Assembly (NCBI GenBank): GCA_017619355.1
Contig: JAFZSO010000043.1
Span: 1-38,346 of the forward strand
Direction of reading: 5' to 3'
Source of the DNA: Muribaculaceae bacterium
Lineage (GTDB): Bacteria > Bacteroidota > Bacteroidia > Bacteroidales > Muribaculaceae
DNA length: 38,346 nt
The notes beneath the pieces are model-generated. The model was given only the letters and a program-made list of their open reading frames with translations, had not been told where the DNA came from and did no database searches. The position numbers were made by a program, and so were the translations under genes. Positions 1 through 38,346 of this stretch are shown here, one piece after another (within the stretch, counting starts at the first letter, position 1; each line of letters starts with the position of its first letter).

Positions 1-7
1 CCGACCT

Positions 8-41
8 AAAATGGGTGGGGCATTGAACCCCACACCATTTT
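8..41. terminator. Stem-loop, probable terminator of an upstream gene
   Basis: A 13-bp stem with one bulge and the 7-nt loop CATTGAA. It is flanked by AAAA on the left and TTTTA on the right, so it could act on either strand. The T-run is short, hence the moderate confidence. Confidence 0.5.
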
Positions 42-235
42 ATGCAAACAACAAGGACTCGGGACCTATTACCCGTAATCTTTTTTTGAATTAACATATT
101 ATTAACTTTTCCCGAGTCAACTTTTTTCAGGACGATACACCCATCGCTCTCAAAGAAAATAACCGCTCGGATATTTAAAACGACTGGGGAATGATTTGAT
201 GAATCTGCGTTTTGTGTGGGGATAAATGATTTGAA

Positions 236-270
236 TTTGTTGGAGAATTCAGAGATTTTGTTTAAATTTG
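236..270 (+). promoter_or_regulatory. Bacteroidetes-type promoter of the 331-3900 gene
   Basis: The -7 element TAAATTTG is at 263-270 and a possible -33 TTTG at 236-239. The spacer is 23 nt, slightly longer than the usual 19-21. The predicted transcript starts near 277 and has a leader of about 55 nt, AT-rich. Confidence 0.5.
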
Positions 271-330
271 CAATATCATTACTAAAAATAATAGTAAAAC
301 GAAAATAATACTATAACAAAACCATAAATT

Positions 331-3300
331 ATGAAAAAAATCCTACTCTTACTGTTGATGCTCGTTGTGGGCATTGCGGCGCAAGCCACGCTCCAGACCG
401 GAATCAGAATCCAAGGCTTTACGAGGACCAACGGAACCCAAACTCAGAGTGCCGGAATGATCTCGTCGATATGGTACACCCAGCAACTCCCCGTTCAGTC
501 AGGTTCCAGCTACACCTTTAATAATCAAAGTGTGCCCGGGGACGTCACCGTCACCCTCAATGGCACAATCAACTTCCAGGAAGCTGCCGCGCTCACCGAC
601 GTTGTCACCAGCTCCTCGTTCACGGTAACCTTAGAAAGTTCCAGCACGAGTAACCCGTACTGGTTCTACGGCGCCACGGTCAAAACCGGCAGCGGCGCCA
701 CCGTCTCGGGCTGCGCGGCCACGGTGAGCAGCAACAGGCGCACGCTCACCGTCACCATCCCGTCGGGTAAGACCTTCGGCTATATCTATATTGACTATGT
801 GACCAACGAGCCCCTGTCGAGCGGCAACACTACGCTGAGCGGCATCGATGCATCTTATATATACAAGGGCAGCGCCATCGAGCCCGTGCCCACTGTCACC
901 TATTACGGCTCTACGCTCACGGCGGGCACCGACTATACGGTGAGCTACACCGGCAGCAACAGCCCAGGCACCGCCACCGTTACCGTTACGGGCGTGGGCG
1001 ACTATGCCGGCACCGTCTCGAAAAGCTACACCATCCGCAACATTGCCCTGAGCGACTTCAACAGCCTGGGTAACAACACCTACGAGATTGCCACGACCGA
1101 TGACCTCGACCGCCTCGCAATGCTTGTGAACATTGCTGAAAACACCTGTAGCGGCATCACCTTCAAGCAGACTGCCGACATCGCCTACAGCACCGCTGGG
1201 CTGGGCGACACTGATGCGAACTTCACCGCCATCGGCGGCTACTTCAACGGCAGCGACAAGAACTTCAGCGGCACCTACGACGGCCAGGGTCACACCATCA
1301 GTGGCATCCGCCTCTACAAGCCGCTCACTAACCAAAATGTGAACAAGAACCAGGCACTATTTGGCCGCGCCGTGAACGCCACCATCAAGAATGTCACCAT
1401 CACCGACGCCCGCATTACGGGTTATAGGATTGTCGCCGGACTCGTGGGTAATTGCAATGGCAGCACCGTGCAGAACTGTCTTGTGCTGAATTCGACCATC
1501 ACTTGCGGCGATACCTATGTGGGAGCTGTCATCGGCCAAAACAATAACGGCACTTTCACTGCCAACTACTACCGTGGCTGCACCGTCAATGGCACTGCAG
1601 GCGCTACTAATGTGGGCGTAGGCAGCAATGGCAGCGTGAGCTCATCCAGCGACCGTAACGGCGTGCGTAGTGTCCACACTCTCACCCTGCCTGACGGCGT
1701 CACTGCCAGCGGCGAGAGCGTGACCATAGGCGGCGTGACCTACTATGCGGCGAACACCACCGTCACGCTCGTATATAATGGCACGCCGCCCAATAACACT
1801 TGCTTCGACCACTTCACCGTCGATGGCGTGCCCATCGATGGCGACACATTCACGATACCCGCCGCCGACATCGAGATTGGAGTTGAGTTCCAGATGCGCT
1901 ACATCTTCAACAGCCAAACTGGCGCACTGACGCTCGTTTGGGGCGAGTTCAACAAAGACTACAAGTGGGGCACCGATGTGCAAGCCTCGGCGGTCACGAG
2001 CGTCACCGCCACCAGCGATGTGCGCTTCACCGGCAACTGCTCGATGCTGTTCATGAACTTTACAAATTGCACAAGCATGGACCTGAGCAAAGTGAGTACC
2101 GACAGCTGCACTAACATGGGCAGCATGTTCAGTGACTGCCAAAACCTCGCCTCGCTCAATCTCAGCGGCTGGAACACCGCCAATGTTACCAACATGAACA
2201 GCATGTTCTATAACTGCTCGAGCCTCGATACGCTCGACGTCTCGCACTTCGACACGGGCAATGTCACCAACATGGGCACCATGTTCGGTAGCTGTAGGAA
2301 CCTCACCTCGCTCGACCTCAGTGGTTGGAACACGGGCAATGTGACCAACATGAGTGCCATGTTCAACAGCTGTGGGAACCTCGCCTCGCTCGACCTCAGT
2401 GGTTGGAACACGGGTAATGTCACCGACATGAGTGTCATGTTCTCCAGCTGTGGGAACCTCGCCTCGCTCGACCTCAGTGGCTGGGACACGGGCAATGTCA
2501 CCAACATGGACGCCATGTTCTACGGCTGCTCGAGCCTTTCCACTCTCGACCTCTCGCACTTTGACACGGGCAAAGTCTTCGTAATGCAAACAATGTTTCA
2601 GCAATGCACAGGTCTCGAGACGCTCGACCTGAGTGGCTGGGACACGGGCAAAGTCAACAGCATGAACCGCATGTTCAATGGCTGCACAGGCCTCGAGACG
2701 CTCGACCTCAGTGGTTGGAACACCGGTTATGTCACCGACATGCACGCCATGTTCCAAAACTGCACAAGCCTGACTACCATTTACGTGGGAGCAGGATGGA
2801 GCACCGAGAACGTCGGGATTTCGAACGACATGTTCAATGGATGCACCAAACTGATGGGCAGTATGGGAACTCGTTACAACTCGAGCCACATCGACAAGGA
2901 ATATGCCCATATCGACGGCGGCGCGAGCAACCCAGGCTACCTCTCCGATCCGAATGTATCACCACGCTACACCTTCGACCCCGAGACTGGCGAGCTGGCG
3001 CTTTTGTGGGGTGAGTTCAACAAGGACTACAAGTGGGGCAGTGAAGTGACCGCCTCGGCTGTCAAGAGCGTCACCGCCACCAGTGAGGTGAGCTTTACCG
3101 GCAAATGCGATAAGCTATTTAACCAATTCACTCATTGCGAGAGCATGGACTTGAGCAATGTCAATACAGCAGGGATGACAGGTGCCTATATGTTGTTCGC
3201 TAGTAGCCCGAGCCTCACTTCGCTTAACCTGTCGGGCTGGAATACTGGTAATATTACTAGCATGAGATATATGTTTGCCGGCTGCTCGGGCTTGACTATG

Positions 3301-3900
3301 CTCGACCTGTCGGGTTGGAATACTAGCAATGTTATCGGCATGAGCTATATGTTCTACGGCTGCTCGGGGCTCACTTCGCTCGACCTGTCGGGTTGGAATA
3401 CCGCCAATGTCACCGACATGAACTATATGTTCTACAACTGCTCGAGTCTTGACACGCTCGACCTTGCAGGCTGGAACACCGGCAATGTTACCGACATGAG
3501 CGATATGTTCTACGGCTGCTCGAACCTGACCACTATCAACGCAGGCTCAGGATGGAGCACTGAGAACGTCCAGATTTCGAACGACATGTTCTACGGCTGC
3601 ACCAACCTGGTGGGTGGCATGGGCACCGCCTACGATGCTAATCACGTTGATAAGGAATACGCCCGCATCGACGGCGGCACGGAGAACCCGGGCTACTTCA
3701 CCGAGAAGCCTGCCTTTGTGCCTGGCGATGCCAATGGCGACGGGAAGGTGGATGTGCAGGATATTACCGCCATCATCAACTATATTCTGGGCAACAATCC
3801 CTCACCGTTTAATGTGGAGGCTGCTGATGTGAACCATACTGGCGATGTGAATGTGATGGATGTGACGGCAATCATTAATATCATCTTGGGAATCGGTTGA
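331..3900 (+). CDS. Large secreted BspA-like (DUF285) repeat protein with C-terminal dockerin
   Basis: 1189 residues. It begins with a signal peptide (residues 1-19, ending near AAQA). Residues about 20-240 look like beta-sandwich adhesin modules. Residues about 240-440 have GLUG/beta-helix character (GTYDGQGHTISGI, VAGLVGNCNG). Two blocks of about 24-residue DUF285 repeats (LDLSGWNTGNVTxMxxMFxxC) follow, near residues 570-840 and 905-1115. Each block opens with the same motif, GEFNKDYKWG, so the pair arose by internal duplication. Residues 1132-1189 form a type I dockerin with the calcium loops GDANGDGKVDVQD and DVNHTGDVNVMD; the second is degenerate. The family acts at the cell surface in adhesion or protein binding. 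The dockerin suggests docking to a cohesin partner. No ligand can be named. The gene is monocistronic, with its own promoter and hairpins downstream. Confidence 0.9.
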   Translation: MKKILLLLLMLVVGIAAQATLQTGIRIQGFTRTNGTQTQSAGMISSIWYTQQLPVQSGSSYTFNNQSVPGDVTVTLNGTINFQEAAALTDVVTSSSFTVTLESSSTSNPYWFYGATVKTGSGATVSGCAATVSSNRRTLTVTIPSGKTFGYIYIDYVTNEPLSSGNTTLSGIDASYIYKGSAIEPVPTVTYYGSTLTAGTDYTVSYTGSNSPGTATVTVTGVGDYAGTVSKSYTIRNIALSDFNSLGNNTYEIATTDDLDRLAMLVNIAENTCSGITFKQTADIAYSTAGLGDTDANFTAIGGYFNGSDKNFSGTYDGQGHTISGIRLYKPLTNQNVNKNQALFGRAVNATIKNVTITDARITGYRIVAGLVGNCNGSTVQNCLVLNSTITCGDTYVGAVIGQNNNGTFTANYYRGCTVNGTAGATNVGVGSNGSVSSSSDRNGVRSVHTLTLPDGVTASGESVTIGGVTYYAANTTVTLVYNGTPPNNTCFDHFTVDGVPIDGDTFTIPAADIEIGVEFQMRYIFNSQTGALTLVWGEFNKDYKWGTDVQASAVTSVTATSDVRFTGNCSMLFMNFTNCTSMDLSKVSTDSCTNMGSMFSDCQNLASLNLSGWNTANVTNMNSMFYNCSSLDTLDVSHFDTGNVTNMGTMFGSCRNLTSLDLSGWNTGNVTNMSAMFNSCGNLASLDLSGWNTGNVTDMSVMFSSCGNLASLDLSGWDTGNVTNMDAMFYGCSSLSTLDLSHFDTGKVFVMQTMFQQCTGLETLDLSGWDTGKVNSMNRMFNGCTGLETLDLSGWNTGYVTDMHAMFQNCTSLTTIYVGAGWSTENVGISNDMFNGCTKLMGSMGTRYNSSHIDKEYAHIDGGASNPGYLSDPNVSPRYTFDPETGELALLWGEFNKDYKWGSEVTASAVKSVTATSEVSFTGKCDKLFNQFTHCESMDLSNVNTAGMTGAYMLFASSPSLTSLNLSGWNTGNITSMRYMFAGCSGLTMLDLSGWNTSNVIGMSYMFYGCSGLTSLDLSGWNTANVTDMNYMFYNCSSLDTLDLAGWNTGNVTDMSDMFYGCSNLTTINAGSGWSTENVQISNDMFYGCTNLVGGMGTAYDANHVDKEYARIDGGTENPGYFTEKPAFVPGDANGDGKVDVQDITAIINYILGNNPSPFNVEAADVNHTGDVNVMDVTAIINIILGIG

Positions 3901-3913
3901 TTCCCAAGATGAT
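3880..3913 (+). terminator. Perfect 15-bp hairpin spanning the stop codon
   Basis: The arms at 3880-3894 and 3899-3913 are exact reverse complements around the loop GGTT. The stem contains the last dockerin codons and the TGA stop (3898-3900). No T-run follows, so it may protect the 3' end of the mRNA or terminate weakly. Confidence 0.55.
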
Positions 3914-4009
3914 GGATTAGGGTTTAGGGTTTAGAGAAAATCAGACAATTGATGACAATTGGTGACAAATTATCTTATTGATGACAATTCCTATGCTGAG
4001 GGATTAGAG

Positions 4010-4041
4010 GACGAGCTGACGAGCTGACGAGCTGACAAGCT
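4010..4041. repeat. Octamer tandem repeat (GACGAGCT)
   Basis: Three exact units at 4010-4017, 4018-4025 and 4026-4033, then GACAAGCT at 4034-4041. Confidence 0.85.
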
Positions 4042-4076
4042 TTTCTCCTCTCACAAAGGAGCTGGCACGCAAAGAG

Positions 4077-4104
4077 CCGCGCGGCAACACCGCGCGGTTT
4101 TTTT
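4077..4104 (+). terminator. Rho-independent terminator
   Basis: CCGCGCGG (4077-4084), loop CAACA, CCGCGCGG (4090-4097), then seven T residues. It ends the transcription unit of the 331-3900 gene. The sequence just upstream, CAAAGGAGCTGGCACGCAA, is shared with the repeats at 27.8 and 28.2 kb. Confidence 0.85.
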
Positions 4105-4162
4105 ATTGCGGGCTGGGGAATGTTAAAAATGCAGAAAGTGAAGCAGAAAGGGCGTAAAAAAG

Positions 4163-4193
4163 TTGCGTGATAGGAAAAAAGGTGGTAAATTTG
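4163..4193 (+). promoter_or_regulatory. Promoter of rplU-rpmA
   Basis: TTG at 4163-4165 and TAAATTTG at 4186-4193, separated by 20 nt, an excellent Bacteroidetes match. Transcription should start near 4200. Confidence 0.8.
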
Positions 4194-4199
4194 CATCCG

Positions 4200-4278
4200 C
4201 ATTTCCGAAAGGCACGATTAAGTGCAACCCGTGAAGGAGTTGCCGCCGTACGGTTTAACTTGAAATACAATAAATTAA
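4200..4278 (+). promoter_or_regulatory. Structured 5' leader of rplU (candidate autoregulatory leader)
   Basis: The leader of about 79 nt can form two small stems: GCAC/GTGC (4212-4215 with 4222-4225) and AACCCGT/ACGGTT (4226-4232 with 4250-4255, one bulge). Ribosomal protein operons often have such leaders. No family match is claimed. Confidence 0.3.
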
Positions 4279-4599
4279 ATGTACGCTATTGTAGACATTC
4301 AGGGACAGCAGTTCAAGGCCGAAGCCGGCAAGAAGTTGTTCGTCCAGTATCTCGGCGAAGAAAAGCAGGCCGGTGACTCTGTAGAGTTCGGCAAGGTTCT
4401 TCTTGTAGACGCCGACGGTGCCATCACAGTTGGCGCGCCTACCGTGGAAGGCGCAAAGGTAGTTTGCGAGGTGAAGACTCCCCTCGTGAAGGGTGAACAC
4501 GTGATCGTATTCAAGAAGAAACGCCGCAAAGGCTATCGCCGCTTGAACGGCCATCGCCAGATGTTCACTGAATTGGTGATTAAAGAAGTCGTTGCTTAA
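4279..4599 (+). CDS. rplU: 50S ribosomal protein L21
   Basis: 106 residues, the usual length. It has the L21 opening [19 protein letters not shown] and the basic C-terminal rRNA-binding stretch [21 protein letters not shown]21 binds 23S rRNA in the large subunit. It is followed 20 nt later by rpmA, the conserved bacterial order. The ATG is fixed by family alignment, and the promoter and leader lie directly upstream. Confidence 0.97.
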
Positions 4600-4619
4600 C
4601 CCCTTAAATTTTAGAAATT

Positions 4620-4889
4620 ATGGCACATAAAAAAGGTGTAGGTAGTTCTAAGAACGGCCGCGAGTCGCACAGCAAGCGACTTGGCGTTAAAATTTATGGT
4701 GGTCAATTTGCCAAGGCTGGCAACATTATCCGTCGTCAGCGTGGCACAGTTCATCGTCCTGGCGTGAACGTGGGCATGGGCAAGGATCATACCTTGTATG
4801 CACTCGTTGACGGAACCGTTGAGTTCCAGCATCGCGCAGGCCACACTTACATTAACGTAGTGGCAGCCACCCAAGAAGAACAGAACTGA
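4620..4889 (+). CDS. rpmA: 50S ribosomal protein L27
   Basis: 89 residues. It starts [16 protein letters not shown], the conserved L27 N-terminus that reaches the peptidyl transferase centre, and includes [18 protein letters not shown]. There is no N-terminal extension of the kind cleaved in Firmicutes. It is cotranscribed with rplU and ends at a strong terminator. Confidence 0.97.
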
Positions 4890-4941
4890 AAAGCATGAAT
4901 CCGGCTCCTTTTCAGGGCGGATGATGCATACTTCAACGATT

Positions 4942-4977
4942 AAAAGCAATTTCCCGACGCGGAGTTGCTTTTTTTTT
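4942..4977 (+). terminator. Terminator of rplU-rpmA
   Basis: AAAAGCAA (4942-4949) pairs with TTGCTTTT (4965-4972), with further inner pairing, and the T-run continues through 4977 and beyond. Confidence 0.85.
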
Positions 4978-5071
4978 GTTTTTTTAGGGCAATAAAAACG
5001 GCTTAAAATCGTTATGATAGATGATGTTAGTTGAAAAAAAGTCGCGACCTCGTTAAAAACGCGGAAAATAA

Positions 5072-5103
5072 TGTGCAGTTTTCAATGAAAATCAGTAAAT
5101 TTG
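5072..5103 (+). promoter_or_regulatory. Promoter of the 5141-7219 gene
   Basis: TAAATTTG at 5096-5103. The -33 element is weak (TGTG at 5072-5075, 20-nt spacer). A start near 5110 rules out a TTG start at 5108 for the following gene and supports ATG at 5141. Confidence 0.55.
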
Positions 5104-5140
5104 CACTTTGATACTTATCGATAACAAAAAACAGAATACT

Positions 5141-7219
5141 ATGATACATAAATTGCTACTGCTTTTGTCGGTTGTGGGGCTTTCGCTCAAGGCAAGTTCC
5201 GCCGTTGTGGAAACCACGCCGGGAACCTTGTGTGACAATGTGGACGACATGTCGATAACCACCCTGACGCTGACCGGGGAGATGGATGCGCGTGACTTCA
5301 GGTTTATTGCCGACTCGTTGCGTCAGCTCACTGAAATCGACCTGAGCGGTGTGAACATTGTGGCATTCAGCGATCCGCGTAATCCCGTGTTCCTGACGCT
5401 GACCGACTATGCCGCCCAGAGTGTGCCCGCCATGGCATTCTTTGACATGCAGCTGACCCAAGTGGTGTTGCCGGCATCGTTGAAGAGCATAGGTATGGGT
5501 GCTTTTGCCGGCTGTGACCAACTGGCGACGATAGAACTGCCCGCCACGATCGACAGCATAGGGAGCTATGCCTTCAACGGATCGGGGTTGACCTCGGTTA
5601 ATGTTCCGGCATCGGTGAAATATGTGGGTGAGGGGGCATTCTCAAACTGCCAGGCGCTCACCATGGCCAATGTTGAGGCCAGTGTGCTTGGGGCAAACCT
5701 GTTCAAGGCCGACGAGCAGCTCGCAACCGTGACGCTCGGCCCGCAAGTGACCGATCTGGGCAATGGCGCCTTCAATGGCTGCTATGCGTTGGCGTCGATA
5801 GTGATGCCCGAGGGTTCGGCTCTCGCCCGCGTGGGCGACGAGGCGTTTATCCGCTCGGGTCTGACCACTATCAATCTTGAGAACCTCAATTCGCTCTCCA
5901 GTGTGGGCGAATGGGCATTTGCCCAGTCGGCTCTGGAGCAAATCGCGCTTCCAGCCTCGCTCGCCACGATAGGGCAGGGCGCATTCTATTATGCTCCGTC
6001 GCTCGTGCAGCTGAATATGGCCGATGCCGTGGACGAGATACCTGCCTACATGCTTGCCGGCACACAGGGCTTAGCGCTCGACACGCTGCCCGAGGGCGTG
6101 AGAACCATAGGCGACTATGCATTCTATTGCAACAATCAGGCCGCGCGTTTCTATCTGCCTGCTTCAGTGGGCTTCATAGGCTCTTATGCTATGGCAGGAA
6201 TGACCGGTCTCGAATATATCACCTCGCTTGCCACTGAGGTGCCTGCATTGGGCAGTAATGTGTGGGAAGGCGTTGACCAGCCTGCCGTGAAACTTGAAGT
6301 GGCATCGAACGAAGTGGCCGATGACTATGCGGCCGCCGAGCAGTGGAAGGAATTCTACATTTTGCGCGCCTACCTGTTGGGTGACGCCAACAACGACGGT
6401 ACCGTTGACGTGCTCGACGTGACCACCATCATCAACTACATCTTGGGTAAGAATCCCGATCCGTTTGTCTTCAATGCGGCTAACGTGAACGGCGATGCTG
6501 AGGTGGATGTGATGGACATTACGCTGGTTATCAACTACATCCTCACCAATACGACCGAAACCGTGTTGCGCGCCAAGAATCATGCAGTGCCCGTCACGAC
6601 CGATGGCGTGGAGGTGAAGCCCTTCGCCGTGAAGCCTGGCGCTGAGGTGCTTGTAGAAGCTCGCCTGAACAACACGCAGACCTACACCGCCATGCAGTTT
6701 GACCTGCAGTTGCCCGAGGGCCTTCATGTGGTCGACGGCTCGCTTGAGACCGCCAGCAGCGCTCAGGGTCATGCCATCGTCTCGTTGCCCGATGCTAACG
6801 ACAACACCCTGCACATGATGATCTACTCGCCCAGCAACGCTGCCATCGAGGGTACTGGCGAGACGCTCTTCACCTTCAAGGTGCGCGCCGACGAGCGACT
6901 GGCTTCGGAGTCGACGGTGAAGACCTCTGCCACACTGTTTGTGACCACTGCCAACGAGAAGTATCTGGGCACTGATGGCCTCACCGCTGTGAGCAACGCC
7001 ACCGGTATCGAAGACATGACCGCCAGCAACGACAAGGTGTATGCCTCTGGCGGCATACTCGTCATTGAGAGCACCGAGGGTGGAGCCGCACAACTGGTGG
7101 CCACCAATGGTATGTACACCGAATTGACCGTAGCACCGGGTCGCAACGAGTGGCCTGTGTCGGGCGGCATCTACATTGTGCGCCTGAACGGAAAGAGCTA
7201 CAAGGTGATTGTGAAATAA
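5141..7219 (+). CDS. Secreted BspA-type LRR protein with dockerin, cohesin-like domain and C-terminal sorting-like domain
   Basis: 692 residues from ATG 5141, where a signal peptide begins (MIHKLLLLLSVVGLSLKASS). Residues about 85-400 hold LRR_5 repeats ([26 protein letters not shown]). Residues about 412-472 are a dockerin with loops GDANNDGTVDVLD and NVNGDAEVDVMD. Residues about 485-615 form a beta domain with cohesin-like pattern (VLVEARLNNTQTYTAMQFD, LPEGLHVV, LFTFKVRA). The last 70 residues (NATGIEDM to [18 protein letters not shown]) resemble a type IX sorting-like tail. The role is probably surface display and binding; the ligand is unknown. A paralog of identical layout follows at 7445. 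Having a dockerin and a cohesin-like domain in one chain is unusual. The cohesin call rests on pattern only. Confidence 0.88.
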   Translation: MIHKLLLLLSVVGLSLKASSAVVETTPGTLCDNVDDMSITTLTLTGEMDARDFRFIADSLRQLTEIDLSGVNIVAFSDPRNPVFLTLTDYAAQSVPAMAFFDMQLTQVVLPASLKSIGMGAFAGCDQLATIELPATIDSIGSYAFNGSGLTSVNVPASVKYVGEGAFSNCQALTMANVEASVLGANLFKADEQLATVTLGPQVTDLGNGAFNGCYALASIVMPEGSALARVGDEAFIRSGLTTINLENLNSLSSVGEWAFAQSALEQIALPASLATIGQGAFYYAPSLVQLNMADAVDEIPAYMLAGTQGLALDTLPEGVRTIGDYAFYCNNQAARFYLPASVGFIGSYAMAGMTGLEYITSLATEVPALGSNVWEGVDQPAVKLEVASNEVADDYAAAEQWKEFYILRAYLLGDANNDGTVDVLDVTTIINYILGKNPDPFVFNAANVNGDAEVDVMDITLVINYILTNTTETVLRAKNHAVPVTTDGVEVKPFAVKPGAEVLVEARLNNTQTYTAMQFDLQLPEGLHVVDGSLETASSAQGHAIVSLPDANDNTLHMMIYSPSNAAIEGTGETLFTFKVRADERLASESTVKTSATLFVTTANEKYLGTDGLTAVSNATGIEDMTASNDKVYASGGILVIESTEGGAAQLVATNGMYTELTVAPGRNEWPVSGGIYIVRLNGKSYKVIVK

Positions 7220-7280
7220 TAGCTGCGACGGCTGCACAGAAAAAAAAGACTGTGCATGACCTCGTTAAAGGATTCAAGGA

Positions 7281-7314
7281 GTGATTCTTGCCACTGGCGG
7301 GAATCACTTTTTTT
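7281..7314 (+). terminator. Terminator after the first LRR-dockerin gene
   Basis: A 12-bp stem with two G-T pairs, GTGATTCTTGCC (7281-7292) with GGCGGGAATCAC (7296-7307), loop ACT, then seven T residues. A further hairpin TGCACAG/CTGTGCA lies at 7233-7256. Confidence 0.85.
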
Positions 7315-7394
7315 GGTAGAAATGCATTATTTATACAATAAATACAAGAAAATTACGTTAAGAGAATAAATAAATATTTTATATCAATAAATGG

Positions 7395-7422
7395 TTTGTT
7401 ATTGATTTTTTCTGTAAATTTG
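7395..7422 (+). promoter_or_regulatory. Promoter of the 7445-9289 gene
   Basis: TAAATTTG at 7415-7422 with TTTG at 7395-7398. The 16-nt spacer is short for this class. The leader is about 16 nt. Confidence 0.55.
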
Positions 7423-7444
7423 TAAACTTAAAAGGATATTATAT

Positions 7445-9289
7445 ATGCGCAAGATTCAGTTTTTTTTGATATTCCTATTGGGTGCCTTGAGCATGCAGGG
7501 CGCTGAGATAGAGTGTACTGCAGGTAATCTGTCGAAGAAGGTGAGCAACCTCAACATCACGTCGCTCACCGTTACCGGCACCATGGATGCCCGCGACTTC
7601 ATGTTCATCTGCAATGAATTGAATGAGCTCAAACAGGTCGACCTCTCGCAGGTGACCGTGTTGGCCTATGATGGCGTAAGGACCCCGCTGGTTAACGGGC
7701 AGATCTTTTTCCCTGCCAATGAGTTGCCTCAGCTCTCGTTCTTTGGGAAGAAACTCACCAACGTGGAGCTGCCCAGTTCGCTCAAGAGCATAGGCATGGC
7801 AGCCTTTGCCGGTTGCAAGCAACTGAAGAGCATCAACCTCCCTTCGAAGGTGGCCACAATAGGCAGTTATGCCTTTAACGGCTCTGGTCTGGAGTCGATT
7901 GTCACGCCGTCGTCTATCAAGACCATAGGCCGCGGTGCCTTCTCGCGTTGCGAGAGCTTGACGTCGGCACGAATCAACCCCATCGTTCTTGAGGCCTATG
8001 CCTTCCTGGGCTGTACAAACCTGACTGAAATGATCATAGAGAATGCCATTGAGAAAGTGGGCGTGAGTGCCTTCAATGGCTGCACCAACTTGACCAAAGT
8101 CCAGTTCAGGAGCTGTGCCCGTCTTGAACTCATCGACGCCGAGGCCTTCGTGATGTCGGGTCTGCAATCGATCGACACCAAGGCCATGAAGGCGCTTACA
8201 GAAATTGGTGACTATGCCTTCCTGGGCCTTAAGGATATACAGTCGCTCTCGATTCCCGCCGAGGTCTCCTACATTGGCACGCGTGCCATGATGGGCATGA
8301 CCGGTTTGAGAAGCCTTGTTTCGAAGCCAACTACGGTACCTGCTCTGGGCGACAGCGTTTGGGCAGGCATCCATCCGACGAAAGTGGAGCTGTTGGTCGA
8401 TAATGTGGAGGATTACAGTAACGCCGCACAATGGCGTGAGTTCACCATTTACAAGGCCATTATTCTTGGCGACGTGAACGGCGACGGCCGTGTGAACGTG
8501 AGCGATGTGACGGCTATGGTCAACCGCATTCTGGGCGTGGTTGATACCTATGTGGCAAAAGCTGCCGACATTAATGGCGACGGTAAAATCAACGTGAGCG
8601 ACGTGACGGGCCTTGTCAACATCATTCTCTCAGGCAAAGAGACGGTGGTGCATGAGGCTCCTCAAGTGACAACTGACGACTTTGTGTCGATCGACAACTT
8701 TACCATCGCCCCCGACGAGGTGAAGATCATAGAGGTGAAACTGAACAATGAAACCGACTATGCCTCGATGCAGTTTGACGTGGTGCTGCCCGACGGACTT
8801 ACCCTGGTGGGCAACAGCCTTGACGGCACCAGCCGACTTGCCGGCCACAGCGTTATGTCGAAGGACAATGGCGGATACCATCGATTTGTGGCCTACTCGT
8901 TGAACAACGATGTGTTCAATGGTCATGAGGGAGCGGTGCTGCGCCTGAAGGTGAAAGCCAGCAGTGAACTTGCTACCGATGCCCAGATCACCATTGGCAA
9001 CGTGGCGTTTGCCACCGAGATGTCGAAGACATTCTTTGGCCCGTCGACCACTACGCAAGTGAGCAATGCCACCGGCGTCGACGACCTGCTGGCAAGCAGC
9101 GACAAGGTCTACACCCGTGGCGGCATGCTGGTGATTGAAACCGCCGAGCCCGGTATTGCCCAACTCGTGCAGATGAACGGTATGGTTCAAGACTTGATGG
9201 TGGCCGAGGGTCACAACGAGTTTGAGGTGGCTTCGGGCTTCGTGATTGTTCGACTCAACGGAAAGAGCTATAAACTGGCAGTGAAATAA
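7445..9289 (+). CDS. Secreted BspA-type LRR protein with dockerin, cohesin-like domain and C-terminal sorting-like domain (paralog)
   Basis: 614 residues, a shorter paralog of the preceding gene with the same domain order. It has a signal peptide (1-19), LRR_5 repeats (about 80-320; [16 protein letters not shown]), a dockerin (about 340-397; [13 protein letters not shown] and [12 protein letters not shown], both loops well conserved), a cohesin-like beta domain (about 405-535; [21 protein letters not shown]) and a sorting-like tail ([20 protein letters not shown] to [15 protein letters not shown]). Its TAA overlaps the trmB start by one base (TAATG), so trmB may be translationally coupled to it. 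It is predicted to be surface-exposed; the partner is unknown. Confidence 0.88.
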
Positions 9290-10062
9290 TGGGAAAGAAC
9301 AAGCTTAAGAAATTTGCCGATATGGAAACATTCGGCTGCGTGTATCAGTTTCCGTGGGGGGTGCTCGAGTCTGGAGCATGCCCCATGAAAGGTAACTGGC
9401 ACGAGCGTTGTTTCCACAACGGCAATCCCATTGTGCTCGAACTGGGCTGCGGCAAAGGCGAGTATGCGGTGGGCTTGGGTAAGCGTTTTCCCGACAAGAA
9501 CTACATAGGCATCGACATTAAGGGCGCGCGCATGTGGACGGGTGCCAAGCGTGTAGAGCGCGAGCAGATTGGTAATGTGGCGTTTCTGCGCACCAGCATC
9601 GAACTCATCGACCGCATGTTTGCCCCCGGCGAGGTGTCGGAGATATGGATTACTTTCCCCGACCCGCAGATGAAGAAGGTGAACAAGCGCCTGACCAGCA
9701 CTCGGTTTCTTGAGAACTACCGCAGAGTGCTGACTGATGGCGGCGTGATACACCTCAAGACCGACAGCCCCTTCCTTTACACCTACACGAGTGAATTGAT
9801 CAAGGTCAACAATCTGCCGGTGGAGATTGACACCGACGACCTGTATGCCTCGGGACTGGCCGACGAGATACTTGATATCAAGACTCACTATGAAATGCAG
9901 TGGCTGCAGCGTGGCATGACCATCAAGTACCTGAAGTTCAGGTTGCCGCACGATGGCGAGCTGCAGGAGCCCGATATCGAGATTGAGCCCGACACCTATC
10001 GCAGTTACAACCGCGGCAACATACAGATGCCGCAACTCATGGAAGATCAAGAATCAAAGTAA
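9289..10062 (+). CDS. trmB: tRNA (guanine-N7-)-methyltransferase
   Basis: 257 residues. TrmB forms m7G46 in the variable loop of tRNAs using S-adenosylmethionine. The SAM-binding motif ELGCGKGE is at residues 51-58, the acidic motif IGIDIKGAR near 73-81, and the family signature FPDPQMKK near 123-130. The C-terminal extension (about residues 225-257) is rich in acidic residues. The start overlaps the stop of the upstream surface-protein gene. mrp follows after 15 nt, so this is an operon of unrelated functions. Confidence 0.95.
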
Positions 10063-10077
10063 TAATACCTGAAAAAA

Positions 10078-11178
10078 ATGACTTTATATCCGAAACTTAT
10101 CATCGACGCTTTGACGCATGTGCGTTACCCCGGTACCGGCAAGGATATCGTGGAAATGGGCATGGTGGCCGACGACATGCGTATCGACGGCAACAAGGTG
10201 TCGTTTTCCATCATATTCGAGAAATCTACCGACCCCTTCATCAAATCGGTGGTGCGCGCTGCCGAAGTGGCCGTAAACACCTATGTGGGCGAGGAGGTGG
10301 AAATTAAGGGAAATATCACTCCCGTGACCCTCAAGGCCGAGGAGAAACCACAGGTGCCGCTGCCTGGCGTGAAGAACATCATAGGCGTTTCGTCGGGCAA
10401 AGGTGGAGTGGGGAAGTCGACCGTGGCGGTGAACCTGGCCGTGGCGCTTGCCATGCAAGGCTATCGCGTGGGTCTGCTCGATGCCGACATTTTCGGGCCC
10501 TCGATGCCCAAGATGCTGGGTCTGGAAGACGAGCAACTCTATATGCGTGAAGTTGACGGGCGCAATCTCATTGTGCCTGCCGAGAAATATGGCGTGAAGA
10601 TGCTCTCGATAGGCTTTGTGGTCGATAAGGAGAAAGCCGTGCTGTGGCGCGGTGCCATGGCGAGCAATGCCCTGAAGCAGCTCATCAATGATGCCGACTG
10701 GGGCGAGCTCGACTACTTCATCATCGATATGCCTCCCGGTACGAGCGACATTCACCTCACGCTGGTGCAGACTCTGGGAATCACCGGTGCTGTGGTGGTG
10801 ACCACCCCACAGCAGGTGGCGCTTGCCGATGCCCGCAAAGGCGTGAGCATGTTCCTGGGCGAGCATGTGAATGTTCCGGTGCTGGGCATCGTGGAGAACA
10901 TGTCGTGGTTCACGCCTGCCGCTCACCCCGATGAGCAATACTACATCTTCGGGAAAGACGGTGGCAAGAACCTTGCCGAGAAACTGAATGTGCGGCTACT
11001 GGGCCAGATTCCGCTGGTGGCAGGTATTTGCCAGAGCGGCGACGATGGCGTGCCAGTGGTGATGCAGAACACGGTGTCGGGCGTGGCCTTCACGCGGTTG
11101 GCACAGGCGGTGATGAGCGCCGTAGATGAGCGCAATGCCACCCTGCCACCCACGCAACGCGTGATAACTCATTCGTAA
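10078..11178 (+). CDS. apbC: Mrp/NBP35-family iron-sulfur cluster carrier ATPase
   Basis: 366 residues. An N-terminal MIP18/DUF59 domain (1-95) is followed by a ParA-like ATPase with the deviant Walker A GKGGVGKST at 107-115 and the switch motif DADIFGPSMPKMLG. The family binds and transfers Fe-S clusters in the cytosol. The CxxC motif of enterobacterial Mrp is absent; the equivalent stretch reads VENMSWFTPAAHPDEQYYIF. To my knowledge Bacteroidetes members share this, so cluster ligation may differ. It lies between trmB and the M48 protease and is probably cotranscribed. Confidence 0.93.
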   Translation: MTLYPKLIIDALTHVRYPGTGKDIVEMGMVADDMRIDGNKVSFSIIFEKSTDPFIKSVVRAAEVAVNTYVGEEVEIKGNITPVTLKAEEKPQVPLPGVKNIIGVSSGKGGVGKSTVAVNLAVALAMQGYRVGLLDADIFGPSMPKMLGLEDEQLYMREVDGRNLIVPAEKYGVKMLSIGFVVDKEKAVLWRGAMASNALKQLINDADWGELDYFIIDMPPGTSDIHLTLVQTLGITGAVVVTTPQQVALADARKGVSMFLGEHVNVPVLGIVENMSWFTPAAHPDEQYYIFGKDGGKNLAEKLNVRLLGQIPLVAGICQSGDDGVPVVMQNTVSGVAFTRLAQAVMSAVDERNATLPPTQRVITHS

Positions 11179-11209
11179 ACTACTGTTAATCACTAAATAC
11201 CAAATGACT

Positions 11210-12010
11210 ATGAAAAAGAATTTACTTTTTGTACTTTTGACCGCATTGCTGCTGAGCAGTTGCGGATCGGTGCCCATCACGGGCCGTAAGCAGTTGAACC
11301 TGGTGTCGGATGCCGAGGTGCTTCAGTCGAGCCTTGCCCAGTATGCCAGTTTCATGAAAACCGCTAAAATCTCGACTCAGACCGTGAAATCGGAACAGGT
11401 GGCTCGCGTGGGCCGGAAGATAGCTGCCGCTACCGAGGCCTATTTGAATGCTGCCGGTCTGGGCAAAGAAGTTCAGAACTTCCAGTGGGAGTTCAATCTG
11501 GTGAAGGACAATCAGATTAACGCATTCTGCATGCCTGGTGGCAAGATTGTGGTGTATGAAGGCATCATGAACCTGATTTCGAGCGACGATGAGCTTGCCA
11601 CGGTGCTGGGGCACGAAGTGGCACATGCCGTAGCCAAGCACAGTAACGAGCGCATGAGCCAGCAGTTGCTTGCTGAGTATGGTGCCCAGGCTCTGGGTTC
11701 CATTCTGCAAGGTCAGAGCACTCAGACTCAGCAGATTGCTCAGCAGGTGTATGGTCTTGGCGCCAACTATGCCGTGATGCTGCCCTTCTCGCGCAAGCAC
11801 GAAATGGAAGCCGATGATATGGGCCTGGTGCTCATGGCTATTGCTGGTTACAATCTCGATGCCACGCTCAACTTCTGGCAGAAGATGGCAGCCGCATCGG
11901 GCAACAGCAACCAGTCTGACATTGCCAGTACGCACCCCAGTGATGCCAAGCGTATTGCCAACTTGCAGAAGAAGATACCTGAGGTGAAGAAACAGTACGG
12001 TATCAAGTAA
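11210..12010 (+). CDS. M48-family zinc metalloprotease lipoprotein
   Basis: 266 residues from ATG 11210 (a second ATG lies at 11204). The lipoprotein signal peptide ends LLSSC, with the lipidated Cys near residue 18. The zinc site is HEVAH at about 135-139, with the third ligand Glu in EADDMG near 200. It resembles periplasmic M48 proteases of the LoiP/YcaL/BepA-core type, which act in envelope protein quality control, but it lacks the TPR domain of BepA. It follows mrp by 31 nt and ends before two hairpins. Confidence 0.93.
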   Translation: MKKNLLFVLLTALLLSSCGSVPITGRKQLNLVSDAEVLQSSLAQYASFMKTAKISTQTVKSEQVARVGRKIAAATEAYLNAAGLGKEVQNFQWEFNLVKDNQINAFCMPGGKIVVYEGIMNLISSDDELATVLGHEVAHAVAKHSNERMSQQLLAEYGAQALGSILQGQSTQTQQIAQQVYGLGANYAVMLPFSRKHEMEADDMGLVLMAIAGYNLDATLNFWQKMAAASGNSNQSDIASTHPSDAKRIANLQKKIPEVKKQYGIK

Positions 12011-12031
12011 CAGGCCAGCTGGCTACAATCC

Positions 12032-12110
12032 AAATGGGGCAATTGCCTGACCCCATTTCGGTTCAAGAACTACAGCGCCCAAGGAGCTTTTCTCCTTGGG
12101 CGCTTTCTTG
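12032..12110 (+). terminator. Two tandem hairpins ending the trmB-mrp-M48 unit
   Basis: The first pairs AAATGGGG (12032-12039) with CCCCATTT (12051-12058). The second is a 13-bp stem (12074-12086 with 12092-12104, loop CTTTT) followed by TTTCTTG. Confidence 0.8.
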
Positions 12111-12212
12111 TTCAAGTGATTTACTGTTGATTGATAAGACTTTATTAGTGTTCATTTTTTCATTTTATGTGTTCAAAATGAGAAAATGTTATCGAATTGT
12201 GCATTTTTGCAC

Positions 12213-12220
12213 TATCTTTG
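12213..12220 (+). promoter_or_regulatory. -7 element of the tolC-led export operon
   Basis: TATCTTTG at 12213-12220; no clear TTTG lies at -33. The TSS would fall near 12227, leaving a leader of about 16 nt. It lies inside any start upstream of ATG 12243, so the shorter protein is preferred. Confidence 0.6.
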
Positions 12221-12242
12221 CAACCATATAAATAATGTGTTT

Positions 12243-13679
12243 ATGAGATACGGTCTATTTATTATATGTGTAGCTTTGTCGGGCATGCTGGCTTCGGCAC
12301 AGCAAGTGCTGTCGCTCGACTCCTGCCGCAGCATGGCATTGCGTAACAACAAAGGAATCAAGGAGGCCCAGGTGGGCGAGGAGATCGCCGGTTACCAGCG
12401 CAAGCAGGCGCAGGCCGCCTATCTGCCCAATGTCGATTTTCAGGGCACCTACATCTACAATTCCAAAAAGATCTCAATGGTCGAAAAGGACGAGATGCTG
12501 CCCACCAAGTCGTTCAACCTTGCCACTGGCACCTACGACTACAATCTGGTAATTAATCCGGCAACAGGTCAGCCACTTGTGGTTGACGGAACCCCTGTTC
12601 CCTCGACAGTTGCATTGCTGCCCAAGAGTGCGCTTACCTATAATATTCACAACATTTTTGCTGGAGCGCTCACCATCACGCAACCCATTTACATGGGCGG
12701 TAAAATCAAGGCAATGAACGAGATTACCCGCTATGCCGAGCAACTGGCTCGCCTGACGCGAAACCGCAAGGCCGAAGACCTCATTTATGAGGTGGATGCC
12801 GCCTACTGGCAGGTGGTGTCGTTGCGCGAGAAGCAGAAGTTGGCTGAGAGCTATGTGAATCTGGTGGAATCGCTCGACCGCGATGTGAACAATATGCTCA
12901 AAGAGGGTGTCGCCACAAAGTCGACGCTGCTCTCGGTGGATGTGAAGGTGAACGAGGCTCACGTCGACCTCACCAAGGTGAACAATGGCCTGGTGCTCTC
13001 GCGCATGCTGCTGGCTCAATTGTGCGGTATGCCGGTGAACGAGCAGTTTGTGCTTGAGGATGAGAATGGTCAAGATCCCGACATCAGCAACCTCAAGCCG
13101 GCACGCATCGACATGGAAGATGTGTATAGCCGCCGCAACGATGTGAACTCGCTGGTGCTCGCCACCAAGATCTATGACGAGAAGGCCAAGGTGGTGCGTG
13201 CTGAGATGATGCCCACGGTGGCAGCAATCGGAGCCGCTCATACTTCTAACCCCAACATGTATAACGGCTTCAAGAACCGCTTTGGCTTTGGCTTCAGCAT
13301 TGGTGCAGTGGTAAAGATTCCCCTGTGGCACTGGGGCGGATTGAGCAATAAGTACAAGGAGGCACAGGCCGAGGCACGACTCAAACGCATTGAACTTGAA
13401 GACGCCAAAGAGAAGATTGAACTGCAGGTGACTCAGGCCAACTTCCGCTATGAAGAGGCGCTGAAGACCTATGAAGCCACCAAGGCAAACCTCACTGAAG
13501 CCAACGAGAATCTGCGCATTGCACAGATTGGTTTCAAGGAAGGTGTTGCCACTGCCGACGATGTGCTTGCCGCTCAGACGGCATGGCTCAAAGCACACAG
13601 CGAGGAGGTGGATGCCGAGATTGATGTGCGCATGTGCGATGTGTATCTGTCGAAGGTGCTTGGCAAGATGAACTATTAA
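12243..13679 (+). CDS. TolC-family outer membrane efflux protein
   Basis: 478 residues from ATG 12243. The signal peptide MRYGLFIICVALSGMLASAQ is cleaved near AQQ. Two outer-membrane efflux protein (OEP) repeats follow, with long helical segments rich in Ala, Glu and Lys (residues about 30-235 and 270-478) and typical phrases such as QPIYMGGKI. TolC proteins form trimeric export ducts that dock to HlyD-type adaptors. This is the first gene of a four-gene operon, with the adaptor 45 nt downstream and two ABC-2 permeases after that. Confidence 0.93.
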   Translation: MRYGLFIICVALSGMLASAQQVLSLDSCRSMALRNNKGIKEAQVGEEIAGYQRKQAQAAYLPNVDFQGTYIYNSKKISMVEKDEMLPTKSFNLATGTYDYNLVINPATGQPLVVDGTPVPSTVALLPKSALTYNIHNIFAGALTITQPIYMGGKIKAMNEITRYAEQLARLTRNRKAEDLIYEVDAAYWQVVSLREKQKLAESYVNLVESLDRDVNNMLKEGVATKSTLLSVDVKVNEAHVDLTKVNNGLVLSRMLLAQLCGMPVNEQFVLEDENGQDPDISNLKPARIDMEDVYSRRNDVNSLVLATKIYDEKAKVVRAEMMPTVAAIGAAHTSNPNMYNGFKNRFGFGFSIGAVVKIPLWHWGGLSNKYKEAQAEARLKRIELEDAKEKIELQVTQANFRYEEALKTYEATKANLTEANENLRIAQIGFKEGVATADDVLAAQTAWLKAHSEEVDAEIDVRMCDVYLSKVLGKMNY

Positions 13680-13724
13680 TAGATAATGTAAATAATCTAA
13701 TCGAAACATTATAAATCAAGCTAT

Positions 13725-14813
13725 ATGGAAACTGAAAACATGACTCCTGAAGAAGTTCTTGAGCAAAAAGCTCAAAAACTGGCTGACCAGAAGACCATTG
13801 TGAAGAAGAAGGAACGCCTCTTGTTGCTTGCCATCGCCATCTTTGTGTTGGCGGTAGCAGGTGTGGCGGTAGCCGGCATTCTTGCCTTGAAACCTGGTGA
13901 AGAGACCATTCAGGGCCAGGCCGACTGCGAGACCACTCGCGTGTCGGGTAAGCTGCCCGGCCGCATCGTGAAGTTCTATGTGAAGGAGGGCGACTATGTG
14001 CACAAGGGCGACAAGCTGGTGAGCATTTATTCATCGACTGTCGATGCCAAACTGTCACAGGCCCGTTCGATGCAAGGCGTTGCTGCCTCGCAGAGCCAGA
14101 AGGTGGACCGTGGCACCCGTGAAGAGCTGAAAAACTCGGCCTACAATGTGTGGCAACAGGCTAAGGCTGCCGAGGAAATTGCGCAGAAGACCTATCAGCG
14201 CATGCAGTCGCTCTACAATCAGGGCGTGGTCTCAGAGCAGAAGCGCGATGAGGCCAAGGCTGCCTATGATGCTGCTACGGCTCAGGTGCAGGCCGCCAAG
14301 TCGCAGTACGACATGGCTGTGAACGGTGCTCAGCGTGAGGACAAGACTGCTGCCAACAGCATGGAGGCCGCTGCCCGTGCACAGGTGCGCGAGGTGGAGT
14401 CACTGCTCGAGGATCAGGTGCTGGTAGCTCCCTGCGATGGCGAGGTCTCAGAGATTTATCCTCACGAAGGCGAGCTGGTGGCGATGGGAACTCCCATCAT
14501 GACCATCTCGAAACTCTACGACATGTGGGTGTCGTTCAGCGTGCGTGAAGACAAGCTCAAAGACATGCCCATGAACAAGGAGGTGACCGTGACCATTCCC
14601 GCACTGGGCAACAAGAAGACTCGTCTTCAGGTCTATTACATTCACGATATGGGAAGTTATGCTGTTTGGCAGGCCACCAAGGCTACTGGCGAATATGACA
14701 GCAAGACCTTTGAGGTGAAGGCACGTCCCGTGGAACTCATCGAGGGTCTGCGTCCCGGCATGTCGGTGCTCTTCGACAAACCCACCGAAAAAACTGCTGA
14801 CAAGAAGAAGTAA
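13725..14813 (+). CDS. HlyD/EmrA-type periplasmic adaptor
   Basis: 362 residues. A cytoplasmic N-terminus of about 30 residues is followed by one membrane anchor (about 31-54), a biotinyl-lipoyl-like half (GKLPGRIVKFYVKEGDYVHKGDKLV), a coiled-coil hairpin (about 100-210), the second lipoyl half (APCDGEVSEIYPHEGELVAMG) and a beta-barrel ending in RPGMSVLFD. It bridges inner-membrane permeases to TolC. Its position between tolC and the two ABC-2 permease genes supports a dedicated export complex. Confidence 0.93.
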   Translation: METENMTPEEVLEQKAQKLADQKTIVKKKERLLLLAIAIFVLAVAGVAVAGILALKPGEETIQGQADCETTRVSGKLPGRIVKFYVKEGDYVHKGDKLVSIYSSTVDAKLSQARSMQGVAASQSQKVDRGTREELKNSAYNVWQQAKAAEEIAQKTYQRMQSLYNQGVVSEQKRDEAKAAYDAATAQVQAAKSQYDMAVNGAQREDKTAANSMEAAARAQVREVESLLEDQVLVAPCDGEVSEIYPHEGELVAMGTPIMTISKLYDMWVSFSVREDKLKDMPMNKEVTVTIPALGNKKTRLQVYYIHDMGSYAVWQATKATGEYDSKTFEVKARPVELIEGLRPGMSVLFDKPTEKTADKKK

Positions 14814-14841
14814 CCCCATCTGTTAGACCTGAGCGTTGAAA

Positions 14842-16032
14842 ATGGACTTCAAGACTATGCTGAAAAAACTGAAGGATTACCTCTTAGAATCCTATAAGCG
14901 AGGCTGCGTGCAACTGGTGCGCCGTCCCGTCTATATCATCATGATGGTAATCATTCCGCTCTTCTCGGCATGGTTTCTGCTCGACCTGATGGAAGAAGGT
15001 GTGGTGCGTCGGGCTCCGGCGGCCATTGTCGATATGGACAACTCCGACATCTCCCGCCGCATGTATCGCAACCTGAGCGCGTTCCAGCAGGTTGATGTGC
15101 AATATAACTTCAAGAGCTTTGCCGAGGCGAAACGGGCCGTTCAGCGTGGTGATATCATGGGTTTCTTCGTGATTCCTGCCGACTTTGAAGACAAGGCACT
15201 TGCCGGGCGTCAGCCAGAGGTGAACTTCTATATCAACTACGCCTACTTCGCGCCAGGATCACTCACCTTCAAGGGGTTCAAGACCATTTCGCTGCTCACC
15301 ACGGGCGGCATAGTGCAGACTGCTCTGCGCACGCTGGGTCTGCCCGATGAGGAAATCAAGTCGAAGCTGTTGCCTTATCAGGCGCATTATCACATGCCGG
15401 GCAATCCCTACATGAACTATAACTACTATTTGAACCTCTCGTTCGTGCCCTGTTTCTTTGCCCTGTTCATCTTGCTGGTGACGGCATTCTCCATTGGCAT
15501 CGAGCTCAAGACGGGCTTGTGCCGTCAATGGCTCAGAGTGGCGGGAGGCAGTATTACGCTGGCGCTGTCGGGCAAACTGGTTCCTCAGACCATCCTGTTC
15601 ACTGCAGTAGGGTGGGCCATTCAGTGGCTTATGTATTGCCATAGCGGTCTGCCGCTGAACTGCCCGCCGTGGCACATGCTGGTGGCGATGATGCTCTTTG
15701 TGATGGCGAATCAGGGTTTTGCCGTGTTCCTCATGTGCGTGGCGCCCCACTTCCGCTATGGCAGCACCATCTGCACGCTGTTTGGTGTGCTGTCGTTCTC
15801 GTTCTGCGGTTTCTCGCTGCCTCAGGAGGCCATGTATCCCTGGATCGAGACACTGGGCTTCCTGGTGCCCATGAAGTACTTCTTCCTGATTTCGATAGAT
15901 CAGGCGCTGAATGGCATACCTATTTATTATTCGAGATACTATTATGTGGCATTAGTGATATTCATAGTACTGCCCATGTTCATGGTGTGGCGCCTGCGTC
16001 GCTGGTGCATCAACCATGTGTATGTTCCCTGA
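14842..16032 (+). CDS. ABC-2 type transporter permease (first)
   Basis: 396 residues from ATG 14842 (a TTG two codons upstream is less likely). One N-terminal membrane helix (YIIMMVIIPLFSAWFLLDL) is followed by a large extracytoplasmic domain (about 45-200) and five more helices in the C-terminal half, the ABC2_membrane_3 (YhhJ/YbhR-like) topology. The extracytoplasmic part contains AAIVDMDNSDISRR, typical of this family. No nucleotide-binding subunit is encoded nearby. The next permease starts 10 nt downstream, so the two may form a heterodimer. Confidence 0.9.
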   Translation: MDFKTMLKKLKDYLLESYKRGCVQLVRRPVYIIMMVIIPLFSAWFLLDLMEEGVVRRAPAAIVDMDNSDISRRMYRNLSAFQQVDVQYNFKSFAEAKRAVQRGDIMGFFVIPADFEDKALAGRQPEVNFYINYAYFAPGSLTFKGFKTISLLTTGGIVQTALRTLGLPDEEIKSKLLPYQAHYHMPGNPYMNYNYYLNLSFVPCFFALFILLVTAFSIGIELKTGLCRQWLRVAGGSITLALSGKLVPQTILFTAVGWAIQWLMYCHSGLPLNCPPWHMLVAMMLFVMANQGFAVFLMCVAPHFRYGSTICTLFGVLSFSFCGFSLPQEAMYPWIETLGFLVPMKYFFLISIDQALNGIPIYYSRYYYVALVIFIVLPMFMVWRLRRWCINHVYVP

Positions 16033-16041
16033 TGCTTGCTC

Positions 16042-17307
16042 ATGAAAGAAAAGAAACATAACATATTGCTCCAATGGCCCATTGACATGCTCAAGGTTGC
16101 CAAGCGCGAAATACGCTTGGTGTTTGCCGATATAGGTGTGGTCATCTTTTTCTTTGTGCTGTGTGGCGTGTACCCGCTCCTCTATTCCTTGATTTATAAT
16201 ACCGAGGTGGTGCGTGATGTGCGCGTGACGGTGATAGACAACTGCCGCTCACAGGAGACGCGAGAACTGGTGCGTCACCTCGATGCCACTCCAGAGATTG
16301 CAGTTGTGTCGTATGCCGCCAACATGGAGGAGGCGAAGCGCATGCTGCATGAGAAGAAGGTGTATGGCATTGTGAGTATTCCTCGCGAATTCTCACAGTG
16401 CGTGGGCCGTGGCGAGCAGGCGAATCTTGATGTGTATTGCGACATGAGCGTGATGCTGCGCTACAAGAACATGCTGCTTGCCGTGACCAATGTGACGCAA
16501 GACCTGGCTGCTCGCTCTCAGGCTGCAGCGGTGGCTCCCGTCATCTACAACACTGGCAGCATTGTCGAGAACCGTCAGATTCCTATTGGCAACACTGCCA
16601 TGGGTATAGCGTCGGCCATCTTGTTGTTCATTCTTCCACTCGTTGTGCAGCAAAGTATGGTGCTGGGTATAGGCATGCTTCACGGTGGAAGCTTTGAGCG
16701 CCGTGTGCACAATCTGGGTTATGACCCTCGTGAGGTGCCAGCCGGAGTGATACCCACCGTGCTGGGCAAGGCGGTTTGCTATTTGCTCTTGTATGTGATT
16801 CCCATCATTTATGTGCTGCATTTCACTCCTATGTTCTTCAGTTTCCCGCAGCATGCTTCACTGTGGAATGTGCTCATGCTGGCGGTGCCGTTTGCCCTTT
16901 CGGTGGCATTCATGGGACAGGCCATCATGTTCCTCATCCGTGAGCGTGAGTCGGTGTTCCTGTTCCTCGCTTTCACTTCGGTGATATTCGTGTTCCTTAC
17001 AGGCGTTTCCTGGCCACGCTTCCAGATGAGCCCCTTGTGGCAGACGGTGGGCGGTTGCCTGCCCTCGACATGGATGTCGAATGCCTATGCGCTGGCTCAG
17101 AGCGATGGTGCCTCGCTTGCCGATGTGGCACATCATGTGCGCATGCTCTGGTTGCTTACTGGCGCCTACTTCGTGTTGGCTTGTGTGACCGAAGGGCTGG
17201 TGCTGCGCCCCTATTACCGCAACATGCAGGCTCGTGCCGCCATCGATCCCACTGCCCTTTACAAGGGAGAGGCCGAGCGTAACGGTGTGGACATCGTGAG
17301 CGACTGA
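16042..17307 (+). CDS. ABC-2 type transporter permease (second)
   Basis: 421 residues from ATG 16042; TTG 16036 is an alternative. It has the same topology as its neighbour: helix (VVIFFFVLCGVYPLLYSLIY), extracytoplasmic domain with VTVIDNCRSQETRELVRHLD, then five or six helices. It is paired with the preceding permease and probably forms the membrane channel with it. The ATPase must come from elsewhere, or the pair works in an unusual way. No clear terminator follows. Confidence 0.9.
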   Translation: MKEKKHNILLQWPIDMLKVAKREIRLVFADIGVVIFFFVLCGVYPLLYSLIYNTEVVRDVRVTVIDNCRSQETRELVRHLDATPEIAVVSYAANMEEAKRMLHEKKVYGIVSIPREFSQCVGRGEQANLDVYCDMSVMLRYKNMLLAVTNVTQDLAARSQAAAVAPVIYNTGSIVENRQIPIGNTAMGIASAILLFILPLVVQQSMVLGIGMLHGGSFERRVHNLGYDPREVPAGVIPTVLGKAVCYLLLYVIPIIYVLHFTPMFFSFPQHASLWNVLMLAVPFALSVAFMGQAIMFLIRERESVFLFLAFTSVIFVFLTGVSWPRFQMSPLWQTVGGCLPSTWMSNAYALAQSDGASLADVAHHVRMLWLLTGAYFVLACVTEGLVLRPYYRNMQARAAIDPTALYKGEAERNGVDIVSD

Positions 17308-17374
17308 AAGGATAGGGCGACTGCCTCTTGTCAAGGTTGTTAATAACTTGATTTGGCACAACTCTCACAACCAC

Positions 17375-17405
17375 TTGCAAAACTCTAAAATAAGTATTAA
17401 CTTTG
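17375..17405 (+). promoter_or_regulatory. Promoter of gldE
   Basis: TTG at 17375-17377 and TAACTTTG at 17398-17405, separated by 20 nt. The TSS is near 17412, giving a 5' UTR of about 77 nt before the TTG start at 17489. Confidence 0.75.
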
Positions 17406-17488
17406 CAGTGAAGTCAGTGTTAAATGGCTTCCGTGCCCTTTGTGCGCTCATGTGCCGGGCACGATTGTGAAACTAAACAGAAAGTATT

Positions 17489-18862
17489 TTGGACCCTGAC
17501 CCTTTATCGTGTATCTCCGGTTTGCTGTGTAGTGCCTCATCTCAGGCCTCGGCAATCACTTTTCATTTGCCCACTCTGGGCTCAGTCATAGCCATCATCA
17601 CTGCCTTTTTGGGACTCTTTTTCTCGGCATTCTTCTCGGGTGCCGAAATCGCCTATTTCTCGCTCACACAAGACGACATCGACTCCATTCCCGACGACCA
17701 CCGGCGTGGCAAGATCGAGGCGCTGCTCAAGAATCCTGAAAAGCTGCTCGCCACCATCCTCATTGGCAACAATCTGGTGAATGTGATGGTTGTGGTGGTG
17801 CTCGCCTTTGCGCTCAACCAGATGATGACCATCAACAGCCCTGTGCTCCAGTTTGTGCTGCTCACGGTCATTCTCACTTTCCTCATCGTGCTCTTTGGCG
17901 AGGTGCTGCCCAAGCTCTACGCCAACAGCTACAATGTGCGGTTTGCCCTGTTCACGCAGCCCTTGCTCAGCGCCATGGTGGTGCTGTTTGCCCCCATCTC
18001 CAAGCTGGTGGTCAAGAGCACTTACATCGTGCGCAAGGCCGTGTCGAAGAAGGCCGATGACATCTCGGTCGAGGACCTCTCCCGCGCCCTCGAGGCGAGC
18101 GACCTGAAGAGTACCGACGAAAAGGAGATGCTGCGCGGCATCCTCACCTTTGGCGACAAGACGGTGTCGGAAATCATGCGTCCGCGCGTGGATGTGGTGG
18201 ACCTCGACATTGAATTGGGTTTCGACGATGTGGTGAAGACGGTGGTCGAGAATGGCTACTCGCGCATGCCTGTCTATGAGGAGAATCCCGATAACATCAA
18301 AGGTGTGCTGTATGCCAAAGACTTGTTGCCATATATTGGCAAAAAAGACGACACATTCAAGTGGCAGTCGCTCATTCGCCCCGCCTATTTCGTGCCCGAG
18401 TCGCGCATGATTGATGACCTGCTCGAAGACTTCCGCAAGAAGAAAATTCACATGGCCATCATCGTCGACGAGTTTGGCTGCACGCAGGGCATTGCCACCC
18501 TCGAGGATGTGCTTGAGGAGATTGTGGGCGATATTGACGACGAGTATGATACCGAAGAGAAATACTTCACCCGCGTGGCTGAAAATACTTACATTTTTGA
18601 CGCCAAAACGCCCCTCGACGACTTCTTCGAGGCCACCTCAATAGCCGAAGACAACTTTGCCGACCATCTCGACGATGTGGAGACCCTGGCCGGCCTGCTG
18701 CTGAGCCTCAAGGGCGACTTCCTGAAGGAAAAAGAGGAGTTCAAAACCGCCCCCTGCACCTTCACCGTGCTCAAGATCAAGAAATACCGCATTGCCAAGG
18801 TGAAGGTGGTGGTCAACCCCGAATATGTGATTTCTAACCCTGATAATATCAATAACAAATAA
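17489..18862 (+). CDS. gldE: GldE-like CNNM/CBS/CorC transporter-associated membrane protein
   Basis: 457 residues. The CNNM/DUF21 domain spans about 30-190 with membrane helices and the motif SGAEIAYFSLTQDDID. A CBS pair spans about 215-335 (VSEIMRPRVDVVDLD, GYSRMPVYEENPDNIKGVLYAKDLL, VDEFGCTQGIATLEDVLEEIVGDI), and a CorC_HlyC domain lies at about 350-450. The family is implicated in Mg/Co ion handling, and Bacteroidetes members are named GldE for gliding. The start is TTG (17489), chosen because no upstream ATG is in frame and, as I recall, homologs begin in the same MDPDP-like way. The C69 peptidase gene follows after 12 nt. Confidence 0.88.
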   Translation: MDPDPLSCISGLLCSASSQASAITFHLPTLGSVIAIITAFLGLFFSAFFSGAEIAYFSLTQDDIDSIPDDHRRGKIEALLKNPEKLLATILIGNNLVNVMVVVVLAFALNQMMTINSPVLQFVLLTVILTFLIVLFGEVLPKLYANSYNVRFALFTQPLLSAMVVLFAPISKLVVKSTYIVRKAVSKKADDISVEDLSRALEASDLKSTDEKEMLRGILTFGDKTVSEIMRPRVDVVDLDIELGFDDVVKTVVENGYSRMPVYEENPDNIKGVLYAKDLLPYIGKKDDTFKWQSLIRPAYFVPESRMIDDLLEDFRKKKIHMAIIVDEFGCTQGIATLEDVLEEIVGDIDDEYDTEEKYFTRVAENTYIFDAKTPLDDFFEATSIAEDNFADHLDDVETLAGLLLSLKGDFLKEKEEFKTAPCTFTVLKIKKYRIAKVKVVVNPEYVISNPDNINNK

Positions 18863-18874
18863 CAACAAAAAACT

Positions 18875-20542
18875 ATGAAGACCAAACGAATGCTTTCGCT
18901 CTTGTTAGCCCTGGCAGCCACTTTGGGTGCCAGCTACACCTGGGCATGTACCAATCTGCTCGTGGGAAAAAATGCCTCAACCGATGGTTCAACTATCATT
19001 ACTTATGCCGCTGATTCACATACGCTTTACGGAGACCTGCAATATCTGCCGGCAGCCGACCACAAGCCTGGCGATATGCGTGAAATACGCGACTGGGACA
19101 CTGGCAAATTCCACGGCTATATTCCCGAGGTGGCTCACACCTATGCCGTGGTGGGAAACATTAACGAGCACCAGGTGACCATTGCCGAAACTACCTTTGG
19201 CGGCCGCGAAGAACTTGCCGACACCACTGCCGACGCCATCATGGACTACGGCAGCCTCATCTATGTGGCGCTGCAGCGCTCCAAGACGGCGCGCGAAGCC
19301 GTTGAGGTGATGACCAGCCTCGTAGAGAAATATGGCTACAACAGCGAGGGCGAGTCGTTCTCCATTGGCGACCCCAACGAGATTTGGGTGCTCGAGATGA
19401 TGGGCAAGGGCGGCAAGGAGAAAGGTGCCGTGTGGGTGGCCGTGCGCATCCCCGACGACTGCATTGCGGGCCACGCCAACCAGTCGCGCATCTATCAGTT
19501 CCCCCTCAACGACAAGAAAAACTGCCTCTATAGCAAGGATGTGATTTCATTTGCCCGCAAGATGGGTCTCTTTAATGGCAAGGATGCCGACTTCGCCTTC
19601 TCGGCGGTGTATGCACCCAGCAGCTTTGACACGCTGCGCGGCTGCGATGCCCGCGTGTGGTCTTACTTCAACCGCTTCAAGGCTGGCATGGATGCTTATC
19701 TGCCCTTCATCAACGGCAAGAAGGGTGCACCGGTAATGCCCCTCTATGTGAAGCCCGACCGCAAACTCTCGGTGCGCGACCTGCAGAACATGATGCGCGA
19801 CCACTTCGAGGGTACTCCCTTCGACATGACCAAGGACCCTGGTGCCACTAACTGGTGGGGCGTGCCTTACCGCTATCGTCCCATGGACTTCAAGGTGGAT
19901 GGCGAGGCTTATTGTCAAGAACGGGCAATTGCTACGCAGCAGACGGGCTTTGTCTTCGTCTCTCAGATGCGCTCGTGGCTGCCTCGTCAGGTGGGCGGCG
20001 TCATCTGGTTTGGTGTCGACGATGCCAATACTGCCGTGTTTGTGCCCATCTACTGCTGCATCACCGAGATACCTGACAGCTATCGTGTGGGCAAGGCCGA
20101 CCTGTATAATTTTGACTTCGATGCAGCCTTCTGGGTGAACAACCTCATCGCTAATCAGGCCTACAACCGCTATTCGCTCATGATCGATGACATTCGCAAG
20201 GTGCAGAAGGGGCTAGAAGACGAGTTTGAGCAGAACCAGCCCGTGGTCGATGCCCATGCCGTGCAGTTGTGCGCCACCAACGAGGCCGAGGCTGTAGAAT
20301 ACCTCACCAACTATAGCGTGAACACGGCCCAGGATGCCACACACCGCTATCAGAAGCTGGCCACCTACCTGTTTGTGAAATACCTCGATGGCAATGTGAA
20401 GAAGGAGAAGGATGGCGAGTTTGAGCGCAATGCCGATGGCATGCCCGTGCAGCCTAACTGGCCCGGCTATACCCAGGACTACTACAACACCATCGTCAAG
20501 GAGAGCGGCGACCGCCTCAAAGTCCACGAAGTCGAAAAATAA
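18875..20542 (+). CDS. Secreted C69-family dipeptidase
   Basis: 555 residues. The signal peptide ends just before Cys25 (TWA|CTNLLVGKNAST). In this Ntn-hydrolase family the cysteine is the nucleophile exposed by processing. Other family motifs are DGSTIITYAADSH and GDPNEIWVLEMMG. It probably cleaves dipeptides in the periplasm or at the surface, serving amino-acid uptake. It is likely cotranscribed with gldE. The next 315 nt contain a mobile-element relic. Confidence 0.93.
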   Translation: MKTKRMLSLLLALAATLGASYTWACTNLLVGKNASTDGSTIITYAADSHTLYGDLQYLPAADHKPGDMREIRDWDTGKFHGYIPEVAHTYAVVGNINEHQVTIAETTFGGREELADTTADAIMDYGSLIYVALQRSKTAREAVEVMTSLVEKYGYNSEGESFSIGDPNEIWVLEMMGKGGKEKGAVWVAVRIPDDCIAGHANQSRIYQFPLNDKKNCLYSKDVISFARKMGLFNGKDADFAFSAVYAPSSFDTLRGCDARVWSYFNRFKAGMDAYLPFINGKKGAPVMPLYVKPDRKLSVRDLQNMMRDHFEGTPFDMTKDPGATNWWGVPYRYRPMDFKVDGEAYCQERAIATQQTGFVFVSQMRSWLPRQVGGVIWFGVDDANTAVFVPIYCCITEIPDSYRVGKADLYNFDFDAAFWVNNLIANQAYNRYSLMIDDIRKVQKGLEDEFEQNQPVVDAHAVQLCATNEAEAVEYLTNYSVNTAQDATHRYQKLATYLFVKYLDGNVKKEKDGEFERNADGMPVQPNWPGYTQDYYNTIVKESGDRLKVHEVEK

Positions 20543-20857
20543 CCCCATAATTAATTAGTGCCCCTGCGGGGCAGAAATCTTTCAAATCCAAGAACAAATC
20601 ATTTTTTGCTTAGTTTGTTCAGGGGTCGTTCTAACGCGCGACACAATCCCGTTAGGGATGGGCAGAAATTAGGCAGGGGTGGAGCCGAAGGCGAAACCCC
20701 TGTAAAAGTGACATGATATAATATATTAGCTCCGTTAGGAGCGGCAGAATCGCAAAAATGGCAAATACATACTTAGTTTCTCGCGAAGCGACTCCTTGTA
20801 GTGGGATTTAAACTTTTTGGGTGTTCATGGGTCTAAAGCATAAAATTGTTCATAGAA
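20543..20857. other. Intergenic region holding a REP-like hairpin and a MITE-like element
   Basis: No functional gene. TGCCCC-TGC-GGGGCA at 20559-20573 is followed by AGAAATCT, as in the RAYT element. The 174-bp MITE-like unit (20622-20795) is described separately. The last 60 nt lead into the DUF3108 gene and lack a clear TAnnTTTG. Confidence 0.65.
20622..20795 (+). mobile_element. MITE-like derivative of the neighbouring RAYT/IS200-like element
   Basis: 174 bp. Its left and central parts match the flanks of the transposase unit near 23.3-24.0 kb, including GGGATGGGCAGAAATTAGGCAGG, CAGGGGT...ACCCCTGT and GTGACATGATATAATATA. It holds REP-like palindromes ATCCCGTTAGGGAT (20647-20660) and AGCTCCGTTAGGAGC (about 20728-20742), each followed by GGCAGAA. 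The imperfect termini are GGGGTCGTTCTAACGCGCGA and TCTCGCGAAGCGACTCC. At 20758 the transposase start survives (MANTY), then the sequence jumps straight to the 3' terminus; the relic ORF stops at 20811. The interior was deleted, so any movement needs a transposase in trans. Confidence 0.75.
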
Positions 20858-21643
20858 ATGAAGAAGACAACACTTTTTAAATCACTGGCATCCATGCTGC
20901 TCTCGGCATGGATGTTCCTTGTGCTTTGTGCGCCCGCTGCCCAGGCCCGCACCTACACCACCGAGACCCTCAACTACCAGATTGTGTATCACTGGGGCCT
21001 TATTTGGAAACACGCCGGCAATGCCCAACTCACCGTGAACCGCACTGCCGATGGCAACTATGCCTCGCAGCTTGTGGCCCGCACGCGTTCGTGGGCCGAG
21101 AAAATATATAAGGTGCGCGACACCCTCAAGGTGACCATGAACCCCGATTTCACCCCCATCAGGTACGACAAGCTCACCCACGAGAAGAGCTATTATGCCC
21201 ACGATGTGGTGAAGTTCTCCTACGCCGACGGCAAGACCACCGGCCAGTGCACACGCAACCGCAAGAACAAACCCACTGTGAACATCACCCTGCAGTCGCC
21301 CGGCAAGGCCTACGACATGCTCTCGGTCTTCTATATGCTGCGCAACCTCGATTTTGAGCAGATTCCTGTGGGCAAAACCTACACCACCACCATTTTCTCG
21401 GGCAAGAGCAAGGAAACGCTCACCATCACCTATAAAGGTGTGCAGAACATCAAGCTGCGCGACGGTTCGAAACACAATGCCTTCCATGTGCAGTTCAGCT
21501 TCACGCAAGATGGCCGCAAGAAGTCGAGCGACGACCTCGACACTTGGCTCTCGACCGGTGAGGCGCGCGTCCCGCTCATGTTTGTGGGCAAGCTGCCCAT
21601 TGGCGAGGTGCGCTGCTATCTGGGCGGCAACCTGAACGACTGA
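20858..21643 (+). CDS. DUF3108 domain-containing secreted protein
   Basis: 261 residues from ATG 20858 (the upstream in-frame TTG at 20846 is less likely). A signal peptide spans residues 1-31 (ending AAQA). The rest is a predominantly beta protein of DUF3108 type, with features such as YQIVYHWGLIWKHAGNAQLTV and the terminal VPLMFVGKLPIGEVRCYL. The family is periplasmic and of unknown function. It lies downstream of the MITE-like element, which may supply its upstream region, and a terminator-like hairpin follows. Confidence 0.85.
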   Translation: MKKTTLFKSLASMLLSAWMFLVLCAPAAQARTYTTETLNYQIVYHWGLIWKHAGNAQLTVNRTADGNYASQLVARTRSWAEKIYKVRDTLKVTMNPDFTPIRYDKLTHEKSYYAHDVVKFSYADGKTTGQCTRNRKNKPTVNITLQSPGKAYDMLSVFYMLRNLDFEQIPVGKTYTTTIFSGKSKETLTITYKGVQNIKLRDGSKHNAFHVQFSFTQDGRKKSSDDLDTWLSTGEARVPLMFVGKLPIGEVRCYLGGNLND

Positions 21644-21663
21644 ACGCTGAAAAAATACACTTT

Positions 21664-21721
21664 CCAACCTCCTTCTCCCGTCGTTTTATGGCGTGAAAAA
21701 AGGGGGTTGGTAATTTTTTTT
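21664..21721 (+). terminator. Terminator after the DUF3108 gene
   Basis: CCAACCTCC (21664-21672) pairs with GGGGGTTGG (21702-21710) with one G-T pair, followed by TAATTTTTTTT. The loop is long (29 nt). Confidence 0.6.
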
Positions 21722-21752
21722 CAAAAAAAATGCACTTTTTTTTTAGGATTTC

Positions 21753-21783
21753 TTTGCTGGGTTAGAAATAATGCCTATATTTG
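21753..21783 (+). promoter_or_regulatory. Strong promoter of the 21849 gene
   Basis: TTTG at 21753-21756 and TATATTTG at 21776-21783, 19 nt apart, a near-consensus match. The TSS is near 21790, with an AT-rich leader of about 59 nt, typical of highly expressed Bacteroidetes genes. Confidence 0.85.
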
Positions 21784-21848
21784 CAAGTAAGAATGTAACA
21801 AACTAACAAATTTTCTAAAACAAATTAATTAATTTAAAAAACAAAACT

Positions 21849-22565
21849 ATGAAAGTTAAAGCTTTACTTTTCGCACTTGCTGCAATGGTAGGCATGACTG
21901 CAGCCGCAGGAACTCCTCCCGCTTCAACTAAGCTGTATGCTAACAATGTAACTCTCGAAGATGCTAGCGCCAAGGCTATCATCGGCATCGTTGTTGAGAA
22001 TCCCGAACAGCCCGACCTGTCCTTCTTCCAGTTCTATGTAACTGCTCCTGAAGGCTTCGAATTCGTTCAGTTGTCTAAGAAAGAAGCTGGTGTTGGCTCA
22101 CAGACTAAGATGAATGACGCTATTGTAGCTGGTATTGCTGCTGAAGAGAATGATGACCACAATCCATTCACTTGCACTGCATCACTGGAGAACGGTAGCT
22201 TCGTGCTTGGTAGCATGGGTAACGAACCTCTGGGTGTGTGCGATGAGAATCCCATTCTCTACATCGCAGCTCAGGCTACTTCAAAAGCCCTTGCCGGTGG
22301 TGACTATGAATTCACTATCAACAACATCGTGATCTCTGGTGGTAACACCGATCAGAGCCTCTATGGCGCACTGCCCGATGCAACCTTCACGGTGACTGTT
22401 CCTGGCACTTCTACCGCTGTAACTGACATCAACGCTAAGGCTGTTGCTGGTGTGAAGTACTACAACCTGGCTGGTGTTGAGAGCGACATGCCCTTCGACG
22501 GTGTGAACGTAGTTGTTACTACTTACACCGATGGCACCAAGGCTGCAAGCAAAGTTATCAAATAA
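21849..22565 (+). CDS. Small secreted protein with cohesin-like beta domain
   Basis: 238 residues. A signal peptide (1-20, ending TAAA|G) is followed by one beta-sandwich domain (about 25-180) and a C-terminal tail (VKYYNLAGVESDMPFDGVNV...KVIK) like the sorting-like tails of Bacteroidales secreted proteins. The central pattern AIIGIVVENPEQPDLSFFQF, APEGFEFVQL, ILYIAAQATSKALAGGDYEF resembles the cohesin-like domains of the 5141 and 7445 proteins. It could be a free-standing dockerin receptor; that is inference. A near-consensus promoter, a long AT leader, a strong terminator and more T-ending codons than neighbours suggest high expression. Confidence 0.78.
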   Translation: MKVKALLFALAAMVGMTAAAGTPPASTKLYANNVTLEDASAKAIIGIVVENPEQPDLSFFQFYVTAPEGFEFVQLSKKEAGVGSQTKMNDAIVAGIAAEENDDHNPFTCTASLENGSFVLGSMGNEPLGVCDENPILYIAAQATSKALAGGDYEFTINNIVISGGNTDQSLYGALPDATFTVTVPGTSTAVTDINAKAVAGVKYYNLAGVESDMPFDGVNVVVTTYTDGTKAASKVIK

Positions 22566-22596
22566 GTAGATACTTATTTCGACAACAACCATCAAA

Positions 22597-22625
22597 AAGG
22601 CTCTTGCTCGGCAAGGGCCTTTTTT
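22597..22625 (+). terminator. Terminator of the 21849 gene
   Basis: AAGGCTCTTGC (22597-22607) pairs with GCAAGGGCCTT (22611-22621), loop TCG, then a T-run to 22625. Confidence 0.88.
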
Positions 22626-22627
22626 CA

Positions 22628-22659
22628 TTTGCTTTTTATTCATCGTTTCACTATCTTTG
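22628..22659 (+). promoter_or_regulatory. Promoter of the 22691 gene
   Basis: TTTG at 22628-22631 and TATCTTTG at 22652-22659, exactly 20 nt apart. It begins directly after the preceding terminator. Confidence 0.8.
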
Positions 22660-22690
22660 CAATATATAAATAATGTAATGCGTAATGATT

Positions 22691-23224
22691 ATGGAAAACG
22701 AGAAAGAAAAATGGATAGAGACGCGCACCTCACTCATAGCGCAGTTCTATAATGTGCCCGCCAGCGAGCAGCCGCGCGTCGATGCCGTGGTCGACCGCAT
22801 GCGTCAGGTGGCCGCCAACTGCTCTGATCAGGGCACCTTTGAGATGCAGCTCATGCAGCAGGGTCTGCACCAGGAGTTCAACGACCTGATGATGTCGCTT
22901 GCTCCCTATGTGAAGCAGCAGTTTCCGCAACAACCGGGCAACGCTCCCGCCGGCTCGGCCGACGAGGCATACGTGTATGAAACGCCGGTCGATGAGGGGC
23001 AGGGCAGTATCTTGAAGGATGCCGGTGGCATGCTCAAGGACGAGGTGGTGCACGATGCCAAGGTGATGGGCCGTCGCACCGCACGCCGTGCCGTGCGTGG
23101 CGTGCTGGGCGATGAGGTGAGCGACCTGCTCTTCTACGGCACCGATGCCATTCCAGGCGTGCCTGAGGCCCGCATGGGCCGTTCGCTCTGGCGCCGCATG
23201 AAAGACTCCCTCAAAAAGAAATAA
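22691..23224 (+). CDS. Hypothetical protein, acidic N-terminus and basic C-terminus
   Basis: 177 residues from ATG 22691 (an alternative ATG at 22685 adds two residues). I do not recognise the family. No signal peptide or membrane helix is seen, so it is probably cytoplasmic. Residues 1-85 look helical (IETRTSLIAQFYNVPASEQPRVDAVVDRM). A Pro/Gly-rich linker lies near 85-110, and the C-terminal third is very basic (MGRRTARRAVRGVLGDEVS, RMGRSLWRRMKDSLKKK) and could bind nucleic acid. It has its own consensus promoter. The RAYT element lies just downstream. Confidence 0.8.
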   Translation: MENEKEKWIETRTSLIAQFYNVPASEQPRVDAVVDRMRQVAANCSDQGTFEMQLMQQGLHQEFNDLMMSLAPYVKQQFPQQPGNAPAGSADEAYVYETPVDEGQGSILKDAGGMLKDEVVHDAKVMGRRTARRAVRGVLGDEVSDLLFYGTDAIPGVPEARMGRSLWRRMKDSLKKK

Positions 23225-23280
23225 TCCCCACACTTCCCCCCCTCACTTTTGAGTAGCCTTCGGCTAGAAATCTCACAAAT

Positions 23281-24011
23281 GGCGCGAGACCCTTTGAAGG
23301 GCGGTTGGTCTTTTTGCGTATAAAACCCGTTAGGGTTGTGTGATTTTAGGCAGGGGTAGAGCGAAGCGAAACCCCTGTAAATGTGACATGATATAATATA
23401 ATAGCCCCGTTAGGGGCGACAGAAATACAAGGAAATGGCAAACACATACGTCCAAAACTACCTGCACATTGTTTTTCATACCAAACCTAAAACCACCGAT
23501 ATACTTGCTGATGACCTGGCTCGTGTTCATCAATATTTGGGTGGCATCGTTAGGTCGAAAGGGGGATTGCTGATTATTGCTGGAGGCATGACCGATCATG
23601 TTCATTTGTTGGTGTCGTTGCCCAAGACCATATCCCTCGCCGATTTTGTTCGTGTTATAAAAGCCGAATCAAGTCGGTGGATAAAGAGTATCAATCGTCA
23701 CTATTATGGCGCTTTTGCATGGCAAGAAGGATATGGAGCATTTTCTGTGAGTGCATCGGTTTTGCCAAAGGTGGTTGAGTATATTCGCAATCAACAAGAG
23801 CACCACAAAGTGATGACATTCATTGATGAGTACAAGGAGTTTCTTAAGGCGTATGGGATTGACTATGACGAACGGTTTTTATGATTCTGCCGCCCCTAAC
23901 GGGGCTAGGCTAGTATATCCAATTCTGTTAACAGGGGTTACGCCTGCGGCTTCACCCCTGCCTAAATTCTGCCCATCCCTTACGGGATTGTTTCGCGCGA
24001 AGCGCGACTCC
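23281..24011 (+). mobile_element. IS200-like/RAYT transposase element with inverted REP-like flanks
   Basis: The transposase at 23435 is bracketed by related sequence in opposite orientations. On the left are ACCCGTTAGGGT (about 23326-23337), CAGGGGT...ACCCCTG (23351-23377) and AGCCCCGTTAGGGGC (about 23403-23417). On the right, inverted, are GCCCCTAACGGGGCT (about 23892-23906), the CAGGGGT/ACCCCTG pair (23932-23960) and ATCCCTTACGGGAT (about 23975-23989). The palindromes are mostly followed by an AGAAAT-like tail (AGAATT or AGAATC on the right side). A further REP-like hairpin (TAGCC-TTC-GGCTA) precedes it at 23255-23267. The right terminus matches the end of the MITE-like unit at 20795. The exact left boundary is uncertain. 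Confidence 0.72.
23435..23884 (+). CDS. IS200-like / REP-associated tyrosine (Y1 HUH) transposase
   Basis: 149 residues, the standard length of a single-domain Y1 transposase. The HUH motif is in GGMTDHVHLLVSLP (HVH near residues 60-62). The candidate catalytic Tyr is in VVEYIRNQQEHH near residue 119. Such enzymes cut and rejoin single-stranded DNA at hairpins near the element ends. There is no accessory tnpB. The gene appears intact. Surrounding REP-like palindromes and a non-autonomous relative about 2.6 kb away suggest it belongs to a hairpin-mobilising family. Confidence 0.9.
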   Translation: MANTYVQNYLHIVFHTKPKTTDILADDLARVHQYLGGIVRSKGGLLIIAGGMTDHVHLLVSLPKTISLADFVRVIKAESSRWIKSINRHYYGAFAWQEGYGAFSVSASVLPKVVEYIRNQQEHHKVMTFIDEYKEFLKAYGIDYDERFL

Positions 24012-24060
24012 ATGAAGAGTGCAAATCGCAAATTTATTTGCATTTGCGGGTTGTAAATGC

Positions 24061-24090
24061 TATCTTTGAGGTCTGAAGACCTCGAAGATA
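24061..24090. promoter_or_regulatory. Palindrome overlapping an upstream speA promoter
   Basis: TATCTTTGAGGTC (24061-24073), loop TGAA, GACCTCGAAGATA (24078-24090): a 13-bp stem with one T-G pair. Its left arm contains the -7 sequence TATCTTTG (24061-24068), with TTTG at 24037-24040 exactly 20 nt upstream. It could be an operator or an RNA hairpin. Confidence 0.45.
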
Positions 24091-24118
24091 GGTTGCACCT
24101 CGGAAAAACAAAACAAGT

Positions 24119-24150
24119 TTTGATTTTTCGCTCGGATTACACTATCTTTG
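24119..24150 (+). promoter_or_regulatory. Proximal promoter of speA
   Basis: TTTG at 24119-24122 and TATCTTTG at 24143-24150, 20 nt apart. The TSS near 24157 gives a leader of about 29 nt to the TTG start. Confidence 0.8.
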
Positions 24151-24185
24151 TGTTTTTATTGTTGAACCTTTAAATTGTCAGGAAA

Positions 24186-26105
24186 TTGTCGAGCATCAAC
24201 AAATGGCGCATCGAGGACAGCGCCGAACTCTACAACATTCAAGGATGGGGATTGAAATACTTCTCCATCAACGAGAAAGGACACATGCAAGTGAAGCCCA
24301 AGCAGACGTGCGTGGCTGTCGACCTCATCGATGTCATGGACGAACTGCGGGCGCGTAACATCACCTCGCCCATACTGTTGCGTTTCCCCGATATCCTCGA
24401 TAACCGCATCGAGAAGATTTCGAGCTGCTTCAAAAAGGCGGCTAAGGAATATGAGTACAAGGCCGAGAACTTTGTGATTTATCCCATCAAGGTGAACCAG
24501 ATGCGTCAGGTGGTGGAGGAGATTGTGGGCCATGGCAAGAAGTTCAACATTGGCCTGGAGGCGGGTTCCAAACCTGAGCTCCACGCTGTGCTTGCCATCA
24601 ATATGGCCGACATCAGCGCCAACTCGCTCATCATCTGCAACGGCTACAAGGACAAGGGCTATGTGGAACTGGCTCTGCTGGCGCAGAAGATGGGACGCCG
24701 CATCTTCCTGGTGGTTGAGAAACCCAACGAGCTGAAACTCATTGCCGATGTTGCCAAGCGCCTGGGCATCAGGCCCAATGTGGGCGTGCGCATCAAGCTC
24801 TCGAGCAGTGGTAGCGGCAAGTGGGAGGAGAGCGGCGGCGACCGCAGCAAGTTCGGCCTGAACACGAGCGAACTGTTCACGGCTCTCGACTTCCTGAAGG
24901 AGAACAAGATGATGGACTGCCTGAAGCTCATCCACTTCCACATAGGCAGTCAGGTGACCAAGATACGCCGCATCAAGAATGCGCTGCGCGAGGCTTCGCA
25001 ATTCTATGTGCAGCTCACCAAGATGGGCTTTGAGCTCGACTTTGTTGACATTGGCGGCGGACTGGGCGTGGACTACGACGGTTCGCGCAACAGCGCCAGC
25101 GGACACTCGATGAACTACACCATTCAGGAGTATGTGAACGATGCCGTCTATACCTTTGTGGATGCCTGCGAGAAGAACGCCATCAAGCACCCCAACATCA
25201 TCAACGAGAGCGGCCGCTCGCTCACGGCGCACCACAGCATTCTGGTGCTCGAGGCATTGGAAACCGCCGGACTGCCCGAGTGGGACGACAAGAACGATAC
25301 GGTGAACGAGGGCGATAACGAGCTGGTGAAGGACATTTATGAGATTTACGACAAAATCAATAAGGGCCGACTGCTTGAGGACTGGCACGACGCGCTCCAG
25401 ATTCGCGAGGAGGCTCTCGACCGCTTCAGCCTGGGCCTCATCGACCTGCGCACACGCGCGCTGGTCGAGAAACTCTTCTGGTCCATTGCCCGCGAGGTGC
25501 ACCTCATCACCAACGACATGAAGCACGCCCCCGAGGAACTGCGCAGCGTGTCGAAGATGTTGCCTGAGAAATACTTCTGCAACTTCTCGCTGTTCCAGTC
25601 GCTGCCCGACTCGTGGGCCATCGACCAGGTGTTCCCCGTGGTGCCGCTGGCACGCCTTAACGAGTGGCCTTCGCGCATGGCAACCATTCAAGACATCACT
25701 TGCGACAGCGATGGCAAGATTGCCAATTTCACTTCGTCGTCGGGCCTGTCGCACGCACTGCCGGTGCATAGCCTCAAGCCGGGTGAGCACTATTATCTGG
25801 GCGTGTTCATGGTAGGTGCCTATCAGGAGATTCTGGGCGATATGCACAACCTGTTTGGCGACACCAATGCCGTGCACATCGATGTGTTTAAGGACCACTA
25901 CGAGATTGACCAGGTGATTGACGGTGAGACCGTTGCCGAGGTGCTCGACTATGTGCAGTTCAGCCCCAAGCAGCTGGTGCGCAATGTGGAGTCGTGGGTG
26001 TCGGAGTCAATCCGCACCGGCAAGATCACGAGCGAAGAGGGCAACGACTTTGTGCGCAACTTCCGCTCGGGCCTCTATGGCTACACCTATCTCGAGAAAG
26101 AATAA
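24186..26105 (+). CDS. speA: Biosynthetic arginine decarboxylase
   Basis: 639 residues. It decarboxylates arginine to agmatine with PLP, the first step of the agmatine route to polyamines. The PLP lysine is in FVIYPIKVNQ near Lys102. Other motifs are GLEAGSKPEL, HFHIGSQ and DIGGGLGVDYDGS of the alanine-racemase-like barrel. The beta domain carries NESGRSLTAHHS, and the C-terminus contains GVFMVGAYQEILGDMHNLFGD. The start is TTG at 24186: an in-frame TAA lies at 24171 and no ATG precedes the conserved KWRIEDSAELYNI, so TTG is the only reasonable choice. It is monocistronic. Confidence 0.95.
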   Translation: MSSINKWRIEDSAELYNIQGWGLKYFSINEKGHMQVKPKQTCVAVDLIDVMDELRARNITSPILLRFPDILDNRIEKISSCFKKAAKEYEYKAENFVIYPIKVNQMRQVVEEIVGHGKKFNIGLEAGSKPELHAVLAINMADISANSLIICNGYKDKGYVELALLAQKMGRRIFLVVEKPNELKLIADVAKRLGIRPNVGVRIKLSSSGSGKWEESGGDRSKFGLNTSELFTALDFLKENKMMDCLKLIHFHIGSQVTKIRRIKNALREASQFYVQLTKMGFELDFVDIGGGLGVDYDGSRNSASGHSMNYTIQEYVNDAVYTFVDACEKNAIKHPNIINESGRSLTAHHSILVLEALETAGLPEWDDKNDTVNEGDNELVKDIYEIYDKINKGRLLEDWHDALQIREEALDRFSLGLIDLRTRALVEKLFWSIAREVHLITNDMKHAPEELRSVSKMLPEKYFCNFSLFQSLPDSWAIDQVFPVVPLARLNEWPSRMATIQDITCDSDGKIANFTSSSGLSHALPVHSLKPGEHYYLGVFMVGAYQEILGDMHNLFGDTNAVHIDVFKDHYEIDQVIDGETVAEVLDYVQFSPKQLVRNVESWVSESIRTGKITSEEGNDFVRNFRSGLYGYTYLEKE

Positions 26106-26222
26106 CTGCACACGACTAAATTCTAAACTCTCAACCATCAACTCTAAACTCTAAACCCCTGCGAAGCAGGGTTTAAACCCTAAACCTCAAGTTTCTAAAG
26201 CTTTAGAAACTTGAATACAAAA
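26106..26222. repeat. Simple-repeat spacer with a perfect 26-bp palindrome before truA
   Basis: Words of the type AACTCTAAACTCTAAAC are followed by an AAACCC-CTGC/GCAG-GGTTT hairpin (near 26154-26175), then the perfect 26-bp palindrome at 26188-26213 whose half-site is CAAGTTTCTAAAG. It ends 9 nt before the truA ATG. No TAnnTTTG is seen. Confidence 0.6.
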
Positions 26223-26966
26223 ATGAGATATTTTATTAGGCTGGCATATAACGGCGCACCCTTTCACGGCTGGCAGATTCAGCCGCACGACAACTCGGTG
26301 CAGGAGGTGCTTGAGCAGGCGCTCGGCACGGTGCTGCGCACACCTGTGGCTGTGACTGGAGCAGGCCGCACCGATACGGGCGTGAATGCCCGCACCATGT
26401 ATGCTCACTTCGATGTCGATGCCCCCATTGCCGACGTTGATGGTCTGTGCCGCAGCCTGAACGGGCTGTTGGGGCGCGATGTGGCAGTCTATGCCATCTT
26501 TCCGGTGGCCGACGATGCCCACGCGCGCTTCGATGCCACCAGCCGCACCTACAAGTATTTTCTGCACACCGCCAAGTCGCCGTTCCTGTATCCGTTGAGC
26601 TGGGAGTGCCACTTCGACCTCGATTTCGACCTGATGAACGAGGCGGCAGAGCATCTGCTGCACTACACCGACTTCACCTCGTTCAGCAAACTGCACACCG
26701 ATGTGAAGACCAACAACTGCCGCGTGACTCATGCGCGTTGGGAACGGGTGGGGGAGCAGTGGGTGTTCACCATCACTGCCGACCGTTTTTTGCGCAACAT
26801 GGTGCGCGCCGTGGTGGGCACGCTCGTGGAGGTGGGTCGGCATCGCATCTCGGTCGACGAGTTTTGCCGCATCATCGAGGCTAAGGACCGCTGTGAGGCG
26901 GGCAACTCCATGCCCGGCAACGCCCTCTTCCTCTGGGACATCACCTATCCTTTCCCTCTCCAGTGA
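26223..26966 (+). CDS. truA: tRNA pseudouridine(38-40) synthase
   Basis: 247 residues from ATG 26223. It isomerises uridines 38-40 of the anticodon arm. The catalytic Asp is in GAGRTDTGVNA near residue 51. Other family motifs are YNGAPFHGWQIQP, SRTYKYFL and FLRNMVRAVVGTL. Length and motifs are normal. It converges on hsp20, with a shared hairpin between them. The palindrome directly upstream could affect its translation. Confidence 0.95.
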   Translation: MRYFIRLAYNGAPFHGWQIQPHDNSVQEVLEQALGTVLRTPVAVTGAGRTDTGVNARTMYAHFDVDAPIADVDGLCRSLNGLLGRDVAVYAIFPVADDAHARFDATSRTYKYFLHTAKSPFLYPLSWECHFDLDFDLMNEAAEHLLHYTDFTSFSKLHTDVKTNNCRVTHARWERVGEQWVFTITADRFLRNMVRAVVGTLVEVGRHRISVDEFCRIIEAKDRCEAGNSMPGNALFLWDITYPFPLQ

Positions 26967-26990
26967 TACTAAGAAATCTCTGAGTTCTCC

Positions 26991-27054
26991 GAGTTCTCGA
27001 GAACTCCGAGTCAAAAATAATACAAGCGGCGGGACCAGTAGTCTCGCCGCTTGT
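26991..27054. terminator. Bidirectional terminator between truA and hsp20
   Basis: A strong stem ACAAGCGGCG (27022-27031) pairs with CGCCGCTTGT (27045-27054), with T-rich sequence on each strand (GCGTTT to the right; TATTATTTTTG on the minus strand). A 16-bp perfect palindrome (26991-27006, half-site GAGTTCTC) precedes it. Confidence 0.75.
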
Positions 27055-27099
27055 GCGTTTAACCCCTAAAAATCTTCTATGAAAAAATGCACTTATGAA

Positions 27100-27531
27100 T
27101 CACATGATTTCAATCACCTTGGATTCCTTCTTCAGCTCTTGTGCCGACTTCTTGGGAAGCACCACGGTGAGCACGCCATTCTCCACGCTGGCTGCAATCT
27201 TTTCGCGATCAACGTCTTCGGGCAGCAACAGCGTCTGGTGGAATTTGGTGTAAGAGAATTCGCGGCGCAGGTAGTGACCTGTCTCCTTGTTCTCTTCAGT
27301 GTTTTCGGTCTTCTTTTCGAGGGCCACCACAAGGTTCTCCTCTTCGTCAAGAGTCACCTTGAAGTCGTCTTTGGTCATGCCGGGAGCGGCAAGTTCCACA
27401 TCATATTCCTTCTCTTTTTCAATTACATTGATAGCCGGAGCAGTTGCATTGAACTTGGGCATAATGTCGGTGTCAAACAATGTGTTGAACACATCGGGTA
27501 ACCAGTTTTGATTTCTTCTTGCGAGTAACAT
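27100..27531 (-). CDS. Small heat shock protein Hsp20 (alpha-crystallin family)
   Basis: 143 residues. A short N-terminal arm (MLLARRNQNWLPDVFNTLFD) is followed by the alpha-crystallin domain (about 30-125, with YDVELAAPGMTKDDFKV and ENGVLTVVLPK) and a C-terminal tail with the I-x-I motif (IEI, 140-142). Such ATP-independent holdases bind unfolding proteins in the cytosol. No TAnnTTTG promoter is seen on the minus strand upstream, which may mean an alternative sigma factor. It is a lone gene, convergent with truA. Confidence 0.94.
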   Translation of the reverse strand: MLLARRNQNWLPDVFNTLFDTDIMPKFNATAPAINVIEKEKEYDVELAAPGMTKDDFKVTLDEEENLVVALEKKTENTEENKETGHYLRREFSYTKFHQTLLLPEDVDREKIAASVENGVLTVVLPKKSAQELKKESKVIEIM

Positions 27532-27777
27532 AGTTGTAATCTCCTATTTTTTTAAAAGTCGTTTATAATTCAGTTTTTTTGTTCTCCTGTCAGGGCTTTT
27601 TGCCTTGCAGGTTCACTGCTCAATATTGCAAACTGCGTGCCACTACCTATTCAGATATTTCTCGCGTGACAAACGTGGACAATTTGACCACATTGCTGAC
27701 AAATTTTCGCCTAACCACCTGAAAATCAAGACAAAATGTCGCGCAATTATCTAAAATTCCCGAGCTTGCGAGGCTAT

Positions 27778-27913
27778 TTGACACCGGTAGTTGCCACTTT
27801 TTGAAATTATAACCCCTCACCGTCAATGAAAAAAAACCGCGTCAGCGGCTTTGTGTGCCACCGGCTTTGTGAGATTATTGTTGCGTAGTTGCGTGCCAGC
27901 CCCTTTGCGGGAG
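27778..27913 (-). repeat. Terminator-bearing repeat, copy 1
   Basis: The core 27827-27909 is identical over 83 bp to 28173-28255. Flanks such as TTTGACACCG and CCCCTC-CCGTCA are also shared. On the minus strand it reads CAAAGGGGCTGGCACGCAA and ends in CCGC-TGAC-GCGG plus a run of eight T, like a terminator. The first part matches the segment before the terminator at 4077. Confidence 0.85.
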
Positions 27914-28010
27914 ATTCCCCGCGCCGACGCAAGTAATTCATTCAAAAGTTGCGAAACAAGTTCGTCAAAAAGTTTCGAAAAGCCGGCTGACAAATCATTC
28001 AACCACACAA

Positions 28011-28060
28011 CAAAAATCAGCCATTTTGCGATTTTTTTTTTTGAAAACGGCTGATTTTTG
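28011..28060. repeat. Inverted repeat between the two direct repeat copies
   Basis: CAAAAATCAGCC (28011-28022) is the exact complement of GGCTGATTTTTG (28049-28060), with extra A-T pairing inside and a ten-T-or-longer run in the loop. Confidence 0.6.
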
Positions 28061-28121
28061 CAAAGGTGTGTCAAGCAAATTGCACTCATTTTCAGCGAAT
28101 AATGTATTATAGACTATCAAC

Positions 28122-28260
28122 TTTTTGACACCGATAGGTGCAACTTTTTGAATTAATTCCCCTCGCCGTCATTGAAAAAAAACCGCGTCAGCGGCTTTGT
28201 GTGCCACCGGCTTTGTGAGATTATTGTTGCGTAGTTGCGTGCCAGCCCCTTTGCGAGAGG
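28122..28260 (-). repeat. Terminator-bearing repeat, copy 2
   Basis: The second direct copy, 346 bp downstream of the first; its core is 28173-28255. A further fragment of the family, CCGCGTCAGCGGCTTT, occurs near 30429-30444. Confidence 0.85.
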
Positions 28261-28467
28261 CCCCCCGCGTCGTCCAAAAATCAGATTCATCAGAGAATCC
28301 GTAGTTTTTTTTGTTTCGGCTTTGCGAGAGGATTTTTAAGGGCGGAGCCCGTCCCAAAAAGAGTCAGAAATGGGGGCGAATTTTCGCAGGGAAAATCAAT
28401 GTGTATTGTTAAAAATCGCTCTTTGCTGATTTTTAGCGGATTACAGCGTGTTAAAGGACTTCAAAAA

Positions 28468-28500
28468 TTTGGTGCGTTTTTCAGAAGTTTCGTAACTTTG
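28468..28500 (+). promoter_or_regulatory. Orphan consensus promoter
   Basis: TTTG at 28468-28471 and TAACTTTG at 28493-28500, 21 nt apart. No ORF follows within 170 nt. The predicted RNA would start near 28507 and contains CGTGATTTCACG and, further down, a GTTAAAAAA/TTTTTTAAC stem. It may be an sRNA promoter or a relic. Confidence 0.45.
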
Positions 28501-28614
28501 CATAGCAAGCAACTGATTTTTCGTGATTTCACGACGCCACCCACGGAAAAGAATAAGCGTCTTCTCCTTGTTAAAAAATATTTTAATGTTTTTTAACAAA
28601 TGGGGGGGGTAAAA

Positions 28615-28646
28615 TTTGATAATCAATAAATTAAGTGTTATTTTTG
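28615..28646 (+). promoter_or_regulatory. Promoter of the dockerin pseudogene
   Basis: TTTG at 28615-28618 and TATTTTTG at 28639-28646, 20 nt apart. Intact and probably now drives the lipoprotein genes at 28837 and 29280. Confidence 0.7.
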
Positions 28647-28680
28647 CAACCAGAATAATCATTCATTAATAATATGAATC

Positions 28681-28790
28681 ATGAAAACGAGTATTCTTAA
28701 ATTGGCAAGCCTACTTTTGTTCCTGGCGACGGCAAGGTGAATGTCTCTGATGTTACCGCCCTTGTCAACATCATTTTGGGAATCCACTAA
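28681..28790 (+). pseudogene. Collapsed dockerin-protein gene: signal peptide joined out of frame to a dockerin end
   Basis: From ATG 28681 the frame gives a signal-peptide-like stretch (MKTSILKLASLLLFLATAR) and stops at 28738. In another frame, 28710-28790 encodes [20 protein letters not shown] and ends IILGIH with TAA. That matches the dockerin ends of the proteins at 331 and 7445 (compare KPAFVPGDANGDGKVDVQD). The body of the gene and most of the first calcium loop are missing, which fits deletion between GGCGAC direct repeats. The promoter is intact. No functional product is expected. Confidence 0.8.
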
Positions 28791-28836
28791 ACCCAATGAT
28801 TCACATTCAAAAAAACATATAAAATTCGAAGTAACA

Positions 28837-29268
28837 ATGAAAAAGTTTTATGTCTATTTATTTTTGCTCATGTCAGCCATGATGCTCACCTCAGGGGCAT
28901 GTTCCAGCAATGCTGAAGACGAGCCAGAGCAGACCGAATCAGGTGTTTTCAATAATTTAAAGAAATGTCCTGTTACCGGTGTTTATAAAGGCGAGATACT
29001 TGACCTCTCAAATCCCGATATTAGCGGATATGATGGTGTATGGTGCCAGATTAAAGAAGCACCCAAGAATGCATGGTCAGAGGGAGCACCTGATGTGCGT
29101 TCTTACATCTTCTTCAAAAGAAGTGACTTTGAGGGAATTGAATTGTCTGTTGGTGAGACTATTGCATTTCGCATTTTGAAATTTGAGATAGACACTTATC
29201 GTGGTCATATTATTCTTGCAGATATGCCTCCGTATAATTATTTTAATTGTGTCATTAAACCTTTATAA
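28837..29268 (+). CDS. Hypothetical lipoprotein
   Basis: 143 residues from ATG 28837. The lipoprotein signal peptide is MKKFYVYLFLLMSAMMLTSGAC, with the lipidated Cys near residue 22 followed by SSNAEDEPEQTES, an acidic linker. The rest is a small beta-rich domain (GVYKGEILDLSNPDISGYDG) that I do not recognise. Its composition is AT-rich compared with the core genes. It forms a pair with the lipoprotein gene 12 nt downstream and probably uses the pseudogene promoter. Confidence 0.8.
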   Translation: MKKFYVYLFLLMSAMMLTSGACSSNAEDEPEQTESGVFNNLKKCPVTGVYKGEILDLSNPDISGYDGVWCQIKEAPKNAWSEGAPDVRSYIFFKRSDFEGIELSVGETIAFRILKFEIDTYRGHIILADMPPYNYFNCVIKPL

Positions 29269-29279
29269 AACAAATAAAT

Positions 29280-29816
29280 ATGAAAAAGTTTTTTATTATT
29301 TTATTGCAAATCTTTCTGATTGTTCCTTTGTTGTCATCATGCAGTGACGATGAACCCGTAGATTCAGATGGTTTCATATTTCTTGAGCATGGCCAAAAAT
29401 ATCCGGCCCAGACCCAGGTGAGCGATGATGAAATCCTGTCAAAACTATGCTCTGGATCCTGGACATTGATTAATGGCAACAACTGGTTATACTATGACAA
29501 GAAGCGTGTAAGCGATTTTGGTGCAAAGAACAGTAATGGAGATGACTTTTATTTTCTTAATCAAGTGATGTTTCATGAAGATGGCACATGTAGCCAGGGA
29601 CCTAATCATGAATTGCATCAAACAACCTTCACAGTCAAGGACAGAGTCATCAATATTGAAAGGAGTGCTGGTTGCCGTGGGTGGAATGTGAAGGTCGTGG
29701 CCATCTACCAAGGCAATCTTGTGGTAGACTGCAAAGCGCAGACAGAAATGAAGGGATTCGACACAGCCACCCTTATGCAGCGCTACATCTGGTATAATTA
29801 CCCAACTGAAGAATAG
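29280..29816 (+). CDS. Hypothetical lipoprotein, possibly lipocalin-like
   Basis: 178 residues. The signal peptide ends in lipobox LLSSC (Cys near 21) followed by the acidic stretch SDDEPVDSDG. The sequence LSKLCSGSWTLINGNNWLYY and FHEDGTCSQG is reminiscent of the small lipocalin-like lipoproteins of Bacteroidetes, but no family is claimed. AT-rich; cotranscribed with the preceding lipoprotein. A terminator follows. Confidence 0.82.
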   Translation: MKKFFIILLQIFLIVPLLSSCSDDEPVDSDGFIFLEHGQKYPAQTQVSDDEILSKLCSGSWTLINGNNWLYYDKKRVSDFGAKNSNGDDFYFLNQVMFHEDGTCSQGPNHELHQTTFTVKDRVINIERSAGCRGWNVKVVAIYQGNLVVDCKAQTEMKGFDTATLMQRYIWYNYPTEE

Positions 29817-29838
29817 TCTTCAAACCTATATCTGAACC

Positions 29839-29866
29839 TGAGGGCTGGCTTCACCGCCAGCCCTCA
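29839..29866 (+). terminator. Terminator after the lipoprotein pair
   Basis: TGAGGGCTGGC (29839-29849), loop TTCACC, GCCAGCCCTCA (29856-29866), then TTCATTG. The stem is strong and the T-run poor. Confidence 0.7.
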
Positions 29867-30610
29867 TTCATTGTCTGATAAAAAACTCTCGTACTCTTTG
29901 AAATTAATTCACGGTTAATTTGTGATAATTCACGGAGACTTTCCCCGCGTCCGCTCGTCCCTCGTCAGCTTGTTTGCTTGTTTGCTTGTTTGCTCGTCTC
30001 CTACTTTACTACTCTACTATTTTACTATTCTACTACTCCCTATTTAAATGAGCAATTAACATTTCTATTCCTTTTCCCATCCCTTATCTTCGCCCACACA
30101 AGCGCTCTTTGAACCGCGAAGCGCTCGAGAAAGTTTTGAAGTGACCATCGCTCAAAGAGCGGTGCACGGTGGCGAAGCCAGCAAAACCTTTCTCATATTT
30201 TCCCATGCAGCACAATCAGTCAGAAGGTAGTGAGGCTCACGAGAAAATTAACGAAAGTGTACAATGATCGACGAATGCAGTATAATAAACAACGAATTCG
30301 GTATAATGCTAAAATCGCTATATCACTTAAAACCAAACACTTGTGTAATCAAGCCGCAAATTTCCCATATTTCCCAAAAGTTTCATGTTTCCCGCCGTTC
30401 CCATGCGTCCCCACCATCCAAAAAAATCCGCGTCAGCGGCTTTTTGAAACTTTTTGCTGCGCTTCGCTTGCCCTTCGGGCTCCCGTTCGGTCGCGAGCAC
30501 TTCGTGGTTGTGCTTTTTGCGAGAGAAATAAACAGCGTTAGTGCAATTAGCGCAATTCGCGTTGAAAATATAACGGCAACACAAAAAACAACTGCGCACA
30601 ATGCGGCTCT
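29867..30610. other. Long non-coding region with simple repeats
   Basis: No gene is supported. Features: octamer GCTTGTTT in three tandem copies plus a variant (29968-29999), a TACTTTACTACTCTACTATT low-complexity stretch (30001-30040), an inverted repeat CGCTCTTTGA / TCAAAGAGCG (30103-30112 with 30152-30161), a fragment of the terminator-bearing repeat (near 30429-30444), and GCGTTAGTGCAATTAGCGCA near 30535. Confidence 0.6.
29968..29999. repeat. Octamer tandem repeat (GCTTGTTT)
   Basis: Exact units at 29968-29975, 29976-29983 and 29984-29991, then GCTCGTCT. On the opposite strand it resembles the GACGAGCT array at 4010-4041. Confidence 0.8.
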
Positions 30611-30612
30611 CA

Positions 30613-30644
30613 TTTGCATCATGAACTTTTTTTCTCTAACTTTG
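30613..30644 (+). promoter_or_regulatory. Promoter of the DUF3078 gene
   Basis: TTTG at 30613-30616 and TAACTTTG at 30637-30644, 20 nt apart. The leader is only about 17 nt. Confidence 0.8.
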
Positions 30645-30667
30645 CACTATAAACATTATTACTTGCA

Positions 30668-31918
30668 ATGAAAGCATTCAAGACCATATTTTTCATATCA
30701 CTCATAGTGGCAACGGCCATGGTGCCGCGGGGGGCGCTGGCGCAGTCGCCTGACAGCATTCAGGCCTCGACGCTGCTCATTCCGCTCATTTTCGAGCGGC
30801 AGCAGTCGCCCGACTCGCTCCTGGCGATGCCGCAGCTCACGATGCCCGCCGGCGATGCCGATTTGTCGCTGGGCGTGGACAATGCCTGGCTCAAAGCTGC
30901 TCAGGCACAACGGCGCCGCGAGAACGCCCTGCGCTATGGTGCCATGATGCTCAATCCCGAACTGGTGCGCTACAATCTGGCCACACTGCCCGAGCCTCCT
31001 GCCGAGTATGCTGTGGGCGCCGACCTGGAGAAAAGTCGCCTGGTGATCACTCCCGTCGAGACCGAGCCCGTGGTGGTGGAGGTGGAGACTGTGGAACTCA
31101 AGCAGCGCAACTGGCTGCACACCTTCAATTCGTCGCTGCACTTCACACAGGCCTATGTGAGCGACAACTGGTATCAGGGCGGCGAGAACAATATCAATGT
31201 GCTGGGCGATGTGCTGTGGGAGTGCAACCTCAACCAGGTGCTGCACCCCAAATGGCTCTTCAACAACACGCTGCAGTACAAGCTGGGTGTGATGACGGCG
31301 CACAACGACTCGCTGCGCAACTATGCCATCAACGAAGACAACTTCCAGTTCTCGTCGCAACTGGGCTACAAGGCGGTGAAGAACTGGTACTACTCGGCCA
31401 CATTGCTGTTCAAGACGCAGTTCTTCAACAACTATAAGTCGAACACCAATACGATGACCGCCTCGTTCCTCTCGCCAGCCGAGCTGAATGTGGGTTTGGG
31501 TATGACCTATAACTACAAGGACAAGTACGAGACCAAGACCTTCACACTCTCGATTGCGCCCCTGTCGTACAACCTGAAGATTTGCCGCGACATCGACCGT
31601 CTCGACCCCACCGCCTTCGGCATCGACCCGGGGCATCACACCAAGCACAGCTTCGGTTCCAATCTGGAGGCGAAACTCAACTGGAAGATACGCAACAACA
31701 TCATCTGGACCTCGAGGCTCTATGCCTTCACCAATTATGAGTATGTGCAGGGCGACTGGGAGAATACCTTCGACTTCTCCATCACCCGTCACCTGAACAC
31801 CAAGCTCTATGTGCATCTGCGCTACGACAAGTCAAGCCCCTGGCACGCCGACTGGAAGTACTGGCAGCTGAAGGAGATTTTGAGTTTTGGCCTCACTTAC
31901 CGCTTTTCGACCAATTGA
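30668..31918 (+). CDS. DUF3078 outer-membrane-like protein
   Basis: 416 residues. The signal peptide spans 1-25 (ending ALAQ). A variable N-terminal part (to about 150) is followed by a beta-strand-rich domain with alternating hydrophobic pattern (WLHTFNSSLHFTQAYVSDNWYQGGENNINVLGDV) typical of DUF3078, and a C-terminal aromatic strand ending LTYRFSTN. It is probably an outer-membrane barrel of unknown function. It starts an operon: the next gene follows after 3 nt and the one after overlaps. Confidence 0.86.
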   Translation: MKAFKTIFFISLIVATAMVPRGALAQSPDSIQASTLLIPLIFERQQSPDSLLAMPQLTMPAGDADLSLGVDNAWLKAAQAQRRRENALRYGAMMLNPELVRYNLATLPEPPAEYAVGADLEKSRLVITPVETEPVVVEVETVELKQRNWLHTFNSSLHFTQAYVSDNWYQGGENNINVLGDVLWECNLNQVLHPKWLFNNTLQYKLGVMTAHNDSLRNYAINEDNFQFSSQLGYKAVKNWYYSATLLFKTQFFNNYKSNTNTMTASFLSPAELNVGLGMTYNYKDKYETKTFTLSIAPLSYNLKICRDIDRLDPTAFGIDPGHHTKHSFGSNLEAKLNWKIRNNIIWTSRLYAFTNYEYVQGDWENTFDFSITRHLNTKLYVHLRYDKSSPWHADWKYWQLKEILSFGLTYRFSTN

Positions 31919-31921
31919 CGC

Positions 31922-32521
31922 ATGAAACGCTTTGCGAAATATCTGATAACCGCCACTTGGGCATTGCTCATGAGCCTTCACATGACGGCTGCCGACATCC
32001 CCGAGCAGTCGGTGGTGTTGCCGGGCATCGATACTGAGCTCATGAAACAGCGCTTTGCCGAGAGCGACATGCAGCCCTTGGAGGGCATCTGGTATTACCC
32101 CGACGAGGAGATGACTCTGGCCATCGAGAAGTGGAAAGGGCCGCATAACATTGGTTACCGCCTCATCTTGCTCGAGAGCACCGATCTGGAACTGCTGCCG
32201 GGCACTGTGATGGGCTTTATCGAGGAGAGTGCCGTCGACAACAAATTCCGCCTGTGGCTCTACACCGAGCGCAGCAAAGTCACGCTGGCAAGTCCGGCGC
32301 AGTGCGTGGCTACGCTCAACAGCGATGCCACCTCGCTCACCTTTGACCCGCCTCACTGGAAGGTGAAAGTGCGTGTGAATTTTGCCCGCATATTCTCTAC
32401 CATCTTCCGTGGCATTTCAGTCATCCCCGAAAAGGTGGAGGAGAAACTGCCTGTGGGGTTCAAGAAGATTTATCCGCTTGATGGCAATGGAAATGCCTTT
32501 AAAACCGTGAGATATTTATGA
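31922..32521 (+). CDS. Hypothetical secreted protein
   Basis: 199 residues with signal peptide MKRFAKYLITATWALLMSLHMTA. The mature part has beta-rich phrases (LEGIWYYPDEEMTLAIEKW, RLWLYTERSKVTLASP) resembling small lipocalin-like folds; I do not recognise the family. It starts 3 nt after the DUF3078 gene, and its TGA overlaps the next ATG (ATGA at 32518-32521), so translation is probably coupled. Confidence 0.82.
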   Translation: MKRFAKYLITATWALLMSLHMTAADIPEQSVVLPGIDTELMKQRFAESDMQPLEGIWYYPDEEMTLAIEKWKGPHNIGYRLILLESTDLELLPGTVMGFIEESAVDNKFRLWLYTERSKVTLASPAQCVATLNSDATSLTFDPPHWKVKVRVNFARIFSTIFRGISVIPEKVEEKLPVGFKKIYPLDGNGNAFKTVRYL

Positions 32522-33003
32522 AAAAACTGCTTTTCATATCACTGATGATTCTGATGCTCGTCGCAGGTGCTCAGGCCCGCACACGCACCACGCAGAGCAA
32601 ACTGGGCAACGCCAAGACGGTGGTGGAACAGATTGAGCCTGACTCGTGCCAGACCGACAGCATCGACGGCATCGACCCGCATGCCGTGACCATGCGCGGC
32701 TTCAGCAAGCGTGCCAGCGACACCAAGGAGTCGTTCTTCCTCACCAACAACACGCGCCACCGCATCTCGCACGTACGTCTGCTCATGCGCTATACCACAC
32801 TGCAGGGCGAGATGCTGCATGAGCGCGAGGTGACCGTGCCCGTCGCCCTCAAGCCGGGTGAAACGCAGCTGGTGGCTGTGCGCTCCTTCGATGTTCAGCG
32901 CCTGTTCTACTACTATGGCGGTCCGCAGCCGCGCAAAGTAGCGACGCCCTTCAGGGTGGCATTCCGGTTGCTGGGCTACGACATTCCGGTGGGCAAGCTG
33001 TAG
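32518..33003 (+). CDS. Hypothetical secreted protein
   Basis: 161 residues with signal peptide MKKLLFISLMILMLVAGAQA. The mature domain looks like a small immunoglobulin-like fold (KESFFLTNNTRHRISHVRLL, VPVALKPGETQLVAVRSFD) with a conserved-looking FYYYGGPQPR stretch. The function is unknown. It overlaps the preceding gene by 4 nt and is the last gene of the DUF3078 operon. Confidence 0.82.
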   Translation: MKKLLFISLMILMLVAGAQARTRTTQSKLGNAKTVVEQIEPDSCQTDSIDGIDPHAVTMRGFSKRASDTKESFFLTNNTRHRISHVRLLMRYTTLQGEMLHEREVTVPVALKPGETQLVAVRSFDVQRLFYYYGGPQPRKVATPFRVAFRLLGYDIPVGKL

Positions 33004-33077
33004 TATTGTCACACTTTTTCGTTGCCCTCTTTATATTTTTTATCATTAGGCGATGGCATTTTTTAGTGAAAAATTGT

Positions 33078-33085
33078 TATCTTTG
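33078..33085 (+). promoter_or_regulatory. -7 element of the aldolase promoter
   Basis: TATCTTTG at 33078-33085; the -33 region is T-rich without a clean TTTG. The leader is about 80 nt and AT-rich, consistent with a highly expressed gene. Confidence 0.65.
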
Positions 33086-33170
33086 TGGTCGTAAATAAAA
33101 GGGATTTTTTAGACCTCTATTGTGTTTATTGCAGAACAATCATTTATTAACCAACTAAATAATTGAAATT

Positions 33171-34172
33171 ATGGTAAATTATAAGGATTTAGGTCTTGTG
33201 AACACGCGCGAAATGTTCGCCAAAGCAATCAATGGTGGATATGCAATTCCCGCTTTCAACTTCAACAACATGGAACAGCTCCAGGCCATTATCAAGGCCG
33301 CTGCCGACACTAAGTCGCCTGTGATTCTGCAGGTTTCGAAGGGTGCCCGTAACTATGCCAACCAGACGCTGTTGCGTTATATGGCCGAGGGCGCTGTGGA
33401 GTATGCCAAGGAACTCGGTTGGGAGAATCCGCAGATCTGTCTGCACCTTGACCACGGCGACAGCTTCGAGGTGTGCAAGAGCTGCGTGGACTTTGGTTTC
33501 TCGAGTGTGATGATCGACGGCAGCTCGCTGCCCTACGAGGAGAACATCGCTCTGACCAAGAAGGTGGTGGAATATGCTCATCAGTTCGATGTGACCGTTG
33601 AGGCCGAGCTGGGTGTGCTCGCAGGCGTTGAAGATGAGGTGCAGGCCGAGGAATCGCACTACACCAAGCCCGAAGAGGTGATTGACTTCGCTACCCGCAC
33701 TGGTTGCGACTCGTTGGCTATCTCAATCGGCACCAGCCATGGCGCTTACAAGTTCAAACCCGAGCAGTGCACCCGCGACCCGCAGACCGGCAAGCTCGTT
33801 CCTCCTCCATTGGCATTTGATGTGCTCGACGCTATCATGGAGAAACTCCCCGGCTTCCCCATCGTGCTCCACGGCTCTTCGTCGGTGCCTCAGGAATATG
33901 TCGACATCATCAACTCGCATGGCGGCAATCTGCCCGATGCAGTGGGTATTCCCGAAGAGCAGCTCCGCAAGGCTGCCAAGAGCGCTGTGTGCAAGATCAA
34001 CATCGACAGCGACAGCCGTCTGGCATTCACCGCTGCTGTGCGCAAGGTGTTCGTTGATAAGCCCGGTGAATTCGACCCCCGCAAGTATTGCGGTCCCGCT
34101 CGCGACGAGATGGAGAAACTCTACAAGCACAAAATCATCGAAGTGCTCGGTAGCGACGGCAAGGCTTGTTAA
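33171..34172 (+). CDS. fba: Class II fructose-1,6-bisphosphate aldolase
   Basis: 333 residues. It splits fructose-1,6-bisphosphate into dihydroxyacetone phosphate and glyceraldehyde-3-phosphate in glycolysis and gluconeogenesis. Zinc and catalytic motifs are HLDHGDS (92-98), EAELG, IGTSHGAYK and VLHGSSSVP, with the downstream NIDSDSR phosphate-binding element. Length and motifs fit the class II group. It is monocistronic with its own promoter and terminator. Confidence 0.96.
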   Translation: MVNYKDLGLVNTREMFAKAINGGYAIPAFNFNNMEQLQAIIKAAADTKSPVILQVSKGARNYANQTLLRYMAEGAVEYAKELGWENPQICLHLDHGDSFEVCKSCVDFGFSSVMIDGSSLPYEENIALTKKVVEYAHQFDVTVEAELGVLAGVEDEVQAEESHYTKPEEVIDFATRTGCDSLAISIGTSHGAYKFKPEQCTRDPQTGKLVPPPLAFDVLDAIMEKLPGFPIVLHGSSSVPQEYVDIINSHGGNLPDAVGIPEEQLRKAAKSAVCKINIDSDSRLAFTAAVRKVFVDKPGEFDPRKYCGPARDEMEKLYKHKIIEVLGSDGKAC

Positions 34173-34319
34173 ATCTCTTACAACAAGCGCGTTGGCTCAT
34201 TCGCTGCTATGGCGTATTAGCCCATCTGACGCTGTGGGGAATTGGCTCTGCCACTGTAGGGGCAGGGCATGCCCTGTCAGTTCACGGCAGGCTTTTGCAA
34301 AACAGTATTAGCAAAATAG

Positions 34320-34356
34320 GGGAGAGGTGCCAACGCTGGTTCCTCTCCCTGTTTTT
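34320..34356 (+). terminator. Terminator after the aldolase gene
   Basis: GGGAGAGG (34320-34327) pairs with CCTCTCCC (34342-34349), with an inner CCA/TGG stem, followed by TGTTTTTG. Confidence 0.8.
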
Positions 34357-34398
34357 GCTCTATTTCTTCAACTTTTATGAAAAAAAAGTAGAAAATAC

Positions 34399-34429
34399 TT
34401 GCACGGGTGCGCGAATATTATTAATTTTG
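34399..34429 (+). promoter_or_regulatory. Promoter of tRNA-Pro
   Basis: TTG at 34399-34401 and TAATTTTG at 34422-34429, 20 nt apart. The primary transcript would begin near 34436, about 44 nt before the mature tRNA. Confidence 0.7.
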
Positions 34430-34479
34430 CATCGCTTTTCGAAAATCAGCACCCTTGCTGATGTGAGAGAAGCACAGTT

Positions 34480-34554
34480 CGGGATGTAGCTCAGTCCGGT
34501 TAGAGTACGCGTCTGGGGGGCGTGGGGTCGCTTGTTCGAATCAAGTCATCCCGA
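34480..34554 (+). tRNA. tRNA-Pro (anticodon GGG)
   Basis: 75 nt without encoded CCA. The acceptor stem CGGGATG pairs with CATCCCG, with discriminator A. The D arm contains GCTC...GAGT, the anticodon stem is 34508-34512 with 34520-34524, and the loop CTGGGGG has anticodon GGG at 34515-34517. The T arm is CTTG-TTCGAAT-CAAG. It is followed directly by a terminator and then by the accessory gene block, so it may be an island integration site. Confidence 0.92.
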
Positions 34555-34560
34555 CTGATG

Positions 34561-34600
34561 AAAGGCACTGATAATCAATATTATCGGTGCCTTTACTTTT
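34561..34600 (+). terminator. Terminator of tRNA-Pro
   Basis: A 15-bp stem (34561-34575 with 34580-34594, one T-G pair), loop CAAT, then ACTTTTTCC. Confidence 0.85.
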
Positions 34601-34667
34601 TCCTTCCAACAGACGAACCTTTCTTCAAAGCTGCTTCCTTGCCGTCGATTGTAAGTGATATAGCCAT
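34593..34667 (-). pseudogene. Short ORF, probable truncated gene start
   Basis: 24 codons on the minus strand beginning MAISLTIDGKEAALKK and ending GRKK before TAA. It lies just downstream of promoter-like TACCTTTG (minus strand, 34689-34696) and runs into the tRNA terminator. The start looks like a genuine N-terminus whose remainder is missing, as if cut off when the accessory block joined the tRNA side. A functional small peptide cannot be excluded. Confidence 0.4.
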
Positions 34668-34668
34668 A

Positions 34669-34731
34669 AGTTAAGCGGTTGAGATACGCAAAGGTAACTC
34701 AACCGCTTGATGCCGTAAAAGACGATACTTA
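34669..34731 (-). repeat. Promoter-bearing 3' repeat, copy R1 (after the kinase gene)
   Basis: On the minus strand it begins at the kinase stop (TAAGTATCGTCTTTTACGGC) and continues ATCAAGCGGTTGAGTTACC, TTTGCGTAT, CTCAACCGCTT. The TACCTTTG box sits in the loop of an 11-bp hairpin AAGCGGTTGAG / CTCAACCGCTT. Related copies follow two other genes (R2 and R3). Confidence 0.75.
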
Positions 34732-35247
34732 TATAAGGGACTCTATCGTTGCATTGTAATCATCATCTATCAATGTTACTTGCTCTCCGCTTTGGGAAAA
34801 TCCATTTATATAGTAATGATTGTCGGCCTTCAGAGATTCGGAAATACAATCGGTATCATTTAGCCTCGCTTCGATGTCAGAGGCATGTGCCTTAATCATA
34901 TCAAAATGTGCATCGATATAATCATCGGTCATGGCAAGGCACACAAACCGTATTGACAGCAAATAATCCTGGCTAAATTCCTTTCGCCAGTCAAAGGGAA
35001 TGTAACAACCTTCAACGATGAGATTCTGGCGGTTTTCAATCGCAGTCTTTATCATTTCTCTAACGATGGGCCAGAGATACGCTGTCAGCGCCTCATCATC
35101 CTCTGGCGTGAGGTCGGTATTGCCGCTGCGTATCAACCCCATTTTAAGGTGGTCGATGGAGAGATACGGATAACCGTATTTCTCGAGCATCCGTTGCGCC
35201 AGGAGCGTTTTGCCTGTGTGAGAGGAGCCAGTTATCAGTATAATCAT
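34729..35247 (-). CDS. P-loop kinase/ATPase, function unknown
   Basis: 172 residues. Walker A GSSHTGKT is at residues 7-14, followed by LSIDHLKMGLIRSG, which resembles the substrate region of small-molecule kinases (adenylate or 2-phosphoglycerate kinase-like fold). The region VEGCYIPFDWRKEF may be the Walker B strand. No membrane or signal sequence is seen. Its start overlaps the stop of the Vat-like acetyltransferase by 4 nt (ATGA), so the two are coupled and may modify the same compound class; that is inference. Repeat R1 begins at its stop codon. Confidence 0.85.
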   Translation of the reverse strand: MIILITGSSHTGKTLLAQRMLEKYGYPYLSIDHLKMGLIRSGNTDLTPEDDEALTAYLWPIVREMIKTAIENRQNLIVEGCYIPFDWRKEFSQDYLLSIRFVCLAMTDDYIDAHFDMIKAHASDIEARLNDTDCISESLKADNHYYINGFSQSGEQVTLIDDDYNATIESLI

Positions 35248-35900
35248 AGTCTTGCTTGTATCTCTTTCTTCACTTTTTCTGAATCACCACATGAGAGAAT
35301 TGGCATCAGTTCTTCTATCTCTTCGATGCTTTTATCCCACCACTTGAATTTGAGCAACAATTCAATCAATTCATCATCGAATCGCATCTTGACGACCCTG
35401 CAAGGATTGCCCACAGCAATGGAATATGGGGGGATATCTGATGCGACAACTGAGTTTGCTCCAATAATGGCTCCATCGCCAATGTTAACACCTGGCATGA
35501 CAGTCACATTTTGACCAATCCACACATCATTGCCTACAACTGTATCACCCTTATATGGCAATTCGTCTTTCACAGGAGCCATTGCGCTTCCCCAATCTCC
35601 GCCTATCACGTAGAAGGGATAAGTGGTAACACAAGACATTCTATGATTTGCCCCATTCATAACAAACTCAATCCCCTTGGCAATAGCACAGAACTTGCCT
35701 ATAATCAATTTGTCGCCGATGAAGTCGTAGAAATGTGTCACATGTTTTTCAAATTGTTCTGCACCATCCACATCGTCGTAATAGGTGTAGTCACCGACGA
35801 TAATGCGGGGGCTCTTCACCACGTTCTTGATGAAGCAGAGGCTTGGAATCTTCGGATTCGGGAAATCCACGTCGGGATTCGGTCTGTTGGAAATCTTCAT
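35244..35900 (-). CDS. Vat-like xenobiotic O-acetyltransferase (hexapeptide-repeat)
   Basis: 218 residues, full length for the streptogramin A (Vat) / xenobiotic acetyltransferase family. The N-terminal motif VGDYTYYDD, then IGDKLIIGKFCAIAKG and MNGANHRM carry the expected catalytic His (His86). Left-handed beta-helix repeats (VVGNDVWIGQNVTVMPGVNIGDGAIIGANSVV) and the C-terminal FKWWDKSIEEI follow. Known relatives use acetyl-CoA to modify streptogramin A or similar compounds; the substrate here is unproven. It is coupled to the kinase. Upstream lie the 83-bp repeat and a TACCTTTG box (35924-35931, minus). Confidence 0.9.
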   Translation of the reverse strand: MKISNRPNPDVDFPNPKIPSLCFIKNVVKSPRIIVGDYTYYDDVDGAEQFEKHVTHFYDFIGDKLIIGKFCAIAKGIEFVMNGANHRMSCVTTYPFYVIGGDWGSAMAPVKDELPYKGDTVVGNDVWIGQNVTVMPGVNIGDGAIIGANSVVASDIPPYSIAVGNPCRVVKMRFDDELIELLLKFKWWDKSIEEIEELMPILSCGDSEKVKKEIQARL

Positions 35901-35923
35901 AACAAAAAGCTGCTAACAATGTG

Positions 35924-36006
35924 CAAAGGTAGGCATTATTTCTTTACTTGCGTTTATTCTTGGGACTTTTATTGTTCATCAACCTTTGGTAGTCATCCTG
36001 CGCCTG
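35924..36006 (-). repeat. 83-bp 5' repeat, copy a (before the Vat-like gene)
   Basis: 74 of 83 positions match 36776-36858 by eye. On the minus strand it reads as a C-terminal coding tail (QAQDDYQRLMNNKSPKNKRK, stop) followed by the -7-like box TACCTTTG that precedes the vat-like gene. Here the tail frame is open back to about 36058 but has no start codon. Confidence 0.8.
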
Positions 36007-36045
36007 TTTGATACTGAGATCACCTGTTATGGTGACTAAAATTCT

Positions 36046-36130
36046 CTTATTATACTTTTGTCAACATTGCCAAAGGTAACTCAACCGCTTTAATACTTGA
36101 AAGACGATTCTGATAAATTGTAATTTACTT
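36046..36130 (-). repeat. Promoter-bearing 3' repeat, copy R2 (after the CatA-like gene)
   Basis: Minus strand: starts with AGTAAATT, which includes the cat-like stop codon, then TCAGAATCGTCTTT, AAGCGGTTGAGTTACCTTTG (box at 36071-36078), GCAATGTTGACAAA and TATAATAAG. Copy R3 matches over nearly the whole length at the same distance from its stop codon. Confidence 0.8.
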
Positions 36131-36745
36131 GAGCCGATTTATTTCTTCTTGCAGATTGAACAAAAATTTTCCTGCGTGGGCACCATCCATCTGCGTGTGG
36201 TGAAATTGGAAAGAAATGGGAAGTTCATATCTGAAAAACTTCTTCCTGTATCTCCCCCAAATCATGAACGGATTATTGAAAATGCCACTATTCATACCTA
36301 CAGCGCCGTCAATCTCCGTGTCAATGATGGCTGACGTTCCAATAACCATACATTCATCCGACAAGTCCCTGTCTTGGCAACTTTCCGCCACCTTCGAAGT
36401 ATATTCCTGGTACTGACTGTTGAACAGCTCCAAATCATCTGTAAAGTGTATATCGCACGAAGACACTTCACCTTCTTTGTTTTTGACGATGGTATTGACT
36501 GCAAGAAAGTCGTATTGAATCAATTTGTCTCTCACAGGGAGAAGATAAAACTCTTTAATGGAAGATGCAGCTTTACCGATGCACCAGTTCAACAGCATAT
36601 TTAACTTGCAGCCCTTCTTCTGACTAATTCTTACCAACCGCGTAATATCTATCGTCTTGAAGAATGTAACCATCGGGTTGGGTGCCTTCATCCACAACTC
36701 AAAGGCTTGAGCACGGTTGGTTTCTTTTGGATTTACTTCACGCAT
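36125..36745 (-). CDS. CatA-like chloramphenicol acetyltransferase family protein
   Basis: 206 residues, slightly short for type A CAT. The N-terminal region NPMVTFFKTIDITRLVRISQKKG matches the CAT pattern before the first helix. The active-site motif HHTQMDGAHAG (His 182-183) corresponds to the family's HHxxxDG, and the C-terminal helix FLFNLQEEIN fits. CATs form trimers and acetylate chloramphenicol with acetyl-CoA; many distant members have other or unknown substrates, so resistance is not claimed. A TACCTTTG box in the 83-bp repeat lies upstream (36776-36783, minus). Confidence 0.85.
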   Translation of the reverse strand: MREVNPKETNRAQAFELWMKAPNPMVTFFKTIDITRLVRISQKKGCKLNMLLNWCIGKAASSIKEFYLLPVRDKLIQYDFLAVNTIVKNKEGEVSSCDIHFTDDLELFNSQYQEYTSKVAESCQDRDLSDECMVIGTSAIIDTEIDGAVGMNSGIFNNPFMIWGRYRKKFFRYELPISFQFHHTQMDGAHAGKFLFNLQEEINRLK

Positions 36746-36775
36746 AAATTCCGAGTTATCGTTCTAATTACGCTG

Positions 36776-36858
36776 CAAAGGTAGTGATTATATCGCTACT
36801 TGCGTTTATTCTTGGGACTTTTATTGTTCATGAGCCTTTGGAAGTCACCCTGCGCCTG
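36776..36858 (-). repeat. 83-bp 5' repeat, copy b (before the CatA-like gene)
   Basis: Partner of 35924-36006. It contains the end of the 58-residue ORF (QAQGDFQRLMNNKSPKNKRK) and the TACCTTTG box. Confidence 0.8.
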
Positions 36859-36972
36859 GTGAGATAAACTTGGCTGCGCCTCAGCAAATTGAGTGAACTC
36901 GTCTGCGTTCGGCTTGCTAAATATTTCACGCAGGTTATTGTTCTCGACAGTTGGTGGACGGCGGGAGGTCAT
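36796..36972 (-). CDS. Small hypothetical ORF overlapping the vanW-like 3' end
   Basis: 58 codons from ATG (36970-36972) to TAG (36796-36798). It starts MTSRRPPTVENNNLREIF and ends NNKSPKNKRK, overlapping the VanW-family gene by 38 nt in another frame. The last 20 residues recur, with three changes, in the repeat before the vat-like gene. The composition looks protein-like (SKPNADEFTQFAEAQPSLSH), so this may be a real small protein or the tail of a lost gene. The family is not recognised. Confidence 0.4.
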   Translation of the reverse strand: MTSRRPPTVENNNLREIFSKPNADEFTQFAEAQPSLSHQAQGDFQRLMNNKSPKNKRK

Positions 36973-37759
36973 ACATCACCTTGGCATGGTTGGTACGGAT
37001 AAGTTGGCTTTCGAGATGACGGCCAGTAACACGGTCGATGACATCGCGATAAACCTCTCCGTTTCTATAGATAACATTGTCTTCGCGTGAGAAGTATTCG
37101 TTCTCAGCATGGATGTGGAAAGTGTGTGCTTGGAGTTCAGCAGTGCGGAGTTCACCACACAAGTATTCACCATCTACCCAGAGACGAAGCTGATAGGTGT
37201 TGTCGGTCTCGTTCTTCACGCGGTAGTCGATGTAGTTGTGGGAGATGCTGGTGCCTGTGCCAAATGGAATCTGTCGGCCATAGTCTGGAAAGAGGTCGAG
37301 ACCGTCGTGGTGGTGATGCTCCACGATGGTAAGGTCGCTATGTAATATCATCCAGTGAATCAAGTTCGAGAGTTGGCACAATCCGCCACCAATGCCCTGA
37401 GATGGCTGTCCCTTGGCGATAGTCAGCCCCTCTTTATAGCCTTTGCCCTTGGAGGTTCTGCCAATCATCTTCCACACGGAGAATGTTTCGCCAGGGCGAA
37501 TAAGAATACCATTGATATGGGTAACAGCCAGGGAAAGGTTGGCCGCCTTGTTCTCCTGCAACTGCATATTAACATTACCCAGTCGGCGTCGAATGAGAGA
37601 CTTGTGACGATAGACAAGGACGGGCAGAGACGACTCTATCCGTTCACGTGCGAAAGGTGCTTTCCAGAAGAAGTCCTTCACATGACGCTTCAAGATTTCT
37701 TTCTCCATCGACAAGCGATAGGTAAATGGGGATATTTCACAAAACAGTTTCCTGCTCAT
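36935..37759 (-). CDS. VanW-family protein
   Basis: 274 residues. The VanW core contains LSLAVTHINGILIRPGETFS, GRTSKGKGYKEGLTI, GQPSQGIGGGLCQLSNLIHW and the His-rich VEHHHHDGLDLFPDYGRQIPFG. The family was named from VanB-type vancomycin-resistance clusters, but its biochemical role is unknown and most members are unrelated to resistance. No signal peptide is evident. The minus-strand TATCTTTG box at about 37796-37803 is a likely promoter. It lies in the same-strand accessory block between the CPBP gene and the CatA-like gene. Confidence 0.9.
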   Translation of the reverse strand: MSRKLFCEISPFTYRLSMEKEILKRHVKDFFWKAPFARERIESSLPVLVYRHKSLIRRRLGNVNMQLQENKAANLSLAVTHINGILIRPGETFSVWKMIGRTSKGKGYKEGLTIAKGQPSQGIGGGLCQLSNLIHWMILHSDLTIVEHHHHDGLDLFPDYGRQIPFGTGTSISHNYIDYRVKNETDNTYQLRLWVDGEYLCGELRTAELQAHTFHIHAENEYFSREDNVIYRNGEVYRDVIDRVTGRHLESQLIRTNHAKVMYDLPPSTNCREQ

Positions 37760-37795
37760 ATTTTCTTATGGCACATCATCAGCGTACATTTGTTG

Positions 37796-37803
37796 GCAAA
37801 GAT
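37796..37803 (-). promoter_or_regulatory. -7 element of the VanW-family gene
   Basis: TATCTTTG on the minus strand (plus-strand CAAAGATA). No matching TTTG at the right spacing was found, so the promoter is tentative. Confidence 0.45.
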
Positions 37804-37869
37804 AGTGAAAAATCTACAAATAATAGTTCAAGGGAAGCCTATATGTGCCGGTCACGGTGACAAATGATC

Positions 37870-37952
37870 ACTTATTATATTTGTCAACATTGCTAAAGGT
37901 GGGCCAACCGCTTGATGCCTTAAAAGACGATTCTGAAAGATTGGAATTTACT
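37870..37952 (-). repeat. Promoter-bearing 3' repeat, copy R3 (after the CPBP gene)
   Basis: Minus strand: GAGTAAATT including the CPBP stop codon, then TCAGAATCGTCTTTTAAGGC, ATCAAGCGGTTG, GCAATGTTGACAAA and TATAATAAG. The promoter-like box has decayed here (CACCTTTAG instead of TACCTTTGG). It is homologous to R2 and, over its first half, to R1. Confidence 0.78.
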
Positions 37953-38346
37953 CTTCTTTACCTTGCCGTTTGGGGGAAATACCAACAAAATACCATATGA
38001 CTATCCAAAAGACGATGACGCAGACAAAAGCCACGGTGAAAGCTGTGTCGGAAAACAGGTCACGTTTCGTGAAATTAACGATGCCATGAAATGCAGCGCA
38101 TAATAGCAATGAATGGGTTTCGCTCACCACCTTTCCTAAGCCCCATGAAGCGAAAAGCAGAAGCAGGAAGAATGGCAAGACACTTCGCTGACTTAAATCT
38201 AGATGCCACAGAAACCACATCACCGTGATGATAAGTACAGACTGCCACACAGGCAATTTCCTGAGTTCATATTGCAAAAATCCTCGCCAACCATATTCTT
38301 CCAATAGCCCATACGCAAATGCCCACAAACATGTCACGCCCAAATC
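37948..38346 (-). CDS. CPBP-family intramembrane metalloprotease (5' end beyond the window)
   Basis: Only the C-terminal 132 residues are in the window; the frame is open to the right edge, so the N-terminus is missing. It shows the CPBP/Abi signatures EEYGWRG (EExxxR), a membrane segment with WFLWHLDLS, and AAFHGIVNF (HxxxN), with three or four hydrophobic segments and a basic tail. Such proteases cleave within the membrane; in bacteria some act in peptide-toxin self-immunity. It is in the same orientation as its accessory neighbours, and repeat R3 starts at its stop codon. Confidence 0.87.
   Translation of the reverse strand, partial: DLGVTCLWAFAYGLLEEYGWRGFLQYELRKLPVWQSVLIITVMWFLWHLDLSQRSVLPFFLLLLFASWGLGKVVSETHSLLLCAAFHGIVNFTKRDLFSDTAFTVAFVCVIVFWIVIWYFVGISPKRQGKEE

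Follow-up and report, generated by a model that had tools for sequence, protein, structure and literature searches.

The window, by which we mean the whole stretch of 38,346 nucleotides analyzed here, is from a Muribaculaceae bacterium (assembly GCA_017619355.1, 89% complete; contig JAFZSO010000043.1), and the contig ends at position 38346. As listed in Table 1, a tRNA-Pro(ggg) adjoins an array of cargo genes, all in one orientation, among which copies of two repeats, R and D2, are interspersed. The R copies proved to be real repeats, as an earlier reading of the letters alone (the sequence-only reading) had proposed: R2 and R3 match at 82% over 73 nt, and R1 and R2 match at 66% over 73 nt. 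That reading described four genes with patterned ends, a pattern that holds for the kinase-like, CatA-like, and CPBP genes, the only three it named, whereas the VanW-like gene is followed by a tape measure gene (TMP) tail and not by R. Its further claim that the stop codons lie at the same edge of the repeat is exact for the CatA-like and CPBP genes, which stop 14 nt ahead of R2 and R3, but is 14 nt off for the kinase-like gene, whose stop coincides with the first base of R1. The second repeat, D2 (35922-36006 and 36774-36858; 89% over 85 nt), went unused in that reading and proved decisive for interpretation.

Table 1. Features of the array and of its tRNA-proximal flank, in window coordinates
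Feature	Position	Strand	Evidence
tRNA-Pro(ggg), attachment-side tRNA by position	34480..34555	+	ARAGORN
Gene A start remnant, ~19 codons, MAISLTIDGKEAALKKGSS	34611..34667	-	motif search
R1, putative leader of gene A: CGTCTTTT, 20 nt, TACCTTTG; predicted promoter within hairpin	34669..34729	-	repeat comparison and profile
AAA kinase-like cargo gene, 172 aa	34729..35247	-	Pfam AAA_33, E 4e-5, under curated cut-off
Hexapeptide acyltransferase (CatB/Vat-like) cargo gene, 218 aa	35244..35900	-	Pfam Hexapep, E 9.7e-12
Predicted cargo promoter, -7 box TACCTTTGCA, directly behind TMP stop	35922..35934	-	sequence
TMP 3' fragment, part of D2a, ending in QRLMNNKSPKNKRK and stop	35944..36034	-	tblastn to TMP 405-433, 83%, E 1.5e-9
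Linker TTGACAAAAGTATAATAAG.. between R2 and TMP tail	36038..36064	-	sequence
R2, 5' half of R	36065..36111	-	repeat comparison
Chloramphenicol acetyltransferase-fold (CatA-like) cargo gene, 206 aa	36125..36745	-	Pfam CAT, E 5.3e-13
TMP 3' fragment, second TMP variant, part of D2b; outer limit approximate	36795..36932	-	tblastn to TMP 369-433, 43%, E 8e-5
VanW-like cargo gene, 274 aa, without R behind	36935..37759	-	Pfam VanW, E 3e-39
Linker of R3	37863..37887	-	sequence
R3, 5' half of R	37888..37934	-	repeat comparison
CPBP (Rce1-like) cargo gene, truncated by contig end	37948..38346	-	Pfam, E 5.7e-13

A profile of the three copies retrieved R in relatives (best match outside the window, E 9e-17). 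Of the 101 genomes of the genus, 85 had an R match in a model search and 16 had none; in the window's own genome, there was no R match besides R1-R3. As anticipated, copies in relatives are many, and gene content and order differ between genomes. The objections that the repeats might be confined to one fixed gene order or belong to one conserved operon both failed, and the description of the array as cassette-like was upheld, with different genes in a single orientation each preceding a copy of a common, promoter-bearing 3' element. R is a dyad with ~13-nt arms around a 6-nt center. In an alignment that had been fitted to the model, 11 of the 14 stem pairs were changed on both sides across 130 distinct rows, a covariation equally compatible with an RNA hairpin and with a DNA operator. 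The supposed gain of a hairpin by R1 was not borne out: the hairpin form is the usual one in relatives, and it is in R2 and R3 that a linker replaces the 3' half. Linkers of this kind were located 10 times among the 101 genus genomes, in 5 of them, and at one locus (L035) the hairpin half of R is attached to the linker in reverse orientation. The -7 box noted earlier in the repeats recurs as a predicted element, TAnnTTTG (-7 consensus, PMC7366714), in 102 of 131 model matches, 85 of which have CGTCTTTT upstream at a spacing of 20 nt (82 matches) or 21 nt (3 matches). In 115 matched rows, at least four of the 8 nt that follow the 3' arm are T, in a region that is A+T-rich.

Comparison with relatives identifies D2, on alignment evidence, as the 3' end of TMP, identifies R as the probable leader of a phage gene of 646 aa, here called A, and points to the window's two repeats as the edges of a prophage cargo slot. 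The gene order in intact prophages of relatives is TMP, cargo, R, A, tyrosine integrase, and tRNA (loci L050, L040, L043, L089, L090, L194, L195, L197, L200, and L202), and those at L195, L198, L201, and L049, for example, end at tRNA-Pro(ggg). TMP has matches among tape measure families (phrog_2854, E 1.6e-14), and the prophage integrase matches the integrase family phrog_1 (E 5.5e-24). The G010:C13 prophage also has an upstream terminase (phrog_2, E 1.2e-9) and, close to what is presumed to be its left end, a TMP-tail/R-like fragment (L244). Judged by these matches, relatives thus carry genes of tailed prophages (TMP, integrase, terminase), whereas the window appears to hold only TMP tails and the 19-codon start of A. 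A 106.5-bit model match at 34644-34730 includes part of this remnant, which is too short for detection by tblastn, with no gene A match in the window at E 0.001. Because no whole phage gene is present in the window, and neither gene A nor the prophage integrase was found elsewhere in its own, 89% complete genome, the prophage origin of the window array rests on its flanks, that is, on the two TMP tails (E 1.5e-9 and 8e-5) together with an A start too short to match significantly.

The slot was also found empty. In 12 loci of relatives, the TMP stop and the A start are at most 25 nt apart or overlap, with no cargo and no R between them; A is close in sequence in 4 of these loci and shares ~35-60% local identity in 8. 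In filled slots, TAnnTTTG, counted as a motif only, lies no more than 60 nt from the TMP stop in 71 of the 94 units (~4 expected), and the distance from the last cargo stop to R has a median of 12 nt (at most 30 nt in 74 of 94 units). Because loci were sampled by a match to R or to gene A, all frequencies among loci are conditional on that choice; only the genome tallies, including those for R (85/101), the linker (5/101), and integron integrase (0/101), are unconditional. Structure prediction for gene A was unusable (mean pLDDT 33).

The stacking unit consists of a TMP tail, the promoter, cargo, R, and an A start, and is found in tandem both inside a prophage and as chromosomal relics. Two cassettes lie inside an intact-looking prophage at L090 (TMP ORF of 1547 aa, A, integrase, tRNA-Val), and three at L102, where TMP is frame-shifted. 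Behind R, A is truncated: 34 of 42 such genes, listed without a distance limit and including one (L069) that ends at the edge of the fetched locus, retain at most 130 of 646 aa, and cargo units retain ~35-230 nt of TMP. Among 27 placed non-linker junctions, a set limited to R-to-TMP-tail distances below 700 nt and hence biased to short scars, we counted 19 A/TMP breakpoint pairs at a tolerance of 4 nt, with TMP tails from empty slots left out of the references. A single recombination site at R was rejected because breakpoints vary. The tRNAs near relics share the polarity seen in prophages (17 of 17); a tRNA adjoins 15 of 116 non-intact R copies, and none lies within 1 kb of 99-101 of them. 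The slot, its empty and filled states, the scars, and the tRNA polarity can all be read at the level of sequence.

Sequence comparison further indicates that cassettes are units of exchange shared by prophages and chromosomal arrays. An array unit at L036 matches the prophage slot at L108 at 98.5% over 2003 nt, L113 matches L116 at 97.5% over 1851 nt, and L102 and L118 share two cassettes that are 96.7-99.4% identical and swapped in order; the high-identity blocks are delimited by the TMP tail and R, and their neighbors are unlike. Similarity ended at most 278 nt from the slot in 23 of 23 informative non-C10 pairs (≥80% identity), drawn from only 7 cargo clusters and with 10 pairs from C3. In a stricter, earlier test of block ends (-200..+60 and -60..+200), 13 of 29 pairs passed, six of the 29 being from one prophage family.

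The cargo set comprises 202 proteins in 119 clusters. The kinase-like gene belongs to a cluster (C1) present in 5 genomes, the CatB/Vat-like gene to a cluster (C12) with a further such gene at L035, and the CatA-like gene has relatives at L035 and L036. Pfam and PADLOC scans took 95 of 115 cluster representatives. These 95 match 86 Pfam families, mostly with one member each among the matches listed and with the commonest in 3 of 95, and at E 1e-5 each PADLOC model matches 1 of 95 representatives among the 25 of 48 models listed. The defense- or resistance-type array proposed by the sequence-only reading was rejected on this scatter. The dN/dS values of the array genes compared are 0.02-0.32 where measurable, indicative of purifying selection. 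Counts for clusters C10 and C11 are inflated because of duplicate loci (L069, L082, and L255 are one contig, judged by equal length; over 3087 nt, L069 does not differ from L082, nor L130 from L074).

Taken together, we consider it highly probable that phage cargo cassettes stacked in tandem remain in the window at an attachment site, tRNA-Pro(ggg), after loss of the integrase and of the greater part of A and TMP. A prophage family of the genus carries foreign genes in one slot between TMP and A, the late gene that follows it. Cargo would be transcribed from the predicted promoter directly behind the TMP stop, and R, at the cargo stop, would act as a hairpin that carries a -33/-7 promoter of its own; an insert would sever A from its operon, and the R promoter would compensate by restarting its expression. 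The promoter and terminator activities of these elements are predicted from sequence. Stacking may arise by unequal recombination of two slots, the A start of one phage with the TMP end of another, or by deletion between tandem prophages, and either putative route would leave a short A-start/TMP-end scar. Exchange at the common flanks could then shuffle cassettes, and deletion would remove the phage while cassettes persist at the tRNA under selection, presumably for packaging or for host benefit. Counted against this slot model are the linker of R2 and R3, for which it does not account, the frame-shifted TMP at L102, the 16 of 101 genomes without R, the want of whole phage genes in the window, the many non-intact R copies far from any tRNA, and the outcome of the stricter test of block ends.

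Some of this evidence also fits plain decay, in which successive prophages at one tRNA were each reduced to their cargo ends without any exchange of cassettes. The uniform tRNA polarity, the complete R1 next to the tRNA with degenerate R2 and R3 beyond it, and the fragment at L244 all agree with such a history. However, two cassettes reside within the intact-looking prophage at L090, decay alone cannot move cassettes as in the order swap between L102 and L118, and the TMP tail and R delimit blocks of high identity that sit among unlike neighbors. Decay probably contributes, but as the explanation of the arrays it is unlikely.

Were R instead the site of a dedicated recombinase and the units transported as circles, as the integron-like mobility first envisaged would have it, the outline of the dyad, which resembles a tyrosine-recombinase site, and the reversed hairpin-linker joint at L035 would find a ready explanation. 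We regard this as very improbable: integron integrase (TIGR02249) exceeded the cut-off in 0 of 101 genus genomes (weak matches occurred in 100 of 101 and likewise in all 14 control genomes), R has its arms in the opposite order to attC, the breakpoint pairs do not describe one fixed crossover, and no R is present in empty phage slots. The least probable of the readings weighed is a series of ordinary chromosomal operons with the repeats as regulatory sites of one regulon; R is indeed a promoter-like dyad and possible repressor site, and its covariation is compatible with a DNA operator, but it adjoins pieces of two phage genes, recurs at the same phage slot across the genus, and serves cargo without common function, and the empty and filled prophage slots in substance refute this reading.

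In integrons, cassettes of unrelated genes share a 3' element, point the same way, and vary in order among genomes; the arrays of the window and its relatives have these traits too. They differ from integrons in having a predicted promoter for each unit, varying breakpoints, and flanks of phage coding sequence. The attC arms read RYYYAAC ... GTTRRRY, the opposite order to GGTTGAG..CTCAACC in R, as judged by inspection against this consensus. P2/P4-type elements have cargo hotspots with diverse accessory genes between conserved phage genes, as does the slot; here, phage and host group are different, and the tandem, scarred units and relic arrays are distinctive. According to PMC2920897 (citing Hendrix et al.), morons, or lysogenic conversion genes, are inserted with their own transcription signals between phage genes that are neighbors in relatives, have insertion hotspots, and may outlast a lost phage. 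The cargo described here likewise lies between genes, TMP and A, that are adjacent in the 12 empty-slot loci. Unlike morons, it occupies one slot with fixed ends, a predicted promoter behind TMP and R before A, whatever the cargo; it stacks in tandem with TMP-tail/A-start scars, and chromosomal arrays share units with prophages. In E. coli O157, PMC2669165 describes recombination among resident, partly broken prophages that spreads cargo, involving whole defective prophages, whereas the cargo units here are accompanied by only short TMP tails. Among open-access PMC full texts, judged by titles and the starts of abstracts, no description of such arrays was found. The known kind is the phage moron, and what is new is a standard slot whose cassettes stack, are joined by short scars, and outlive the phage.

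More tentatively, arrays and phage slots may form one exchange pool in which incoming phages gain or drop cargo via the TMP end and the R/A start, a suggestion that we find possible rather than likely. If true, the arrays would be an integrase-free, phage-driven counterpart of the chromosomal superintegron, and the slot would be a ready expression platform with a promoter ahead and a terminator and restart promoter behind. Mosaic genomes have been the main basis for inferring how phage cargo is gained and stacked. In the present arrays, the scars remain legible: each joint is marked by short ends of two neighboring phage genes, and empty and filled slots can be aligned. The accretion of morons thus becomes testable joint by joint, in a Bacteroidales genus of rumen type in which most genomes carry the element, and the arrays caution that integron-like arrays are possible without an integron.

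The array had been read from sequence alone as cassette-like, with genes ending at copies of one promoter-bearing repeat; those copies (R1, R2, and R3) were confirmed in the window sequence, and a second repeat, D2, is likewise present. When neighborhoods of the repeat (R) were read in relatives, fragments of two phage genes were found adjoining it: 3′ of R lies the start of a protein MAISLTIDGK.. (gene A), and D2 encodes the end of a second phage protein, ..QRLMNNKSPKNKRK, the tape measure protein (TMP). At locus L050, where both genes are whole, the order is TMP, cargo (355 + 106 aa), R, gene A (646 aa), tyrosine integrase on the strand opposite to gene A, and tRNA-Val. Homology to phage tape measure families was found for TMP, and to phage integrases for the integrase; for gene A, the PHROG match was no more than marginal (E 0.0017), one unannotated phage record contains a relative at 26% identity, and five IMG/VR contigs contain further relatives.

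The gap between TMP and gene A, which we term the slot, occurs both empty and filled. In 12 loci (L049, L196, L198, L201, and L206–L213, the last eight belonging to a more distant gene A lineage), TMP and A either overlap (ATGA) or are separated by at most 25 nt, and none of the 12 carries R between them. An empty-slot prophage that belongs to the same family and lies at tRNA-Pro(ggg) has a terminase large subunit upstream. In a filled slot, the inserted DNA runs from the TMP stop to the A start. R was too degenerate for profile detection in the filled slot of L014, and in L204 and L205, prophages of the distant lineage, 2.9 kb without R separates TMP from A. We scored 147 R-ended units, 95 of which have a TMP end as left boundary; these have a median size of 838 nt and hold one gene (56), two (28), more (10), or none (1), with the last cargo stop at most 30 nt 5′ of R in 74 of 94 units (median 12 nt).

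Arrangement of the window array, linker sites, and other located features
Feature	Location	Strand	Detail
Window array, in transcription order		minus	CPBP (cut), R3, VanW, D2b, CatA-like, R2, D2a, hexapeptide acyltransferase, kinase, R1
tRNA-Pro(ggg)	after R1	plus	
Linker sites, window	36038-36064; 37863-37887		
Linker sites, relatives	L032, L035, L036, L037, L144		
Two adjacent ORFs with a shared stretch	27823-28357 (window)	minus	SRKGAGTQLRNNNLTKPVAHKAADAVFF
Gene pair in a prophage slot	L090:9054-10740		266 + 304 aa
Degenerate cassette	L244:4300-4900 (G010:C13 ~30.3-30.9 kb)		

The window is the entire contig C56 of a draft genome (2.6 Mb, 89% complete) in which neither the prophage integrase nor gene A was found. 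The stretch SRKGAGTQLRNNNLTKPVAHKAADAVFF, common to two adjacent ORFs, is an intergenic repeat unrelated to R.

We compared 37 pairs of homologous cassettes from different genomes with at least 400 nt on both sides. Identity reached at least 80% in 29 pairs; six of these come from one prophage family (C10) and are similar all along, and in the remaining 23, which span seven clusters, the similar block reaches at most 278 nt leftward from the TMP stop and 231 nt rightward from R. Stricter limits on the block ends, fixed in advance, held for 13 of the 29. An array in one genome (L036, G008) and a slot behind a whole TMP in another (L108, G034) are 98.5% identical along the 2003 nt that span TMP tail to A start; the L113–L116 pair shares 97.5% over 1851 nt, and L102 and L118 share three blocks (96.7–99.4%), two in swapped order. 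Between the window cassette and L032, dS is 0.23 for the CatB-like gene and 1.23 for the kinase gene, and by these distances the two genes differ in history. The CatB-kinase pair also occurs in L032, L144, and L035, followed directly in L035 by a CatA-like gene. Wherever dS was computable, dN/dS of compared genes ranged from 0.02 to 0.32.

Stacking is seen in prophages as well. L090 looks intact (TMP ORF of 1547 aa, A, integrase, tRNA-Val) and holds two cassettes, one encoding 151 aa and the other a protein pair that, judged by eye, resembles a histidine kinase and response regulator. In L102, three cassettes precede a whole A, integrase, and tRNA-Gly, the TMP being frame-shifted; L197 has an additional TMP-tail fragment within the slot. 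At other loci, consecutive units meet at a short A start fused to a short TMP end. Among 36 such joints collected under a 700-nt limit, eight contain a common linker, and the 27 others that could be placed fall into 19 breakpoint pairs (4-nt tolerance), some distinctions being soft because joint ends were set by BLAST. The joints of L036 (A 108 nt, TMP 120 nt, 9 nt shared), L046 (4 nt shared), and L098/L117 (192 and 168 nt, nothing shared) are clearly distinct from each other. The linker, TTGACAAAAGTATAATAAG.., lies between R and TMP tail at 10 places in five of 101 genomes and forms an inverted repeat over part of its length (TTGACAAA..TTTGTCA); at L035, the linker is fused, in reverse orientation, to the A-side hairpin half. 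Truncated copies of A behind R retain at most 130 of 646 aa in 34 of 42 cases, where even breakpoints predict 20%; such short scars may reflect selection (e.g. packaging) or host selection.

For 116 R copies without a whole A behind them, each with at least 200 nt of downstream sequence, a tRNA lay within 1 kb in 15, and all 17 such tRNAs share one geometry, downstream and opposite in strand, with none in the other three. This is the prophage geometry, to which the window conforms (114 nt). In L244, a degenerate cassette made up of a membrane-protein-like ORF, an R-like dyad, and a TMP tail sits close to what is presumed to be the left end of an intact prophage at tRNA-Pro(ggg), as would be expected after serial lysogeny. 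Contigs including L249, L252, L257, L258, and L260 stop just past tRNA-Pro(ggg) or R; these phage ends are points where assemblies break, so draft genomes probably under-count arrays.

At the DNA level, 17 of the 61 genus genomes searched had R-like matches. An R model of 87 positions (cut-off E 0.001) matched 85 of 101 genus genomes, 45 of 48 among the better ones, and 30 of 247 in a family-wide draw, including seven outside the genus (E 2.3e-10 to 6e-4). For gene A (E 1e-5), 75 of the 101 gave a match and the window's genome gave none. When named genomes were scanned for an exact pattern, seven contigs were retrieved; their titles read Muribaculaceae, Prevotellaceae, or Bacteroidales, and most came from rumen or omasum.

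Promoter-like motifs recur at both ends of the cassettes. TAnnTTTG follows the TMP stop by no more than 60 nt in 71 of 94 units (about 4 expected from shuffling; 2.6% of random windows) and lies inside R in 102 of the 131 R matches (7.5 expected), 85 of the 102 having CGTCTTTT 20–21 nt upstream; a Bacteroides consensus with −7 and −33 elements is described in PMC7366714. In the R dyad, 92% of cells are paired and 11 of the 14 pairs show changes on both sides, more than in any of 500 shuffles or any slid version; the alignment was itself fitted to the model, and a DNA operator would be equally expected to covary in this way.

The slot serves for cargo in general. Its 202 cargo proteins of at least 50 aa, duplicates included, form 119 clusters, 77 single-member, and 95 representatives matched 86 Pfam families, among those listed being sulfatase-modifying factor, GDSL lipase, Na/Ca exchanger, cation efflux, CrcB, short-chain dehydrogenase, FMN reductase, YhcG nuclease, HepT, and AraC.

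Overall, the array is cassette-like in anatomy and behavior, as the sequence-only reading proposed, but the integron parallel drawn there is not supported: the array is flanked by phage coding ends, and no integron enzyme turned up. Red-type enzymes are described as recombining diverged phages (PMC2327257), and no recombinase was identified for these cassettes. In the best account, phage cargo genes (morons) would accrete in a single standard slot, slots would recombine unequally with one another, cassettes would be swapped via their shared flanks, and, after loss of the phage, cassettes would be kept beside the tRNA.
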